Shown here one piece after another: positions 1-64,000 of a DNA stretch of 64,000 nt (positions are counted from its first letter, which is position 1; every line of letters starts with the position of its first letter). The DNA comes from Synechococcales cyanobacterium C42_A2020_086. GTDB lineage: Bacteria > Cyanobacteriota > Cyanobacteriia > Elainellales > Elainellaceae. The stretch is taken from NCBI GenBank assembly GCA_015272325.1, contig JACYLU010000015.1, positions 496,001 to 560,000 of the forward strand. Reading direction: 5' to 3'. A model generated the notes under the pieces. It did no database searches. It saw nothing but the letters and a program-made list of their open reading frames with translations, and was not told the origin of the DNA. The translations under genes and the position numbers were made by a program.

Positions 1-708
1 CAGGACCAATGAGATGAAGTTAGCAAATTGCTGGTTCATGTCATGATCCGGAGGAACGATCCTAATCCAATGATCCAAAACGAGCTAAACGCCGAGCACA
101 GGCGGTGGCATCTACCTTCTGACGTTGTTGCAATCAGCACAGCGAAGGATTCGTTAAGATAGAGTTGGCAGATATTCGTAGGGCAATAGTGGTGCGAGCT
201 GGAAGGGAGACCGCTGCTGCTCCCCCAGACTTGCCAGTTACGGTGCATCTACCATCTAGAGCTAGAAGGCAGTAGGAGTGCTATTGCAGGAGACATCTTG
301 CGTCCGATTAGCAGAGATTGCTAACGAGCTAGGACCAAGAATATGGGAATGCTCCGTTGTAGCACCTCAGCGCTCTGTAAAACCCTAATTTAATGGTTTA
401 TCCCTGAAACCAGGGAAAATCGTAAATTTAAGTTGAAGACGCTAGAGGGTTCCGGGATAGCGGCAAACGCAACTGGATCCACAGACAGTAGAGCAAGCCT
501 AAAGGTAAGCAGAACTTAGGCTGCCCCCTACCTACTTCCCCAACAATTCCACAAATTCTTTCTACCGTTTCATTAGAACGGTGAAAGATTCCAAGCTCCC
601 TCAACCATAAGAGCTTGACCAGCTTAATGCGGTCAATCGCAGCTGCATGCCCCTGCACAGCGATTGGTCACTTACTCTGCTGCTTTCACATCTCCAGGAG
701 TTTAACAT
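1..708. other. Left-edge stretch without a recognisable gene
   Basis: Two short minus-strand open frames (36-248 and 428-658) cross this stretch, but neither translation resembles a family I know and neither has a ribosome-binding site. A small 6-bp hairpin (TCCCTG/CAGGGA) sits at 401-416 without a T-run. The last bases hold the ribosome-binding site AGGAG (696-700) of the next gene. The stretch may contain decayed sequence, but I cannot name it. Confidence 0.5.
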
Positions 709-2997
709 ATGCAACCGTCTCAAACTGCATCTCAAAACACGAATGAGCTGCCTTTAGTCTCATCTCCATCGTCAGTAGTCAAAGTAGGCGGAACCCCTTC
801 TCTTAGTACAACTCCTCAGGCCGCAACAAGCGCAACTTCACCAACCTTTCCCCATACGCTAACCGGAGGGGGGGCGCGCTGGACCGTAGAAAATAATCTA
901 CCCGGACTCGGTATCGGTGCTGCATCGATCGGGAATCAAGGAAATGCCTACGATGCTGGTTTGCAACTGATGGTGAACGGTCAGCCGCTGGTAGCACCCA
1001 TTGCTAGCGCCACCTCAAACCTCCTGACAACTCAGCCTGTGAGACTAGCGTCGGGACTGGAGGTGACCGTGCAGTACTTTGCGGTTCCCGATGACGGCAT
1101 TCTGCGGACGCTGGTGAGCTTCCGTAACCCGAGCAGCAGTACCATTTCGACGCAAGTGGATTGGGCGACTGACGTCGGTTCTGATGCCAAGACCACCATT
1201 GCTGCCACAAGCGATAACGATACGGTTGTCGAAGCCAGCGACCGTTGGATCATTACTGAAGATGGCAACTCCCTGGGTGGTGATGTAGCCAATCTGCATG
1301 TCTTGTTTGGTTCGGGTCGCCCAGCTGTGACGCCAGCGCAAACTAGCACCACCTTGGCATCCGGGGCAGAAGGCATTCTCAGCCGCTACAATATCTCGGT
1401 TCCGGGCAATGCAACCCGATCGCTGCTCTTCTTTAATGGCATTGCTGGCACCACCGCAGGAGCCAAGCACGATACCAGCCAGTTTGAATCAGTCTCGCGG
1501 CTGCTGGGCACCAACCTCCTGAATGGATTGACGGCGCAACAGCGGCAGGAAGTATTGAACTGGGATCTGTCGGGTACCGCAACCCTGACTGGCGGTGGTG
1601 CCACCTGGACCATCACTAACGATCTGGGGACCAGCAATCAGTTGCCAAGCGGCGGCGAAATTGATGATGTTCACCCTGGTCTCGGCTTTGGCGTTCTCGA
1701 TGCTGCAGTTAGCTCCCATGGCGATGCGGTGGATGGCGGCATGATGCTGTTTGTGAACAATCAGCAGTTTGTGGCACCAACCACCGGCAACAGCCAATCT
1801 GGGCGCACCTATACAACGGGCGAAGTCACGATGTCAGGGCTGAATGTCAAGGTGCAGTACCATGCTATGGCGCATCAGCCTGTGTTGCGCTCCTTGGTTA
1901 GCTTCCGCAACCCCACGAATGCCGATATTACGATTCCGGTCAGCTGGGCAACAAACGTTGGCTCAGACAGCAACACCACTATTGTTTCGACCAGCAGCGG
2001 CGACCGGAAATTTACGGTAGACGATCGCTGGATCATTACCGATGACAGCGGCACAGTCAATGACGACCCTGCTTTGACCCATGTGCTGTATGGGTTTGGC
2101 AACCCGACCGTGAAACCCAAGGCTGTTTCTCAAACCGTGTTCCGGAGCTTTGGCACGCAAGGTGTTCTGGCAGACTATCAAATTACGATTCCTGCCAACT
2201 CCACCCGTTCGCTGATGTTCTTCAACGGGGTCAATGGTCTGACGGACAGTGCCCAAGGGCATACAGCCCTCTACGAAAGTGTAGCCGCCCTGCGGAGCAA
2301 CAATTTGCTAGAAGGGTTGTCTACCCAGCAGCTCAACGAGATTCTCAACTGGCAAGGATTGACCTCGTCCGGGAATAACGCGGGCAGCGGCACAGGCAAT
2401 GGCTCCCAGCCGGATACGATCGTCGAGGGCGTCGCCAATACCAACCCGAATCTGGGTATCTCACCAGAGCGGTTGGGCACCCCAGGGCGGGATGTGCTGC
2501 TAGGCGATAGTGCCGACAACATCTTGGTAGGCGGTCGCGGGGCCGATCTCAAAACCGGGGGGACCGGAGCCGATCGCTTTTTGTTCAGAGGCAAAACCCA
2601 ACGAGGGGCGTTTGCCAACTCGCTGATGGGATCTCTCGACTACATCACCGATTTCCGCTTCAGCGAAGGCGATAAAATTGTCCTCGATACCGACAACGAT
2701 CTGACAACCTCCGAGTTTCCAGTGAAGTTGTTTAATGCTGGTCGAGTTCGAGGACCGCTACCCAAGGCGATCCGGGAAGCGTACGCCGACAAGAATCAGC
2801 AGCGCCCTGGCAACCAAGCTCTGCGGGCTAACGAAGCGGTTATTTTCAGCTTAGGCAGCCGCACCTACCTGTCGGTGAACGACAATCGCAACCCCTTTAA
2901 TGCCAAGCGGGATATGGTGGTAGATATCACCGGCATCGAGCTGAAACCTGGCGATGCTCAAGCCGGCGTTTTGGCGGTGAACAATTACTTTGCCTAA
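709..2997 (+). CDS. Secreted-type protein with duplicated ~250-residue domain and RTX calcium-binding C-terminus
   Basis: The 762-residue product has two homologous halves, about residues 50-290 and 292-555. Both begin with TLTGGGAxWT and share the blocks LRxLVSFRNP, a Trp-Ala-Thr-Asp/Asn-Val-Gly-Ser-Asp segment and DRWIIT. About residues 589-625 carry hemolysin-type nonapeptide-like repeats (GRDVLLGDSADN, GGRGADLKTGGTGAD), followed by about 130 residues typical of the C-terminal part of RTX proteins. There is no N-terminal signal peptide; the start is Ser/Thr/Gln-rich. Known biology: RTX proteins are exported by type I secretion through an uncleaved C-terminal signal, and I infer the same here. 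No type I secretion gene lies in the window. The start is fixed by AGGAG eight bases upstream. I do not recognise the repeated domain; a beta-rich adhesive or surface-layer role is only a guess. Confidence 0.8.
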   Translation: MQPSQTASQNTNELPLVSSPSSVVKVGGTPSLSTTPQAATSATSPTFPHTLTGGGARWTVENNLPGLGIGAASIGNQGNAYDAGLQLMVNGQPLVAPIASATSNLLTTQPVRLASGLEVTVQYFAVPDDGILRTLVSFRNPSSSTISTQVDWATDVGSDAKTTIAATSDNDTVVEASDRWIITEDGNSLGGDVANLHVLFGSGRPAVTPAQTSTTLASGAEGILSRYNISVPGNATRSLLFFNGIAGTTAGAKHDTSQFESVSRLLGTNLLNGLTAQQRQEVLNWDLSGTATLTGGGATWTITNDLGTSNQLPSGGEIDDVHPGLGFGVLDAAVSSHGDAVDGGMMLFVNNQQFVAPTTGNSQSGRTYTTGEVTMSGLNVKVQYHAMAHQPVLRSLVSFRNPTNADITIPVSWATNVGSDSNTTIVSTSSGDRKFTVDDRWIITDDSGTVNDDPALTHVLYGFGNPTVKPKAVSQTVFRSFGTQGVLADYQITIPANSTRSLMFFNGVNGLTDSAQGHTALYESVAALRSNNLLEGLSTQQLNEILNWQGLTSSGNNAGSGTGNGSQPDTIVEGVANTNPNLGISPERLGTPGRDVLLGDSADNILVGGRGADLKTGGTGADRFLFRGKTQRGAFANSLMGSLDYITDFRFSEGDKIVLDTDNDLTTSEFPVKLFNAGRVRGPLPKAIREAYADKNQQRPGNQALRANEAVIFSLGSRTYLSVNDNRNPFNAKRDMVVDITGIELKPGDAQAGVLAVNNYFA

Positions 2998-3310
2998 ACT
3001 CAGGTTTGTCTAAATTCAGGTTGACTAAGACTGCTCTAGATCGCTTTACTGCCTTCACTTCATTTACCTTGCCTCACCTTGCTGCCGCCTAGTCGGTTGA
3101 CCGCATCTACCACCGCTAGCCGCACCTCAAGATACATGAGCTAGCCCAACCGTTTCGACCCAGATGAGCCAGGCGAACGATGCTACTTCACTTACTCCTC
3201 ACACGCCTTACCTAATTTCACCTTCTCCCAGCACGAAGAAGCTCAGCCGCGTTCTCCGTGCTTTTGCTATGCCTAGTGATGCCTGACCAAGAGCCGTTGC
3301 CGAAACCGCT
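2998..3310. other. Convergent intergenic region
   Basis: This 313-bp gap lies between two convergent genes. It holds a plus-strand hairpin followed by T residues (3230-3265) and an 11-base string ACTCCTCACAC at 3194-3204 that equals the conserved loop of the cyanobacterial small RNA Yfr1. No coding frame here is convincing. Confidence 0.5.
3230..3265 (+). terminator. Possible rho-independent terminator
   Basis: AGCACG (3230-3235) pairs with CGTGCT (3257-3262). Inside this, AGAA pairs with TTCT after one mismatch, leaving an 11-base loop. Three further T residues follow the stem. It lies 230 bp past the stop of the RTX-type gene, so it may end that transcript or a small RNA. Confidence 0.4.
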
Positions 3311-4444
3311 TCAAAAATCAACGCCGCGCTTCAGGTCTACCCCCTTCTCAGCATAGTGCTTGTGGCAATACACCTCCGAGTGAACGCTTGCCAAATCAAA
3401 ATAGTCAGGCGGGTTTTTGCAGCGTCCGGTGATGATCACTTCGGTATCGCGAGGTTTACGCAGCAGCGCTTGCACAATAGGCTCCTGCGGCAGCAGTTCC
3501 AGATCTACTGTGGGATTGAGTTCATCCAAAATAATGGTTTTGTACAGCCCTGACGCAATAGCCGCCCGAGCAATCTCCCAACCTCGCTCTGCCTCCACAT
3601 AATCCAACTCTTGCTGTTGCCCGCGCCAAACGATGGCATCTCGTCCGCAGCGCTGGTGATCCACCAGATTTGGATAGATCTGGCGCAGGGCTGCAATTGC
3701 AGCATCTTCCGTGTAGCCACTGCCGCCCTTCAGCCACTGCATAATCAGCACCCGGTGGGACTTATCTTGGCTAATGCCCTTACCAATGGCTTGGAGAGCT
3801 TTGCCTAGCGCACTCGTGGATTTGCCTTTGCCTGCGCCTGTGTAGATCTCAACCCCTTCAATGCCGTGGGCTACTGCATTGGGATGATGATGGGACTTCA
3901 TCTCTGAGTGCAGATCGGCAATATCCAGCAAAGGCTGGGGTGCTGCTCGACCAGTCGCAATAATTTCTAGCTCTTCCGGTTTGTTGCGCAGGGTTTTGAC
4001 GACTTCATCGACTGGCAACAGCCCCAAATCAAGCACAGGATTCAATTCGTCGAGCACCACAACGGAATACAACCCCGAGGCAATTGCGCCCTTAGCTACA
4101 TCCCAGCCGCGTTGGGCTTCTAGGCGGTCAAAGCGGGTTACCTCGTCGGGACCAAAGAATTCGGCTCGCCCGGTGCGCACCTGATCGATGAGATGGGGAA
4201 AGCCGCGCCGTAGGGCCTCAATGGCGGCATCTTCGTCGTAGGTGCGGCCAGGACCCTTGAGAAATCGCAGCAGCAGCACACGAGTCTGGCAGCCCGTATG
4301 GATGCCCAAGCCGATAGAGCGCAGCACAACACCCAAGGCAGCTTGGGATTTGCCTTTGCCTACCCCGTCATAGACATGGATTTGTCCGACAATCCGTTCA
4401 GACCGAGTTTGAGCGGTCCGAATACCAATACCCGCCCTAGTCAT
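3311..4444 (-). CDS. cobO: Tandem-duplicated cob(I)yrinic acid a,c-diamide adenosyltransferase (CobA/CobO/BtuR family)
   Basis: This P-loop ATP:corrinoid adenosyltransferase transfers the 5'-deoxyadenosyl group of ATP to cob(I)alamin-type corrinoids in B12 synthesis or salvage. The family is usually about 180-200 residues, but this product has 377 because two complete copies are fused. Copy 1 has the P-loop GVGKGKS at 27-33 and the VVLDEL Walker-B block at 129-134. Copy 2 has GAGKGKST at 203-210 and IILDEL at 303-308. Each copy ends with the family's ATGR or ITGR and DLA-x-x-HSE motifs, so both active sites look intact. The gene is divergent from fraC. The product is cytosolic. Whether both halves are active, or one acts on another substrate, cannot be read from sequence. 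Confidence 0.85.
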   Translation of the reverse strand: MTRAGIGIRTAQTRSERIVGQIHVYDGVGKGKSQAALGVVLRSIGLGIHTGCQTRVLLLRFLKGPGRTYDEDAAIEALRRGFPHLIDQVRTGRAEFFGPDEVTRFDRLEAQRGWDVAKGAIASGLYSVVVLDELNPVLDLGLLPVDEVVKTLRNKPEELEIIATGRAAPQPLLDIADLHSEMKSHHHPNAVAHGIEGVEIYTGAGKGKSTSALGKALQAIGKGISQDKSHRVLIMQWLKGGSGYTEDAAIAALRQIYPNLVDHQRCGRDAIVWRGQQQELDYVEAERGWEIARAAIASGLYKTIILDELNPTVDLELLPQEPIVQALLRKPRDTEVIITGRCKNPPDYFDLASVHSEVYCHKHYAEKGVDLKRGVDF

Positions 4445-4578
4445 AACGTTGAACCATGATGGATGAGCTTTTGATTGTAGCGAAGGTCCGGGGGAACCTC
4501 CACTGCCTGAATCGGTTTAATTCGTGCTACCACTATACATAATGGAGCAAGCGCTGAAATCAGCAATTTTTTCTCTAT

Positions 4579-4615
4579 AAATAGTGTTTCTCCAATCTCC
4601 AAATAGTGTTTCCCC
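4579..4615. repeat. Direct repeat, 15-bp unit, two copies
   Basis: AAATAGTGTTTCTCC (4579-4593) recurs as AAATAGTGTTTCCCC (4601-4615), 22 bp apart, in the divergent promoter region between the adenosyltransferase gene and fraC. It could be a paired regulator site or a microduplication. Confidence 0.6.
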
Positions 4616-4684
4616 GAACCAAGACCGGGGCACTGATAGGCTGGAACTAATAAGGCTGATCGGTAAGGCTGGTACGACAACCCT

Positions 4685-5335
4685 ATGCTGCCTGAAGTCA
4701 TGCCCTTGAGGGCAATTGTGCTGCAATCCCTGCTGCTGCTCGTGGCCATTGCCATTGAAGCGATTGTTTTGCAGCGTCTGTTCAGAACGGCCAATGACGA
4801 GAGGCTCACTCCAAAACAAAGCCTGCACTATGCAGCATCGATTAATCTACTCTCAACGGTATTGGGGTGGTTTGCCATCTTCTCATTCTTGGGGATTGGT
4901 ACTGAGCTTGCCGCTGGGGTTACACAGGAGGTGGAGGTTGCCCTGCTGGATTTTATTTTTTTCAATCGCTTTACCAATCAATCCCTGAGTCTGCTGACCC
5001 TAATTGGATTCTTTACGTTTTTTGCGAGTTTTGCTGTCAAGCAAGTTGGGCTTTGGGGGTTGCGATGGCTGCTATACGCGGACTTCACGCCACCCGCCAC
5101 ATCATCGGAGGCAGAAGGCGGTACCCGATCTTTAGACTGGGCCCGCAGGGCATTGTTCAACCCACCTGAATCTTTGAGAGAGCGCAGTGCCCCCATTGTC
5201 GGCATTCGCGATCTGCGGACCGATCCTGATGACGAAGACCTGCTAGATGCCCAGCTCAATATCACGGCAGTTTTGTTTGCCAATGCCTGGAGCTACACCG
5301 CCATTCTACTGATCTTGCTGCTGCTCGCAATTTAA
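4685..5335 (+). CDS. fraC: Filament integrity protein FraC
   Basis: FraC is an integral membrane protein of filamentous cyanobacteria. In Anabaena it localises to intercellular septa and is needed, with FraD, for long filaments and septal junctions. This 216-residue product has a hydrophobic first segment (about residues 10-30, with IAIEAIVLQRLF), further membrane segments near 55-80 and 95-115, a polar loop at 135-190 and a C-terminal hydrophobic segment. It is the first gene of a three-gene run with fraD and fraE, and this synteny is the main support. An in-frame ATG at 4700 (MPLRAIV) is an alternative start giving 211 residues. Confidence 0.82.
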   Translation: MLPEVMPLRAIVLQSLLLLVAIAIEAIVLQRLFRTANDERLTPKQSLHYAASINLLSTVLGWFAIFSFLGIGTELAAGVTQEVEVALLDFIFFNRFTNQSLSLLTLIGFFTFFASFAVKQVGLWGLRWLLYADFTPPATSSEAEGGTRSLDWARRALFNPPESLRERSAPIVGIRDLRTDPDDEDLLDAQLNITAVLFANAWSYTAILLILLLLAI

Positions 5336-5378
5336 TTCTCTTCATTATTGCGTCGCTCTACACACCCTCTACACACCC

Positions 5379-6395
5379 GTGAGTAATTTCTTCCGCTTCC
5401 TATTTGAGGTCTTGCTGCTCAAACGATTCGTTGCCCTGACCACAGTTTTGGCAACCAGGCTACAGCATTGGCTGAACCAAGTGAAAGCCTTTCCGCCAAC
5501 CCCGATTCTGATGCTGAGCCTGCTTTCCTGGGTGGTGTATTGGCTGCTGCAAGGCGAATTTCCCCGGCGGCTGGTATCGATTTTGGCCTGGCTATTTTTG
5601 ATCGTCGGGACCGACTGGGCCTTGCTCAACCGTACCTTCACGATTCCGATTCTCGACTTTAAGTTTCAGTATCGCCCTTGGGTAGTGGGACTGCTCACCT
5701 GCTTCGCTTTGTGGAATTATAATTTTCTGATTCAAGACCACCGCTCGCTGCTGGTGAGCTGGCCGATTGTCTCTGCTTTCTTCGCCGGCTACCCCAAGTT
5801 TCTGAAGACTGGCCCCGAGTGGCAAATTCCCGACGCTAAAGGACGGCAAGACCTGGTGATTTTGCTGTTGCTATCTGGATTGTATAGCTGCTGGTTTCAG
5901 TTTCACTTTGCGATTCAAGACCTGCTGCGGCAGTATCCTAGCCTGCTGAGTGACGAGTTTGATCGCAGTGCCTTTGTGGTGCGAGTGAACCCACTGCAAC
6001 GCCGCCCCCTTCCCCGAGGTAATCAATTTTTGGAAGCAGCCGCTAGCGCCATTCAAGACGAGTTGCGTCCTAAAACTGGCAGCGAAGCCCAAGCGTGGCT
6101 CAGTAATCTAGAATCGAACCTGCCAGCCATCCAAGAACGAGCACTGACCCAAACCTATGGCATGACTCCACTGCGCGAGAGTCGCCTGTGGCGTTTAACG
6201 GCAGAACCGCAGCTCGCCGAACCGGATAGCCGCCTCCTGCTGCGCCTCACCTGGACTGGACCAGGGCTGCGCGGCCCCTACACGCTGCGCAAATCCTGCC
6301 TAGTGCGCAATACAACGGCTCAGTCTCGTGGCTCGCCAGTGCTGGAATGCCAAGCCGTTGAACTCGAACCCACCGCGCTAATTCCCGCATCCTAG
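5379..6395 (+). CDS. fraD: Filament integrity protein FraD
   Basis: FraD is a septal membrane protein of filamentous cyanobacteria that works with FraC in filament integrity and cell-cell molecular exchange. The product has 338 residues, close to the Anabaena protein of about 340. The N-terminal half is membrane-embedded, with hydrophobic segments near residues 15-30, 40-58, 65-85, 95-115, 120-140 and 150-175. A soluble C-terminal half of about 150 residues, probably periplasmic, follows. It starts with GTG 43 bp after fraC and 75 bp before fraE, which suggests co-transcription. Identification rests on order, size and topology. Confidence 0.8.
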   Translation: MSNFFRFLFEVLLLKRFVALTTVLATRLQHWLNQVKAFPPTPILMLSLLSWVVYWLLQGEFPRRLVSILAWLFLIVGTDWALLNRTFTIPILDFKFQYRPWVVGLLTCFALWNYNFLIQDHRSLLVSWPIVSAFFAGYPKFLKTGPEWQIPDAKGRQDLVILLLLSGLYSCWFQFHFAIQDLLRQYPSLLSDEFDRSAFVVRVNPLQRRPLPRGNQFLEAAASAIQDELRPKTGSEAQAWLSNLESNLPAIQERALTQTYGMTPLRESRLWRLTAEPQLAEPDSRLLLRLTWTGPGLRGPYTLRKSCLVRNTTAQSRGSPVLECQAVELEPTALIPAS

Positions 6396-6469
6396 GGCAA
6401 AATGAGGTGGGCTACGCTTCCCCCTTTCGTTATTGGCTAAAGTCGGTCTAATAAGAGTCTAAAGTCGCC

Positions 6470-7252
6470 ATGTTGAATCCAGGTCGAACCTTCGTGATTG
6501 CTTCGAATGTATTTCGAGAAGTGATTCGCGACCGCATCCTCTATTTGATTGGGCTATACGCAATTGCGATAGGAGGGGCAAGTTTGGTGTTGCCCTACCT
6601 GGCAGCCAGCACCGAGGACAAAATTCTCTTGGATGTGGGGCTAGCCGCCATTGCCCTTTTGGGATTGCTGGTAGCAGTGTTTGTGGGCACCGGACTGGTG
6701 AATAAAGAAATCGAGAAGCGCACCGTTTCTGTACTAATCGCCAAGCCAATCAGCCGCGCTGAGTTTATTGTGGGCAAACACTGGGGGCTTTCGGCAGTGC
6801 TGGCGGTGCTCATTTTCGCCATGACGGCCATTTTGATGCTGCTGCTGAGTCTCCAGCAGGTTCCTTATCCTGCCGGCAGCCTATGGTTGGCAGCTCTATT
6901 TCTGGTGCTGGAGCTGTCGTTAATCACCGCCGTTGCCATTCTGTTTGGCGTATTTACCAGCTCGATTCTGGCCATGCTGCTGACGTTGGCTGTCTATGCG
7001 ATGGGGCACATCAGCCGCGATTTGGTGCAGTTGGGCGAGCTAGTGGATCAACCCGGCTGGCAGCAGGTAACGCAGGTGTTGTATTTGGTATTACCCGATC
7101 TGTCCCGCTTGGATTTAAAAAACCAGGCCGTTTACGGCCTAGCCCTAATTCCTCAACCTTTAGAGCTAGTGAGTCATGCAGCGTATGGCTTGATCTATAC
7201 CACCTTGATGCTAGCCATTGCCACCGCTATTTTTGCTCGCCGCCAGTTCTAG
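6470..7252 (+). CDS. fraE: Filament integrity protein FraE, ABC-2 type permease
   Basis: This 260-residue ABC-2 family membrane subunit has about six hydrophobic segments and the family's NKEIEKRTVSVLIAKPISR segment near residue 80, which links to nucleotide-binding domain contact. In Anabaena FraE is the third product of the fraCDE operon and is needed for filament integrity. No ATPase gene lies next to it, as in other fra operons where the ATPase is encoded elsewhere. The gene ends 15 bp before the convergent gene at 7268. Confidence 0.82.
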   Translation: MLNPGRTFVIASNVFREVIRDRILYLIGLYAIAIGGASLVLPYLAASTEDKILLDVGLAAIALLGLLVAVFVGTGLVNKEIEKRTVSVLIAKPISRAEFIVGKHWGLSAVLAVLIFAMTAILMLLLSLQQVPYPAGSLWLAALFLVLELSLITAVAILFGVFTSSILAMLLTLAVYAMGHISRDLVQLGELVDQPGWQQVTQVLYLVLPDLSRLDLKNQAVYGLALIPQPLELVSHAAYGLIYTTLMLAIATAIFARRQF

Positions 7253-7267
7253 GAGTTACCTTGGGAG

Positions 7268-8587
7268 TTAACTACCCGACTGCTCTAAACGTCGCTGCCA
7301 TTCGGCATCTATCTTGTCGGACTGCCGATACTCTTGTTCGGTGAGGTCACTTTCTGTGGTGTAGGCTAGGTCGTTTTCATCCACCACAGTTTCTGCAGCG
7401 AACTGCCTAGCGAAAGACAGCTTTTGTTGCAGAGCAGCATCAGCTCGATTCAAGCGAACCGCTCGCGACTGCCGCTGCTGATTGCGCGATTCTATCTTAC
7501 GGTTGCGCCCCTTCAGCCAGAAGTAGCGAATTAGGGGAATTCCGAGAAACCCGCTACCATAGCCCAGCAGCAGCCAGTAGATGCTGTTAACAAAGGCCAC
7601 TAGCCCGCCCAATTCATAGGCAATCGAACCATCGCCCAGCAAGGCTCCCAGCATTAGTGCCCCGATGATGTTGATAGCACCCAGCCCAATCGCCAGCATA
7701 ATCTGCCCGCTGCTCGCTTTGCTGAACTGCCACGGCAATTCTTTCAAGTAAGCGGCAACCGGACGTGGCTTAGTTTGTGCAGCTGTTATCTGCAATTCTG
7801 GAAAGTGATAGACAATCTGCCCATCAGGACTCACCTCGGGGCGACCGTTAAACCGCGACAGCACCGGCAGCATGTAGTCTTCGTCGTCTTGCCCCGCCGA
7901 ACTGCCGAGATCATCCAGATAGGGCGCAATTTGCTCCGCTACGACAGCACCGCCGTTGTTACGAATGACGGTGCCAATGATTTGCCAGCGGCGCTCGTCG
8001 AGGTCAGCATTGGGATCACCATCGCCAAACAAAAAGGAAAAGATAGCCTCCAGAAAGTTCATCGGGCGATCTGCTGGAACACGAGCCTTGCGCCCACGAC
8101 GCCGCGAAGACGAGTAATAGTCCGGTGTGAAGATTAAAAACCAGTCGGGGCTGAACCAAAATCGCGGCACAAACACCATGCCACCCTCACCAAAGTCGCC
8201 TCCTCGATCATCATCACCCCGACTAGCGCTGAGGGCAATCAGAATTGCCGCAATGGCCAGCACAATCAGCACAATCGAGACAATCAGAAAAATGCCAAAG
8301 GAGATGCGGATTAGGTAGAACACAAAGCCCCACAGCTTCTGCAACCGCTCTTGCCAGCGCAGCCGCCAATATTTATTGCGGAGAATGCTGCGAAAATTGC
8401 GCGGAAAGAGATAGGCGATTTCTCCCGACTCTGCCACCTGGATGTGGCCGCCTGCTTCGGACGCCAACGCAAGCAGATCGCGTTCTGCCAATCGCACATC
8501 TAAACCGGCTTGAGATGCCACATCTCCGATAGTCACACGGTAGTCTAACGCCTCGACGGCTCGCATGACATTAGGGTTAAGAGCCAT
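7268..8587 (-). CDS. Conserved cyanobacterial membrane protein
   Basis: The 439-residue product has a small N-terminal helical domain (residues 1-65, resembling a winged-helix fold). A long hydrophobic hairpin follows at about 85-120, then an acidic/Gly linker (GDDDRGGDFGEGG). A second soluble domain at about 180-265 repeats features of the first (IGTVIRNNGGAVVAEQIAPYL). Two or three further membrane segments lie near 285-365, before a charged C-terminal tail. It looks like a protein shared by cyanobacteria and chloroplasts (the plant At5g03900 type), but I cannot assign a function. The ATG start is followed by a typical MALNPNV opening. The gene is convergent with fraE. Confidence 0.7.
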   Translation of the reverse strand: MALNPNVMRAVEALDYRVTIGDVASQAGLDVRLAERDLLALASEAGGHIQVAESGEIAYLFPRNFRSILRNKYWRLRWQERLQKLWGFVFYLIRISFGIFLIVSIVLIVLAIAAILIALSASRGDDDRGGDFGEGGMVFVPRFWFSPDWFLIFTPDYYSSSRRRGRKARVPADRPMNFLEAIFSFLFGDGDPNADLDERRWQIIGTVIRNNGGAVVAEQIAPYLDDLGSSAGQDDEDYMLPVLSRFNGRPEVSPDGQIVYHFPELQITAAQTKPRPVAAYLKELPWQFSKASSGQIMLAIGLGAINIIGALMLGALLGDGSIAYELGGLVAFVNSIYWLLLGYGSGFLGIPLIRYFWLKGRNRKIESRNQQRQSRAVRLNRADAALQQKLSFARQFAAETVVDENDLAYTTESDLTEQEYRQSDKIDAEWQRRLEQSGS

Positions 8588-8754
8588 GCTCGTTCCTCAG
8601 ATGGAGTGAGAAGTAAGGTCCACTCTCTCCAGTATAGGCGTCGGCAAATTGGGCTGTGGATAGCAATTTCTCGGTGGTTGTAGAGTGGTTGCAGAATCGA
8701 GCGATCCAGTTATGCCAGTCTAGGCCAGACTGGTTACATCACTCAGTGATGTCA

Positions 8755-9267
8755 TCAATCATGCACCACAACCGGCGTGCCAATGGTTGCCCAATGAAAC
8801 AACCACTCAGCGTGATCCACCGCCACATTTACACAGCCATGGCTGACAGGGGTCCCAAATTGGCGATGCCAGTAAGCCCCATGAATTGCATAATTGCCGC
8901 TGTAGTACATTGTGAACGGCACGTCCGGCACGTCGTAACCGTCGCCCCGCATGCGCGCCCTGCGGTGTTTAGATTGAATCGCAAAACTGCCAGTGGGTGT
9001 TGCGTGCTGGTCGCGCCCGGTTGACACAATCACCGCGTAAACTGGTGTGTTGCCCTCCCAGGCAATTAGGCGCTGAGTAGTCACGTTCACCTCAATCCAG
9101 CGCGTGTTGCTGGCTCGCAGACTACTCATCCGCTGTGCGGTGACTTCCTGAGCCACTGCTTGAACTAGCCCTTCTCCGCTCCACGGAATGGCTCCCAGCA
9201 GTCCCAGAGCCACCCCTACCGCCCCAGCAATAAGCCAACTTCGGTGCAGTTGTCTCCAATTCTTCAT
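8755..9267 (-). CDS. L,D-transpeptidase, YkuD domain
   Basis: L,D-transpeptidases form 3-3 cross-links in peptidoglycan or attach proteins to it. This 170-residue product has a short basic N-terminus and a hydrophobic signal or anchor segment (residues 10-27). The YkuD domain runs from about 57 to the end. The catalytic signature is visible: HG at 129-130 and SHGCVN with Cys145 as nucleophile. It also has the family's TPTG turn at 90-93. It is compact and has no LysM or peptidoglycan-binding domain. It acts in the periplasm. Substrate preference cannot be read from sequence. Confidence 0.88.
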
Positions 9268-9728
9268 GGCTCCACCTCCTCTTGAGCCGACGTGACAATT
9301 CGCTATTGTCTTGTCAGATAAAAATATTGTCTGGGAAATGAGACGAGGATGGTAGATGCGCTATGAATTAAATGACATGACCGATGGCACCTTCAGAGTT
9401 ATGGCTTTGAGGTAAAGCTCTGCCGTGCTCCAGGCAGTACGCTTAACCTATACACTTGACCTAAATGTGTAACCTAGGCAATTTATCTTGGCGATTTATC
9501 CAGGCACTTTATCTTGCGATCGCTTGATACAGGAATATCTCCATGTATTACATACTTTTACTACATACTTTCATCCACTGCATAGTGTCTCATTATGTTC
9601 TTTATGTTCTGGTATGTTCTATTTTATTTGATTTCGCTCGTTGCAACGAATTTATTAAGAATGCATTAAGAAAAATGTGCCGATGAAGATGCATCCATAC
9701 TGCTTCAGAGTCGTACACTAGTCGTACA
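9268..9728. other. Intergenic region with several short tandem duplications
   Basis: This 461-bp AT-rich stretch contains a GCGATCGC palindrome at 9516-9523. TACATACTTT occurs twice (9549-9558, 9562-9571), and ATGTTCT occurs three times between 9595 and 9620. A perfect tandem repeat lies at its right end. No coding frame or RNA gene is apparent. Confidence 0.5.
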
Positions 9729-9730
9729 CT
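9709..9730. repeat. Perfect tandem duplication, 11-bp unit
   Basis: AGTCGTACACT is present twice without a gap (9709-9719, 9720-9730). The second copy overlaps the stop codon of the gene at 9729-10157, so the 3' end of that gene has been duplicated downstream. Confidence 0.85.
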
Positions 9731-10157
9731 ATTTGCGCACAAGCTTGCCATTAGGTGACACCCGATAGGCTTCCCCAACATAACCTGTGCGGTCATAAAA
9801 CAGTTGGTGAACATATCGATCAAGTTCGGCTTCGTCGGCAATCCGTGGACGATAATAGTCCTTCATCATCTCTTCGACCCCCATTTCACTAAGCCGAGCA
9901 TGTAAGCCCTGACGATCGCCTTGCAAAAAAGCATCACGAGCTATCTCATCTTGCAGAAACATCATCAAAATCGAAGCAGGAATGCCACCAATGACGAGGT
10001 GCCCTGAGAAGAATAGAGCCGCTAGGCTTCCTAATAGGGCAAGACCTGTAAGCGATACAGCAGAGCGAATGCGCTTGTTGCGGCGGTGCTTGAGTACTCG
10101 TCGATACCCCTCCATAGGATCGCGAAATCGAGGTTTCTCTGCTGGGCTTTTGCTCAT
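9729..10157 (-). CDS. Hypothetical membrane protein
   Basis: The 142-residue product has a basic N-terminus (residues 1-30, many Arg/Lys), one or two hydrophobic segments at about 33-70, and an amphipathic, mostly charged C-terminal half (GVEEMMKDYYRPRIADEAEL and on). It is probably anchored in the inner membrane with the C-terminal part soluble. I do not recognise the family. The ATG start at 10157 has no strong ribosome-binding site, but coding composition matches the neighbours. Its stop codon is embedded in a tandem duplication. Confidence 0.6.
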   Translation of the reverse strand: MSKSPAEKPRFRDPMEGYRRVLKHRRNKRIRSAVSLTGLALLGSLAALFFSGHLVIGGIPASILMMFLQDEIARDAFLQGDRQGLHARLSEMGVEEMMKDYYRPRIADEAELDRYVHQLFYDRTGYVGEAYRVSPNGKLVRK

Positions 10158-10463
10158 GGTGGAATCTAACGGTGGAATTTAACTATTAGCCACAGGGTTG
10201 CCGCCTCTACCCTAGCGCAGCCGATTCAAGGCGTAAAGACCGCAGCGTGGTGTTGAGACATCGAAACTGACAATGGGGCAACATTCTGGCTTAATATTCT
10301 GCTTCGATATTGAGCATACAATTGTTGCTTTGGCTATTTCTTTAGGTGCTCTGTAGGCAGCAGAATTGCATCAGCAAGAGTTTACCGTGGAGGATAATAA
10401 ACTGTAGAATAAACTCAAACACGGAATGCTTTATATGTATTGAAGAATACCAGTAATTTAAGA

Positions 10464-11126
10464 ATGATCAACATGCCCCAAAAAACCGATCGATTCCCCT
10501 CATTTAACTCTCGCAGAAACGATCGCGGAAATCACCTTGGTAATGCTCAGGATCATCTTCGCTTAATATCAAAAACCGCCAAAAGGCTCGAAGATTCTGA
10601 TACTGCAGAAATTGCAGAGCAGGATTTCCTGAGATTATTAGAACTAGTTGATAAATGTGCTAACACTCTTAAAAAGTATATCAATGTAAGGAATTTCATG
10701 GGCAGAGATGAACTAGTTGCAGAGATCAATTCAGAATTGGGAGAAAATCCAGAATACGAGGATTTTGGTCCTGAGATCGACTGGCTGCGTGTCAAGTTCG
10801 GTGAGTTGTCCGCGGAAAAATGCAGACAGTTTATCCAAAGTGGAATTGAGATAGATGTACGATCTGTAGAAACTCTTTATGAAAAGATTGTTGAATTTAG
10901 AGAGCAGTTCAAACGTGTGTATGGTAGTGCTAGTTGGAGAGAGAATTTTGAGCAATACCTGGACGAAATTCTGAAAATTGCAATTGGTGTGGCGCTATTT
11001 TGTGAAGATGGTTTGAAGTATTACAAGCCATCTGGCTTTTCTGTAAGAAGTATTTGGTTGGGTTCAAGAATGTTTTTAGATGGAGCTAAAAATCTTCTGG
11101 AGCTAGGAACAGCAGGAGAAATGTAG
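10464..11126 (+). CDS. Hypothetical protein, AT-rich
   Basis: The product has 220 residues from the ATG at 10464; a TTG at 10440 or an ATG at 10473 are other possible starts, and none has a good ribosome-binding site. It is predicted to be soluble and largely helical, rich in Glu, Lys and Leu, with no transmembrane segment and no motif I recognise. Codon use is visibly more AT-rich than the flanking housekeeping genes. It shares that property with the pentapeptide-repeat gene 69 bp downstream, so the two may be a horizontally acquired pair. Confidence 0.55.
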   Translation: MINMPQKTDRFPSFNSRRNDRGNHLGNAQDHLRLISKTAKRLEDSDTAEIAEQDFLRLLELVDKCANTLKKYINVRNFMGRDELVAEINSELGENPEYEDFGPEIDWLRVKFGELSAEKCRQFIQSGIEIDVRSVETLYEKIVEFREQFKRVYGSASWRENFEQYLDEILKIAIGVALFCEDGLKYYKPSGFSVRSIWLGSRMFLDGAKNLLELGTAGEM

Positions 11127-11195
11127 AAAATTCCACCAAATCACTTTTAATTGCTTCAAAACTGAGATGTTTCTGGATTAATCAGGAGGGAGCCG

Positions 11196-12251
11196 GTGTT
11201 CAATACTTGGCGCGTGCTGCTCGCAGGACTTATTGTCGGTTCCCTGATGACTGCTGGTGTATTCGCAGGATTTCCAGTTATGAGTCACTGGCGGTGGAAA
11301 TGGCCGGATTGGACAGGAATTGGAGAAGAAACGATCACGAAAACGAGTACCGAACGGCTAGGAAGGGAAACAGGGCAAATTCAAAGAGTCACGATTACTG
11401 AAGAACCTGTTCCAGGCAAGAAGCTGTGGGACTTCTTAGAATTATCTGGCACGCTGGCAATCCCGATTCTGCTCGTATATCTGGGTAGCCAAATTCAAAA
11501 GAAAGATCGAGAAATCGCTTACCTTAACCTGCGTGAAGAGGCCCTTCAAGGCTATTTCGATCGCATTTCAGATATCTTGCTTGATCGAAATATCAGCAAT
11601 CTAGGTCCCAACGATTCTTCACTAGACACTATCAAAGATGTTGTGAGAGCACGAACATTGGCGGTGTTGCGAAGACTAGACAACGACGGAGAAAGAAAGG
11701 GCAGCGTTATCCAGTTTCTTGTAGATACAGACTTCCTTGGCATGTACTTGGCACTCGACCTGAGTTTTGCAAACCTTCGAGGGGCTAAGCTCAGAGGTAT
11801 CAATTTGAGCCGTGCTCGTCTGAATAATGCAGATTTGAGCAACGCAGACTTAAGCGGTGCAGACTTAAGTAATGCCAACTTGAGTGATACCAATTTGGAT
11901 CAGGCCAATTTGAGTAATGCCTATCTAACTAGCTCCGAATTGTATAACTCTAGCTTGGTTGAATCCAAGCTCGTCAATGCGGAACTGATCTCTGCAAAAC
12001 TGAAGGGTGCTCAGCTCATTGGAGCCGATTTGAGCAACGCCGATCTCAGCAACGCAGACTTGAGTAACGCCGATCTCAGCAACGCAGACCTGAGTAATGC
12101 CAACTTAAGTGGCGCAGACCTGAGGGCTGCTAAGTTAGCCCTTGCTAAGTTGCATGGAGCTAATTTTGAAGCTGCGGATGTGGAAGGTGTTGCTGGACTT
12201 AAGCCAGAACAAGCGAGTACTGCACGAAACTTGAGATGGCAATCAGGTTAA
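11196..12251 (+). CDS. Membrane-anchored pentapeptide-repeat protein
   Basis: The 351-residue product has two hydrophobic segments (about residues 8-28 and 82-102) separated by a polar loop. A soluble region without repeats follows at about 105-185. From about 188 to 325 it consists of pentapeptide repeats of the A(D/N)LSx type (ADLSNADLSGADLSNANLS), which form a right-handed quadrilateral beta helix. The DNA coding for repeats 12029-12118 is itself nearly identical in tandem, so slippage is likely. It starts with GTG, with AGGAGGG at 11184-11190 fixing that start. Such proteins are common in cyanobacteria, and the role here is unknown. Confidence 0.8.
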   Translation: MFNTWRVLLAGLIVGSLMTAGVFAGFPVMSHWRWKWPDWTGIGEETITKTSTERLGRETGQIQRVTITEEPVPGKKLWDFLELSGTLAIPILLVYLGSQIQKKDREIAYLNLREEALQGYFDRISDILLDRNISNLGPNDSSLDTIKDVVRARTLAVLRRLDNDGERKGSVIQFLVDTDFLGMYLALDLSFANLRGAKLRGINLSRARLNNADLSNADLSGADLSNANLSDTNLDQANLSNAYLTSSELYNSSLVESKLVNAELISAKLKGAQLIGADLSNADLSNADLSNADLSNADLSNANLSGADLRAAKLALAKLHGANFEAADVEGVAGLKPEQASTARNLRWQSG

Positions 12252-12379
12252 CTGTTCTGCTCAGCCTCTGGCCAACTCATCAGGTTGTCCGTCACCCATG
12301 CTAGTACTAGGCGAATCGATGCCCACTCTGTGCCCCTAGTGCTCTTGTTATGCCAACCCATACTGCACAGGAACCGTGT

Positions 12380-12409
12380 CAATATGTGCCAAACTCCAAT
12401 ATGTGCCAA
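12380..12409. repeat. Direct repeat, 13-bp unit, two copies
   Basis: CAATATGTGCCAA occurs at 12380-12392 and 12397-12409, 17 bp apart, directly beyond the 3' end of the tmRNA gene. It could be a microduplication or the scar of an insertion at the ssrA 3' end. Confidence 0.7.
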
Positions 12410-12412
12410 CAA

Positions 12413-12801
12413 TGGAGCTGACGGGAGTCGAACCCGTGTCCGTCTTGGGTATTAGCACCTTGCTCACTCACAGGTTTAGCTTCTCTGATCCTCGAAGCGG
12501 GAACCGTTTCTTATCCCAAACGGTGGGATGCTCTGGTGAGGTCTTAGCTAGCTGCCGACCAGAGGCGGTGAACTAGCGCATCCGTTGGGGTTAAGTCTGC
12601 AATCCTTAACGGAGTCGAATTACAGACGCTCGAACCTAAGTGAGGTTTATTAAGCTACAGCAACAGCTGCGCTCTTACGAGCAAAAGGTACGATGTTGTT
12701 CGCATGTACACAGTTTGAGCCGGTGATTTACGAGAGGCGACTCACTCTCGACCTGTATCACAAGGACACGTTCGCCAAAACGTCGAAACCGTTACAGCCC
12801 C
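12413..12801 (-). ncRNA. ssrA: Transfer-messenger RNA (tmRNA)
   Basis: This is a one-piece tmRNA of about 389 nt, without the encoded CCA. The 5' end GGGGCTG (complement of 12795-12801) pairs with CAGCTCC (complement of 12414-12420) to make the seven-pair acceptor stem. The 3' end has the tRNA-like T arm with GGGTTCGACTCCC. The messenger part encodes a peptide tag ending in two TAA codons. tmRNA with SmpB rescues stalled ribosomes and tags the nascent chain for proteolysis. Small open frames drawn over this locus on the plus strand are artefacts. Confidence 0.95.
12653..12703 (-). other. tmRNA proteolysis-tag reading frame
   Basis: Read on the minus strand from resume codon GCG (12701-12703), the frame gives ANNIVPFARKSAAVAVA and then TAA TAA (12647-12652). 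The ANNIVPFARK core is typical of cyanobacterial tmRNA tags. The VAVA end differs from the more usual single VAA ending. Confidence 0.92.
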
Positions 12802-12817
12802 GTGTAGATCTTCTTTT

Positions 12818-12823
12818 ATTATA
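12818..12823 (-). promoter_or_regulatory. Promoter -10 element of ssrA
   Basis: A perfect TATAAT on the minus strand lies 16 bp upstream of the mature tmRNA 5' end, leaving room for a short leader removed by RNase P. No clear -35 hexamer is visible at the expected distance. Confidence 0.6.
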
Positions 12824-13117
12824 CTCGACAGCGCTGGCTTCCGGTATGGAGCACTACGAGCTAGGAAACCACTAGATGAGCTAGGTAGATGGGTCTAGAT
12901 AGGTCAAGCTTTCTGCGACCCATGTTCTTGCTCAATAAATCCAGCCCGGGGGGATAGGCGTACATCTCTTCAAAGGCAGTCGTTTCCCTCGCAATTCCGC
13001 TGACCGTTCAACGAAGTGCACCTAAATCATTGGGGTTGGGTGTGCGGCTTGGGCCTGGCAGTAGCCTGTGGGATGCGAGAAGGCGGCTTTTCAACATACT
13101 TGAGGAGAAAATCACCT
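12824..13117. other. Region between ssrA promoter and DUF4331 gene
   Basis: The stretch contains four CTAG tetranucleotides in 12861-12898 and a 7-bp inverted repeat ATGGGTC (12889-12895) / GACCCAT (12917-12923). A purine-rich ribosome-binding site (GAGGAG, 13102-13107) precedes the ATG at 13118. The reading frame is open from a GTG at 13016, but those residues look non-coding. Confidence 0.4.
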
Positions 13118-14425
13118 ATGGCTATCCCTCAGCCCAAACAGGCAAATCGTGTGACTGCTGCGTTGCGCCATTGGTTTCGCCCCCCAACCCCTAAGCTGAA
13201 GCCCATGCTAGGTGCCATTGTCTTGGCAACCAGTGTAGCCGTGACGGCTCTGGGTATCACCAGCTTAACGCAGCCCCAGCCCAGCCCAGCCTCGGACCAT
13301 GACGATGGCGATATTGACGTGCGTAGCCGTGCCCTCAGCCTTACCGATCTTTACGTCTTCCGCGAAATTGATCAAAATCCGAGTGCCCGCGCCGACGATC
13401 TAATTTTTGTCATGAATACCAATCCGCGATCGGTGGCTCGCATTCAGTATTTCTTTAGCAATGAGGCGCAATACGAATTCCGCATCTCGCGAGCGGACAA
13501 CAACGAAGCCACCCCAACGGCCGTACCCGACCTGACGCTGCGGTTCACCTTCAGCCCGCCAGAAGGATCGCCGCGCCGCCAGCGGATGACGATGACCTTG
13601 ATTGAACGCGGTGGCCGCACGATTACCGTCAATCGCACTACGAATAATCGCCCGATTGTAACCACACCACTGGCAACAGCAAGCAGCCCGGTGGTGAATC
13701 AGGTGAACGTGGGTGGCTCCACTGTCAGCGTCTTCGCCGGACTGCGAGAAGACCCCTTCTACTTTGATGTAGAGCAGTTTTTCCGGGTACGCGCTGGGCT
13801 GCTGGGCAGAGGTCCCGCTGTGGGCTTCCGACCGCCAGAAACCGCCGTCGATTTTGCCACCGGCTACAACGTGAATGCAATCGTCGTCCGGGTTCCCCGT
13901 CGCCTACTACAGGGCAACACCAATGCTACGACCTTTGATGCTTGGCTATCGCTGCTGATCAAAGACCCACGCACCGGACGGTTTATGCAAACCGAGCAGT
14001 TGGCACGTCCGGCGGTCAACGAAGCCCTGGTGATTAACCAGAGCACCTATGCCCTCTACAACCGGATCATGCCAACACGGGCTAGCAATGCCGATGTCAA
14101 CCGAATTGCCAACGAAGCCAAAACTGTGCTGCGGGCCTTGGGCAATAACGAAGCTCGCGTTAATGCGCTGCTGGGGGCATTTCTGCCGGACGTGATGCGG
14201 ATCGACACCACCGGACCCAGCGGCTTTGCCAATGCCCTCAACCGCGAAGGCTCTCCCATTCGCGGGCGGTTGCTCGGCGATGATGTGGTAGACATTGCCT
14301 TTGCCGTACTAACCAACGGAGCAGTAACCACCGATAACGTTTCCTACGAAGGCACTCCTGGCAATCCAGCGCAAGGACATGATCCACTGGTGCCCGCATT
14401 TCCCTACTTGGCGCTGCCCAACTAG
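13118..14425 (+). CDS. DUF4331 family exported protein
   Basis: The product has 435 residues from the ATG at 13118, preferred over the upstream GTG at 13016 because GAGGAG lies just before it. After a basic N-terminus, a hydrophobic segment (about residues 32-50) is followed by a Pro/Ser stretch and the acidic motif SDHDDGDID. The rest fits the DUF4331 family, a group of exported beta-rich proteins of unknown function. The body has LTDLYVFREID and a conserved C-terminal DDVVDIAFAVL block. The gene starts a tight run with a TPR gene (14 bp gap) and a NicO transporter gene (15 bp gap). I infer a periplasmic or outer-membrane role linked to the transporter. Confidence 0.78.
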   Translation: MAIPQPKQANRVTAALRHWFRPPTPKLKPMLGAIVLATSVAVTALGITSLTQPQPSPASDHDDGDIDVRSRALSLTDLYVFREIDQNPSARADDLIFVMNTNPRSVARIQYFFSNEAQYEFRISRADNNEATPTAVPDLTLRFTFSPPEGSPRRQRMTMTLIERGGRTITVNRTTNNRPIVTTPLATASSPVVNQVNVGGSTVSVFAGLREDPFYFDVEQFFRVRAGLLGRGPAVGFRPPETAVDFATGYNVNAIVVRVPRRLLQGNTNATTFDAWLSLLIKDPRTGRFMQTEQLARPAVNEALVINQSTYALYNRIMPTRASNADVNRIANEAKTVLRALGNNEARVNALLGAFLPDVMRIDTTGPSGFANALNREGSPIRGRLLGDDVVDIAFAVLTNGAVTTDNVSYEGTPGNPAQGHDPLVPAFPYLALPN

Positions 14426-14439
14426 CCCCGGAGCCTCCC

Positions 14440-15843
14440 ATGAACATTACTCTAGAGAAGCAGCCCTCGCGGCGGGCAGGCGGCAAATCCTGGCGGCTCT
14501 TTTGGCTCGGTGTCCCCCTTGTTAGTCTTGGACTGTGGCTCAGCCGCTCCGATGTGCCCATGCGCCTCCAAGCCTGGAGATCTCGCACCTTTAGCCCCTT
14601 GGAAGCACCCTACCGCTATCCGTTCTTGGATTCGCGGTCCGGTAACTCCGATCCCGCTGTAGCCATTCAGCAGCAGATTGCCCACTTTCAGGCACGAGTC
14701 CGACAGCATCCCGAGAGCGGTTTGGAGCAGGCAGCCCTGGCAGCCGCCTATTTCAAAATGGGGCGCACAACCGGTGAGGGCAACTGGTATCTGCTGGCAG
14801 AGCAAACGGCGCAGCAGTCCTGGGCCAAGCTGCCCTTTGAAAATACCGAAGCTCTGGCAGTCTTGGCGCGAGTAGCCGAGGCACGACACGACTTTCCGAC
14901 CGCGCTACGATTAGCCAGTGACCTGAAGCCCGAGGACGCGGCCAGCCTCCGCATTACCGCCAACTTAGCCATGGGCAATCTCGCAGCAGCCCATCAGGCG
15001 GCAACCGAACTGGTAGACTTGACCCTCAGCTTCAATGCGTTCATGCTGCTAGCCATGGTGCAGCAGGCTCAAGGGGACAACGAGGCAGCACTGCAAAGCT
15101 TTCGCCATGCGCTGGAGGTAGAAGAAGCCGGTGATCTTAGCAATTCAGCTCGTCTGCGGACGCTACTCGGTCGCTTTTTTGCTGAACAAGGTGATCTCAG
15201 CCAAGCCCAGGCCTTCTACCAGGAGGCCTTGCAGATTCTACCTCACTATCCACTGGCGCTGCTGAACTTAGCTCAGTTAGAACTGCGTCAGGACAACTTG
15301 GCGACTGCCGAGCGCTATTATGCCCAGCTCTCGCGAACCGGCTCTAGCCCCTATTTACCCTTAATTCGACGCGGACAAGCTCAAATTCAGTACAGGCGAG
15401 GCAATACCCAAGCGGCAAATGCCCGATGGTCCGAGGCGGAAATGCTGCTGCGGCAAACGGCTGCTGCGGGTGATGCTACCTTTGGACACCAACGCGACTT
15501 GGCCCGGCTGCTGCTAGAACGCGGTCGCTCTCAGGATCGGGCAGAAGCCCTAGCCTTGATGCAGACCGAGGTGACGATCCGACGTGACGCCAGCACCCTC
15601 GATACCTATGCCTGGGCCTTGGCTAGCAACGGCCGTTGGCTGGAAGCGCAGCAAGTCATTCAGGAAGCTTTGGCGCTGGGCAGCCGTGATGCCGCTCTGG
15701 TCTACCGTGCCAGCACGATTGAGCAGGCGTTGGGCAACTCATCATCTGCGCAGGCGTATCTGCAAAGGGCCTGGATGATTGACCCGCAGTTGAACGAACA
15801 AGCGATCGCGACACAGCATCTCAGTGTTGGATTAGGAGAATAA
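14440..15843 (+). CDS. TPR-repeat protein, membrane-anchored
   Basis: The 467-residue product has a single N-terminal hydrophobic segment (residues 20-38) and then tetratricopeptide helices through to the end. Clear units have the W/L-G-A-A-P pattern, such as EAALQSFRHALEVEEAG, SQAQAFYQEALQILP and LEAQQVIQEALALG. TPR domains bind partner proteins, so this is likely an envelope scaffold facing the periplasm. It has GGAG eight bases before the ATG. It sits between the DUF4331 and NicO genes with gaps of 14 and 15 bp, so translation is probably coupled. No catalytic motif is seen. Confidence 0.82.
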   Translation: MNITLEKQPSRRAGGKSWRLFWLGVPLVSLGLWLSRSDVPMRLQAWRSRTFSPLEAPYRYPFLDSRSGNSDPAVAIQQQIAHFQARVRQHPESGLEQAALAAAYFKMGRTTGEGNWYLLAEQTAQQSWAKLPFENTEALAVLARVAEARHDFPTALRLASDLKPEDAASLRITANLAMGNLAAAHQAATELVDLTLSFNAFMLLAMVQQAQGDNEAALQSFRHALEVEEAGDLSNSARLRTLLGRFFAEQGDLSQAQAFYQEALQILPHYPLALLNLAQLELRQDNLATAERYYAQLSRTGSSPYLPLIRRGQAQIQYRRGNTQAANARWSEAEMLLRQTAAAGDATFGHQRDLARLLLERGRSQDRAEALALMQTEVTIRRDASTLDTYAWALASNGRWLEAQQVIQEALALGSRDAALVYRASTIEQALGNSSSAQAYLQRAWMIDPQLNEQAIATQHLSVGLGE

Positions 15844-15858
15844 CTGGAGGATGCAGCA

Positions 15859-17529
15859 ATGAAACAGCTGATGACAGTCTTAGCCAACATCTGGTTGCGA
15901 CAGGGGGGGAATCATCGACGACGGAGAAGCATACTGCTGGGCTGCTGGTCTTGCAGCATAGCCATCTGCCTCAGTGTAGTGACCGCCACCCCCAGCCAAG
16001 CTCACTGGGCAGATATGGCGGCTGCCGAAATTGTGGTTGGCGATACCCAAACCCAGATGACCCTGACCTTTCCAACCGGACTAGTGGAGTTTGCCGACCG
16101 CGACGGCAACGGGCAACTCACCGCTGCCGAGGTTGACGCCCAGAAGACGCAGCTTGCATCCTACCTAGGGCAACAGATTCGCCTCAGCAATGGGCAGCAG
16201 CCCGGTCACCTTACCGTAGCATCCGTCGAGCAGGCGACTGTCCCTGTTGTCGGACAAACTGCTCCCAATACCCACAGCACCCTGCGCCTGATCTATGCCT
16301 GGCCCCAGCCGGTGCGAGCACTGCAAATTCACTACCAGCTATTTCTGCCGGGCGTCTCTACCGCGAGTTGTCTCGCCACAATTTTACAAGGAGAGCAGTT
16401 GCGAACTGTGGTCTTTACTCCTCGTCAGCCAACGCTGGCCCTGACGCCCGGTTTACCCAGCTTCACTAGCGGTGGATTGCTGCTAGCGATGGCTGGGGCA
16501 TTGGTCTGGGGGGCAATGCATTCTCTGTCGCCCGGCCACGGCAAAATCTTGGTCGCCGCCTATTTGATCGGTAGCCACGCTACAGCAGGTCATGCCTTAT
16601 TCCTGGCGCTGACGACAGCCCTCACCCACACTATCGGCGTCTTTGCCTTGGGACTGATTGCTCTATTGGCTACCCAATATATCCTACCCGAACAGCTTTA
16701 TCCCTGGATGAGCTTGCTTTCTGGGCTGCTCGTCGCTGGGATCGGCATGCGTCTGCTTCTCAATCGATTGCCCCGGCAGTTGAGGAAATTCTCACCTCTC
16801 TCCCGTTTCCGCCCCCATGCCGAGTCTGCTGAGCATGATCATGCGTCTGCTTTGCGACCGTCATTAGCTGCTGTATCTTCAGATAATCCTGTATCTTCAG
16901 ATAATCATATAGCCGCTTCTAGATGCCCTGATAATCATCATAAACCTCACACTCATGATCACTATATTCATAACCACCATCACTGTAGAACCCAAACCCA
17001 CAGCCATCATATACATAGTGAGATACATACTAAGAATTGTCATGACAGTCATGAGCATCATCATATCCATCATAAAGATAAACATTTAGCTGAGCATCGT
17101 ATAGTGATTCAAGCTAGTACGGAATTAGATAATCATAGTCATTCTGAATCTGAGCACTTTAATCATTTTCATTCCCATTTACCTCCGGGAGGAGACGGTT
17201 CACCCATTACGTGGCGCAGTCTGCTAATACTGGGAATTTCTGGTGGGTTGGTTCCCTGTCCGGCGGCATTGGTGCTGCTATTAAGTTGTCTAGCATTGGG
17301 GAAGGTTGCCTGGGGCTTAACGCTGCTGTTGGCCTTTAGTTTGGGTTTGGCGGGTGTTTTGGTAGGCTTTGGGTTAACCCTTGTCTATGCCAAGCGATTG
17401 TTTTATCGGTTACCTAACTCCGTGCAGCCCATGCGATTCTTACCGGTACTGGGTGCTGTCCTGATTACCGTGATGGGATGGGGAATTGCCACCCGAGCGC
17501 TCATCCAAATTGCCAGTGGTGCAGCTTGA
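15859..17529 (+). CDS. NicO-family nickel/cobalt transporter with EF-hand-like motif and histidine-rich loop
   Basis: The 556-residue membrane protein begins with a signal peptide (cleavage likely after SQA at about 48). An extracytoplasmic domain follows, with an EF-hand-like loop DRDGNGQLTAAEVD at 80-93. The NicO/RcnA core has HSLSPGHGK near 222-230 and the ALTHTIGVFALG helix. Between about residues 320 and 440 lies a loop with dozens of His residues (HDHYIHNHHH and similar), and the last three helices include SGGLVPCPAALVLLLS. Known NicO members move Ni or Co out of the cytosol; His loops bind the metal. GGAGG precedes the ATG. The loop is encoded by markedly AT-rich DNA. Confidence 0.85.
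   Translation: MKQLMTVLANIWLRQGGNHRRRRSILLGCWSCSIAICLSVVTATPSQAHWADMAAAEIVVGDTQTQMTLTFPTGLVEFADRDGNGQLTAAEVDAQKTQLASYLGQQIRLSNGQQPGHLTVASVEQATVPVVGQTAPNTHSTLRLIYAWPQPVRALQIHYQLFLPGVSTASCLATILQGEQLRTVVFTPRQPTLALTPGLPSFTSGGLLLAMAGALVWGAMHSLSPGHGKILVAAYLIGSHATAGHALFLALTTALTHTIGVFALGLIALLATQYILPEQLYPWMSLLSGLLVAGIGMRLLLNRLPRQLRKFSPLSRFRPHAESAEHDHASALRPSLAAVSSDNPVSSDNHIAASRCPDNHHKPHTHDHYIHNHHHCRTQTHSHHIHSEIHTKNCHDSHEHHHIHHKDKHLAEHRIVIQASTELDNHSHSESEHFNHFHSHLPPGGDGSPITWRSLLILGISGGLVPCPAALVLLLSCLALGKVAWGLTLLLAFSLGLAGVLVGFGLTLVYAKRLFYRLPNSVQPMRFLPVLGAVLITVMGWGIATRALIQIASGAA
16873..16906. repeat. In-frame 18-bp duplication at the start of the His-rich loop
   Basis: GTATCTTCAGATAATC occurs at 16873-16888 and 16891-16906, giving VSSDNP then VSSDNH. 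It marks the left boundary of the AT-rich His-loop coding segment. Confidence 0.8.
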
Positions 17530-17569
17530 GCAGACGACCTATCACTCTTGGACTGGAGATAACCGTGTC

Positions 17570-17953
17570 ATGCAATCGAGTCAGCTTGTAATCGTCACTA
17601 TTACCTTGCTGAGCGTGCTTTCAGCAGGCAGCACAGAATGGTCTGTGAAACATGCTTTTGCTCAATCTATCGATCAATCAGGCAATCAATCTATTGATCA
17701 ATCGGGCAATCAGTCTATCGATCGAATCAACGAAAGTGATTTCGTATGCTACATGCAAACAGCGGAGGGCAATTTACTCGATCTAACGAGTATATGCGGA
17801 ACTCGACGACCTGTCGCAAATATGCAACCTGCGAGTATCATTAACATCAGTCCAATCAGCAACTTGGGAGGGTTGTCCAGTTTGCAGAACCCGGATGGCA
17901 CCCCCTGTTTTGGGTTAGATGCTCAAGGTCGTCCTTGTGCCTCTGCTCGCTGA
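17570..17953 (+). CDS. Small secreted cysteine-containing protein
   Basis: The product has 127 residues from the ATG at 17570, 40 bp after the NicO gene. It has a signal peptide (hydrophobic residues 7-21, cleavage probably after AFA at 31). A repeated segment QSIDQSGN, QSIDQSGN, QSIDRIN follows, then a conserved-looking module SDFVCYMQTAEGNLLDLTSIC and a C-terminal PCFGLDAQGRPC. The C-x-MQ-x6-LDLTSIC pattern recurs in small exported cyanobacterial proteins of unknown function; I cannot name a family. Four Cys residues could form two disulfides. A longer frame from 17486 would overlap the NicO gene and lacks signal-peptide logic. Confidence 0.68.
   Translation: MQSSQLVIVTITLLSVLSAGSTEWSVKHAFAQSIDQSGNQSIDQSGNQSIDRINESDFVCYMQTAEGNLLDLTSICGTRRPVANMQPASIINISPISNLGGLSSLQNPDGTPCFGLDAQGRPCASAR
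17663..17725 (+). repeat. Tandem 24-bp coding repeats (2.5 copies)
   Basis: Units begin at 17663, 17687 and 17711 and encode QSIDQSGN twice and then QSIDRIN. Copies differ by two or three third-position changes, so the duplication is not brand new. Confidence 0.85.
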
Positions 17954-17996
17954 GGTGCAATTTTGCTGATACTGCTATCTGGGGCTCCGAATTTCT

Positions 17997-19691
17997 ATGC
18001 AAACAAATGATGTTCCGCTCTCTGCTTGGCAGCAATTGAAGCAACAGCAAATTAGCTGCGACCAGGCCCTGCAACTCCTGATTGATCCCCAGGGCAATGT
18101 CAATCTGGGTTTGCTAGATCGCGAAGTGAGTTTGCGGTTCTGGCGCGGCTTCAGCGATCGCGAATGGTTACCGCCGCTGATTCCACTGCTGCTGTGGCGC
18201 AATTGCTATTACTTGGGTAGCCCCGTGCCCATCTCACGGCAAATGGTGCAGCAGCTTGTCGATCGACTCGGCAGCGAGATTCAGATTGTCACCATCACCG
18301 AAAAAAGCTACCGCTACTGGCGACGGATTCAGCAGCTGGAAACGGCCCGCATCAGCGCGACTCCGATTCTTAATCCCTTAACGGGGGAAGTGGAGCAGGA
18401 AGACATTACCGAGATTGCCGAACTGCACTTAGCCCAGGTTGACAACCAGATCGAGCGGATCAAGGCTCTGATCTCTAGCGCTTTGCGCAATCGTGCTAGC
18501 GATATCCATCTCGCGCCCTCTGCCGAAGGGCTACAGGTGCGTTTCCGCATCGATGGTATTCTCCGCCATGTCACTACTTTGCCTCCCGAAGTCAGCCGCA
18601 AAGTGATTGTGGCGCTGAAGGTCATGTGCGAGATGGACATTGCCGAGAGCCGCCGCCCGCAAGATGGCCGCATTGGCGAGCAATATCTGACGAATCAGGA
18701 AGAACAGGGTCTGGATATGCGGGTGAGCACGCTGCCTTGCATCAGTGGGCGCAAAGGTGAACCCGGCGAAAAGGCAGTCTTGCGCCTGTTGCGGCAGCAG
18801 AATTCCTTCGCGACTATTGCCGATCTAGGATTTTCAGATCGCACCCGCGCCATCTACGAAGGCTGGCTACAGGAGCCGCAGGGCATGATCATCTTTACGG
18901 GTCCTACCGGATCGGGCAAAACTAGCACCCTCTACACCAGCCTGCAAGCTATTTCCACCGAGTCGGTGAATATCGTCACCGTTGAAGATCCTGTGGAATA
19001 TGTGCTGCCCAATATCACCCAAACCCAGGTTCATGAAGCGGCAGGTATGACCTTCGCTGCCGGACTGCGGGCAATCTTGCGTCAAGATCCCGACATCATC
19101 ATGGTGGGAGAAATCCGCGACGCTGAAACCGCCGAAACCGCTGTACGAGCCGCCCTGACTGGGCACTTGGTTCTGACAACCCTGCACACCAACGATGCCA
19201 TTGGCGCTATCCCTCGCCTAAAAGACATCGGTCCCGATCCGGGTTTGATTAGCGATGCCCTGCTCGGTATTGTGGCTCAGCGGCTAGTGCGGAAAGTATG
19301 CCCCCACTGCGCTGAACCCTATACACCTACCCCCGCCGACCTGAAGCTGCTGGGGCTAACCCCCGAGGAAGCCAATTCCCCGCACTGGCGCAAGGGCAAG
19401 GGCTGCCCCCACTGCTTCCAGTCCGGATATCTAGGGCGCGAGGCTGTAATTGAGCTACTCAATGTCGATGACGTAGTGCGGCAAATTATCTACGAAGGCA
19501 CTATCACCCAACTGCGACGCTACCTACAAGACATCCGCTTCGACTCCTTCCGCATTGCTGCCATTGCGAAAGTCACAGCGGGTATTACTACAGTGGAAGA
19601 AGTCCGGCGGGTGCTGCCCCACAGCGCGTTGTACCATGCGTCGCTTCCCGATCCGCGGTTAAATGCTCCGAAACGGCTCAATGCGGTGTGA
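17997..19691 (+). CDS. GspE/PilB-family secretion ATPase
   Basis: The 564-residue hexameric ATPase belongs to the type II secretion / type IV pilus family. The N-terminal part (1-150) includes an abbreviated GspE-N-like region. The catalytic core has Walker A GPTGSGKTS at about 302-310, the Asp box EDPVEY, Walker B IIMVGEIRDAET and the His box TTLHTND. A tetracysteine zinc motif CPHC...CPHC lies near 435-475. It is shorter than a typical cyanobacterial PilB (about 670 residues) and no pilC, pilT or pseudopilin gene is adjacent, so it is either a second PilB paralogue or a GspE. It lies 43 bp after the small secreted gene on the same strand. Confidence 0.85.
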   Translation: MQTNDVPLSAWQQLKQQQISCDQALQLLIDPQGNVNLGLLDREVSLRFWRGFSDREWLPPLIPLLLWRNCYYLGSPVPISRQMVQQLVDRLGSEIQIVTITEKSYRYWRRIQQLETARISATPILNPLTGEVEQEDITEIAELHLAQVDNQIERIKALISSALRNRASDIHLAPSAEGLQVRFRIDGILRHVTTLPPEVSRKVIVALKVMCEMDIAESRRPQDGRIGEQYLTNQEEQGLDMRVSTLPCISGRKGEPGEKAVLRLLRQQNSFATIADLGFSDRTRAIYEGWLQEPQGMIIFTGPTGSGKTSTLYTSLQAISTESVNIVTVEDPVEYVLPNITQTQVHEAAGMTFAAGLRAILRQDPDIIMVGEIRDAETAETAVRAALTGHLVLTTLHTNDAIGAIPRLKDIGPDPGLISDALLGIVAQRLVRKVCPHCAEPYTPTPADLKLLGLTPEEANSPHWRKGKGCPHCFQSGYLGREAVIELLNVDDVVRQIIYEGTITQLRRYLQDIRFDSFRIAAIAKVTAGITTVEEVRRVLPHSALYHASLPDPRLNAPKRLNAV

Positions 19692-19721
19692 ACGAGCTTT
19701 GTCAAGCATTGCCCTTGCAAC

Positions 19722-19756
19722 CATTTATTACTCATATTTATTAATCATTTATTACT
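19722..19756. repeat. Direct repeat, 11-bp unit, 24-bp period
   Basis: CATTTATTACT occurs at 19722-19732 and 19746-19756 in the short convergent gap between the GspE-like gene and sbcD. Confidence 0.7.
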
Positions 19757-19798
19757 GAAGACACACCGTTGAAGTTGAAGAGGGGCGATGGAGTCAGC

Positions 19799-21067
19799 CT
19801 AACCCGCTTCATCAGGGGTGAGGAGAGTATTCACAAACTCGTATAGATCCGCTTCCGAGTGTCCTTCTAACTGGCGGTCCTTCAACTCGATTAACCCGTG
19901 GGCTAGGAGGTTGGCGCGTTTGCGATAGGTGCTGTGGGCAGTGATCAGATCCATAAAGACTTCTTGTTCAATCTGCAAGCGGTTGGCATCTTCCGATAGG
20001 GGCGAAGCGTAGGCAACGGCATCAACCTCGTACTTCAGCAGAAAGATCAGGGCATGGCTGAGCTGCTGTAGCTGCTGCTGCAACCGGCGGGTATCGAGAT
20101 CGAGGCGGTCAAAGCCGACTTGCCCGTCCAGGCGCAGTTCCACAATCGGTGACTGAGCCGGATCCAGTTTGCCTGTGTGGATCGCCTGCTGCACCTGATG
20201 GATCGCCGCCTGCTCCAGCTCTTCGACGCTTTCCTGCCCGCGTGCTGTGTATTTTAGCCGCACAATCGAGCGCTGATAGAAATCCTGCTTCAGCTCAGCC
20301 CGAATGGCGTTGGGCGTCAGCTCCACGAGGTAGACCCCCCGCTGAAAGCTGGCTTCCTCGACGCTGTTGGCTTCAGTAGAGCCGGGGTTGAAGATCCAGT
20401 TGTCAATCGCGTAATTTTTATGGATGTGCCCCAACGCTAAATAGTCTACCCCCGCCTGCTTCAGCGGCAGCACTTCCGAGTAGCGCAAGGCTCCCTGGTA
20501 GCGGGCAATCTGACCTTCTAAACCGTGGTGAAACAGCAGGATCGTCGGGCCGGGAGCTGGAGGCAAATCTTGAATTGCAGCCGCGATCTGCTCGATAGCC
20601 TTGGGGGCGGAGGCACCGTACCACTGCGAACCGAGGACCCGGACGCCGCACGCCAGATCGATATAGCCACCTCGCTTTTGTTCCCAGTCCCAGGGTTGAT
20701 AGAACGCCTCACCCGCCGCCGTATCGCCCGGTTCCAAAAGCAGCAGCAGATCCCAATCGGCGAGATAGCGCAGCCAGCTTGTTTTGGTGCCATAGGGGCG
20801 GTTGTCGTGGTTGCCTTCAATGGCCAGGACCGGAATGCCCGCGTCTTTGAGATCCTGAAGGCAGAGCTGCGCTTGATTCAAAATTGCAGGCTGAATATTG
20901 CGATGCTCGAACAGGTCGCCAGCAATGACAACAAAATCCACTCCTTCAGCAATGGCATACTTATCGAGGGCATCTTTGAAGGCGCGATAGAAATCCTGCG
21001 TCCGGGTTTTGTTGTCGTAGCGGTCAAACCCAAGGTGAACATCGGCAAGATGGAGAAAGCGTGGCAT
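19799..21067 (-). CDS. sbcD: DNA repair exonuclease SbcD (Mre11-type nuclease)
   Basis: The product has 422 residues from the ATG at 21067, chosen over a TTG at 21079 because GGGAG lies just upstream. It is a calcineurin-like metallophosphoesterase. Motifs are in order: LHLADVHLG near residue 4, VIAGDLFEHR, IEGNHDNRPYG, FHHGLEG and LALGHIHKN, giving the two-metal site of SbcD/Mre11. With the SbcC ATPase it opens hairpin DNA ends and processes breaks. No sbcC is adjacent, as is common in cyanobacteria. The C-terminal 150 residues form the capping and SbcC-binding part. Confidence 0.88.
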   Translation of the reverse strand: MPRFLHLADVHLGFDRYDNKTRTQDFYRAFKDALDKYAIAEGVDFVVIAGDLFEHRNIQPAILNQAQLCLQDLKDAGIPVLAIEGNHDNRPYGTKTSWLRYLADWDLLLLLEPGDTAAGEAFYQPWDWEQKRGGYIDLACGVRVLGSQWYGASAPKAIEQIAAAIQDLPPAPGPTILLFHHGLEGQIARYQGALRYSEVLPLKQAGVDYLALGHIHKNYAIDNWIFNPGSTEANSVEEASFQRGVYLVELTPNAIRAELKQDFYQRSIVRLKYTARGQESVEELEQAAIHQVQQAIHTGKLDPAQSPIVELRLDGQVGFDRLDLDTRRLQQQLQQLSHALIFLLKYEVDAVAYASPLSEDANRLQIEQEVFMDLITAHSTYRKRANLLAHGLIELKDRQLEGHSEADLYEFVNTLLTPDEAG

Positions 21068-21111
21068 GGCAGCTCCCAAAGAACGAGGACATCAGGACCA
21101 ATTGCAGCCTG

Positions 21112-21133
21112 AATCTAAGTATCAATCTAAGTA
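21112..21133. repeat. Near-tandem repeat, 10-bp unit, 12-bp period
   Basis: AATCTAAGTA at 21112-21121 recurs at 21124-21133, upstream of sbcD. Confidence 0.65.
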
Positions 21134-21227
21134 CAGATGAACTCACTCTGCATTGTACCCAGGATTCTCTGATCTGAACGGCTGCGGCGGCAGATTTTCA
21201 TGAATGCTCACATGAATGTTCAATCGA

Positions 21228-22085
21228 TTAACCCATCGCCCACTGAGTCTTGCCGGTTCTGGCGAACGCCTCAAATTCAACTTTCTGATAGGGCAACGGC
21301 TTTACGCCCCGCGTCACTTGGTTTACCCACCAAACATCGATTGTGGCAACATCGCCAAAGCCGGCGGTTTGCATCCATGCTTCGACACTGCCAGCTGCGT
21401 AATCTTTGATGTAGGGTTCCTCGAAGATTTGCATTAGCCAGTCTGTCTGTCGTAGCGTGGACTGATTGCCGTCTAAAATCAGCACCTCGCCGCCAGGCTT
21501 CAGCAGCCGGAAGCTTTCTTGGAGTACTGCACAGGAGACCTGAGGCGGCAGTTCATGAAACAGTAGCGAGGCCGTGACTAAATCAAAGCTGGCGTCTGGG
21601 AAGCCGGTCTGCTCGGCCTTGGCTTGCCGAAACTGAATATCGAGTTGGGCGCGTTCGGCTTTGTCGGCAGCCACGACCAGCATGTAGGGCGATAAATCGA
21701 CACCGATCACCTCCGCGAAGGGAAACGCCCGTTTGAGCAGCAGGGTTGTCGAGCCGGTGCCGCAGCCCAGATCAAGAATTCGCCGCGGCTGACAGCGAAT
21801 TTGCTCAATCAACCCCTTACGCACCCATTCCTCGTTTGGCGGCAGCAAATACTGAGTCACTGGATCATAGGTGACGGCTGCATCCACAGTGAGGTAGCCG
21901 CCGCGAATGCCGTGGAAGTTCTGCTGATAGTAGGCAGGATAGTCCAATCCCGGCTGGCGGAACCGATCGGACTCCCGCTGCCAGTTCTTGCTGTTGCGGT
22001 AGCGCAGCAGAGCCTCTCGGTCAATGAGCACATTAAATACCGGCGCTAGGAAGCGCTCAAACAACGTTGCGGAAGAAGAGGTCAT
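21228..22085 (-). CDS. Class I SAM-dependent methyltransferase
   Basis: The 285-residue product has a Rossmann-type methyltransferase domain. Motif I ILDLGCGTGS lies at 103-112, the acidic motif II is EVIGVDLSP, and later motifs are FDLVTASLLFHELP and PGGEVLILDG. The N-terminal 60 residues contain a Tyr-rich segment (YPAYYQQNFHGIRGGYL). The substrate cannot be assigned; a small molecule or lipid is likely. No clear operon partner: sbcD lies 160 bp downstream on the same strand, and the upstream region carries a decayed gene. Confidence 0.82.
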   Translation of the reverse strand: MTSSSATLFERFLAPVFNVLIDREALLRYRNSKNWQRESDRFRQPGLDYPAYYQQNFHGIRGGYLTVDAAVTYDPVTQYLLPPNEEWVRKGLIEQIRCQPRRILDLGCGTGSTTLLLKRAFPFAEVIGVDLSPYMLVVAADKAERAQLDIQFRQAKAEQTGFPDASFDLVTASLLFHELPPQVSCAVLQESFRLLKPGGEVLILDGNQSTLRQTDWLMQIFEEPYIKDYAAGSVEAWMQTAGFGDVATIDVWWVNQVTRGVKPLPYQKVEFEAFARTGKTQWAMG

Positions 22086-22178
22086 AGCATGTCATCAGCC
22101 TGGAATTCCCATCCCGAGTGTAATGAATTTCGACAATATTCGCAGGTAGGGCTAGTGATCGTACTAGACTGCAAGCCA

Positions 22179-22333
22179 ACGGAATCGCAGCAGGTGACTC
22201 GGCGCGTGTTCCAGCAAGTTGGTGAGCTGCTGCCCAATCGCGTATCGCAGCACTCGATCTTGCTCAGCTAGAGGACTTGGGCAAGGCATTGTTGAATGCC
22301 ACCTTGGATGATTTGCACCAATGGTTGGAGTAA
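22179..22333 (+). pseudogene. DUF4351 remnant with frameshift
   Basis: Between the methyltransferase and the O-antigen-ligase-like gene, the plus strand reads SQQVTRRVFQQVGELLPNRV in one frame, stopping at 22269-22271. Overlapping that end, another frame reads QLEDLGKALLNATLDDLHQW and stops at 22331-22333. Together these match the order of the DUF4351 domain (TRRFGELP, then QLE-x-LGEALLDF-x-x-LxDLxxWL). That domain usually ends Rpn/PD-(D/E)XK-type transposase-like proteins of cyanobacteria. The rest of the gene is missing. The family call is from remembered pattern only. Confidence 0.6.
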
Positions 22334-22500
22334 TTGTTGCCGTAAGAACCGCAGAACTCAAATACAGCATTCCAATACAAATGCAAAACTTAAATCAAGA
22401 CTTAAATACCGGAGCATGGGACGATAGCTATGGCCAGCTTCGCCAGCGCGATATTGGCTACAGATTTCTCCATATGGAAGCAGTCCCCTGAATCTTGACT

Positions 22501-23790
22501 ATGCAAGCGTTTCCATCGCTCTCCTTCTGTTGGCAGCTGTTTCGCTTCAGTTTGGTCAGCCTGCCCTATCTCTACTTTGCCGTGTTTCCAGGATTTTTTG
22601 TTGTTATGGGGCAGCTCTTGGCGAAATTTCGCCGCACAGCTCTAGAGCCGATTACAGGCTATCTGGTATTGGCTATTACCGGGTTTTTGCTGCTCAGTAG
22701 CCTGGCGGCCGCCAACCGCGAAGAAGCCTTGTTGCAGCTCGCCAACTTTCTGCCCTACCTGCTGCTGTTCTCGCTGTTGCCCTATCTGCTGCAGCCCTTG
22801 ACGCGACTCGGGCAACTCGCTACCGATGTGGTAATTGCCACGATTCCGATCAACCTGCTGGCGTTGCTAGAGTATGTGCTGCGCTCCGAGTTCATTCCGC
22901 GCTGGGTCCGCCGCCTGCCGCTGGCTCGCTGGTATCGGTCACGACCGCATGTAGGGCGGGCAATGGTGATGTTCGGGCATCCCAATGCCTTGGCGGGCTA
23001 TTTGGTGCTGATCCTAGGATTGGGGCTGGGGCTACTGCTCTACCATGCTCAGCAGCAATCTGTCCTCAAGACAGACGGACGAGGGGATCGGCTGCGGCGC
23101 ACCCTGCTGTACATCGGCACTTTCGCCTGCCTGCTGGGGATCTTTAGCTCTGGCTCGCGGAATGGATTGTTGGTGGCGCTGTCGCAGCTCCTGCTTGTCT
23201 GTCTGTTTGCTAAACCTAGCCGCAAGCTGGCCATTGCTGGGTTGATGGGTGTCGTTGGTTTGATTGCTGGAGCTGCCCTCTTAGGCATCGGTCGCCGTTC
23301 ACTCGATCCGGCAGCCTGGACCAACGATCCGCGAATCGAGGTCTGGCGCTTTGCCGGGGAGCTGATTCAGCAGCGCCCTTGGCTCGGCTGGGGCTTGGGA
23401 AACTTCAAGCTACTATATCCGCCGGGTTTGATTCCCGACTATGAATACATCGCCCATCCCCACAATGTCTGGCTGCTGCTGGCGGCAGAGGCAGGGCTGC
23501 CGATGATGATGCTGTTTACTCTATTCGTGGGGCGAATCTGCTACCGGGCAGTGCGACGGTTGATTACGGGGTCGCTACCATCGTCCGAATCGGCGATCCT
23601 GCTGGCGTATCTGCTGTCGTTCTGGGGCTGCCTTGCCTTTGCGCTGTTTGATGTCACCTTCTATGATGCCCGGATTAACGCGATGCACTGGGTGGTGCTG
23701 GCAGGGCTGTATACACTAGTCGAGGCAGCTCCTCAAATCCCTCAATCAGACAACCCAACCGAGCAACCCGATGCAGCACAGCGTTCTTGA
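22501..23790 (+). CDS. O-antigen ligase / polymerase-like membrane protein
   Basis: The product has 429 residues from the ATG at 22501; a TTG two codons earlier is possible. About ten to twelve hydrophobic helices are visible. The large loop near residues 275-330 has the Wzy_C/WaaL-type features: WRFAGELIQQRPWLGWGLG followed by a Pro-rich loop and AHPHNVWLLLAAEAGLP. The segment GHPNALAGYLVL and the motif SGSRNGLL (about residue 218) are also typical. Such proteins join or polymerise glycans on the periplasmic side. Neighbours give no clue to the glycan. Confidence 0.83.
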   Translation: MQAFPSLSFCWQLFRFSLVSLPYLYFAVFPGFFVVMGQLLAKFRRTALEPITGYLVLAITGFLLLSSLAAANREEALLQLANFLPYLLLFSLLPYLLQPLTRLGQLATDVVIATIPINLLALLEYVLRSEFIPRWVRRLPLARWYRSRPHVGRAMVMFGHPNALAGYLVLILGLGLGLLLYHAQQQSVLKTDGRGDRLRRTLLYIGTFACLLGIFSSGSRNGLLVALSQLLLVCLFAKPSRKLAIAGLMGVVGLIAGAALLGIGRRSLDPAAWTNDPRIEVWRFAGELIQQRPWLGWGLGNFKLLYPPGLIPDYEYIAHPHNVWLLLAAEAGLPMMMLFTLFVGRICYRAVRRLITGSLPSSESAILLAYLLSFWGCLAFALFDVTFYDARINAMHWVVLAGLYTLVEAAPQIPQSDNPTEQPDAAQRS

Positions 23791-23804
23791 GATTTTAGCA
23801 CCAG

Positions 23805-23849
23805 CAAAAAACCGACCGGACTCAGGCAGTCATGCTCAATCCAGTCGGT
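23805..23849 (-). terminator. Rho-independent terminator of the transketolase gene
   Basis: On the minus strand ACCGACTGGA (complement of 23840-23849) pairs with TCCGGTCGGT (complement of 23811-23820) over ten pairs including one G-T. A 19-base loop separates the arms, and TTTTTT follows directly. The site lies 60 bp past the stop of the gene ending at 23909. Confidence 0.85.
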
Positions 23850-23871
23850 CATGAATACGTCATGAATACGT
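23850..23871. repeat. Perfect tandem duplication, 11-bp unit
   Basis: CATGAATACGT is present at 23850-23860 and again at 23861-23871, between the transketolase stop codon and its terminator stem. Confidence 0.85.
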
Positions 23872-23908
23872 CTCGGGGGTCGATTAGCTCAACCGACGAA
23901 TCAGCCGA

Positions 23909-25918
23909 TTAACCCAATAGCGCCTTGGCTTTGGCAACCACGTTATCGACGGTGAAGCCAAACTTCTCCATGCAGACATTGCCCGGAGCCGATGCCCCAA
24001 AGCGGTCGATGGCTATGATATCGCCCTCGCTGCCCATGTATTTGCACCAGCCCATACTGACGCCCGCTTCTACGACCAGTCGCTTTGTCACGGCTTTCGG
24101 CAGCAGTGATTCTTTGTAGGCGGCATCCTGGGCTTCAAACAGTTCCCAAGACGGCATCGACACAACACGCACTTTCTTATCGCTGAGCTGCTCGGCGGCC
24201 TTAACGCAGAGGCTGACTTCAGAGCCCGTGCCAATCAGAATCAGATCCGGCGTGCCGTCGCAGTCCACCACAGCATAGGCTCCCTTTTCGACGCCAGCCA
24301 TCGAGCTGCCCGCTAGGTTAGGCAGGTTTTGCCGCGAGAAGGCAATCAGGGTCGGGCGGTTGCGCTTAGCGTTTTCGACTGCCACTTTATAGGCTCCCGA
24401 GGTTTCTGTGCCATCTGCTGGACGCAGCACCGTGAGCTGGGGAATTGCCCGTAGCGAAGCGAGTGTTTCCACCGGCTGGTGGGTTGGTCCGTCTTCGCCC
24501 AGAGCCACCGAGTCGTGAGTCATCACCCAGATCACACCCGCATGGGACAGAGCCGACAAACGGATCGCGTTGCGCATGTAGTCGGTGAAGATCAGGAAGG
24601 TGGCACCGTAGGGAATCAATCCGGAACCATGCAGCGCAATGCCGTTGCAGATCGCGCCCATCGCGTGTTCGCGGACGCCAAAGTGCAGGTTGCGGTTTTC
24701 GTAGCTGCCTTTCTGGAAGCTGCCGGAGCACTCGAGTTCCGTGAGGTTGGAGTGGGTGAGGTCGGCAGAGCCGCCGATCAGCTCGGGCAGCACTTCCGCA
24801 ATTTTGTTGAGGCAAATTTCCGAGTGCTTGCGCGTGGCCAGGGCCTTGTCTTCGGGTTTGTAAGTGGGCAGGCAGGCGTCCCAATTTTCGGGCAACTTGC
24901 CGCTCAGCATCCGCTCAAACAGAGCTGCTTCCTCGGCATACTTGGTTTTGTACTGGGCCCAGGTTTCATTCCACTCGGCTTCTAGACTGGCACCACGCTC
25001 CACGGCCTGGCGCATATGGTTCAGGGCATCCTCAGGGACCACAAATGGCTCGTAGTTCCAGCCTAGGTTCTCGCGGGTCAGCTTGACTTCGTCGCCGCCT
25101 AATGCTGCACCGTGAACGCCAGCCGTGTTTTGCTTGTTTGGCGATCCGTAACCAATCGTGGTTGTGATTTTAATCATTGAAGGGCGGTCTGTAACCGATT
25201 TCGCTTCTGCGATCGCCTTGTGGATGGCGTCCAAATCGGTGTTGCCATTTTCAACATGCAGCACATGCCAGCCATAAGCTTCAAACCGCTTGGACACATC
25301 CTCGGTGAAGGCAATGTCAGTGGAGCCGTCGATGGAAATATGGTTGTCGTCGTAGAGGGCAATTAGCTTACCCAATCCCAGGTGCCCTGCCAGCGAGCAG
25401 GCTTCGCCGGAGATCCCTTCCATGTTGCAGCCGTCGCCCAGGATGACGTAGGTGTAGTGATCGACCAGCGTCAGGTCGGGCTTGTTAAACTTGGCAGCGA
25501 GGTGAGCTTCCGCAATGGCTAGACCGACCGCATTGGCGATACCTTGCCCTAGCGGTCCAGTTGTGACTTCCACTCCAGGGGTTTCAAAGTTCTCCGGGTG
25601 TCCGGGCGTTTTAGACCCCCACTGCCGGAACTGCTTGATCTCGTCAATCGTGACGCTGTCGTAGCCCGTGAGATACATCAGGGCATATTGCAACATGCAG
25701 CCGTGACCTGCAGATAGCACAAAGCGATCGCGGTTGAACCACTTAGGATTTTTGGGATTGAACCGCATGAATCGATCCCAGAGGACAAAGGCCATCGGCG
25801 CTGCGCCCATCGGCAAGCCAGGATGGCCAGACTTGGCTTTCTCAACGGCATCGATTGCCAGGAAGCGAATGGAATTAATACAGAGTTCTTCGAGGGATTG
25901 GGTTGTTGCAACAGCCAT
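23909..25918 (-). CDS. tkt: Transketolase
   Basis: The 669-residue thiamine-diphosphate enzyme moves two-carbon ketol units between sugar phosphates in the Calvin cycle and pentose phosphate pathway. Landmarks are the N-terminal [15 protein letters not shown], the thiamine-binding [13 protein letters not shown] block, the [15 protein letters not shown] segment of the pyrimidine domain and a C-terminal domain ending FTVDNVV. Length is as expected. It is on the same strand as acpP and fabF, but 303 bp separate it from fabF, so it probably has its own promoter. A strong terminator follows. Large plus-strand frames inside it (such as 24479-24985) are antisense shadows. Confidence 0.96.
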
Positions 25919-26221
25919 GACTTCTATTTACTCAACGACGGTTAGTGCTTGGGTGAATCGAGAGATGGGCGGGTACACCAGACTGCGACTGAAAAACAGT
26001 AAGCAACTATACCTATTGCCCTTTTTTATAGTGTATAGCGTCTAGAGCTTCTGATCTATCCTCCCATTCAGCAGTCAGTAGATAATTCATTCTGAGAAAT
26101 TGCTCTAAAGAAATCGCCAACGCCAAAATTCTGCCTCGCATCCGCAAAGCAGAATTCTAAGCTAGAGGGCAATTCCAGAGCCATTTAGTATTTAGTATTT
26201 AGTAAAGAGGGGAGTGTTCAG
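25919..26221. other. Transketolase upstream region
   Basis: This 303-bp stretch lies between fabF and the transketolase gene and presumably carries the transketolase promoter. A triple 7-bp tandem repeat ATTTAGT lies at 26183-26203, just downstream of fabF. No RNA gene or coding frame was recognised. Confidence 0.45.
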
Positions 26222-27481
26222 CTACGGCTGAAATGATTTGAACACCAGCGTCACGTTGTGACCACCAAACCCAAAGGAATTGGACAAGGCGACATCAACC
26301 GTTTGAGCGCGGCTCTGATTGGGTACATAGTCGAGATCGCAGTCCGGATCGGGATTGACCAGATTAATCGTTGGCGGCACACGATCGTTGGCAATTGCCA
26401 TTACCGTGGCTACCGCCTCGATGCCTCCCGAACCGCCGAGCAGGTGACCCGTCATCGACTTAGTGGAGCTAATCGCCACTTTGTAGGCATGCTCACCTAG
26501 CGCCGTTTTAATCGCGGCAGTTTCGGTGGAGTCGTTAGCAGGGGTGCTGGTGCCATGGGCGTTGATGTAGCTCACCTGATCCGCCGTAATGCCGGCATCT
26601 TTGAGGGCAAGCTGCATCGCTCGGGCTGCGCCTTCACCACCCGGAACCGGCGAGGTCATGTGGTAGGCATCGCAGGTCATACCGTAGCCAATCACTTCCG
26701 CGTAGATTTTGGCGCCACGACTGCGGGCATGCTCTAGCTCTTCCAAAATCAGGATTCCAGCCCCTTCGCCCATCACAAAGCCATCGCGATCGCGATCAAA
26801 CGGGCGGCAGGCATGCTCTGGGTCGTCGTTGCGGGTAGATAGAGCACGGCAAGCCGCAAATCCTGCCAGCGACAGCGGTGTAACGGCAGCTTCGGTCCCA
26901 CCGCAAATCATGGCTTGGGCATAGCCACGCTGCACGAGACGAAAGGCATCCCCAATTGCGTTTGACCCGGCCGCGCAGGCCGTGACAGTGCAATTGTTAG
27001 GTCCTTTTGCGCCAGTGTGAATCGCCGTCAAGCCAGCGGCCATATTGGCGATCATCATCGGCACCATGAACGGGCTACAGCGATCGGGACCGCGATTGAG
27101 ATAAATCTCCTGCTGCTCCTCCATCACCTTCAAGCCGCCAATGCCAGTGCCGATTACCACCCCTATCTGTTCGGCATTGAGATCGGTAATCACCAACCCC
27201 GAATCGGCAAGAGCCTGCTTGCTAGCAGACACCCCGAGCTGTGCAAACCGATCCATCCGCTTAGCTTCCTTGCGGTCGAGATAGAGATGCGGATCAAAGT
27301 TTTTCACTTCCCCCGCAATTCGGCAGTCATGCTTGGCTGGATCAAACAATGTAATCGGACCAATGCCGTTGCGTCCCTGCATCAGCCCTTCCCAGTAGTC
27401 CGCTAAGGTATTGCCGATGGGAGTGATTGCTCCTAAGCCAGTGACGACAACCCGCTTTAATTCAGAACCAGAACTTATCAT
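26222..27481 (-). CDS. fabF: Beta-ketoacyl-ACP synthase II
   Basis: The 419-residue product condenses malonyl-ACP with acyl-ACP in fatty-acid elongation. The thiolase-fold catalytic triad is intact: Cys169 in TACAAGSNA, His in NAHGTSTPAND (about 309) and His in KSMTGHLLGGSGG (about 345). The C-terminal NSFGFGGHN motif is present. It lies 193 bp downstream of acpP on the same strand, the usual acpP-fabF order. The ATG start gives a normal FabF N-terminus (RVVVTGLGAITPIGN). Confidence 0.96.
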   Translation of the reverse strand: MISSGSELKRVVVTGLGAITPIGNTLADYWEGLMQGRNGIGPITLFDPAKHDCRIAGEVKNFDPHLYLDRKEAKRMDRFAQLGVSASKQALADSGLVITDLNAEQIGVVIGTGIGGLKVMEEQQEIYLNRGPDRCSPFMVPMMIANMAAGLTAIHTGAKGPNNCTVTACAAGSNAIGDAFRLVQRGYAQAMICGGTEAAVTPLSLAGFAACRALSTRNDDPEHACRPFDRDRDGFVMGEGAGILILEELEHARSRGAKIYAEVIGYGMTCDAYHMTSPVPGGEGAARAMQLALKDAGITADQVSYINAHGTSTPANDSTETAAIKTALGEHAYKVAISSTKSMTGHLLGGSGGIEAVATVMAIANDRVPPTINLVNPDPDCDLDYVPNQSRAQTVDVALSNSFGFGGHNVTLVFKSFQP

Positions 27482-27674
27482 GACGGCAGAGTCAACGGGT
27501 TAACAACCCTGAATGCACAGTAATGTGTAATAAATTAACCGTTGCAGCAGCCAAGGATGCGGTTGGGCCATTAACCCTGAACTTGAGAGTAGGCTGGAGC
27601 TGTGTTTCCAGACCGCGACTCCACTGGCTGCGTTGAAATGGATTTAGGAGAGCAACTCCCCGAACCTATGCGGT

Positions 27675-27920
27675 CTAAACCGCTGCCTTATCGCGGATGT
27701 AGTCTACCGCAGCCTGCACCGTGGCAATGTTTTCTGCTGCCTCGTCGGGAATTTCGATGTCGAACTCTTCTTCCAGCGCCATCACCAGTTCCACGGTATC
27801 GAGTGAGTCTGCACCCAAGTCGTTGGCAAAACTGGCTTCGGGCTTCACCTCACTGGGATCGACACTGAGTTGATCCGCAACAATCTTCTTCACTCTCTCA
27901 AAAATGTCTTCTTGACTCAT
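27675..27920 (-). CDS. acpP: Acyl carrier protein
   Basis: The 81-residue acidic carrier has the phosphopantetheine attachment Ser39 in [10 protein letters not shown]. Helix II and III signatures ([15 protein letters not shown]) are standard. It carries acyl chains in type II fatty-acid synthesis. AGGAAG lies about eight bases before the ATG. It is the first gene of acpP-fabF on the minus strand. Confidence 0.97.
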
Positions 27921-28122
27921 ACCAATTCTTCCTACTTGCTACAGCAGCTATGCAGAACACAATCACCCAAGCGCTTTCAGTCCCTTCTGGCTCGAAGTCA
28001 CGCTGATCCAGCTGCTGTCCTGCCTCCCCAGGGCGATTGCGAGTTTGGGCATCTCTTCATCTTATCTGAAAGGGGGACGAGTTTAAGGTATCGGTAACCG
28101 AGGGTACGGAAATCCCTCCACA

Positions 28123-28166
28123 GTTCTAATTCATCCGGTTCTAATTCATCCAGTCCTAGTTCATCT
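28123..28166. repeat. Tandem repeat, 15-bp period, about three copies
   Basis: GTTCTAATTCATCCG (28123-28137) is followed by GTTCTAATTCATCCA and a diverged third copy (28153-28166). The third copy overlaps the stop codon of the ABC permease gene. Confidence 0.8.
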
Positions 28167-29214
28167 CTGTTAGTTTAATGCGGGGATCTACCACCTTCAG
28201 GGCCAAATCAGCCAGGAGATTGCCGATAATCAGCATCACAGCACCCATCATCAGGCTAGCCATTACAAGATAAAGATCCTGTGCCTGCACGGCCTGCAAA
28301 ATTAGCCGCCCTAGTCCCGGCCAGTTGAAATAGTTCTCGGTAATAAAGGCACCGCTGAGTAAGCTAGCAAACTCGAAGCCGAGCAGCGTGATCAGGGGGT
28401 TCACCGCATTGCGTAGGGCATGCACATAAATGACGCGGTTTTCGGGTAACCCTTTGGCGCGGGCTGTCTGGATATAATCTTGCCGCAGCACGTCAAGCAG
28501 TTCGCCGCGGGTGATTCGCTGTAAGCCGGCAAATCCGGTAATGCTCAGCGCCAGCGTCGGCAAAATCATGTGCCAGGCGATGTCCAACACTTTGCCGATC
28601 GGCGTTAGGTCGGCGTGGTCGATGCTGGTCATGCCGCCTACGGGAAACAGCGGTGAGGTGATCTGGGCAAAAAACAGCAGCAGCAAGCCGGTGATCAGAG
28701 TTGGAAAACCCTGTCCAATGTAGCTAATCACTCGCAGCACTCGATCGCTCCACTGGTTGTGATGGACCGCACCAATAATGCCCAGCGGAACCGCAATCGC
28801 CCAGGTAACAATCAGTGACGAAATCGAAAGCAGCAGGGTTGCCGGCACTCGCTCCCAGAGGATAGACGTCACCGGACGCTGAGCATAGGCAAAGCTAACC
28901 CCAAAATCGCCCCGGGTCACAATCTGCCGCAGCCACAGCCAGTACTGGTCGATAATCGGCTTGTCAAGGCCAAACTGCTGCTGTAGCCGCTGGATCGTTT
29001 CTTCAGAAATTTGAGGATTTTGCCGCAGGTTATCCAGGTAATCTCCGGGCGCGAGCTGCATGATGAAAAAGCTGAGGGCCGAAGCCAGCAGCAGCGTCAG
29101 CAGGGCTTGCAGCAGTCGCTTGATAACATAGCTCGTCGTTTCGCTGGTGAAGAAGCGAACCACTCCATCCTGCAACCGTTGCAGAGGCTTACTGAAATCT
29201 CGAGTTATGGTCAT
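28156..29214 (-). CDS. Peptide-type ABC transporter permease (DppB/OppB family)
   Basis: The product has 352 residues from the ATG at 29214. The frame stays open to 29280, but that extension is partly made of tandem-repeat DNA and is unlikely to be coding. It is a BPD_transp_1 inner-membrane subunit. It has an N-terminal helix (VIKRLLQALLTLLLASALSF), an extracytoplasmic loop with LRQNPQISEETIQRLQQQFG, then five helices with the EAA-type loop QDYIQTARAKGLPENRVIYVHALRNA. It would form half of a di/oligopeptide channel, but no partner permease, ATPase or binding protein is nearby. The adjacent upstream gene is apt. Confidence 0.85.
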   Translation of the reverse strand: MTITRDFSKPLQRLQDGVVRFFTSETTSYVIKRLLQALLTLLLASALSFFIMQLAPGDYLDNLRQNPQISEETIQRLQQQFGLDKPIIDQYWLWLRQIVTRGDFGVSFAYAQRPVTSILWERVPATLLLSISSLIVTWAIAVPLGIIGAVHHNQWSDRVLRVISYIGQGFPTLITGLLLLFFAQITSPLFPVGGMTSIDHADLTPIGKVLDIAWHMILPTLALSITGFAGLQRITRGELLDVLRQDYIQTARAKGLPENRVIYVHALRNAVNPLITLLGFEFASLLSGAFITENYFNWPGLGRLILQAVQAQDLYLVMASLMMGAVMLIIGNLLADLALKVVDPRIKLTEMN

Positions 29215-29267
29215 GGGATGCGCAGAGAGAAAACAGTGGCAAGGCGGAAGTTCTACACAATCAATGC

Positions 29268-29345
29268 GATCAATACCCAATCAATACAGATCAATACCCA
29301 ATCAATACAATATTGCGCTCAATATTGCATTGCGCTCAATATTGC
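29268..29345. repeat. Two consecutive perfect tandem duplications (21-bp and 17-bp units)
   Basis: A 21-bp unit starting GATCAATACCC fills 29268-29288 and again 29289-29309. Directly after it, ATTGCGCTCAATATTGC fills 29312-29328 and 29329-29345. The second copy of the 17-bp unit covers the apt stop codon (29336-29338), so the apt 3' end has been copied into the spacer. Confidence 0.9.
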
Positions 29346-29848
29346 ACCAGCGTCACAATCGGGACATCGGGCAAATTTCGGCGACCATTGAGGCCCGTTA
29401 GCTCGATGATAAAGCCAAAGCCGACGAGTTCGCAGCCTACTTGCTCGATCAGCTTGGCAGTAGCAGCTGCCGTGCCGCCAGTAGCAATCAGATCATCCAC
29501 GATCAGCACCCGACAGCCGCCGTTCATCGCATCCTGATGCATTTCCAGCCGGTCGATGCCATATTCCAGTTCGTACTCTACCGTGTGAACTGCACCCGGC
29601 AGCTTGCCTGGTTTGCGCACCGGAATAAAGCCTACATTGAGCTGATACGCCAAAGGAGCGCCAAAAATAAAGCCTCGCGACTCCATGCCCACGATGTAAT
29701 CAGGCGAGAATGCCGCGCATTGCTCTGCCAAGCTATCGATGGTGTAGCGAAACCCCTCGGGGTCTTGCAGCAAGGTAGTGATATCCCGAAACACAATTCC
29801 AGGCTTGGGAAAGTCGGGAATATCGCGAATCAGAGCCTTGAGATCCAT
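29336..29848 (-). CDS. apt: Adenine phosphoribosyltransferase
   Basis: The 170-residue purine-salvage enzyme converts adenine and PRPP to AMP and pyrophosphate. The N-terminal [18 protein letters not shown], the [10 protein letters not shown] segment and the PRPP-binding motif [13 protein letters not shown] are all present. Length matches the family. It lies 85 bp downstream of corA on the same strand and 120 bp upstream of the ABC permease; the spacer to the permease is made largely of tandem duplications. Confidence 0.95.
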
Positions 29849-29933
29849 AAACGCAGGTCCTTGAGAAAAGGCAGAGAATATCGTAGAAATCCTACCATTT
29901 GCTGCCAGAGTAGATGAGATAGGCGATACTGCT

Positions 29934-31139
29934 CTATTCTTCTTCGATGCCAGAAAAGTTTTCGAACCAACCTCTGCGTTTGAAATAGAAAATCAGGGTA
30001 ATCGCGATCCCAGCCATGACCGCTAAACAGGTTGGATAGCCCCAATACCAGTTCAGCTCGGGCATATTCCACGGCGAAGATTCGGGGTCGAAGTTCATCC
30101 CGTACACTCCGGCAATGAACGTCAGAGGAATAAAAATCGTCGAGATGATGGTGAGCAGCTTCATCACTTCATTCATTTTATTGCCCACCGATGAGACGTA
30201 CACATCCATCAAACTCGAAGCAACTTCTCGATAGGTTTCCACCATATCAATTACCTGCACAGCATGGTCGTAGCAGTCGCGCAGGTAAACGCGCACCTCA
30301 TCGCCAATTAAGTGGTAGCAGTCGCGGATCAGACTATTGATTGCGTCCCGTTGCGGCCAAATAGCTCGACGCAATGCCAACAGCTCACGGCGAATTCGAT
30401 GGATTTTCTCTAAACTCTGACGATTCGGTTTAGAAACCACCTCATCTTCCAAATTTTCTAGCTCTTCTCCATAGGACTCCAAAACCGGGAAAAAGCCATC
30501 AATAATGGAATCAAGCAGGGCATAGGCAAGGTAGTCAGCTCCACGGCGACGAATTTGCCCCTTGTCGGCGCGAATCCGCTCCCGCACCGGACCAAAACAG
30601 TCGTAGTCGGGTTCTTCTTGCACCGTCAGCAAATAATGCTTCCCTAAAATAAAACTCACCTGTTCCACAACAAACCCGCGGCCGCTGTCTTTGGGAGTCA
30701 CCATGCGGGTGATCAGCAGAATTTGATCGGCATATTCGTCTACTTTGGGACGCTGAGGCACATTCACCACATCTTCTAGCACGAGTGGGTGCAGCCTAAA
30801 CACCTCGCCCAGTCGCCGCAGCACATCTTCGCTGCCCAATCCTTGCACATCCACCCAAGATACTGACTCGCTGTCAAGATAGGGCACAAATTCTTCGGGT
30901 TCCGTCACCAAGATGCGAGAGGCACTGCCCTCGTGATAGTCAATCAACGACATGATGGGGACAGGGGCATCAGCTTCGATCGTCAGGGTTCCGGGTGTAC
31001 TGCCCGGCTCATCATAGAAATAGTCAAAGTAGGAATCTTCTTCTTCCTCTAATTCCACCAGAGGTGCCGAAAACGGCAGCAGGTGTGAAGCGGAGCGGCT
31101 GAATTTAGAGAAAAATCGAGACGGTTTGCTGCTGGTCAT
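29934..31139 (-). CDS. corA: CorA-type magnesium/cobalt transporter
   Basis: The product has 401 residues from the ATG at 31139 (a TTG at 31175 is an alternative). The cytosolic N-terminal domain is rich in Glu/Asp early on ([19 protein letters not shown]). A long helical stalk is followed by two C-terminal transmembrane helices with the signature YGMNF between them. The conserved block [22 protein letters not shown] is intact. CorA forms a pentameric Mg2+ channel in the inner membrane. It heads the corA-apt-permease run. Confidence 0.93.
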
Positions 31140-31381
31140 AGCGCGATGAATGGCGATTACCGTGATTGTACTCAATCCCCTACATCCTGTCGCGTAGCGC
31201 GGGTTGCATCGAGATGCTGTGACAGGTAAAACTGAGCACCGCTCAAGCCTAGATACGACGAGAACTCTGAAAAACTCTAATGACTACCGCTGCCTAGAAC
31301 CCCTTTATTTTGCGATCCATCTCCTCAAAATATTCGATACAATGGGAAACGCTGTTTAAACTCAGAGGTTTTTTATCGTTC

Positions 31382-31684
31382 ATGGCAAAGAAGAGCATGG
31401 TAGAGCGCGAAAAAAAGCGCCGGAAGCTGGTTGAAAAATACTCGCAGAAGCGGGAAGCACTTCTCGAAGAGTTTGCAAGCGCTACCTCGCAGCAAGCGAA
31501 GCTCGAAATTCATCGTCAGATTCAGCGGCTGCCTCGCAACAGTGCCCCCACTCGGGTGCGCAATCGCTGCTGGTTAACGGGTCGTCCCAGAGGGTATTAC
31601 CGCGATTTTGGCGTGTCGCGTCATGTGCTGCGGGAAATGGCTCATCAAGGCCTGCTGCCTGGCGTCGTCAAATCAAGCTGGTAA
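31382..31684 (+). CDS. rpsN: 30S ribosomal protein S14
   Basis: The product has 100 residues starting [12 protein letters not shown] at the ATG 31382. The frame stays open upstream to 31310, but the S14 N-terminus fixes this start. It is the zinc-independent long form, with [20 protein letters not shown] and the C-terminal LPGVVKSSW. It assembles into the 30S head. As usual in cyanobacteria it lies outside the main ribosomal operon. Confidence 0.97.
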
Positions 31685-32154
31685 GGCATCGAACTGCTGC
31701 TGCAATCAGCCATTCGCGAAAGGTTCGAGAAATAAAGGCATTTTCATTTGTGGAAAGAAAATCAGTCCGCAGAGCAGTGGATTGGTTTTAGATTGATCCA
31801 GTAAGTTTAGTGATGGTTTTAATTCCAAAGGGGCGGAGGGATGACGAGCATCTCTTCGCTTCAATGGTTTTAGGATGACGCTCTTTAGAGAGGTAGGTTT
31901 GGAGAAGTAGGTTTTACGGATGTCCAGTGTTTAGATGGAATTCTTCATCTATCCTATTGTTTTTGTTTTGGGTCGTCGTAGCGCCGCATAGCATTGCTGT
32001 AGCGAACTCTTGATTAGAGCTGATGAGAGCATTCAATTAGAGCTTTAATTAGAGTATTGACCTTGTTTTGAGACGTAATGACTTGCGACGAGCAGTGCTA
32101 TCCTGAAGGACCAATTCGCACCGTCTTACTTCAGCTTAGGAGGAATGGTTCCCC
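31685..32154. other. Intergenic region after rpsN
   Basis: This 470-bp stretch is relatively AT-rich and holds several loose ATTAGAGC/TTAGAG repeats at 32010-32060. A strong ribosome-binding site AGGAGG lies at 32138-32143 for the next gene. I see no RNA gene, hairpin terminator or convincing coding frame. Confidence 0.45.
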
Positions 32155-32574
32155 TTGACGCTGCAGCATCCACTCACCTACGGACAGACCTTTCAAAGCC
32201 CCGGCTGTCACTTTACCTATCGAGTCATTGGGCCCTGCTGTCGCTTGTTCGATCGAGAAGAGCTGCCCTGGCCCTGCTGTCGCTTGCAGTGGCGAGGCAA
32301 AGAACCAAGCTGGCGACGCATTGGTAGGCGGTTTGTGGCAGATCTCGCGACAAAACAAAGTCCCTCCTATTGTGTGGAGGTGATTGGGCAGGAGCACTCG
32401 AATCGGGCTTTTGTTGTCACCCTCTACCCCGAGCGATTACCGCAGCCGATCCAGGAGTGGTGGTATTCTGCCAAACCTCAGCGGGCTATTGATCCACCCG
32501 AGTGGATCGACGCAACGGGAGCTATGGCGGATCCAGCGCCTCGAGCCTTGAGCAACGAAGTTGCAGCAAAATAG
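32155..32574 (+). CDS. Hypothetical protein with TTG start
   Basis: The 139-residue product starts at TTG 32155, eleven bases after a perfect AGGAGG. The nearer ATG at 32145 is only one base from that site and opens a short frame of 60 codons, so TTG is preferred. The protein has two CC pairs in a repeated PCCRL motif (residues about 27-44) and the C-terminal half contains FVVTLYPERLPQPIQEWW. It has no membrane segment or known motif. I do not recognise the family. An internal 17-bp direct repeat of GGCCCTGCTGTCGCTTG underlies the PCCRL duplication. Confidence 0.5.
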   Translation: MTLQHPLTYGQTFQSPGCHFTYRVIGPCCRLFDREELPWPCCRLQWRGKEPSWRRIGRRFVADLATKQSPSYCVEVIGQEHSNRAFVVTLYPERLPQPIQEWWYSAKPQRAIDPPEWIDATGAMADPAPRALSNEVAAK

Positions 32575-32638
32575 CAGCAGCCAAATCCCCAAACAATGCC
32601 GGCTTCAGATATCGCGATTTGCATGGGCACTAACTCGG

Positions 32639-33256
32639 TCAGCTTTTGTTGTCGATATACTCGCGCCAGCGGCTAATCTGCCCGTCTCGAAAGTCCACAA
32701 CGATGGCATCTTCAGCGGTCGTTTGTTTGCCGGTTTGGGGGTTCGTCTCGCGCCAGTGCCACTCCACCACGGCTTGATTACCATCCACCATGATCCGCTG
32801 AATGGCGATGTCTACCTCGGAACCAGACCGGGCGAAGTCGGCCAGGGCATCTCGAATCGCAGATTTGCCGCGCCACACCTGCCCCGGCACCACAAACTCG
32901 CCGTCTTCTGTGAATAACTCAGCGAATTGCTCAGCATTGCCTTCGATCCAGGCGTCACGAGCAGTAGCGATGATAGATTGAACCGTCTCTGGCTGCATGG
33001 ATGAACTCCGTACGACGCGAGTCTGAGCTAAATTGCGGCTACCTGGGTCTGGGTTGCCCTCTGTCAGTGATAGTTCGGGAGTTGGCTCGCTAGCCGGAAA
33101 CAGCGTCGGCAAAATTTGCGGCAGCAGCATGACCGCCAGCAGCGACAGCATGCCCACGGCTAGCCCGACAACCAACCAGACTCCGGCAAGGGCGATGGCT
33201 CTGCCGAGTTTGAATCGGGGTGTAGGAGGCATTTGCCGGTCTTTGGATTCACTCAT
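32639..33256 (-). CDS. Membrane-anchored NTF2-like / SnoaL-like protein
   Basis: The 205-residue product has a transmembrane segment at about 20-50 and a linker. An NTF2-like fold runs from about 90 to the end (ARDAWIEGNAEQFAELFTEDGEFVVPGQVWRGKSAIRDAL, and a later ISRWREYID). NTF2-like domains bind small ligands or act as enzymes; no catalytic residues can be named. The ATG follows the upstream gene's stop by one base, so the two genes are translationally coupled. Confidence 0.78.
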   Translation of the reverse strand: MSESKDRQMPPTPRFKLGRAIALAGVWLVVGLAVGMLSLLAVMLLPQILPTLFPASEPTPELSLTEGNPDPGSRNLAQTRVVRSSSMQPETVQSIIATARDAWIEGNAEQFAELFTEDGEFVVPGQVWRGKSAIRDALADFARSGSEVDIAIQRIMVDGNQAVVEWHWRETNPQTGKQTTAEDAIVVDFRDGQISRWREYIDNKS

Positions 33257-33257
33257 A

Positions 33258-33731
33258 TCACTTACCCAACTGCTGTCGCAACTGCCCTAGGGTCTCTGGA
33301 CTAAGGCTAATCTGCAGCTCTAATCGCTGCTTCTCATCGCGGATTGTCAGCATTGATTGCCCGCCGGTCTCTGTCAGGACAAACTGGGGATCGGTCAGCT
33401 TCACTTGCTGATACACCACCTGCGGTAGCCCAACTCGAATCACTACATTCCGCTGAGACTGGGGATAGACGTAGAGGTGTTGCTGAAACGGGTCGAGTTC
33501 CAGCTTATAGACGGTGATGCTGCGCTCGTCTGGGCTATCGGGCTTGCGCCAGTAGAGAGTAATACCGCGCACCTCTGGGCTGCCGATCGAGAACGTCTCA
33601 TCGAATCGCTGCGGCTCCCAGTTGAGATCGGCCGCAGTACCCGTTTCTGGCAGAATCCGCTGCTGCCACGTAATCTCCTTGCCGTTCAAACTTGCCCACC
33701 ATTGGCTCAGGGTGGCAAAAGTATCGGCCAT
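33258..33731 (-). CDS. Hypothetical soluble protein coupled to NTF2-like gene
   Basis: The product has 157 residues from the ATG at 33731; the frame is open back to 33776. It is a beta-rich sequence with no signal peptide, Cys residues or membrane segment, ending LSPETLGQLRQQLGK. I recognise no family, although a lipid-binding or YcfJ-like beta fold would fit the alternating pattern. It is separated by one base from the following NTF2-like gene, so the two products probably act together or at least are made together. Confidence 0.65.
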   Translation of the reverse strand: MADTFATLSQWWASLNGKEITWQQRILPETGTAADLNWEPQRFDETFSIGSPEVRGITLYWRKPDSPDERSITVYKLELDPFQQHLYVYPQSQRNVVIRVGLPQVVYQQVKLTDPQFVLTETGGQSMLTIRDEKQRLELQISLSPETLGQLRQQLGK

Positions 33732-33782
33732 GGTGGGATCGGAACTGCCCTGCTGCCAAACGGTCCTGCCTTGCATACTGCG

Positions 33783-33830
33783 ACTCCAGTGCAGTGAACT
33801 CCAGTGCAGTGAAACAGAGAAGTGAAACAG
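33783..33830. repeat. Two adjoining tandem duplications (15-bp and 13-bp periods)
   Basis: ACTCCAGTGCAGTGA fills 33783-33797 and 33798-33812 exactly. AGTGAAACAG then occurs at 33808-33817 and 33821-33830. They lie upstream of the hypothetical gene at 33731. Confidence 0.85.
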
Positions 33831-34029
33831 GGATTCGGAAAAACCGCGCTGTTCAATACTCCTGCTACGAGTATGCCTGAAATCGCTGCTGATGGTGAGG
33901 ATCGGGTGCAGGGCAGCGGGAGCCGGTCATTCTGCAATCCACTCTGCGACAAGATTTCGACAAGATAAACTCGGTAGGATAAAGTTAGATAGCTTGGTTC
34001 GTTTGTCGAAAAAGGTAGTCGGAAACAAC

Positions 34030-34902
34030 GTGGTCGTTAAACCAGAGTGGTTACGGGTGAAGGCTCCTCAGTGGGAGCGGGTGGGCAGTGTTAAGGGCAT
34101 CCTGCGCGATCTAGAGCTGAATACGGTCTGCGAAGAAGCGTCCTGCCCCAACATCGGCGAGTGCTTTAATGCTGGGACCGCCACTTTTCTGATTATGGGA
34201 CCCGCCTGCACCCGTGCCTGCCCCTACTGCGATATTGACTTCGAGAAAAAACCGAAGGCTCTGGATCCAACCGAGCCGACTCGCCTCGCGGAAGCGGTGC
34301 GGCGGCTAAACCTCAATCACGTCGTGATTACCTCGGTGAACCGCGATGATTTGCCCGATGGCGGCGCGTCGCAGTTTGTTCGCTGCATTGAGGCAGTGCG
34401 GAACGTCTCGCCCAACACCACGATTGAAGTACTGATTCCAGACCTCTGCGGTAACTGGGATGCTCTAGAGCTGATTGTGCAATCCCGTCCCGAGGTGCTA
34501 AATCACAACACCGAAACTGTGCCGCGACTCTACCGCCGGGTGCGACCTCAGGGCAGCTACGACCGCTCGCTAGAGCTATTGCGCCGTGCCCGTGAGCTGG
34601 CTCCCTGGATCTACACCAAGTCCGGTATTATGGTTGGCTTAGGGGAAACCGATGTCGAAGTGCAGCAGGTGATGCGCGATCTGCGAGCCGTAGACTGCGA
34701 TATTTTGACAATTGGGCAATATTTGCAGCCTAGCGCTAAGCATCTTGGCGTCCAGGAATTCGTCACTCCCGAGCAGTTTGACGCTTGGCGGCAGTGGGGA
34801 GAAGCCCTCGGCTTTTTGCAGGTAGTCTCCTCGCCGCTGACGCGCAGTTCCTATCATGCCGAGCAGGTGCGTAGCCTGATGGAGCGGCATCCTCGCCAGT
34901 AA
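34030..34902 (+). CDS. lipA: Lipoyl synthase
   Basis: The radical-SAM enzyme inserts two sulfurs into octanoyl groups on lipoyl domains. The start is placed at GTG 34030 (then [13 protein letters not shown]), giving 290 residues, the usual length; the frame is open upstream to 33892 but that part does not look like LipA. The auxiliary cluster ligands are in [12 protein letters not shown]. The radical-SAM motif CTRACPYC follows, and the C-terminal RSSYHAEQ contains the conserved RSSY Ser. The gene is convergent with recR. Confidence 0.93.
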
Positions 34903-34920
34903 TCCATAGCAGCAATCTAT

Positions 34921-34940
34921 CCAACCTAATCCAACCTAAT
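34921..34940. repeat. Perfect tandem duplication, 10-bp unit
   Basis: CCAACCTAAT is present at 34921-34930 and 34931-34940. The second copy contains the recR stop codon (34936-34938). Confidence 0.85.
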
Positions 34941-35553
34941 CGAGGTCACGCCGCCCCTCTAGTGCCCGTGCCAGTGTCACTTCGTCGGCATACTCCAGGT
35001 CGCCGCCCATCGGTAAGCCAAAGGCAATGCGAGTGACGCGGGTGAAAGGCTTGAGCAATTGCCCCACATAGAGCGTCGTCGTTTCGCCTTCAACGCTGGG
35101 GCTGATTGCCAAAATCACCTCTTTGATGTCTTGCTTGCTGACACGCCGCACGAGCTGAGCAATATGGAGCTGATCGGGTCCAATACCGTCCATGGGCGAG
35201 ATCAAGCCGCCTAGCACGTGATACTTGCCACGATACTCTCGCGTGCGTTCTAGGGCAATCACGTCCCGCGAATCCGAAACGACGCAAATCGTATAGGGAT
35301 CCCGATTAGCATCTCGGCAGATCTCGCAGACGGGTTCTGCTGACAGATGGAAGCACACCGAGCATAGCCCCACCTGATGCTTAGCCTCAACCAAGGCTTG
35401 GGCTAGAGCATGCACTTCAGTTTCGGGCTGCTTCAAAATGTGGAGCGCTAGACGTTGGGCCGTCTTGGGACCTACTCCAGGAAGTCGTTGCAGTTGCTCA
35501 ATTAACCGAGCTAAAGGACGTGTGTAAACCGTCGGAGTGCCTCCAAAATTCAA
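34936..35553 (-). CDS. recR: Recombination protein RecR
   Basis: RecR forms a ring clamp that with RecO/RecF loads RecA at gaps. The 205-residue product has the helix-hairpin-helix [17 protein letters not shown], a four-Cys zinc finger [16 protein letters not shown] and a Toprim domain ([16 protein letters not shown]). The start is a TTG at 35553, fourteen bases after GAGGAGGT; no ATG or GTG is available before the conserved [12 protein letters not shown] segment. Length is typical. Confidence 0.94.
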
Positions 35554-35672
35554 TGAAAATCCGTCTTACCTCCTCGATCATAACGATTTTCGCCGGTAGC
35601 GAGTCGGATTACGGTCAAGTGCTGCACTGGCACTGACTCCCCCCTGACTCTCATCCCCTGCTTCGCAGAGAG

Positions 35673-35704
35673 TTGACCGATCTGGCGCAACCACGTGCTA
35701 TGCT
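35673..35704 (+). promoter_or_regulatory. Probable promoter of the SRP RNA gene
   Basis: TTGACC at 35673-35678 is a good -35 element. A -10 of TGCTAT (35696-35701, spacing 17) or TATGCT (35699-35704, spacing 20) follows, and the RNA begins at about 35711. Confidence 0.5.
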
Positions 35705-35710
35705 AAAGAC

Positions 35711-35804
35711 GACTCGGACTCATGCGGTTATAACGCCCAAACCTTGTCAGGACCGGAAGGTAGCAGCAATACGGGATGCTTATAACAGGCGTGATCTCCG
35801 GGTC
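35711..35804 (+). ncRNA. ffs: Signal recognition particle RNA (4.5S type)
   Basis: The RNA has the conserved apical domain TCAGGACCGGAAGGTAGCAG with a GGAA tetraloop and asymmetric loop that binds Ffh. The ends GACTCGGA (35711-35718) and TCCGGGTC (35797-35804) pair over eight bases. It forms a single long hairpin of about 94 nt, the short bacterial SRP RNA, which works in co-translational membrane targeting. Confidence 0.93.
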
Positions 35805-36071
35805 ACTTTATTCTGCAGGCTTATAGGGAACTTAATAGATAGGGAACCTAGCGACAAGGGCACTAGTGATAAGGGCAAACGTTGCGACCCTAGCGCTCTA
35901 CATAGTCAACGATAGTCAACGAGTAAAGATAGTCAAAGAGTAAAACACCCAATGCTCCTGAATCCCCCACAGGAGACAGCAATCTGCTCCTAGAAATCAG
36001 GTTCGGGGCCGTCTTGCTGATTTCCTCCTATGCTAGAGACATAGCCAAGGCATACAGGAGGGAAAGACGCA
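35805..36071. other. Spacer between ffs and the phasin-like gene
   Basis: ATAGTCAACG is tandemly duplicated (35902-35911, 35912-35921), followed by a diverged copy up to about 35945. The ribosome-binding site AGGAGGG (36056-36062) of the next gene is at its end. No hairpin with a T-run was seen. Confidence 0.5.
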
Positions 36072-36446
36072 ATGCCCGGTTTTAGAGATCTGGTCCAGAA
36101 GGCGTTTTATTTGGGAGTGGGAGCGGCCTCCTATGCCGCCGAAAAGGCAGGGACAACTCTCTCAGAGTTGCGAACTCAGGCGCAGAAGCTGGCTGACGAA
36201 ATGGTCGCTCGGGGCGAGATGAATGCCGAAGAAGCCAAGCGGATGGTAGAGGAAATCGTCAGTCGTGCTCAAGCTCCTGCTGCCTCAACGCCCGCCGATT
36301 CTAGCCCTACTGAACCACGCCGCATTGAAATTCTAGCCGAGGACGTAGAAACGACCACTGCTGACTCGGAGGCGCAGGCTGTCGAAGAATTGCGTCAGCA
36401 AGTTGCAAAACTTCAAGAAGAACTGCGGCGCCTGAAACGAGAGTAG
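36072..36446 (+). CDS. Phasin-like helical protein
   Basis: The 124-residue product has residues 1-70 helical (FRDLVQKAFYLGVGAASYAAEKAGTT), then a Pro/Ala/Ser/Thr linker and a C-terminal coiled coil with a Leu heptad pattern (VEELRQQVAKLQEELRRLKR). This layout matches the PhaF/phasin-like family, seen in cyanobacteria and other bacteria, whose members coat polymer granules or bind DNA. No PHA genes are nearby, so the role is open. AGGAGGG nine bases upstream fixes the start. Confidence 0.65.
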   Translation: MPGFRDLVQKAFYLGVGAASYAAEKAGTTLSELRTQAQKLADEMVARGEMNAEEAKRMVEEIVSRAQAPAASTPADSSPTEPRRIEILAEDVETTTADSEAQAVEELRQQVAKLQEELRRLKRE

Positions 36447-36503
36447 AGTGGGAGCAGGAATTCAGCTTTAGAGGCTGGTAGAAACAGTTCAGTTCAATAT
36501 CGT

Positions 36504-36998
36504 ATGGATAGTTGGCACCAGGATTGGATCAAAGCGCTTGAGTCGTTTGCGGCGGAAGTGGGGCAGTTTGTGGAAGAGGTCGGGCGAGAGATGACCGAAG
36601 CCGCTAATGCCCTGCTGCAGTTCTCGGAAGAAGTAGCCGAGGAAATGGCTGACGAGGTAGAAACGGCGCTTGGGCAGATCGATGAAACGCTCACGCCAAA
36701 ACTCGATCAGCTTGATCAGCAGATGTCTGAATGGATGGACCCAGTACTGCAGGCGGTGTTTGGTTTTGAGGCAGCTATTGACCGAGCCGTAGAGCCGGTT
36801 ACCCATACCATTGAACCGTGGCTGAATCAGCATCCGGTTTGTGTGGGCTGCCGCCATTATCATGGACAAGTCTACAACGGCAATCTTCTGGTTTGCGCCA
36901 TGCATCCTTACGGAGTTGGGGAAGATTGCGATTCCTGCCCCGACAAAGAGCTAGTCTCGTGGTCCTTTCCAACTCTGCCGCCTGATTCAGAGTTTTGA
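36504..36998 (+). CDS. Conserved protein with coiled coil and C-terminal cysteine motif
   Basis: The 164-residue product is an acidic helical or coiled-coil segment (residues 1-100) without membrane segments. A compact C-terminal module [22 protein letters not shown] and DCDSCPD follows, with five Cys and two or three His that could bind zinc or an iron-sulfur cluster. The gene follows the phasin-like gene by 57 bp on the same strand, so the two may be co-transcribed. The last 91 bp of its frame overlap the end of the convergent glutaminase gene. I know no function. Confidence 0.72.
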
Positions 36999-38038
36999 TT
37001 TGGGCTTTGATCGAGTTGTGGCTCAGCATTGGGAGAATGTTGAGACACCGCGGCTTCTGACTGAGACGAGCAATCAAACAAATGCAGCCCAAAGCGCTGG
37101 GATAGCTCCTCACACACCTGCACACCGCGTACGCTATTGCCGCGCTCGTCGAGGGGCGGCGAAAACACAGCAATGCCCATGCGGTTTGGCACCACCACAA
37201 TGAGTCCACCGCTGACGCCGCTTTTGGCAGGCAAGCCAACGGTGTAGGCCCACTCGCCGGCGAAGTTGTACATACCACAGGTATACATAACGCTGAGAAT
37301 ATCGCGCACATAGCCCGGCGAAACCGCCTGCACCCCCGTCAGAGGATTTTTGCCGCGATTCGCCAGCGTTGCTGCCATAACTGCTAAATCGTGACAATTC
37401 ACCATCAGCGAGCACTGCTGAAAGTAGAGATCGAGAGCTTCGTCGAGTTTTTCGTCGATCATGCCGAAGTTGTACATTAGGTGCGCCATGGCCCGATTGC
37501 GGTGACCTGTCGTGCGTTCAGACATGAAAGTCGGCATGTCAATAAAGCTCTCATGCCCGATATAGCGCTCGAACATCTCCATCATCCGGTTCAACCGCTC
37601 AGTCGGTCCCTTTCCTTTGATCAGGCTGGTAGTGGCAATGGCTCCAGCATTCACCATCGGATTGTAGGGACGCTTGGACCGTTCATCCAGCACGATGGCA
37701 TTAAACGCATCTCCGGTTGGCTCAACGCCGACTTTACTCAGCACTCGTTCACGTCCATGATCCTCGAGCGCCAGTCCGTAAACAAACACCTTAGAAATGG
37801 ATTGAATCGTAAACAGCTGCTGAGCATCTCCCACGTCTACCTGTTCACCTGTGACCGTGACAATACAAATGCTGAACCAGTCAGGGTCCATTTTGGCGAG
37901 TTCGGGGATGTAATTGGCAGGTGTACCTGTCTTCAGCGACTGATAGCGGGCATGCAGTTCATCCAGCGTGTCCTGAAGTATGGCCGGCTGAATCGGCAGC
38001 AGAACACCGTCGGAATTAGGCAGCGAGTTGCAGGTCAT
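36908..38038 (-). CDS. glsA: Glutaminase A
   Basis: The product has 376 residues from the ATG at 38038; the frame is open to 38095. It hydrolyses glutamine to glutamate and ammonia. The serine-beta-lactamase-like catalytic motif SISK (in [12 protein letters not shown]), the NPMVNAGAI segment and KSGVSGGLI are conserved. The enzyme body ends near LHLF, and the last 50-odd residues are a low-complexity Ser/Gln/Pro tail that is not part of the usual domain. The DNA encoding that tail overlaps the Cys-motif gene on the opposite strand (36908-36998). The gene is divergent from the TspO-family gene. Confidence 0.93.
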
Positions 38039-38180
38039 GGTCAGAAAAAAATGCAGGACTTCTTGATTCTGCTTTCTTGATTCTATGGAAGACAATCAGC
38101 TAGACCAAGATTGCCCCAAAGGTTGATTAAACCAGATGCGAATCTTGGCAAGATGGCAGCAGTTGAATCACAAAATAATA

Positions 38181-38651
38181 ATGAAATCAGCATTAATCAT
38201 CTTCACTGTGACGCTGCTTGTAGCCTTGGGTAGCTTGCTCATTCGACCCCGCGATATTCCTTGGGCAACCCATCTGGACCGACCCAAATGGCTGTTCTTT
38301 GAGCCAGCTATTCCTTTAATCTGGACAGTTATATTTCTCTGTGGTGCTGCTTCCGCAACCTTGGTTTGGCAGCAACAATCGGGACACCTAACAGCATGGC
38401 TATTAATGGGTTGGTATCTGCTGCTGGAAATAGTCACGGTGGCTTACATTCCCGTCACTATTCGGCTCCACAGCTTGATTGTCGGCACCCTTCTAGGCGC
38501 TGCGGGGGTTGGATTGGGGATTGGTTTGATGCTGGTCGTTGGCTCAATTTCGGGGTGGGCGGCTTTGCTGCTGTTACCTTATGTCCTGTGGAGTCCGATT
38601 GGTACCTATGCTACTCGCCGCATGATTGACTTAAATCCCGATGCTGCTTGA
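38181..38651 (+). CDS. TspO/MBR family membrane protein
   Basis: The product has 156 residues from the ATG at 38181; the frame is open to 38136. It has five transmembrane helices in the TspO (peripheral benzodiazepine receptor) pattern: SLLIRPRDIPWATHLDRPKWLFFEPAIPLIW, WYLLLEIVTVAYIPVTIRLHSLIVG and LPYVLWSPIGTYATRRM. TspO proteins bind tetrapyrroles and lipids and may act in stress responses or porphyrin handling. It is divergent from glutaminase. Confidence 0.78.
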   Translation: MKSALIIFTVTLLVALGSLLIRPRDIPWATHLDRPKWLFFEPAIPLIWTVIFLCGAASATLVWQQQSGHLTAWLLMGWYLLLEIVTVAYIPVTIRLHSLIVGTLLGAAGVGLGIGLMLVVGSISGWAALLLLPYVLWSPIGTYATRRMIDLNPDAA

Positions 38652-38759
38652 TCCAGAAACTTGTCTGACCCAGAAGCGCCGTAGTTTGAAACCACCGTTT
38701 TTAAGCCAACGACAGAACATCCCGCTCCTAGCCTTTACCAGCGCTAGGTAGCCTCAAAA

Positions 38760-38830
38760 GCGGGTGATGGGACTCGAACCCACGACATTCAGCTTGGGAA
38801 GCTGACGTTCTACCACTGAACTACACCCGC
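38760..38830 (-). tRNA. tRNA-Gly (CCC)
   Basis: The 71-nt cloverleaf has acceptor GCGGGTG pairing with CACCCGC and the T arm GGGTTCGAGTCCC. The anticodon stem TCAGC/GCTGA encloses loop TTCCCAA, so the anticodon is CCC, reading GGG glycine codons. CCA is not encoded. Confidence 0.93.
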
Positions 38831-39112
38831 AACAATCGAGCATTAGGCTGGAGTGGGCGACCCAAAGCACTTGAGCCACCGAATGCGGCTAATCATAGCT
38901 CCAGCTTTGTCCGTTAATAATAGCTCATTTTCAACCGATTTAGGTACAGAAATGCTATTCCTGAGGGGGTTAGGGACTCAGGGGCGACATTGTTGTTAAT
39001 CTGAGAGCAAGTTTAGAGAATTTGTACCTACGTGGTACTCTCCGGTAAACCCTTCGAAGAGCAGAAGCTAGAGAACCTCTGGTATTTCCTCAAGCTCCTT
39101 GTGATTCACACA

Positions 39113-39314
39113 TCATGTCCCATGTAGGGAATGACCTCCCACCACGAAAGCAGGCTGGAGAGCCGCAATGAGTTTGTCAGTCACCGCGCTTATATCGTTG
39201 AGACTCTGGATGTGAGGCAAAAGCAGCGCAAATTCACCTCCACCCCAGCGCGGCAACAGATGCCCTAAACTTTTGAGAATTGTCCATTCATCATCCACAC
39301 GAATAAGCGCCGTA
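39113..39314 (-). pseudogene. Decayed diguanylate cyclase (GGDEF) fragment
   Basis: On the minus strand the fragment reads KSLGHLLPRWGGGEFALLLP followed by a helix with ALQPAFVVGGHSLHGT and a stop. SLGH and R-x-GGDEF belong to a GGDEF domain, but the 20-odd residues normally between them are missing and the active-site signature is GGGEF instead of GGDEF. It begins just after the response-regulator stop in a different frame. The likely history is a former receiver-GGDEF protein cut by a frameshift and deletion. Confidence 0.7.
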
Positions 39315-39323
39315 TAATCGCTA

Positions 39324-39713
39324 TTAATCTAGCGCTGTACTAATAACCTGCTGTAACTCTGTCTCAGTCCAGGGTTTATGGAGGCAGGCATAGAGATTTG
39401 CCTCTCGTTTTGCTCGCTCAATTGCGGCTTCGTCAGCTTGTCCTGTCAACATCACGGTGATGATTTTGGGAAAGCGCTGATGCACTTGAATCAAAAATTC
39501 ATCGCCTTTGATTCCAGGCATTAACCAATCTGACACAATAATCAGAATTTTGATTTCTTCGCTGATCAATTCATTGATCACAATCCAAGCTTCTTCCGCA
39601 TCTTGAGCAACTTCATAAATGTAGCGATTGCCAAAACAACGTTTTAGCTGCTCTTTCAGGCATTTCAAGATGGTAACTTCGTCGTCTACACAAAGAATAG
39701 CTGCATTGGACAT
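39324..39713 (-). CDS. Single-domain response regulator
   Basis: The 129-residue CheY-like receiver has acidic pocket D10-D11, phosphoacceptor Asp62 in IIVSDWLMPG, Thr/Gln in MLTGQ and Lys113 in LHKPW. It has no output domain, and its stop is at 39324. It is directly downstream of the histidine kinase (62 bp), so the two form a two-component pair. The downstream DNA holds a GGDEF remnant in another frame, which suggests the receiver once carried that output. Confidence 0.9.
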   Translation of the reverse strand: MSNAAILCVDDEVTILKCLKEQLKRCFGNRYIYEVAQDAEEAWIVINELISEEIKILIIVSDWLMPGIKGDEFLIQVHQRFPKIITVMLTGQADEAAIERAKREANLYACLHKPWTETELQQVISTALD

Positions 39714-39775
39714 GATTCAATATCCTCAAGTTGATTCTCTTAATCGATTACCTGTATTACTTGGTTTTCTCCACG

Positions 39776-41407
39776 TTAAACGGCACCAATGGGCAGCCAA
39801 ACCCTAAATTGAGTGTGTCCAGGTTGGCTTTCTACCCCAATACAGCCCTGGTGTTTCTCAACAATCTTGCGACTGATATACAGCCCTAGTCCGCTGCCTT
39901 CTCCGGCAGCCTTGGTGGTAAAAAAGGCGTCAAAAATTTTCTGCTGCACTTCTGGAGAGATTCCCGGCCCTGTGTCTGTAATCTTAACCTCGACTCCGTC
40001 ATCCTTCTGGCGAGTTGCTAGCGTCAGTTTCCCCTTCGACTGCATTGCCTGAATAGCGTTATGGATCAGGTTAGTCCAGACCTGAATCAGCTCATCTGGA
40101 TAGCCCCAGATTGCCGGAATGGGTTGATAATCCCGGATTAGTTCGATATTGTGCTTAAGCTGGTTGTGATAAATCTCGATTACCGTTTCTAACCCATCTG
40201 TAATTTCAACACGCTGCTTTTGCCCAGTTTGGTCAAACCGAGCATAGCTCTTTAAGGCGAAAACAATTTTGGCAGAGCGATCAACAGCTCGCAGAATCAT
40301 TTGGTTATTAATAAACGAACAGGTCAGGTTATGGGCAAACTGCACCGCCCATTCCCCTTGGTCACCTTTTAAGAGAGGTGCTAAAAACTCAATTTGTTCA
40401 TAGATTCCCATATCCATGAGTAAATCAGCGGTGTCTCTAGCATTTTCAAGGTCATACTCCTGGAGTTGAGCCGTGAGTTTGCGCTTCAGTGCACGGTTTT
40501 CACTGGATGCAATCAGGGGTTGACTATTGAGTGCCCGCTGGATCAGCTCAAAGAAACTCGCCTGTTCTTCGTTGTTCAACCGCTGATGCAGGTAAGGCAG
40601 TTCAGCCAATGCTTCTTGTAGTGCTTTATGAGTGTTGTCAGCAGATGCTTTGATAGTACCCAAAGGATTGTTGATCTCATGAGCCACTCCAGCAATGACC
40701 TGTCCCAAGGCTGCCATCTTCTCCTGCTGAATGAGATGGCTTTGCGTTTGCTGCAGATCTTGTAATGCCGCTTCGAGCGCTTGATTCTTGACCCACAGCT
40801 TGTTGCTGAATCGGTGAAACAAACTTCCAATTATTGCAGCAAATAGAATCAACGATGTGCTGGTTCCAAAATCGGCAATTCTACGTGTCCGCTCTTTTTC
40901 CTTAATATATCTTTTCTCTAGAATTGCAACCTCGGCGTATAGATCATCATAAATTTCATCAATACTGTCTGTATCAATGTCAATTTCCTCTTTGATTTTG
41001 CCTTGAGCAATTAGTTCTATTGCATCATCAACTTTAGTTCTATAGAGTGTATAGAGGGAAAACAAATTACTGAGATTATTTCCTCGATCAATTTGCTGAA
41101 GCTCATTTAGAATAACATCTGTACTCTGTCGGTTTTCAGCTAGCTCTTCCGTTAAATTCTCATCGATCTCACCTTTTGCAATGCCTTCCCACTCCAAAGC
41201 ATTGAGCCTACTCACTTGCTCTTTTACGCGGGTTAAAAGCAGCCTAGTGTCATTGCTGCGCTCGGCAATTTGATTAAACTGATAAATAGCGGTAGCACTC
41301 ATGATTGCGGCAACCAGTGCTGCCGATAGTACAGACCACGTTGACAACCTGGGCTTGGGAATTTGAGCAGACGAAATAGGTTCTATTGGTTTAGGGGTGC
41401 TAAGCAT
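39776..41407 (-). CDS. Membrane sensor histidine kinase
   Basis: The 543-residue kinase has transmembrane segments at about 23-45 and 182-197 flanking a periplasmic helical sensor of about 135 residues (4HB-like, acidic). A coiled coil (205-232) leads into the phosphoacceptor H243 in GVAHEINNPLG. The HATPase domain has N box NLIHNAIQAM, G1 DTGPGIS, F box FFTTK and G2 GSGLGLYIS. This is the ZraS/AtoS-like class with a degenerate dimerisation region. Its partner is the adjacent receiver. The stimulus is unknown. Confidence 0.92.
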   Translation of the reverse strand: MLSTPKPIEPISSAQIPKPRLSTWSVLSAALVAAIMSATAIYQFNQIAERSNDTRLLLTRVKEQVSRLNALEWEGIAKGEIDENLTEELAENRQSTDVILNELQQIDRGNNLSNLFSLYTLYRTKVDDAIELIAQGKIKEEIDIDTDSIDEIYDDLYAEVAILEKRYIKEKERTRRIADFGTSTSLILFAAIIGSLFHRFSNKLWVKNQALEAALQDLQQTQSHLIQQEKMAALGQVIAGVAHEINNPLGTIKASADNTHKALQEALAELPYLHQRLNNEEQASFFELIQRALNSQPLIASSENRALKRKLTAQLQEYDLENARDTADLLMDMGIYEQIEFLAPLLKGDQGEWAVQFAHNLTCSFINNQMILRAVDRSAKIVFALKSYARFDQTGQKQRVEITDGLETVIEIYHNQLKHNIELIRDYQPIPAIWGYPDELIQVWTNLIHNAIQAMQSKGKLTLATRQKDDGVEVKITDTGPGISPEVQQKIFDAFFTTKAAGEGSGLGLYISRKIVEKHQGCIGVESQPGHTQFRVWLPIGAV

Positions 41408-41895
41408 GGAATCAAAACGAAAAAATAAAACGGGATTGGTAAACTTCGAACTCTGGTTCTACAGGTCAGCCAAAGTAGTGCCAAATCGTTAGAACAAGTC
41501 AGTGGTTTTCCGGACGCTCTTTCCGTTCTGGAAGTTATTACTGAGATTGGTTCTATAACAATCGGCTGCAACAGGATTATTTTTCCCAAAATTTCCCTAA
41601 AAAATCATATGTTTGATACCGCTTGTCCTGGATATGCCTCGCGTTCCATTAATCTAAAGAGCCTTGTATTAGGTTCATCTGGATACTTAAGATTTGAGTA
41701 CTTAGGCAGCAGCGACCAACCTCAATTTGTGACCTAAAATTAGGGAACGTACTGCGATGGCTCATAGGCTGAAGCAGATGGCTGAGATCAGGTAACACTA
41801 GCAGGTAATACTCAAGGAATTCTGGGCATCTTGGGTTTTAGAGAGAATTCTCGCGAATGACTCTCCCCGCTTGAAGCATAGAAGTGAGAAGCAGA
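41408..41895. other. Divergent intergenic region
   Basis: This 488-bp spacer lies between the histidine kinase (minus) and the HD gene (plus) and must contain both promoters. No RNA gene, repeat or coding frame was recognised. Confidence 0.45.
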
Positions 41896-42798
41896 ATGTT
41901 TAACGCCACTGAACTTCTGATCGATGACTTTGTCCAAAAGTTGAAGGCTGGCTATCGACGAACTTATGGCGGCTGGAAGCACGACTACGAAGACATCATT
42001 GGTTGGGTGGGAGCCATGGCGTTGGAAAACATTGCCAATAGCGATGCCCTCTATCACAATGTTGAGCACACCATTCTGGTGACGCTGGTCGGGCAAGAGA
42101 TCCTGCGCGGTCGCCATATCCGGGAGGGGGGAGTGTCCTGCGAAGACTGGCTGCACTTCATCATTTCCCTGGTTTGCCATGATATTGGCTACGTCAAAGG
42201 CGTCTGCCGGGACGATCGGGAGGGCTGGTACGCCACTGGGCAGGGCGAAATGGTGCATCTGTCGTCGGGTTCTTCCGATGCTAGCCTCACCCCTTACCAC
42301 GTTGACCGGGCCAAGCTATTTATTGATGAGCGATTTGGCGGTCACAGCTTAATTGATACAGAAAAGATCAAGCTCAATATTGAGCTAACCCGCTTTCCGG
42401 TGCCCAACAAAGAAGACCATCAAGATACCCTAAATTATCCGGGGCTGATCCGGGCATCGGATCTGATCGGGCAACTCAGCGACCCACGCTATCTGCGAAA
42501 GATCAGCGCCCTCTTCTACGAGTTCGAGGAAACGGGCGTTAATAAAGTGTTGGGCTACCGCCATCCGGGCGATCTGCGCAAGAATTATCCCAAGTTTTAC
42601 TGGAACGGTGTCTATCCCTATGTCAAAGATGCTTTGCGCTATTTGGAGCTGACGCAGCAGGGCAAGCAGGTGATGGCGAATCTCTACTCCAACGTGTTTG
42701 TCGTCGAACATGAGCCACCGCTATTCGAGGAAGAGTCTTGCACTAGAGATAACGACGCAGCAAACGACGCAGCACTAGAGAAAACCCCCGCTTCCTAA
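41896..42798 (+). CDS. HD-domain metal-dependent phosphohydrolase
   Basis: The product has 300 residues from the ATG at 41896; a GTG at 41884 is possible. The HD superfamily fold is visible with YHNVEHTILV (first His) and SLVCHDIGY (His-Asp pair). Further conserved His and Asp residues come later (YHVDRAKLFIDERF, RASDLIGQL). The sequence resembles PDE-like HD proteins of cyanobacteria that may act on cyclic or linear nucleotides. The substrate is unknown. There is no membrane segment or partner domain. Confidence 0.8.
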   Translation: MFNATELLIDDFVQKLKAGYRRTYGGWKHDYEDIIGWVGAMALENIANSDALYHNVEHTILVTLVGQEILRGRHIREGGVSCEDWLHFIISLVCHDIGYVKGVCRDDREGWYATGQGEMVHLSSGSSDASLTPYHVDRAKLFIDERFGGHSLIDTEKIKLNIELTRFPVPNKEDHQDTLNYPGLIRASDLIGQLSDPRYLRKISALFYEFEETGVNKVLGYRHPGDLRKNYPKFYWNGVYPYVKDALRYLELTQQGKQVMANLYSNVFVVEHEPPLFEEESCTRDNDAANDAALEKTPAS

Positions 42799-42944
42799 AA
42801 CTCCGGCAAGAGCCAGGGATGTGCTAGCCAATACCAGATCAGTAAAAACTTTGCAGAATCTTGATTAAAATTCTGGGTTTTCGCCCATGCTGCCCTGCCG
42901 CTTCTACGGAGGAGTGGTGTAGGGTTTTATGTGGGTTATTTTAC

Positions 42945-45776
42945 GTGAGGAGTACGCTTCTGTTGGTGGCATTTTGGACTCAGATGGTGCAGCTTGTTTG
43001 GGCAAACTGCCGAGGGTGCGCTGGGACGGGGCGAACGGGTTTTCGCTACAGCCGTCTAACAGCAAGCATGGTTTTGGGAACAGTGCTGGTGCACGGAGCC
43101 GGAGCTGTGGTACTCGCTGAACCGGAACCGCCGATCCGAGACGTGCAATTAGCGCAGCGACAGCCCCAAGCCGCTACCGTGTTGGGGGTGGTTCGCAGCC
43201 CAGAGAACCAGTCCTACTGGCGAGATATCGAGAGCCGCCTGAATGCTGCCGGCTTGCCCTATCGCACGATCAACTGGGAGCAGGTGCAGCGATCTAGCAC
43301 GTTCGGTGAGGTAACGGTGCTGTTTCTGCCTAATGTAGAAACAATTACGGCCGAGCAACTGCTGCGGCTACAAGCTTGGCTGAATCGAGGGGGACGGCTG
43401 ATCGTGAGCGGACCCGTGGGGCGGGCATCTTCGTCGGGGGTGCAGCACACGCTGCGATCGCTGATTGGTGCCTATTGGGACTCAGCGCTAGCCCAGCCAC
43501 AGCCTCCTCAGCCCTTGAGTCTAGCCAGTCAGCCCTGGGTGCAGGCAGCTCCGAGCACCATCGCGGTGGCAGGCGGTGTCATGGTGCCCACGAGCTTGTC
43601 GAGTCAGCCGGTGGCCGTATGGGGCGCATCCTCAGATGCCGCAGTGATTGTTACGCCGCGCTCTACAGTTTTAGGCTGGCGCTGGGGAACCGCTGAAGCC
43701 GAGTTTGATAGTCGCTGGTTGCAGGCGGCAGTGAGCCGGTTTCAGCCCCGTAGCTCGGCTGCTAGTGCTGCTGTGTCCTCTGTTCCGGCTGCTTCTGTTT
43801 CGACGACGGCTGCACCCGCAACACCACCCGCTGCGTCGGCAGCACCAGCCCCTTCGACGTCGCCCCGCCTCCTCCCCATGCCTCGCCCTCCAGTGCCCGT
43901 GGCTGGGCTACCCTCCACCGAGCCGGTGGCTCCACCGCCAATTGATCATCTGTGGCGTCGTCGCCTGACTCTCCACGAAGCAACAACCATGCAGCAGGAG
44001 CTAGAGAACCTGCTCGGTCGCTACGAAAGTGCGCTAATTTTTGCCAGTGCCGAGGCGTCTGACCTAGCGGCTGGAGCGGCAGCGAGTGCTACGACGGTTG
44101 CAACGCGATCTGCAAAAACAGCCGAGCTGGATCTGGACACTGATGCGGTGCTCCTTCAGGCTAGGCAGGGGCTGGCGGCTTTCTCGCAGGCTCTGGCGCA
44201 ACGAGACTACCCCACAGCTCGACAGCAGTGGCTGCAAACGCGACAGTTGCTCTGGGATAACTTTCCGCTGGATCGCTCCCTAGCACAGCCGGAAATTCGT
44301 GCCATGTGGCTGGATCGCGGCACCATTGTGCAGGCTGGTTCCCGGCAAGGGCTAGCGCGGATTTTTGATCGCTTAGCGGCGGCTGGCATCAATACTGTGT
44401 TCTTTGAAACGGTGAACGCTGGCTATCCCATTTATCCGAGTCGGGTGGCACCGCAGCAGAACCCCCTAACGCGACAATGGGACCCTCTGCAGGCTGCCGT
44501 TGAGCTGGCCCACGAGCGGGGCATGGAACTACACGCCTGGGTTTGGACGTTTGCGGCCGGCAATCAGGTGCATAACCGCCTGCTGAATTTGCCGGACAGC
44601 TATCCTGGGCCCGTATTAGCCGCCCATCCCGACTGGGCAAGCTACGACGATCGCGGCAATCTCATTCCGCCTGGGCAGACCAAACCGTTCTACGACCCAG
44701 CTCATCCTGAGGTTCGACGCTACCTGTTACGTCTGTTTGAGGAAATTATCACTCGCTATGACGTGGATGGGCTACAGCTCGACTACATTCGCTACCCGTT
44801 TCAAGATCCACGCCAGGGTGGACATACCCACGGCTATGGGCGCGCTGCCCGGCAGCAGTTTCAGCAGCTCACTGGCATCGATCCGATCACGCTTTCGCCC
44901 GGTGGCACGCCTGCCCAACGCCAGCAGTGGCAGCAATGGACCGAGTTTCGTATCCAGCAAGTTTCCTCCTTTGTTGCCGAAACCTCGCGGTTGGTGAGGC
45001 GGCTACGGCCCGAGCTAATTCTATCCACAGCCGTGTTTGCCTTGCCAGAACAACAACGTTTGCAGGAAATTCAGCAGCATTGGGAAGTCTGGGCACGACA
45101 CGGCGATATTGATCTGGTCGTGCTGATGAGCTATGCCAACGATACAAATGGCCTGCAGCGATTAGCCGGCTCTTGGTTGAGCGGTGAGATTGAGCTGGGT
45201 TCAGCGCTCGTGTTGCCTGGCATCCGGCTGCTGAATTTGTCGCACCAAAGCGTGATGGATCAGATTCAGTCGTTGCGCAACTCCTCAGCAGGGGGCTTCG
45301 CCCTGTTTGCTGCCGAAAATTTGGACTCCGGCTTGCAGACAATCTTGAGCCAGACCCAGGGAGCACGCCCCACCGCAGAACCAATCCCCTATCGCCAGCC
45401 TTTCGCAACGGCGGTTCGTCGCTTTGCTGTCTTGCAGCGCCAATGGAATTGGCTCCTCAGTACGGGGCGATGGTCTCTCTCAGAGCAGCAGCAGCAAGAC
45501 TGGCAATCCCAGATGTCTACTGTTGTCGAGGCGCTGCAAATGCTAGAAGACCAGCCCTCTGAGCAAACCCTAGCGGAGGCGAGGACCCAACTGCACCAGG
45601 TACGCAGCCAACTGCATCGCTGGATTAGCCTGCCGGACCTCAACCAAGACTACCAACTGCGCACCTGGGACAATCAGCTGATTGCTCTAGAAAATCTGCT
45701 GCACTATGGAGAACAGGTGGTTTTGCTGCGGACAGAGCGCCCATCGGCAGCGGTATCGCCCTCGCCATTGCCCTAA
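42945..45776 (+). CDS. Exported glycoside hydrolase-like protein (GHL10/DUF187 family)
   Basis: The product has 943 residues from GTG 42945. The frame is open from 42861, and an ATG at 43068 just before the hydrophobic segment MVLGTVLVHGAGAVVLA is also possible, so the start is uncertain. It has a signal peptide or anchor, then a DUF4350-like alpha/beta region (about 130-280 of the open frame), a Pro/Ala/Ser linker (290-360) and a helical part. A GHL10 TIM barrel follows, from IRAMWLDRGTIVQAG to LSTAVFALPEQ, with DGLQLDYIRYP. The C-terminal 150 residues are helical and Gln/Trp-rich. GHL10 proteins are thought to act on cell-wall glycans. Confidence 0.82.
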   Translation: MRSTLLLVAFWTQMVQLVWANCRGCAGTGRTGFRYSRLTASMVLGTVLVHGAGAVVLAEPEPPIRDVQLAQRQPQAATVLGVVRSPENQSYWRDIESRLNAAGLPYRTINWEQVQRSSTFGEVTVLFLPNVETITAEQLLRLQAWLNRGGRLIVSGPVGRASSSGVQHTLRSLIGAYWDSALAQPQPPQPLSLASQPWVQAAPSTIAVAGGVMVPTSLSSQPVAVWGASSDAAVIVTPRSTVLGWRWGTAEAEFDSRWLQAAVSRFQPRSSAASAAVSSVPAASVSTTAAPATPPAASAAPAPSTSPRLLPMPRPPVPVAGLPSTEPVAPPPIDHLWRRRLTLHEATTMQQELENLLGRYESALIFASAEASDLAAGAAASATTVATRSAKTAELDLDTDAVLLQARQGLAAFSQALAQRDYPTARQQWLQTRQLLWDNFPLDRSLAQPEIRAMWLDRGTIVQAGSRQGLARIFDRLAAAGINTVFFETVNAGYPIYPSRVAPQQNPLTRQWDPLQAAVELAHERGMELHAWVWTFAAGNQVHNRLLNLPDSYPGPVLAAHPDWASYDDRGNLIPPGQTKPFYDPAHPEVRRYLLRLFEEIITRYDVDGLQLDYIRYPFQDPRQGGHTHGYGRAARQQFQQLTGIDPITLSPGGTPAQRQQWQQWTEFRIQQVSSFVAETSRLVRRLRPELILSTAVFALPEQQRLQEIQQHWEVWARHGDIDLVVLMSYANDTNGLQRLAGSWLSGEIELGSALVLPGIRLLNLSHQSVMDQIQSLRNSSAGGFALFAAENLDSGLQTILSQTQGARPTAEPIPYRQPFATAVRRFAVLQRQWNWLLSTGRWSLSEQQQQDWQSQMSTVVEALQMLEDQPSEQTLAEARTQLHQVRSQLHRWISLPDLNQDYQLRTWDNQLIALENLLHYGEQVVLLRTERPSAAVSPSPLP

Positions 45777-45841
45777 TCCTAAAGGCATGCCTTCAATGCC
45801 TGATCGGGAATGCATTCGATGCAGCGGCTTGTAAAGCGCAG

Positions 45842-46840
45842 CTATCCGCGGCGTCTCAGAACCTCCAGCAGCGTTAGGAAGAATTTGGGCTGTGGAGCAG
45901 TCACCTCGATCCAGTCTTCGCTAATGGGATGCTGGAGCCGTAGTTTCCAGGCATGCAGCGCTTGACCCGGCAGGTTCACGCCAATGGACCGCCCCGAGCC
46001 ATACACTGGATCGCCGACAACGGGGTGCCCGATAGAGGCACTGTGAACCCGGATTTGATGCGTCCGTCCGGTTTCCAACCGAAACTGCATCAGTGTATAG
46101 TTGCCCAGCCGCTCCACCACCTGCCAGTGCGTCACAGCGCGTCGCCCCCCTTTTTCCTCGGGCACTACCGCCATTTTTTTGCGATCGATGGGATGGCGAC
46201 CAATCGGGGCATCAATGGTGCCGCTGTGGGTATCCGGTGCGCCATAGACCACTGCCAAGTATTCACGACGAGCAGTTTTACGCTTGAATTGGGCTTGCAG
46301 GTGTTGGTGTGCTTGATCGGTTTTAGCAATCACGATGGCGCCACTAGTGTCTTTATCCAGCCGATGCACGATGCCCGGCCGCTGCACGCCGCCAATCCCA
46401 GCTAGATTCTCACAGTGGGCTAGCAGCGCATTCACCAAGGTACCGTCGCTATGACCAGGTGCCGGATGCACCACCAGTCCGGTGGGTTTGTTGAGAATCA
46501 GTAGCGATTCATCTTCGTAGAGAATATCAAGGGGAATTGCTTCTGGCTGTAGATCCAGCGGCTCTGCGGGCGGAATGTGCAACCGCACCCGATCACCCGC
46601 GTGAAGTGAGGCTTTGCGAGAGCTGCATACCTGCCCGTTGATCTGCACCTGCCCCTGCTCGATCAGCCTTTGAATGCGCGAGCGCGACAGGTCAGGCAGT
46701 TGTTCGGCTAGCCAGCGATCTAGCCGCTCGGCGGACTGCTCGGCCAGCAGCCAGCGCTCTTCGCTCACTAGGGCATCGGCAGCATCTAAACTTAGGTCTG
46801 AGGTTAGGTCTGAGGTTAAGTCTGAGGGCGGTATAGCCAT
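45842..46840 (-). CDS. rluD: RluD-family 23S rRNA pseudouridine synthase
   Basis: The 332-residue product has an N-terminal S4 RNA-binding domain (LSRSRIQRLIEQGQVQINGQ) followed by a pseudouridine synthase domain. The catalytic Asp lies in GIVHRLDKDTSG; the later RTHQIRVH and GDPVYG motifs are intact. It is predicted to modify helix 69 of 23S rRNA. The N-terminus before the S4 domain carries SDLT-SDLT-SDLS, encoded by three 12-bp direct repeats (46792-46827), which looks like recent expansion. Confidence 0.93.
   Translation of the reverse strand: MAIPPSDLTSDLTSDLSLDAADALVSEERWLLAEQSAERLDRWLAEQLPDLSRSRIQRLIEQGQVQINGQVCSSRKASLHAGDRVRLHIPPAEPLDLQPEAIPLDILYEDESLLILNKPTGLVVHPAPGHSDGTLVNALLAHCENLAGIGGVQRPGIVHRLDKDTSGAIVIAKTDQAHQHLQAQFKRKTARREYLAVVYGAPDTHSGTIDAPIGRHPIDRKKMAVVPEEKGGRRAVTHWQVVERLGNYTLMQFRLETGRTHQIRVHSASIGHPVVGDPVYGSGRSIGVNLPGQALHAWKLRLQHPISEDWIEVTAPQPKFFLTLLEVLRRRG
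46792..46827. repeat. In-frame triplicated 12-bp unit
   Basis: TTAGGTCTGAGG occurs at 46792-46803 and 46804-46815, with TTAAGTCTGAGG at 46816-46827. It encodes SDLT-SDLT-SDLS near the start of rluD. Confidence 0.85.
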
Positions 46841-47032
46841 GAAAGCTCGTCTAAGGAGGTCAATTGACGACAGCTTTCAATTTCTCTGCCGTCTTGATGG
46901 GATGATCAGAATGAGCCAGATGTCCGCTGGGAACAACTCATTGGGTATTCTATGCGATAGTAGCGACTGAGCTGATGCGGCGGCAAATGTTGGCTGCGCT
47001 GTCAGGGTTTATTTCATCATCTACCGTATGGC

Positions 47033-47527
47033 ATGGCCGACGATCGCAATTTCGTCTTAATGATTCAGCCGATGACTCGCCAAGGCGCTATCTGGCAGGC
47101 GATTCTCCGCTCTCAGCAAATTTCCGTGATTTGGGAAGCTGCCGATGTCAATCTCCCCGAAAGTTTCAAGCATTTGCGTTCGGCTGGAGTCCCCCTCCCC
47201 GATTTGCTGCTGCTCGATACGCGAGTGCAGACAGTGAATGCCTTTGCGGTCTGCCGCTGGTGCCGTCAGCATTACCCGCAGGTCAGTGTAGTCTTGATCA
47301 ACGGTGCTCAGAAAGAGATTACTGCCTCGGAGCGGGAATGGGCTTTGTTTCAGGGAGCGGCCGATCTGCTGCCCCGGTTCCAGCGCGACCGACTCGTGAG
47401 TGGGGCAGTTGCCCGCGTCCGGCGGATTCTCGATCTGCTCGGGCGCTCAACGCTCGATAGCGGTGCTTTGGTTACGGCGCTGCTGGGAGCGAGTCGGCAA
47501 GATCGCAGAAAGGTGCTGGATCTATAG
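47033..47527 (+). CDS. Receiver-like hypothetical protein
   Basis: The 164-residue product has a CheY-like alternation with the hydrophobic strand LPDLLLLDTRVQT in the position of the phosphoacceptor strand, but the surrounding acidic pair and Lys are not clear. It may therefore be a pseudo-receiver. The C-terminal 40 residues are helical. It is convergent with cobA and their 3' ends overlap by 56 bp (47472-47527). No operon partner was found. Confidence 0.62.
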   Translation: MADDRNFVLMIQPMTRQGAIWQAILRSQQISVIWEAADVNLPESFKHLRSAGVPLPDLLLLDTRVQTVNAFAVCRWCRQHYPQVSVVLINGAQKEITASEREWALFQGAADLLPRFQRDRLVSGAVARVRRILDLLGRSTLDSGALVTALLGASRQDRRKVLDL

Positions 47528-48290
47528 CCGGTCGGCATTGCGCCAGCGTTGGGTGCAGATCGACCACAGCACCAATAACGGCAATAGCAGGCGCATCGAA
47601 GTGAGCCGCTTCCATTTGCTGCCCAATAGTTGCTAGGGTGCCGATTAGCTCTTCCTGTTCGGGGCGAGTTCCCCAGCGGACGAGAGCAATGGGCGTATCA
47701 GGCGACAGCCCCGCCGCTATCAGCTCGGCAATAATGTGCCCCAGATTGTGAATCCCCATGTAGATCACCAGGGTATCGGCGCTATGGGCAATGGACTGCC
47801 AGTTCACCGCCGGACGATACTTACCCACCGACTCATGCCCCGTGACGAAGGTGACTGAAGAGCTGTGGTTCCGGTGAGTCAACGGAATGCCGGCATAGGC
47901 AGGGGCAGCAATCCCGGACGTCACCCCCGGCACCACCTCTACCGGCACCCCCGCTGCCACAAGATCCTGCATTTCCTCGCCACCACGCCCAAAGATAAAG
48001 GGATCGCCCCCCTTCAGCCGCACAATCACAGCGTGGGTTTGGGCTTTCTTGATCAGCAGTTGGCTAATGTCGCTTTGCAATAGAGAATGGCGTCCGCGGC
48101 GTTTGCCAGCGTTAATTTGCTCTGCCTGCGGGTTGATCATCGCCAAAATTGCCGGACTGACCAGCGCATCGTAGATTACGACATCGGCGCACTCCAGCAG
48201 AGACTTGCCTTTTAAGGTCAATAATCCAGGATCGCCGGGTCCGGCACCCACTAAATACACTTTACCCAATTGCTGCATGAAGGAATTCAT
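47472..48290 (-). CDS. cobA: Uroporphyrinogen-III C-methyltransferase
   Basis: SUMT transfers two methyl groups from SAM to uroporphyrinogen III to make precorrin-2, the branch to siroheme and B12. The 272-residue product has VYLVGAGPGDPGLLTLKG, VVIYDALVSP, VRLKGGDPFIFGRGGEE and YAGIPLTHR motifs. An ATG at 48278 (MQQLGKVYLV) is an equally good start. It lies downstream of sirB on the same strand, so the pair supplies precorrin-2 and chelates iron for siroheme, needed by nitrite and sulfite reductases. Confidence 0.94.
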   Translation of the reverse strand: MNSFMQQLGKVYLVGAGPGDPGLLTLKGKSLLECADVVIYDALVSPAILAMINPQAEQINAGKRRGRHSLLQSDISQLLIKKAQTHAVIVRLKGGDPFIFGRGGEEMQDLVAAGVPVEVVPGVTSGIAAPAYAGIPLTHRNHSSSVTFVTGHESVGKYRPAVNWQSIAHSADTLVIYMGIHNLGHIIAELIAAGLSPDTPIALVRWGTRPEQEELIGTLATIGQQMEAAHFDAPAIAVIGAVVDLHPTLAQCRPAIDPAPFCDLADSLPAAP

Positions 48291-48485
48291 TTTGGTACAG
48301 CGTTAAGTTGCAGAAGCTCACTGATCCAGCTTCACTGATCGTGTGAATTACCCTGTAAATAGGCACTTGAGCCGAGGCATTACCCCAAAATGGCATGTCT
48401 GCCCTGACTCAACCGTGGCCAAAGCTGCAACTTCAACTTTTGTTTATCTTAGTCTTCTGTTGATCTTATCGCTTGCTGGCAACGC

Positions 48486-49376
48486 TCAGGCGAACAAATC
48501 AACGACCCGCTCAGCCAGGGCAGAGGTAGCGCCAAACGGGCGAGCTAGGTGCAGGCACGTGTAGGGAAACTGCTGCGCTAGCCCATTCACTTGCTCAGCA
48601 ATGGCATCGGTAATGCCCCCCTCAAACAAAAAGTAAGGCAAGATGGCAATCTGGGTACAGCCCTGCTTGACGAGTGCTGCTACTTGCACTTCTAGACTGG
48701 GTGCAGTGGTCCAGTAGGCCGCCAAGGCTCCCAGTTGAGTAGCAGTTGCCTCGACGGGTTCCGCGCTGCCTGGTCGCCGACTGCCGTGGGCCATCACAAT
48801 CTTGCCGGTCTGCGGTGCGGTTAGCCAGGGTGCCATTGGGTCGAGCAGCAGTGACCCAAGGTTGGGATGGCTGCCAAGATGGGGCCGCATCACTAAGGTG
48901 ATTGAGTTGCCCAAGGCTCGCTGTGCCGCCGCAACTTCGGCAGGGATGTCTTCCATCACATGCACCCCAGGCAGCAAAAACAGCGGCACAATTTGCAGCA
49001 GGGCATACCCCGCCGCCACCGCTCGCTGAGCAGACTGCTGAATCTGCTGATGCAGCGGCAGCGGTCCAAGCTCCAAAACCGCTGTTTCGACTAGAGGGAA
49101 AGCCAGCCGAGGCGTGCTCCCATTCCCTAAGTGTGCAGATGCTGCAACCGGTTCGGGAAAATGCAGCAGGCGCGGCAGCAGTTGCTTCGCGACCAGCATT
49201 GCCAAATGCTCGAGAGCGGTTTGCGAACGAGGATCGCGGCTACCATGGGCCACCAAGAGATAAGCAGAGGGCACAGCCTTTAAAACAGCCTTTAAATCAG
49301 GATGAAACGCCACTGGGTGAAGCAGCAAACTAAACAGCACTATGTTTAGGGTACTGGCGCCTGTTGCAGCAACCAA
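48486..49376 (-). CDS. sirB: Sirohydrochlorin chelatase (SirB/CbiX long type)
   Basis: The chelatase inserts Fe2+ into sirohydrochlorin (or Co2+ in B12 synthesis). Two homologous halves are visible: LLVAHGSRDPRSQ near residue 41 and IVMAHGSRRPGSAEPVEA near 195, each with the metal-binding His. Other landmarks are VPLFLLPGVHVMEDIP and ILPYFLFEGGITDAI. This is the two-domain form. It starts with a TTG at 49376; an internal GTG in the hydrophobic opening may be the real start. It lies upstream of cobA with a spacing of about 195 bp. Confidence 0.88.
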   Translation of the reverse strand: MVAATGASTLNIVLFSLLLHPVAFHPDLKAVLKAVPSAYLLVAHGSRDPRSQTALEHLAMLVAKQLLPRLLHFPEPVAASAHLGNGSTPRLAFPLVETAVLELGPLPLHQQIQQSAQRAVAAGYALLQIVPLFLLPGVHVMEDIPAEVAAAQRALGNSITLVMRPHLGSHPNLGSLLLDPMAPWLTAPQTGKIVMAHGSRRPGSAEPVEATATQLGALAAYWTTAPSLEVQVAALVKQGCTQIAILPYFLFEGGITDAIAEQVNGLAQQFPYTCLHLARPFGATSALAERVVDLFA

Positions 49377-49393
49377 TAGCGTTGTTTAGTGAT

Positions 49394-49420
49394 ACTTGCC
49401 TACTTACACTTGCCTACTTA
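49394..49420. repeat. Near-tandem repeat, 13-bp unit
   Basis: ACTTGCCTACTTA occurs at 49394-49406 and 49408-49420, directly upstream of sirB. Confidence 0.75.
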
Positions 49421-49562
49421 ACATTAGCAAATGAACCCTAGATTCTGATGGAGAGACATCAGTAACCTAGAGTCCATCGCGTTAAGCTGGCTTTCAGTTG
49501 GCTTGCAAATCGTTTCAGATCTACGATTTCAGAGCTACAGCGAATCTAGCCAGATTGCGAGT

Positions 49563-50120
49563 TTAGTTGCCGTTGCTCGTGCCAACAAATGCTAGCGTCA
49601 GGCTGTCGTGGGCCAGGAAGTGATCGAGGTGGAAGGCGCGATCTTCGGTTTCCAAAAGAATTTTCTCGTAGAGATAGCGCGTGGCTCGGTCGCCTAGGCT
49701 TTCGGCTTGGCTAGCTTGCCGCCGGATCACCTGAATGACTGCCTGTTCAGCCTGCAGGTCATGCTCTACCATTTGGCGACAGGAGTAAACTCCATCGGGT
49801 TCTGGCGTGAAGCAGCACAGCTCTGCCAATTTCGTAAAGCTAGCAGCAGGAACACCTCCCAAACCATTCAGGCGTTCGCCAATTTCGTGAACATGACCTT
49901 GCACTTCTTCATAGCTGTCATTGAAGAATTCGTGCAGTGAATAAAACTCGGAGCCTTCAACTACAAAATGGTGCTTTTGATATTGCAAATAAAGCGCCTG
50001 GAAACTGGCCAAAGCAACATTCAATCCTTCACAGACTGGCGTTGTGACGCTCAACTCCAGCATGACTGGATTACCACGCATTTGATCAAAAGGCTGCACA
50101 ATAGTTCCAGTGGTAGACAT
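49563..50120 (-). CDS. dps: Dps-family ferritin with His-type ferroxidase centre
   Basis: The 185-residue product of the Dps family forms a 12-mer that oxidises and stores iron, and protects DNA. The four expected ferroxidase ligands are His51, His63, position 78 and Glu82. Position 78 is His (VHEIGERL) instead of the usual Asp. This His variant is known from cyanobacterial Dps proteins such as Nostoc Dps4 and Thermosynechococcus DpsA. The start has AAGGAGAG upstream. An inverted-repeat array about 110 bp upstream may regulate it. Confidence 0.88.
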
Positions 50121-50619
50121 AATACTCTCCTTTCAATGCCAGGGAAAAGCCCGCATTCTAGACACTAGTGGATATGCTGTTTGAACGCCATCCGTACTTA
50201 ATCTGCCCTTCGTTACCCTTCGTTGCCATGCAAATTGCATGAATCTTTTGCATTCATGCAATTACTGTATCGAGGCTAAAACCAACAGTCAACTCTAAGC
50301 TCAGAGAGTTAGTAGAAGTAATTCTCAACATGGTGCAAGCCACTTGAAAATCAATCTTACTTGGTTCAATGCAATAGAGCTGGACTGTCTGTTTTGGGCT
50401 GCCTTCAACGATTACGGATAGGCAAATCATCGTTCTAAAAAGTGCATTTTTTAACACCTTTCCGGCACGCAAATTGCTTCGTGAAATAGAAATGCCTGTC
50501 TGAGTATTGAGCCTTTTCCTAAAGTTTTGTCTTCAGATGCTATTGCACAATGAATAATGTTCTCAACGTCATAGTCGAGACACAGATATGCGTCACTCTG
50601 TTGCCTCGGCAGTGAGCCA
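50121..50619. other. Upstream region of dps
   Basis: This 499-bp non-coding stretch contains CCCTTCGTT twice (50206-50214, 50216-50224) and a strong inverted repeat at 50233-50263. A minus-strand frame at 50254-50472 begins with TTG without a ribosome-binding site and is not supported. Confidence 0.55.
50233..50263. promoter_or_regulatory. Candidate operator: nested inverted repeats of ATGCAA/TTGCAT upstream of dps
   Basis: AATTGCATGAAT (50233-50244) and ATTCATGCAATT (50252-50263) are perfect inverted 12-mers around a 7-base centre. The left arm overlaps a second palindrome, ATGCAA-A-TTGCAT (50228-50240). In all, four ATGCAA/TTGCAT half-sites lie in 35 bp, spaced for dimer binding. It is probably a regulator site for dps; no T-run follows, so a terminator is less likely. 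Confidence 0.55.
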
Positions 50620-51591
50620 TCAGGTTTCTAGCAATTCGTTATTCTCTGCTTCGCGAGAATAGTAGGCGCTTTGTTCAAACCACAAAGATCGGGCGCTCGC
50701 CGGCTCTAAACTCATTAAATCTTGAATATTGCGCTGCATTGTGACGCAAATTTGATCGAGGGGCAAATCGTTAGCATCTCGACCAAAGGGATTTTCAATC
50801 TCAATGCCAATGGCTTCGATGCCCAGTAGCGTAAAACTGATTAGGGCGACGAGCGGCGCAGTCCACCATTCTAGTTCGCTGACAAATTGGAAGGGCAGGG
50901 TAAAGCAATAGATGAGCAGCAGTTGCTTGAGGTGGATCGCATAAGCGAGAGGCATCGGTGTTTTCAAAATGCGTTCGCAGCCGCCGAGATAGTCCACCAA
51001 CGTATTCACTAAGGTTTGCAACGAGGCGAGCTGGTAGCGATGCAGACACTCGCGGTAGTGCTGCTGCTGCAAATAGTCCTGAAGCCAGAAGGCAATTTGC
51101 AACGGCGGATGATTCATGGATTGCAGCTTCTGGTAGCGAGCTGCCGATAGCAATGCCTGCAGGTCTCGATCCGGCGGTTCCTGCCGCAAATGCAGCTTGG
51201 TCGCAACGGCAAAGGCCACTAGCAACTGTAGAGTCTCAATCTTACCCGCCCGATCTTGACTATCTTTTTCAAGTACAGTGACCCAAATATTTCGTGCCAA
51301 ATTGCGAACCGTGTTCACAATACCGCCCCAAAGCTTGCGACCTTCCCAAAAGCGTTCGTAGGCAGTGTTGGTGCGGAACACTAGCATCAGACCCATCACC
51401 ACATTTGGAATGACGCTGGCTAGAACAGGCAACGACATCGGTAGCCCTAGCTCATGCAGCAGCGAGACAATGGCTCCGAAGGCACCACACATCACGGTTG
51501 GCAGCAGGACGGATGGAATGACCGAGCCTCGCATCTGGAGAGCGAAGCGCAACCACGATCGCTGAGTCAACGGTTGACGGCGAAGAAACAT
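50620..51591 (-). CDS. Bestrophin-family anion channel
   Basis: The 323-residue product has about four hydrophobic helices and the conserved block MLVFRTNTAYERFWEGRKLWG near residue 75. The C-terminal GIEIENPFGRDANDLPLDQIC matches the bestrophin Asp-rich calcium-clasp region. Bacterial and chloroplast bestrophins form pentameric anion channels; thylakoid members are linked to proton-motive-force control and bicarbonate import. The gene lies 24 bp downstream of carA on the same strand and may share its transcript. Confidence 0.9.
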   Translation of the reverse strand: MFLRRQPLTQRSWLRFALQMRGSVIPSVLLPTVMCGAFGAIVSLLHELGLPMSLPVLASVIPNVVMGLMLVFRTNTAYERFWEGRKLWGGIVNTVRNLARNIWVTVLEKDSQDRAGKIETLQLLVAFAVATKLHLRQEPPDRDLQALLSAARYQKLQSMNHPPLQIAFWLQDYLQQQHYRECLHRYQLASLQTLVNTLVDYLGGCERILKTPMPLAYAIHLKQLLLIYCFTLPFQFVSELEWWTAPLVALISFTLLGIEAIGIEIENPFGRDANDLPLDQICVTMQRNIQDLMSLEPASARSLWFEQSAYYSREAENNELLET

Positions 51592-51614
51592 GTATAGACG
51601 GGATAAAAGAGCAT

Positions 51615-52784
51615 CTAGCGCCCGGCGGTCACCGTTTGCTGTTGGTGGTCTCTCATGGCTTGCACAAATTTCTCGAACAAATAGTCGGCGTCGTGGGGTC
51701 CGGGGCTGGCTTCCGGGTGATACTGCACCGAGAACAGCGGCAGATTCTTGTGGCGCAGTCCAGCCACGGTGCGGTCGTTGAGGTTTAGGTGGGTAATTTC
51801 CACCTCCGCATCCGGCAGAGAGGCGGCATCAATGGCAAAGCCGTGGTTCTGGCTGGTGATTTCTACCTGCTGCTTCAGCCCACAGGGCTGGTTCAAGCCG
51901 CGATGCCCAAACTTGAGCTTGAAGGTTTCCGCCCCCAGCGAGAGTCCTAGAATCTGGTGCCCCATGCAGATGCCAAACATCGGCTTCTGGTAAGCCTGAA
52001 GCAACTGCTTCGTGGTTTCAATGCCTTCGGTCACCGCTGAAGGGTCGCCCGGTCCGTTGGAGAGAAAGATGCCGTCTGGGTTGTAGCTGAGGATCTGCTC
52101 AACTGGGGTATCGGCAGGCACCACGATAATCCGGCAGCCGTAGCTGGCCAGCCGCCGCAGAATGTTGCGCTTGATCCCAAAATCAATGGCGACGACGGTT
52201 AAGGGCGGCTGAGCTTCAGTTTTGGCGCTAGGGCTAAACTCCCATACGGTCTCGGTGGGGTCAGACCATTCGTAAATCTGCCGTGTGGTGACTTCACGCA
52301 CCAAATTCAAGCCTGCCATGCTGGGGGCTTCCTGCACTCGCAGCAGCAGATCGGCAGGGTCTAGGATATCAGTGGAGATAGCGCCGTTCATTGCCCCGGT
52401 CGAGCGAATGCGGCGGGTGAGAGCGCGGGTGTCGATGCCGTAGATTCCCGGAATGCCGTGCCGCTTCAAGTAATCGGGCAGCGATTCGGTGGAGCGCCAG
52501 TTGCTAGGGCGATAGCAGATGTTGCGGGCAATCGCACCTTTCACCTGCGGCTGATCCGACTCTTCATCTTCGGGGTTGACGCCCGTATTGCCGAGTTCGG
52601 GATAGGTAAAGGTAATAATCTGTCCGCGATAGCTGGGATCGGTGAGCACTTCCTGATATCCCGTCATGCCGGTGTTGAAGACCACCTCACCGATAGCTGT
52701 TCCCGCTGCCCCAAACGACCAGCCCCGATAGGCCGTTCCATCCGCAAGAACCAGGAGTGCAGGTTTAGCCCCGGAGAACACCAT
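51615..52784 (-). CDS. carA: Carbamoyl-phosphate synthase small subunit
   Basis: CarA hydrolyses glutamine and channels ammonia to CarB for carbamoyl phosphate (arginine, pyrimidines). The 389-residue product has the N-terminal [18 protein letters not shown] and a class I glutamine amidotransferase domain: nucleophile Cys in [11 protein letters not shown], and the catalytic His-Pro-Glu triad in [12 protein letters not shown]. carB is not in the window. The start has a normal ATG after a weak ribosome-binding site. Confidence 0.96.
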
Positions 52785-52950
52785 AGACCCTCTTCAATGC
52801 AGTTCAATAAGCGAAGTCAGCGATACTATCCTACGCCTGGATCGCTCAGATGGATAGTCTAGTCGGTCACGAAACTTGGATGATGAGAGGGGAACAATCC
52901 AGCTTACGATCAGAAAAATCCTATCGCCAGTTTGCAGGGGGTAAGGCGCG

Positions 52951-53886
52951 ATGCGAATCCTGATCATGGGGGGGACCCGGTTTATTGGGGTTTACCTGAC
53001 ACGGCTATTAACCGCTCAAGAGCACGACGTGGTGCTGTTTAATCGGGGCAACCAGCCGGCTCCACTGGGCATTGAGAAGCAGATTCAAGGCGACCGCACC
53101 GACCCCAATCAGCTCAAGGAGAAGTTAGCCGGCGAAGAGTTTGACGCCATTTTCGACAACAACGGACGTGAGCTGAGCGACACCCAACCCCTTGTCGAGA
53201 TCTTCAAAAACCGAGTGAAACACTTTGTCTATGTCAGCTCTGCTGGGGTGTATTTGAAATCCGATCAATTGCCTCACATCGAAGGCGACCCGGTGGATCC
53301 CAAGAGCCGTCACAAAGGCAAGTTTGAAACCGAAAGCTACCTGATGGAGCAGGGGATTCCCTTCACTTCGATCCGTCCAGTCTACATCTACGGACCGCAG
53401 AACTATAACGATCTCGAAGCCTGGTTCTTCGACCGGATTGTGCGCGACCGACCAGTGCCCATTCCGGGGAACGGCATGCACATCACCCAGCTCGGGCATG
53501 TCAAAGATCTAGCGGCAGCGATGGTCAAGGTGTTAGGCAATCCTCGGGCGGTTGGGCAAATCTACAACATCTCGGGCGAGCGCTATGTCACCTTTGATGG
53601 CTTGGCGCGGGCTTGTGCCCTAGCGGCAGGCAAATCGCCAGAGGATCTGCCAATCGTGCACTACGATCCCAAGCAGTTCGACTTTGGCAAACGCAAAGCT
53701 TTTCCCCTGCGCGTGCAGCACTTTTTTGCCGACATCCACAAAGCCCAGAAAGACCTGTACTGGACGCCAGAGTATGATTTAGTCTCGGGGCTGAAGGATT
53801 CATTCCAAGAAGATTACCTGGCGTCGGGTCGCGATCAGGCTGAGATCGATTTCTCGGTGGATGAGGAAATCTTGAGCGCTAGCTAA
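52951..53886 (+). CDS. CSP41-like NAD-dependent epimerase family protein
   Basis: The 311-residue Rossmann protein has the N-terminal nucleotide motif GGTRFIG. The SDR active-site Ser and Tyr area is altered to VSSAGVYLKSDQLPHIEG, and the Tyr-x3-Lys motif is not obvious. Further conserved blocks are RPVYIYGPQNYNDLEAWFFDRI and NISGERYVTFDGLARA. The sequence pattern matches plant chloroplast CSP41 (an RNA-binding and stabilising protein) and its cyanobacterial homologues. A role in RNA stability or translation is therefore more likely than sugar epimerisation, by homology only. Confidence 0.85.
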   Translation: MRILIMGGTRFIGVYLTRLLTAQEHDVVLFNRGNQPAPLGIEKQIQGDRTDPNQLKEKLAGEEFDAIFDNNGRELSDTQPLVEIFKNRVKHFVYVSSAGVYLKSDQLPHIEGDPVDPKSRHKGKFETESYLMEQGIPFTSIRPVYIYGPQNYNDLEAWFFDRIVRDRPVPIPGNGMHITQLGHVKDLAAAMVKVLGNPRAVGQIYNISGERYVTFDGLARACALAAGKSPEDLPIVHYDPKQFDFGKRKAFPLRVQHFFADIHKAQKDLYWTPEYDLVSGLKDSFQEDYLASGRDQAEIDFSVDEEILSAS

Positions 53887-54142
53887 GCAGAGCTGGGCAG
53901 ATCTTGCGATGGTCCCCAGCAGTTCGCTACTATAGTGTGTCGGCTGATTATGGGTCTGCTTTGAGCAGCCTTGAGCGGCAATGGGCTTGACCCAACCTGA
54001 AGCGGCTTGCTGTCAGGGCATTTTCCTCGCTTGCAAGGCTTCATTCGGAGGGGTTGGGGCAGACCGAGTCCACAGCTTGGTTGATCGACAAATTAGCGAC
54101 AGATTTGACGAGACAGACACGCGCAAGAGTTAGGAAAGGCAC

Positions 54143-54604
54143 ATGGCAAAACGGGTTCAATTGGTTCTTAATAAAGACGTGAGCAAGCTAGGTCGTGCTG
54201 GCGATTTGGTGGAAGTGGCACCGGGCTATGCTCGCAACTATCTACTGCCGCAAGGCTTGGCCGTTCATACCACGCCGGGCATCCTGAAGCAGGTAGAGCG
54301 CCGTCGGGAAGCCGAACGCCAGCGGATGCTGGAACTGAAGAAGGAGGCCGAAGCGCAAAAAGCCGCTCTAGAGAAGGCTAGCCGCTTGGCAATCTCGAAA
54401 CAGGTGGGCGAGAACGACGCTATTTTTGGAACGGTTACCAACCAGGATGTGGCAGATGCCATTCAGTCGGCTACGGGTCTAGAGATCGATCGCCGCAGCA
54501 TCACGGTGCCCGACATTCACCAGTTGGGTGTCTACAAGGTGGAAATTAAGCTGCACCCAGAAGTTAGCGCTACAGTCGATATCCAGGTTGTACCTCTGAA
54601 ATAG
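54143..54604 (+). CDS. rplI: 50S ribosomal protein L9
   Basis: The 153-residue product has the N-terminal domain [20 protein letters not shown], a long Lys/Glu/Ala helix at 50-75 and a C-terminal domain ending [19 protein letters not shown]9 binds 23S rRNA domain V near the L1 stalk. AGGAAAGG precedes the ATG. It is single and monocistronic, as often in cyanobacteria. The 256-bp spacer before it shows no clear leader structure. Confidence 0.97.
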
Positions 54605-54756
54605 CCGGGAAATAGCTGGATTGAAGTGGCTCGTTAAAGTAGCTCAATTGGGCTGATTGGTTGATCTCAAACACTTCAAAACGTCCTCCCATTGCGGCGA
54701 AGAGTCTCTCTAATCGTGATGGGAGTTGTTGTGTGGAATAGCTACAACAGAACTCT

Positions 54757-55566
54757 TCAGGCGGGTTTCCCAATCGGACTAACGAGCGGCAGGAATACCG
54801 GCAGCAGCTCTGGACGGCTGACAACAAGGGTGGGGTAGGAACGGCTGCCGTAATCTTGTCCGGGCTGCAGCGGGAAAATTGGTCCAGGTTCGAGGGGCTG
54901 CCAGACACCGCCTGCTGCTTGCACGATCACCCAGACCGCAGCAATGTCCCAGATTTTGGGCGTGGCTTCGACGCCGCCCAGCGCTGCTCCCGCGGCCACC
55001 GTCAGCAAGTTATAGCTCGCAACTCCCAGCATACGAATCTTGCAAGGCACGGGGTTTTGCAGCACCGCCGTACTGCGAGCGCAGAGATTAAAAAACTGAT
55101 TGCCCGAGGGTAGAGCCGAACTGGTATGGATCGGGCGATGGTTCAGAAAAGCCCCTGTTGGTCCCGTCAGCCCCGACTCACCATACCAGTAGCCGTGGAA
55201 GGACTGTCGCAGCGGTGGCAGATGCACAAAGCCAAAGACCGGCGTACCGCGATAGAGCAACCCCAAAGAAATCGCCCACAGGGGAATACCGCGGGCAAAA
55301 TTGGTGGTGCCGTCTACGGGGTCAATAATCCAGCACCAATCGCAGTCTGGGAAGACATGCTCGACTTCTTCACTGAGGACGCCGTGGTCGGGAAAGGCTT
55401 GTCGAATCGCGGAGCGCAGTTCCTCATCTGCCCAGCGATCGGCTTGAGTGACAAGGGAACCATCGGTTTTTTCCACTGCCTGCACCTGACCTGCAGCCTG
55501 CAGCAACCCCTCGCCCACCCGTGCCGTCGTCGCTTCTGCAAAACTGACAATTTTTTCCCAATCCAT
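54757..55566 (-). CDS. Inositol monophosphatase family protein
   Basis: The product has 269 residues from the ATG at 55566; a TTG at 55575 is an alternative. The metal-dependent phosphatase motifs are intact: the LSEEVE glutamate, IDPVDGTTNFARG and the C-terminal WDIAAVWVIVQAAGG. Family members remove phosphate from myo-inositol-1-phosphate, histidinol phosphate or fructose-1,6-bisphosphate; which of these cannot be told. It is followed downstream on the opposite strand by rplI and has no close operon partner. Confidence 0.9.
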   Translation of the reverse strand: MDWEKIVSFAEATTARVGEGLLQAAGQVQAVEKTDGSLVTQADRWADEELRSAIRQAFPDHGVLSEEVEHVFPDCDWCWIIDPVDGTTNFARGIPLWAISLGLLYRGTPVFGFVHLPPLRQSFHGYWYGESGLTGPTGAFLNHRPIHTSSALPSGNQFFNLCARSTAVLQNPVPCKIRMLGVASYNLLTVAAGAALGGVEATPKIWDIAAVWVIVQAAGGVWQPLEPGPIFPLQPGQDYGSRSYPTLVVSRPELLPVFLPLVSPIGKPA

Positions 55567-55649
55567 TACTCTCAATGTTCCAGTGCCGCTTGGTTTGGCC
55601 CCCAGTATACGCTGTTGGTTCCCATGCCTGGGGTTACTGTTAGCGCCTA

Positions 55650-55931
55650 CTATTTTGGCATCTGATCATCGCGCCGATCCTCAGGAGCTTGATCGTCTAA
55701 TCGTTCTGGCGCAACGGCAGGATTGGAAATGACTTCTCGCGGGTTGCCGTTGATGCGGCTGGTGTAGACCACATCCTGAACATCTACGATGCCCTGATCG
55801 CGATTCTCAGCCTCTTGCTCAGCCTGTTCGGCGGGCGCACCGGCTTGAGCTTTGGTTTGTGCCTCGGTTTGGGTCTCTATAGCTGGAGTAGACGGATCCG
55901 CTTGGGAGGGAGCGTGCTTTGGTTCGGTCAT
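55650..55931 (-). CDS. Small hypothetical low-complexity protein
   Basis: The product has 93 residues from the ATG at 55931. The first half is rich in Pro, Ala, Gln, Thr and Glu (QTEAQTKAQAGAPAEQAEQE). The second half is more ordered: VDVQDVVYTSRINGNPREVI and a charged end. It is probably disordered at the N-terminus. I do not recognise it. It lies upstream of the phosphatase gene on the same strand (83 bp). Confidence 0.5.
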   Translation of the reverse strand: MTEPKHAPSQADPSTPAIETQTEAQTKAQAGAPAEQAEQEAENRDQGIVDVQDVVYTSRINGNPREVISNPAVAPERLDDQAPEDRRDDQMPK

Positions 55932-56042
55932 GGTTTTGCAGATCATGCAGATGTTCGGGTCAGTTTCAGCGTAGAAAAAATTAGCTGAAAACCGACCCCT
56001 CTGCGGGTGGATTCTGCCTAGCGGCTTTTGTTTGGTGGTCCA

Positions 56043-56306
56043 TCAATGGCTGATCATCCAGGGACGTCCGCCGTTATGGCTCTTGAAGGTGGGGGTTGCA
56101 GGTTCGGCATCTCGCTTCTCAACTCGAGGTTCTCGGGCTTCCTGTTTCAGTCGCAGCGACCCGGACAGCTGCACGGCTGGCGGCGAAAAAATCCGCTTGC
56201 CCAACTGCTGGCAGGTTGGACAATAGGCGGGAGCCGAAGACTCTGCCATCGAGCGCCATTGATCGAACATCCCGCAGGTCGAGCAGCAAAATTCGTAGAG
56301 CGGCAT
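56043..56306 (-). CDS. fmdB: FmdB-family zinc-ribbon protein
   Basis: The product has 87 residues from the ATG at 56306. The N-terminal zinc ribbon is MPLYEFCCSTCGMFDQWR and APAYCPTCQQLGKRIFSP, giving a CxxC...CxxC metal site. The C-terminal 45 residues are basic and low complexity. FmdB proteins accompany formamidase genes in several bacteria and are proposed regulators of them. It lies 72 bp downstream of fmdA here; a 10-bp tandem duplication lies in between. Confidence 0.82.
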   Translation of the reverse strand: MPLYEFCCSTCGMFDQWRSMAESSAPAYCPTCQQLGKRIFSPPAVQLSGSLRLKQEAREPRVEKRDAEPATPTFKSHNGGRPWMISH

Positions 56307-56334
56307 AAGAGAGAAATTTAAAGCATAAGAGAGA
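56303..56334. repeat. Direct repeat, 12-bp unit, 20-bp period
   Basis: GCATAAGAGAGA occurs at 56303-56314, where it includes the fmdB start codon, and again at 56323-56334. Confidence 0.75.
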
Positions 56335-56352
56335 CACGATGGAATCAACAAT

Positions 56353-56372
56353 CGGATTCAACCGGATTCAAC
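56353..56372. repeat. Perfect tandem duplication, 10-bp unit
   Basis: CGGATTCAAC fills 56353-56362 and 56363-56372, in the spacer between fmdA and fmdB, just after the fmdA stop. Confidence 0.85.
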
Positions 56373-56378
56373 TTTGGC

Positions 56379-57554
56379 TCAAACCGGCAGAATCGGCCGA
56401 TCGAAGATCTCGGTAGGCAGAGCCAGCGTGCAGCAGGCGTTGGGAATATCCACAATGCCGCTGACTCTCCCTTCTACAGGCGCACAGCTGAGCAGTAGAT
56501 AGGCTTGCTCCCCGGTATAGCCAAACTTCTTGAGATACTCGATTGCATTCAGGCAAGCCCGACGATAGGCAACATGGGCATCGAGGTAATACTGCTTGCC
56601 GGAAAACTCGTCTACCGAGATGCCCTCAAACACGAGATATTCCGAGTAGCGCGGCTCCACCGGGCCCGGCTTGAAGATGGGGTTGACCAGTCCATACTTC
56701 TCGACGCCGCCCTTGATCAGATCCACATGCAGATCAATGTAGCCCGACATTTCGATCGCGCCGCAGAAGGAAATTTCGCCATCTCCCTGCGAGAAGTGAA
56801 TGTCTCCCATCGACAGCTTAGCTCCCTCGACATACACGGGGAAATAGATCCGCGACCCCTTCGAGAGGTTTTTGATGTCGCAGTTGCCACCGTGTTCACG
56901 AGGAGGCACAGTGCGAGCGGCTTCGGCGGCTACCCGCTCAAACTCAGATTGTGGCAGTGTTCCTAGGATGGCGTTTTGGGGATTGGGCAAGGCCGCCAGC
57001 GGCGGGACGCGATCGGGAGCCGTTGCCACTAGCTCTGCCTCACGCTGATTCCACTTAGACAGCAGCTCGTGGGAAGGTGCGCAGCCGATCAGCCCGGGAT
57101 GGGGAATACCGGCAAACCGCACACCCGGAATATGACGCGACTTGGTGTAAATACCTTCCAAATCCCAGATGGCTTTGGCTGCTGTGGGGTAATGGTCCAC
57201 CAAAAACCCGCCGCCGTTCTCGCGGGCAAAGATGCCGGTGAACCCCCATTCATCGCCTGGGAGTGCCCCAATGTCGAGCAGATCCACGACCAAAATATCG
57301 CCAGGCTGCGCTCCGTTCACATAAATCGGTCCACTGAGAACATGCACTACCGTTAGTTCAACGTCGCGAATGTCATCGGGATTATCATCATTTTTGATCT
57401 GCCCGTCAGTCCAGTCTTTGCATTCAATGCGGAATACGTCACCCGGATTCACTGAAACAACTGCCGGAATATCCGGATGCCAGCGATTGTGCCCCGGCAG
57501 TTCCTGCTCGTACATGGGCTTGGTTAGATCAACTTTGAAGAGAGTTTTAGGCAT
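56379..57554 (-). CDS. fmdA: Formamidase
   Basis: The product has 391 residues from the ATG at 57554, with GAGGA eight bases upstream fixing that start. It belongs to the formamidase/acetamidase family that hydrolyses formamide to formate and ammonia. Family blocks are HNRWHPDIP, GPIYVNGAQPGDILVVDLLDI, HGGNCDIKNLSKGSRIYFPV and LSMGDIHFSQGDGEISFCGAIE, together with a C-terminal LLSCAPVEGRVSGIVDIPNAC. It gives the cell a nitrogen and one-carbon source. fmdB follows and a PAS-Crp-type regulator gene lies upstream. Confidence 0.93.
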   Translation of the reverse strand: MPKTLFKVDLTKPMYEQELPGHNRWHPDIPAVVSVNPGDVFRIECKDWTDGQIKNDDNPDDIRDVELTVVHVLSGPIYVNGAQPGDILVVDLLDIGALPGDEWGFTGIFARENGGGFLVDHYPTAAKAIWDLEGIYTKSRHIPGVRFAGIPHPGLIGCAPSHELLSKWNQREAELVATAPDRVPPLAALPNPQNAILGTLPQSEFERVAAEAARTVPPREHGGNCDIKNLSKGSRIYFPVYVEGAKLSMGDIHFSQGDGEISFCGAIEMSGYIDLHVDLIKGGVEKYGLVNPIFKPGPVEPRYSEYLVFEGISVDEFSGKQYYLDAHVAYRRACLNAIEYLKKFGYTGEQAYLLLSCAPVEGRVSGIVDIPNACCTLALPTEIFDRPILPV

Positions 57555-57975
57555 GGAATCGTCCTCAAGCGGAAGATGTTGACTTGCAGCTGAGTTCAGC
57601 AATGAGTGAATTGAACAGTCGCCATTCTAAACAACGCTAGAGTTCAAGAAATAGACTCTTCTAAGAATAAACAGCCTGAGAATAAACAGCGAATGATTAT
57701 GGGAATTTAGGCTGAAGCGATTCTAAAGAAGGTGGCAACGACAAAAATGTAGCCAAAAACACGAAATCTGCCAACAGGCGTTAATTTTAGTTGAGCTAAG
57801 ACGCCATTCCAGATGGAGACAACAATAAAAGAACGAATATCATTATCAAAAATCAGTGGAAAACCCTTCAGAAAACCCATCAGGCTATCAACCTAGAGCA
57901 GCAGCTAGTGACCTTGAACGTCTGCTAACGTTCTCAAGGAATGTCCTATCTAGTTCACGCTGCATTGACTGCCTG
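57555..57975. other. Formamidase upstream region
   Basis: This 421-bp AT-rich stretch lies between the regulator stop and the fmdA start. AGAATAAACAGC occurs twice (57664-57675, 57679-57690). A GTA-N8-CAC at about 57752 is one base from an NtcA box (GTA-N8-TAC) but is too weak to call. No RNA gene was seen. Confidence 0.5.
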
Positions 57976-59163
57976 TTACAAACACAGGGCATCGCTGATA
58001 ATCAAGTGATTTTGAGCGTCAATTTTCAATAGGTCTTCTTGCTGCAGCTTGCTGAGCAGGCGCGTAATCGTTACGCGAGTGGTGCAACAAGCACTGGCCA
58101 GATCTTGATGGGTTAACCGCAGGTTGAGGCGAGTGCCCATCTCTGTAGGCTGCCCGAAGGATTGCTTGAGCAGCAACAGCAACTGCTTCAGGCGATCCTC
58201 GACGCGCAACTGCCCATGAATCGATAGAAATGCTTCGGTTTGACGCAAGCGCTCGCTCACTGCCTTCACCAATGCCTGAGATAACTCTTGAGTCTGCGTT
58301 AGTTCCGGCAATGAAATAGAAGCCAGCTTGACCTTAGAAAGGGCTGTTGCTTGATAAACAGGTAAATGAGTCAGGCTAGGACCAAAGACCATAGAAGGCC
58401 CAGCAATACCCACCAGAATTTCTTCGCCCCGCATTGCTAGAGTCGTTAGCTTTACTTCGCCCTGCGTGATAAACCATAGCATGTGAGGCTCCAATGGAAT
58501 AATTTCGCTACGGTTGAAATGATAGAGCGAGCGCCCCTTCACTGTATTGTAGAGACCTTGACAACCAAGGTCTTGCTCTAGAGGCATAGCCGGTTGCTGA
58601 GGTGAAACCGTTCGCAGCGAGCAACCCAGCAGCGAGTCGTGCCCCTCGGGTAGCGGAGTTAGTGTCAGAGTTGCACTCAGGCAGTGCGTAGAATGAAGGT
58701 CGAGCGTTACAGAACAATCAATTCGACGATTCGCGAGTTCTGCTAGCTTGTCACGCAATAGAGCCTGATCGCCATCTGTAACCAACGACAATAAGGATCG
58801 ACCAACAAGCAGTGACTGAGTTGTATGGAAAAGTTCTGCGGCTGCCAAATTAGCTGCCTGAATCATCCCTGACCGATCCACAATCAAGTGACTCAAGTGA
58901 CTATTGGGTGACAGCTGAAACAATTGCTGATGCAAACATTGCTGCATTTGCAAACCCATCTGGGACTCGCGAAGCTTTTGAGTTTGATAGTTTAGCTCCT
59001 GCAACGCAACTTGCAGCTGCTCACAGATAATTCCTAACTCTTTCAGTGCAATGGGCAATAGATCAGGAAGTGAAACACAAGAAGTACTTGCATTTTGATA
59101 CAGCTCAAATAACCGGCGATAGCCTTTCTCGACGTGTTGATGTAATGTCGCTATATTACTCAT
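57976..59163 (-). CDS. Crp/Fnr-family transcription regulator with PAS-like sensor
   Basis: The product has 395 residues from the ATG at 59163. The N-terminal 90 residues are helical (LQVALQELNYQTQKLRESQ coiled coil). A PAS-like domain follows at about 90-190 (LIVDRSGMIQAANLAAAELF). A cNMP-binding-like beta roll spans about 205-310, with IPLEPHMLWFITQGEVKL but no cAMP phosphate-binding cassette. The C-terminal winged helix has LTHQDLASACCTTRVTITRLLSKL, close to the NtcA/Crp recognition pattern. A PAS-Crp fusion is uncommon. It lies directly upstream of fmdA on the same strand, so it may control formamide use; the ligand is unknown. Confidence 0.85.
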   Translation of the reverse strand: MSNIATLHQHVEKGYRRLFELYQNASTSCVSLPDLLPIALKELGIICEQLQVALQELNYQTQKLRESQMGLQMQQCLHQQLFQLSPNSHLSHLIVDRSGMIQAANLAAAELFHTTQSLLVGRSLLSLVTDGDQALLRDKLAELANRRIDCSVTLDLHSTHCLSATLTLTPLPEGHDSLLGCSLRTVSPQQPAMPLEQDLGCQGLYNTVKGRSLYHFNRSEIIPLEPHMLWFITQGEVKLTTLAMRGEEILVGIAGPSMVFGPSLTHLPVYQATALSKVKLASISLPELTQTQELSQALVKAVSERLRQTEAFLSIHGQLRVEDRLKQLLLLLKQSFGQPTEMGTRLNLRLTHQDLASACCTTRVTITRLLSKLQQEDLLKIDAQNHLIISDALCL

Positions 59164-59718
59164 AATGCAACACTCTCGAAGAAGCAATATGGCTAAATTG
59201 AGCTAACCCAGATGTTGAAATCAAACTGAAATCAAAATAGTCTAAAAAATCTTATGAAAGTCCTTTAAGCTAAAAGGTGACAGATTTATGCAAATTCTTG
59301 ATTTATACCGACAAAAACACTGTAAATCTCACAATGAAAAAGTCATGATGAAAAAGCATTTTTGACCACATGCAAGAAATGCAACAGAGCAGATCCTCAT
59401 CAGGTCGCTTCAAGATTACTGTTTTTAAACTATTTTCTACCGCATTCAATTTGATCTGTCGCAAGGCAGAAACCGTGGTCTGAAACAGCTTTTTATTTGC
59501 CGCGGTGACTCAGATTGCAACCCTGCATAAGCGGCTCAGCGGACGAGCGATTAGATTGGTGCCAAGGAGACTCCCAAGCCCTTCTAGTTCAAACAAATGC
59601 TCTCGGCAGCACTCAACCGATCAGGGTCATTCAATCAGAGGCATCCCTATGTTTGCCAGCAGACGAGCTGAATCCGTTACACTGAGAGGCTATGAGCTGT
59701 CTGCTTGAGGATGAAGGC
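59164..59718. other. Divergent intergenic region
   Basis: This 555-bp AT-rich spacer lies between the PAS-Crp regulator (minus) and the WD40 gene (plus), with ATGAAAAAG twice at 59335-59343 and 59347-59355. It must hold both promoters. Short plus-strand frames here have no ribosome-binding site. GAGGATGAAGG precedes the ATG at 59719. Confidence 0.45.
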
Positions 59719-62700
59719 ATGACCGCCGAAGAGGCACTAGTTCTATTAGACGAGGTGTTGCAGCAAAACGGTCTCAACGATGTGCAGGAAATTGTCTTCC
59801 GTCGCTGTTGGGACGGGCAAACCTACGCCGAAATTGCTGAAATTGCGGGCTACGACACGGGCTACATCAAGGATGTCGGCTCGAAGCTCTGGCAGCTGCT
59901 CTCCCGTGCTTTGGGCGAAAAAGTTACCAAAACCAATATCCAAGCGGTGCTGCGGCGCTACCAGAGCCGAGTGGCAGATGCCCCGCTGCGAATGGCAACG
60001 ACAAGCACGATAACTGCTAATCCAGTGGTGCCGGCTGCTGGAACGGCTCTTGCCCGGGCCCACTGCGACTGGGGAGAAGCCGTTGATGTGCCCATTTTCT
60101 ACGGGCGCACCGAGGAACTGCAAACCTTGCACCAGTGGTTGGGCAGCAATACTCCGAATCAGCCCTGTCGGGTGGTGTCGCTGCTAGGGATGGGCGGCAT
60201 CGGCAAAACCTCGCTATCGGTGAAGCTGGCACAGGACCTGTCTGAAGCAGGGGCAGCAAACCTCCAGTTTGTCATTTGGCGCTCGTTGCGGAATGCCCCG
60301 CCGGTGGAGGAACTGCTGGCGGAGTGGATTCAGATTTTGTCGCAGGAGCAGGAGGCGGCTGCCGATCTGCCTACTGATCTCAACGGGCGGCTAGTGCGGC
60401 TGATTCACTATCTGCGGGCGTCGCGCAGTCTGTTGATTCTAGATAACCTGGAGACGATTCTGCGCAGCGGCGACTATTCGGGTTACTTTCGCCCCGAGCA
60501 CGAAGGCTATGGCGAACTGCTGAAGCGCGTTGCTGAGCTGCCCCATAGCAGCACCGTGCTGATTACCAGCCGCGAAAATCCCCGCGTGCTGATGGCGTTG
60601 GAGGGCGAAACCCTGCCAGTGCGGGCATTGCGCTTGAGTGGCTTAACCGAAGCCGCCGCTCGCCGAATTCTGCTGGCTAAGGGGCAGTTTGTCGGCTCCC
60701 CGGAAGAGTGGCAGGAGCTAACGCGGCGCTATGCGGGCAATCCTCTGGCGCTGAAGATTGTGGCCAGCACGATCCAGGAGCTGTTTGATGGCAGCATTGC
60801 CCAATTTCTAGCGGAAGGCGCCACGGTTTTTGATGACATTCGCTATCTGCTGACCCAACAGTTTGACCGCCTGCCGCCGCTGGAGCAAAGCCTGATGTAC
60901 TGGCTGGCGATGGCTCGTGAACCCGTCTCTCTGAGTGAGCTACAGGCTGATCTGGTGCCGCCCGTGCCCCGGACTCGCCTGATCGAAGCCGTGAGCGATC
61001 TGCGCTGGCGGTCGTTGATCGACAAGAACATCAACCACTACACGCAGCAGCCGGTGGTGATGGAGTACGTCACCGAACGGTTTGTGGAGCAGATGAGCGA
61101 GGCGCTGGTGACGGGCAACCTGCGGCTGTTGACCCAGCACGCCCTGATTAAGGCTCCGGTCAAAGATTACCTGCGGGAAAGCCAGATTCGCGTGATTTTG
61201 GAGCCACTTCTCAACCGCCTCAGCGATCGCTGGGGGTCTAAATCTGCCATCGAACAGCAGCTCCAGCAGGTATTGCAGCAGCTCCAAAGCGAGTATGGAC
61301 GCTCGGCAGGCTATGGCGGCGGCAATTTGCTGAATCTGTTTCGGCAGCTTGGCACGGATTTAACTGGCTATGACTTCTCGGGGCTGCCGATCTGGCAGGC
61401 GTATCTGCAGGATGTCGAACTGCATGATGTTGATTTTTCCGGCAGTCAGCTCAGCCAATCGGTGTTTGCCCAAACCTTAGGCAGCATTCTCTCGGTAGCC
61501 TTCAGCCCGGACGGGCAGCTTTTGGCCAGCAGCGATGCCGACGGCGAAATCCGACTCTGGCGGGTCTCGGATGGGCAGCAGCTTTTTTCCTGCAAAGAAA
61601 CCCAGAATCAGTGGGTTTGGTCACTCTGCTTTAGCCCCGACAGTCGTCTGCTGGCCAGCAGCCACGAAGACCAGACGGTGCGGCTCTGGGATGTGGCGAC
61701 TGGGGAATGTGTGCAGGAGTTGCACGGTCACACGAACTGGGTCTTTGCCGTTGCTTTTGGTCCCACCGGAGAAACCCTGATCAGCGGCAGCGAAGACCAG
61801 ACGATCCGGTTATGGGACGTCGAGAGCGGGATCTGCCGGCAAACCTTGACCGGCCATAGCGGCGGTGTCCGATCGGTAGCGATCAATGCAACCGGCACCC
61901 AAATCGCCAGCGGCAGTAGCGATCAGACGGTGCGCCTTTGGTCGCTCGTTGCGGGAACTCAAGACAGCACGAGTCAGGTGCTCAGTGGACACACCGGCAC
62001 AGTACGGCAGGTTGCCTTTGCTCCGCAGCGCGATGCAAACAGCCCCGAATGGCTAGCGTCCGGTGGTGATGACGCCACACTGCGGCTGTGGAACGTCAAA
62101 CGTGGAGAGTGTCAGCGCGAGTTTGCCTGCGGTAGCCGTATCTGGTCGCTCAGCTTTAGCCCCAACGGGCAGTTTTTGGCTACGGGCAGCGACGATCAGC
62201 GGCTGCGGCTCTGGGAACTAACGACCGAGGAGCCAATTCGCGTCTTTCAGGGGCATCAGAGCATGGTCCTGGCAGTAACCTTTAGTCCGGATGGCAGCCT
62301 GCTGGGCAGCGGCAGCGATGATCAGACGATCAAGCTCTGGGAAGTGGATACAGGGCGCTGTCTGAAAACGCTGCGCGGCTACAACAACTGGGTCTGGTCG
62401 CTGGCCGCAAATTCGGATGGCACCCAGCTCGCAAGCGGGCATGAGGACCATCTGATTCGGCTATGGGATACCCAAACCGGGCGATGCACGCAGCTCTTAC
62501 AGGGGCACAGCGGGCGGATTTGGTCGGTGGCCTACCGTCCAGGCGGCGGCATCCTTGCCAGCGGCAGTGACGATCAGACCATCAAGTTCTGGCAGCTCGG
62601 CTCGCCGCAGACGCCACCCCATGCCATCGGGCGCTGCCTAAAAACGCTGCGCGGTCAAACCGGCGTGGTGCGTTTGGTGGTCTTCAGTCCAGACGGGCAG

Positions 62701-63444
62701 ATTCTGGCGAGCAACAGCGGTGATCAGGTGGTGAAGCTGTGGGACGTGGGCTTTCTCGACGGCAACGTAGACCCTAGCCGTCTTGGACGAGTTAGCGCCG
62801 GTCGCGAAGGGGAATGGGTCTCGGGGCAGTTTGTCAGCGTGTTGCCAGTTCAAAGTCGCGTCTTCTCGATTGCCTTCAGTTCCGATAGTCAGCAGGTGGC
62901 CACCGGCGGCAATGATCAAACCATTCGCCTCTGGGACGTGCAAACCGGCACCTGCTTGCGAATCTTGACCGGACACAGCAAACCCGTAGAAAGTGTGGCG
63001 TTTCACCCTCAAGGTATATTGCTCGCTAGCGCTAGCGACGACGAAACCGTGCGCCTCTGGGATCCGGTTGCGGGCAAGTGCCTAGAGGTGCTGTCTGCCA
63101 ATCTAGGGCGCGTGCTAGCCGTTGCCTTTAGCCCCGACGGGTCTGTGTTGGCCGGCTGCGGCACTCAGCAAACTGTGGCGCTGTGGAACGTGAAAACCCG
63201 TACCTGCCTCGGCATCTTGTCCGGCCACAGCAAAAGCGTTCAAACGTTAGCTTTTCTCAGCTCAACCGTGCTGGCCAGCGGCAGCGAAGACGAAACGCTC
63301 CGGCTTTGGGATTTGACGCAGCAGCGCTGCCTGAAGATTTTGCGTCCCGATCGCCCCTATGAAGGGCTAAATCTAACTAACGCCACCGGCCTGACTAGCG
63401 CCCAACGCATGACGCTCAAGGCATTAGGAGCCATTGAAGACTGA
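59719..63444 (+). CDS. NB-ARC STAND ATPase with 14 WD40 repeats
   Basis: The product has 1241 residues from the ATG at 59719; ATG 59692 is an alternative. Residues 1-85 form a helical domain with a sigma-4-like helix-turn-helix (DGQTYAEIAEIAGYDTGYIK). The NB-ARC region follows: P-loop GMGGIGKTSLS at about 157-167, LLILDNLET and LPHSSTVLITSRE, ending at about 480. A helical and pentapeptide-like linker (YDFSGLPIWQAYL) leads to fourteen WD blades (each ending LW or FW, for example IRLWDV). That number suits two seven-blade propellers. STAND proteins sense ligands and oligomerise; cyanobacteria use such proteins in signalling or defence. No effector such as a protease or nuclease is fused. Confidence 0.92.
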   Translation: MTAEEALVLLDEVLQQNGLNDVQEIVFRRCWDGQTYAEIAEIAGYDTGYIKDVGSKLWQLLSRALGEKVTKTNIQAVLRRYQSRVADAPLRMATTSTITANPVVPAAGTALARAHCDWGEAVDVPIFYGRTEELQTLHQWLGSNTPNQPCRVVSLLGMGGIGKTSLSVKLAQDLSEAGAANLQFVIWRSLRNAPPVEELLAEWIQILSQEQEAAADLPTDLNGRLVRLIHYLRASRSLLILDNLETILRSGDYSGYFRPEHEGYGELLKRVAELPHSSTVLITSRENPRVLMALEGETLPVRALRLSGLTEAAARRILLAKGQFVGSPEEWQELTRRYAGNPLALKIVASTIQELFDGSIAQFLAEGATVFDDIRYLLTQQFDRLPPLEQSLMYWLAMAREPVSLSELQADLVPPVPRTRLIEAVSDLRWRSLIDKNINHYTQQPVVMEYVTERFVEQMSEALVTGNLRLLTQHALIKAPVKDYLRESQIRVILEPLLNRLSDRWGSKSAIEQQLQQVLQQLQSEYGRSAGYGGGNLLNLFRQLGTDLTGYDFSGLPIWQAYLQDVELHDVDFSGSQLSQSVFAQTLGSILSVAFSPDGQLLASSDADGEIRLWRVSDGQQLFSCKETQNQWVWSLCFSPDSRLLASSHEDQTVRLWDVATGECVQELHGHTNWVFAVAFGPTGETLISGSEDQTIRLWDVESGICRQTLTGHSGGVRSVAINATGTQIASGSSDQTVRLWSLVAGTQDSTSQVLSGHTGTVRQVAFAPQRDANSPEWLASGGDDATLRLWNVKRGECQREFACGSRIWSLSFSPNGQFLATGSDDQRLRLWELTTEEPIRVFQGHQSMVLAVTFSPDGSLLGSGSDDQTIKLWEVDTGRCLKTLRGYNNWVWSLAANSDGTQLASGHEDHLIRLWDTQTGRCTQLLQGHSGRIWSVAYRPGGGILASGSDDQTIKFWQLGSPQTPPHAIGRCLKTLRGQTGVVRLVVFSPDGQILASNSGDQVVKLWDVGFLDGNVDPSRLGRVSAGREGEWVSGQFVSVLPVQSRVFSIAFSSDSQQVATGGNDQTIRLWDVQTGTCLRILTGHSKPVESVAFHPQGILLASASDDETVRLWDPVAGKCLEVLSANLGRVLAVAFSPDGSVLAGCGTQQTVALWNVKTRTCLGILSGHSKSVQTLAFLSSTVLASGSEDETLRLWDLTQQRCLKILRPDRPYEGLNLTNATGLTSAQRMTLKALGAIED

Positions 63445-63453
63445 GCGTTTATT

Positions 63454-63507
63454 GGCTAACAGGGCAGCGGCTAATAGGGCAAAGGATAAAAACAAGAATA
63501 AAAACAA
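63454..63507. repeat. Two near-tandem duplications
   Basis: GGCTAACAGGGCA (63454-63466) recurs with one change at 63469-63481, and ATAAAAACAA occurs at 63486-63495 and 63498-63507, just after the WD40 gene stop. Confidence 0.75.
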
Positions 63508-63527
63508 TGGGAATGCAGAGTTGCTCG

Positions 63528-64000
63528 CTAGAAATCCCATTCGGCAAACAGATCGGCAATAGGCATAGCAAAGCCGGGGACCACTGCTTCACCCTCTAGC
63601 AGATCATCAGAACGCAGGAAACAATCAGGTTCAGACGTATGATAAACCAGCACGTATTTCTCATCGGGATGGATTACCCAAACCAGACGAGTTTCGTTCT
63701 GGAAATATTCCACAATCTTCTCGTGGATCTCCTCGATCGTGTTATTAGGGGAAAGAATTTCCACTACTAAGTCAGGAGATCCCTGAAAGAAGCCGCGAGG
63801 CGGGCGCTTTAAGCCTTTAAGTCGTTCTCTAGCCACAAAAGATACGTCGGGCGATCGCCTATTCCCACTCTTCAATGTAAAGGCTGTACTCGAATCACAA
63901 ACGGCTCCGAGTTTGTTTTGCTGCACAAAGGTCGTCAGGACTGCGCTTAAGATACAGGCAACATAGCCATGCTCCATCCCTGAATTGCCCATATCAATCA
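63528..64000 (-). CDS. Uma2-family (DUF820) endonuclease-like protein, 5' end outside window
   Basis: Uma2 proteins are PD-(D/E)XK-fold putative nucleases very numerous in cyanobacteria. Visible are RRSPDVSFVARERL and GSPDLVVEILSPNNT, giving the Asp and Asp-x-Val-x-Glu metal ligands, followed by the family's EEIHEKIVEYFQNETRLVWVIHP. The frame is open through the right edge. The ATG at 63992 falls in the middle of the usual domain (homologues read GxLxxMGNSGxEH here), so the real start is beyond the window. Confidence 0.88.
   Translation of the reverse strand, partial: IDMGNSGMEHGYVACILSAVLTTFVQQNKLGAVCDSSTAFTLKSGNRRSPDVSFVARERLKGLKRPPRGFFQGSPDLVVEILSPNNTIEEIHEKIVEYFQNETRLVWVIHPDEKYVLVYHTSEPDCFLRSDDLLEGEAVVPGFAMPIADLFAEWDF

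Follow-up and report, generated by a model that had tools for sequence, protein, structure and literature searches.

A candidate extracytoplasmic metal-handling module built from DUF4331, a TPR protein and a Ni/Co-type permease

We describe here a compact run of three genes, encoding a DUF4331 protein, a TPR protein and a NicO-type permease, in Synechococcales cyanobacterium C42_A2020_086, and propose, with a probability of about 0.5, that their products act together outside the cytoplasm as a module for capturing and transferring a transition metal, Ni2+ being the likeliest (with Co2+, Cu2+ or Zn2+ possible). The proposal builds on the observed gene arrangement, residue conservation and predicted fold match, from which we infer both mature N-termini, metal binding, contacts between the proteins, the identity of the metal and the direction of its movement. 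An earlier note on this DNA had read the run as one machine and as a candidate envelope metal system, with a possible link to metal export or metal-dependent envelope assembly. The first part is supported by recurrence of the run across five phyla, and an envelope metal system is suggested by the Ni/Co-type transporters in the permease slot, by an ectodomain that matches metal-binding domains and by two N-terminal motifs. Export in particular gained no specific support: fold relatives and HupE/NiCoT substitutes point to uptake, whereas similarity to RcnA points to export.

The three-gene run and its distribution

Within the window (the whole 64,000-nucleotide stretch of DNA that was analysed), the three genes are tightly spaced on the + strand as previously described, with gaps of 14 bp between DUF4331 and TPR (14425/14440) and 15 bp between TPR and NicO (15843/15859). 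The DUF4331 reading frame has an alternative start at GTG 13016; ATG 13118, with GAGGAG just upstream, was chosen because of this ribosome-binding site and of homologues, and is also the start given in the earlier note. The features are as follows, with their basis in brackets:

13118..14425, + strand: DUF4331 (PF14224) exported protein, 435 aa (ORF list, Pfam)
13118..13291, + strand: predicted DUF4331 signal peptide, ending in PQPSPA before SDH (deduced cleavage)
13292..13300, + strand: Ser-Asp-His, predicted mature N-terminus, X-X-His of ATCUN type (conservation)
14440..15843, + strand: TPR protein, 467 aa, with an N-terminal hydrophobic segment, a likely membrane anchor (ORF list, Pfam)
15859..17529, + strand: NicO-type permease, 556 aa, with signal peptide and outward ectodomain (ORF list, Pfam, NCBIfam)
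16003..16467, + strand: ectodomain starting with predicted His1 (SQA before HWADM), of anglerase/ZrgA/PA4063-like fold (sequence, model)
16096..16131, + strand: EF-hand-like loop DRDGNGQLTAAE within the ectodomain (alignment)
16519..16545, + strand: permease motif HSLSPGHGK, first transmembrane segment (sequence)
16813..17187, + strand: His-rich loop between the transmembrane halves (sequence)
17570..17953, + strand: small exported protein (downstream only in the window's close relatives)

The small exported protein has no Pfam match and is probably not core to the module. A GspE/PilB-like ATPase is also encoded downstream of the module, confined to close relatives. An Rfam scan near the window returned tmRNA only, and eight relatives gave no Rfam match at gathering score, indicating that no Ni riboswitch is present there.

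A search of 244 genomes from the window's phylum located DUF4331 in 19, of which 16 carry the trio as a single run and 18 carry DUF4331 and TPR together. These neighbourhood counts place co-occurrence of the genes above chance, the level at which the earlier note would have been refuted. The corresponding figures for Deinococcota are 7/10 and 9/10, and the trio was also found in Actinomycetota, Pseudomonadota and Candidatus Eremiobacter. Among 29 loci surveyed, 21 hold the trio, 20 with a NIC-type permease and one with a NiCoT-like one, and six of the others are cut by a contig end; the permease slot is variously occupied by NicO, HupE_UreJ_2 (HupE/UreJ-2), HupE_UreJ or NiCoT-like proteins. 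Four Rhodobacterales plasmids have DUF4331 adjoining type II secretion (T2SS) genes without a permease, and five other plasmid records have it without such partner genes; DUF4331 can therefore occur without TPR and permease. HupE also occurs without DUF4331 and TPR, and a P. shioyasakiensis locus lacks DUF4331, an Ig-like gene, TPR and a sigma-factor gene. Pairs of ECF sigma and anti-sigma genes lie near some loci. Finally, urease matches were found in 16/19 module genomes versus 138/238 for the phylum, many of the latter matches being weak; among the matches listed, roughly 100 of the 111 genomes in the window's class are represented. With urease so nearly ubiquitous in that class, module presence is uninformative on Ni need.

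The predicted Ser-x-His start of DUF4331

The DUF4331 protein covers the whole Pfam profile PF14224 (1-421 of 421; 195.4 bits against a cut-off of 27), and the Ser of Ser-Asp-His is the first residue of that match. In an alignment assembled without pre-selection on the motif, with nine duplicate loci left out, S-x-H occupies columns 59-61 in all 81 covered rows (80 distinct sequences). The position before it holds Ala in 70 rows, Ser in 5 and Gly in 1, while in the other 5 it is the start codon. Start codon-Ser-x-His occurs in seven cytosolic members, including two whose local alignment starts later. Judging from these sequences, we infer that S-x-H directly behind a signal peptide or a start codon would expose an X-X-His N-terminus of the ATCUN (Ni/Cu) type. 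An ATCUN site would be abolished by a one-residue shift of the N-terminus. Under a crude cleavage rule, S-x-H falls on a permitted site in 58/67 exported members, with mis-picked positions accounting for two of the nine exceptions, but it is the first such site in only 14. The background under a crude signal-peptide rule is 4/225 for His at +3 and 6/225 for His at +1. DUF4331 resembles ATCUN proteins in having His at position 3 of a predicted free N-terminus. It differs from them in showing the motif throughout the family, with an unvarying Ser1 and seemingly two maturation routes, the metal site itself being putative.

Further residues are invariant in the family, namely D77 and Y119 (83/83 covered rows) and G208 and F214 (82/82). 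The AlphaFold2 model of DUF4331 (pLDDT 76.6, pTM 0.76, first residues of low confidence) had no counterpart in Foldseek at E <= 0.001, other fold matches being to an antibody-like beta-sandwich alone, up to Z 6.6. Comparison of the DUF4331 profile with solved structures returned designed helical repeats, a match through a helical stretch that was taken as an artefact, and no relative beyond it. No paper on DUF4331 was found in literature searches.

The permease, its ectodomain and the TPR protein

The window permease scores above the Pfam cut-off for NicO (PF03824, 39.5 bits against 27.7), also matches DsbD_2, and has no match to PF13795 (HupE/UreJ-2) at E <= 0.001; trio permeases that do match PF13795 come from three Pseudomonadota (L121, L123, L125) and from two deep-branching genomes of the window's phylum (L060, L061). 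Its best NCBIfam match is the RcnA-type nickel/cobalt efflux family PRK10019/NF007454, at 110.9 bits below the cut-off of 195. The L059 permease, which has neither ectodomain nor His1, is called NiCoT-like because it falls below the NiCoT cut-offs (83.9 bits against 333 for TIGR00802, 87.4 against 450 for NicT) and above that of Pfam NicO (80 against 27.7). Permease family names do not prove the ion. The likeness of the window permease to RcnA lies in the permease core, the HxLxPGHGK motif and the His-rich loop; it differs in scoring below the curated cut-off and in having a signal peptide and an ectodomain, neither of which RcnA is known to have.

Both motifs that the earlier note had picked out in the transporter are real. 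The first and last residues of the EF-hand-like loop (DRDGNGQLTAAE, about 16096-16131), Asp and Glu at positions 32 and 43, are invariant in 20/20 aligned ectodomains, while its middle varies. An EF-hand-like match is also found in the HupE/UreJ-2 relative L060, so that it is not special to the NicO form. The His-rich loop (about 16813-17187) is short or missing in many relatives and is not a defining trait, because six Deinococcota permeases are short, at 354-391 aa versus 556 aa in the window. His1 is predicted from sequence in 53/53 DUF4331-linked long permeases, a count that leaves out nine duplicate loci and the second fragment of the frameshifted L049 permease (54 to 53), and in which L053, L100 and L129 show His1 only after correction of an over-long ORF start. 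Of 11 permease-like rows not adjoining DUF4331, six have an ectodomain, and in this small sample His1 is present in four and absent in L081 and L085. L133 and L134, permeases without a DUF4331 neighbour, have it too, and the predicted His1 is not tied to DUF4331.

The ectodomain model (pLDDT 79.8, first residues of low confidence) matches 9GCE, the Cu-bound Ang-1 domain (Z 9.7, rmsd 3.9, 135 aligned), as well as ZrgA (Z 9.6) and PA4063 (Z 8.6-9.0), with the next fold at Z 5.5; on this model the zinc proteins fit as well as the Cu/Ni one. ZrgA of V. cholerae and PA4063 of P. aeruginosa are described as zinc-binding periplasmic proteins, and resemble the modelled ectodomain in fold (Z 8.6-9.6), differing in not being fused to a NicO permease. 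Anglerases join Ang-1 or Ang-2 domains to HupE/UreJ-2 permeases, and for an Ang-1 domain the anglerase paper gives a Kd of 74 nM with Cu and of 220 nM with Ni (PMC12537917, PDB 9GCE); its main text makes no mention of TPR. Like the window permease, anglerases combine a signal peptide, a predicted N-terminal His and an outward beta domain with fusion to a Ni/Co-type permease, which is NicO in the window and HupE/UreJ-2 (PF13795) in anglerases.

Several TPR families score above the Pfam cut-off in the 14440..15843 protein, which lies below that of the XrtA/PEP-CTERM TPR family PrsT (TIGR02917; 47.6 bits against 312.2). Its hydrophobic segment is weaker (mean 1.27) than in most relatives.

Proposed function and alternative explanations

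We propose a model where DUF4331 is exported and signal-peptide cleavage exposes Ser-x-His, which with the free amino group would bind metal in a square-planar site of the ATCUN type. In turn, the permease would present its outward anglerase-like beta domain, with His as predicted first residue, and the TPR protein, probably membrane-anchored, would hold DUF4331 and permease together. DUF4331 would hand the metal over to the permease domain, from where it would go through the NicO/HupE/NiCoT channel, inward being likelier than outward; the metal is probably Ni and the direction probably uptake. More tentatively, and with the odds slightly against it, DUF4331 would be a large, hitherto undescribed metal-binding class with an invariant mature Ser-x-His, produced extracellularly through signal peptidase and in the cytosol through loss of the initial Met. 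Together with TPR it would catch metal for anglerase-type permeases, giving a route of metal handling present in at least five phyla.

An opposite direction of flow, with NicO as an RcnA-like Ni/Co exporter and DUF4331 as an acceptor that holds on to the exported ion in the envelope or outside the cell, appears unlikely. PRK10019 is the best NCBIfam match for the window permease, for two Streptomycetaceae permeases and for L068, but all these matches fall below the family cut-off of 195 bits. His-rich loops such as that of the window permease occur in metal exporters, and the sigma/anti-sigma pairs would suit a stress response; against this, HupE and NiCoT, which act as importers, replace NicO in the same slot. 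The fold relatives Ang-1, ZrgA and PA4063 are moreover placed in uptake or trafficking, and HupE and NiCoT are described as Ni/Co transporters (PMC2667541).

Similarly improbable is that DUF4331 is a secreted metalloenzyme with S-x-H in its active site, to which the permease and the TPR protein supply metal. Invariant residues well outside S-x-H (D77, Y119, G208, F214) would fit an enzyme, and occurrence beside T2SS genes or alone suits a product with its own job; however, clustered neighbours include no recurrent substrate gene, and DUF4331 yielded no fold match at E <= 0.001 and no sequence relative of a solved structure beyond the artefact. We give still less weight to S-x-H as a folding or export signature in a module that is not about metals, its permease clan moving other cargo. 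The clan does include members with other cargo, and the DsbD_2 match of the window permease is compatible with this, but S-x-H stands at the predicted N-terminus of exported and cytosolic members alike, and in the linked long permeases the predicted N-terminal His belongs to a fold that metal-binding proteins also have.

Overall, the proposed capture-and-transfer module offers a concrete candidate function for the multi-phylum DUF4331 family, with metal expected on its first three residues. It would also broaden the anglerase architecture, named only recently, to include NicO permeases and a system of three genes, and it suggests paired N-terminal chelators as a bacterial means of passing metal ions outside the membrane.

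A recurrent gene trio and its surroundings

Three tightly spaced genes had been described in the earlier note, and that layout is borne out by the ORFs found in the window:

11196-12251, + strand: pentapeptide-repeat protein, upstream of the module
12410-12801, - strand: tmRNA gene, upstream of the module (tag ANNIVPFARKSAAVAVA)
13118-14425, + strand: DUF4331 protein
14440-15843, + strand: TPR protein
15859-17529, + strand: NicO permease (outward ectodomain, 16003-16467)
17997-19691: GspE/PilB-like ATPase, directly 3' of the module, as in loci L032, L033, L035-L040 and L049 (L labels denote compared loci)

In Pfam, the first protein matches PF14224 over the entire profile (195 bits), the second exceeds the cut-off of TPR families and the third matches NicO (39.5 bits, cut-off 27.7); the nearest NCBIfam model of the latter is the nickel/cobalt efflux transporter PRK10019 (110.9 bits, under the cut-off of 195). 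The source genome holds one DUF4331 copy and one match to the window permease.

Neighbourhoods were compared by searching all ORFs with profiles seeded from proteins of the window and by clustering neighbour ORFs. The co-occurrence across genomes that the earlier note proposed as a check is found: PF14224 is present in 19 of 244 genomes of Cyanobacteriota, and in 16 of these the three genes form one same-strand run (with permuted gene order in L076). DUF4331 and TPR genes share such a run in 18 of the 19, and the three trio misses comprise a permease on a separate contig (L063/L079), a 5.9-kb contig (L073) and a solitary DUF4331 (L077). The window permease as query matches in 29 of 238 genomes of the phylum, including 18 of the 19 with PF14224, the 244- and 238-genome samples possibly differing in membership by a few genomes. 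A second set of 29 loci features the trio in 21, 20 with a NIC-type permease and L059 (Candidatus Eremiobacter) with a NiCoT-like one; contig ends cut six loci after DUF4331 or TPR, and the true exceptions are L052, which lacks a permease, and L056, whose DUF4331 is truncated. Ten of 111 Deinococcota genomes have PF14224, including the two that carry L052 and L053; the trio is present in seven of the ten, counting L111 despite a 755-bp gap, and DUF4331+TPR in nine, the tenth being cut by a contig end.

We also examined 21 annotated plasmid records, taken from those among the matches listed. Nine carry DUF4331, a middle gene and a permease (Nostoc, Streptomyces, a Streptomycetaceae bacterium, two Embleya, Lichenicola, a Comamonadaceae bacterium, Marinobacter and Pseudoalteromonas), two DUF4331+TPR (Miltoncostaea, Adhaeribacter) and one DUF4331+HupE/UreJ (Rhizobium). 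Four have type II secretion genes beside DUF4331 and no permease (two Sulfitobacter, Jannaschia, Paracoccus), and five have none of these partners near DUF4331, unannotated L101 being judged by ORF clusters only. On the four Rhodobacterales plasmids with type II secretion genes (L124, L126, L127, L132) DUF4331 may be a substrate of the adjoining secretion system. A class F sortase gene intervenes on the Streptomycetaceae bacterium plasmid, and such genes adjoin DUF4331 in Streptomycetaceae at L129:9794-10537 and L102:16251-16828.

Viewed from the permease side, 14 plasmid records carry a HupE/UreJ with 80% or more coverage of the Marinobacter query, and 11 of them encode DUF4331 on that strand no more than 2 kb away. 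Two of the other three were inspected, Deinococcus proteolyticus and Pseudoalteromonas shioyasakiensis. The locus of the latter (L134) resembles that of strain CF6-2 (L125) and keeps its anti-sigma factor and HupE, but lacks its sigma factor, DUF4331, Ig-like and TPR genes, which makes these related Pseudoalteromonas a natural comparison. Together, run counts and permease-side survey indicate that DUF4331 is coupled more tightly to TPR than to the permease, which can occur alone.

The middle protein exceeds a Pfam TPR cut-off in 9 of 13 scanned runs outside the window's close group and has weak TPR matches only in four (L060, L108, L121, L122); in the window's group it bears one N-terminal hydrophobic segment. 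By clustering, an ECF sigma factor and a ChrR-like cupin anti-sigma factor lie divergently upstream of DUF4331 in eight cyanobacterial loci (L042, L044, L055, L057, L064, L065, L067, L068; the Pfam scan covered L068 and L057), and L125:6597-7810 encodes an ECF sigma/RskA-type anti-sigma pair; such pairs are possible regulators of the module. A STAND/AAA-type ATPase family lies near the module in seven loci of Cyanobacteriota and Deinococcota (L050, L069, L095, L107, L112, L113, L114; Pfam on L069 only).

N-termini of DUF4331 and permease

In a DUF4331 alignment built without selection for the motif, Ser59 and His61 (window numbering) are present in 81 of 81 rows covering these columns (81 ORFs, 80 distinct sequences); Asp77 and Tyr119 are each conserved in all 83 rows that cover them. 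Of eleven rows with a gap at the Ser-x-His columns, seven represent the C-terminal part of a split gene, and the other four (L096, L122, L127, L130) have the motif in the raw sequence. The predicted mature start of exported members is SDHDDG, SDHQD, SSHREAP and similar, the residue ahead of the Ser being Ala in 70, Ser in five and Gly in one. Under a crude rule, the motif sits at an allowed cleavage site in 58 of 67 exported members but at the first allowed site in only 14 of 67. Seven short cytosolic members (L078, L096, L097, L099, L101, L130, L131) open with start codon-Ser-x-His, the record's own annotated start in five (L096, L097, L099, L130, L131); methionine aminopeptidase usually removes Met ahead of Ser. 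DUF4331 is split in L073, L075, L076, L119 and L120 into an N-terminal half with Ser-x-His and a lipoprotein-like C-terminal half, and in L115 a solitary C-terminal half precedes a TPR gene.

All 53 linked long permeases have a predicted His1, the first ectodomain residue (HWAD, HPLG, HKPSD, HSASS, HQLST and similar). The short Rhizobium HupE likewise reads SASA/H, and the NiCoT-like permease of L059 is without an ectodomain. As His1 is also predicted in L133 and L134, the trait is not limited to DUF4331 neighbours. Among 225 other signal-bearing ORFs, the crude rule places His at +1 in six and at +3 in four.

Metal, direction and mechanism

Linked permeases belong to Pfam NicO (window, L068, L102, L129, L119), HupE_UreJ_2 (Lichenicola, Marinobacter, Pseudoalteromonas, L060, L061) or HupE_UreJ (Rhizobium). 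The L059 permease is a NicO member whose next matches, NicT and HoxN/HupN/NixA, are both under cut-off; it carries RHGADPDH, presumably the NiCoT signature. That differing Ni/Co transporter families occupy one slot argues for a Ni/Co-type cargo. PMC2667541 describes HupE/UreJ and NiCoT as such transporters.

The model of the 155-residue ectodomain (pLDDT 79.8, pTM 0.79; residues 1-3 low) retrieves with Foldseek the zinc-binding periplasmic protein ZrgA (top), 9GCE, the Cu-bound Ang-1 domain of anglerases, and zinc-binding PA4063 (E 2.3e-6 to 4.7e-4). VIA-align gives Z 9.7 for 9GCE (rmsd 3.9, 135 aligned), 9.6 for ZrgA, tied with it, and 8.6-9.0 for PA4063, before a fall to 5.5. Invariant in 20 of 20 ectodomains are, among others, His1, Trp2, Asp4, Glu9, Asp32, Glu43, His91 and Cys123. 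As reported in PMC12537917, RbAng-1a binds Cu2+ with a Kd of 74 nM and Ni2+ with 220 nM, and the Ang domain is proposed to fish for metal and feed the permease.

These data support a module that handles a transition metal (probability roughly 0.7). The RcnA similarity of the window permease would fit metal export, but the HupE and NiCoT members in the permease slot and the fold relatives of the ectodomain point the other way, and we favour uptake. Our preferred mechanism, held at even odds, is a capture-to-transfer chain in which the mature DUF4331 N-terminus would bind metal, the TPR protein would dock DUF4331 to the permease, and the His1 domain of the permease would take the ion over from DUF4331.

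Our literature search, with subscription papers and preprints outside its coverage, found no paper on DUF4331, PF14224 or the motif, and a single one on anglerases. An external metal-binding domain joined to a permease is already known in kind; new here are DUF4331 as the partner, its conserved Ser-x-His and a NicO-type anglerase-like protein.
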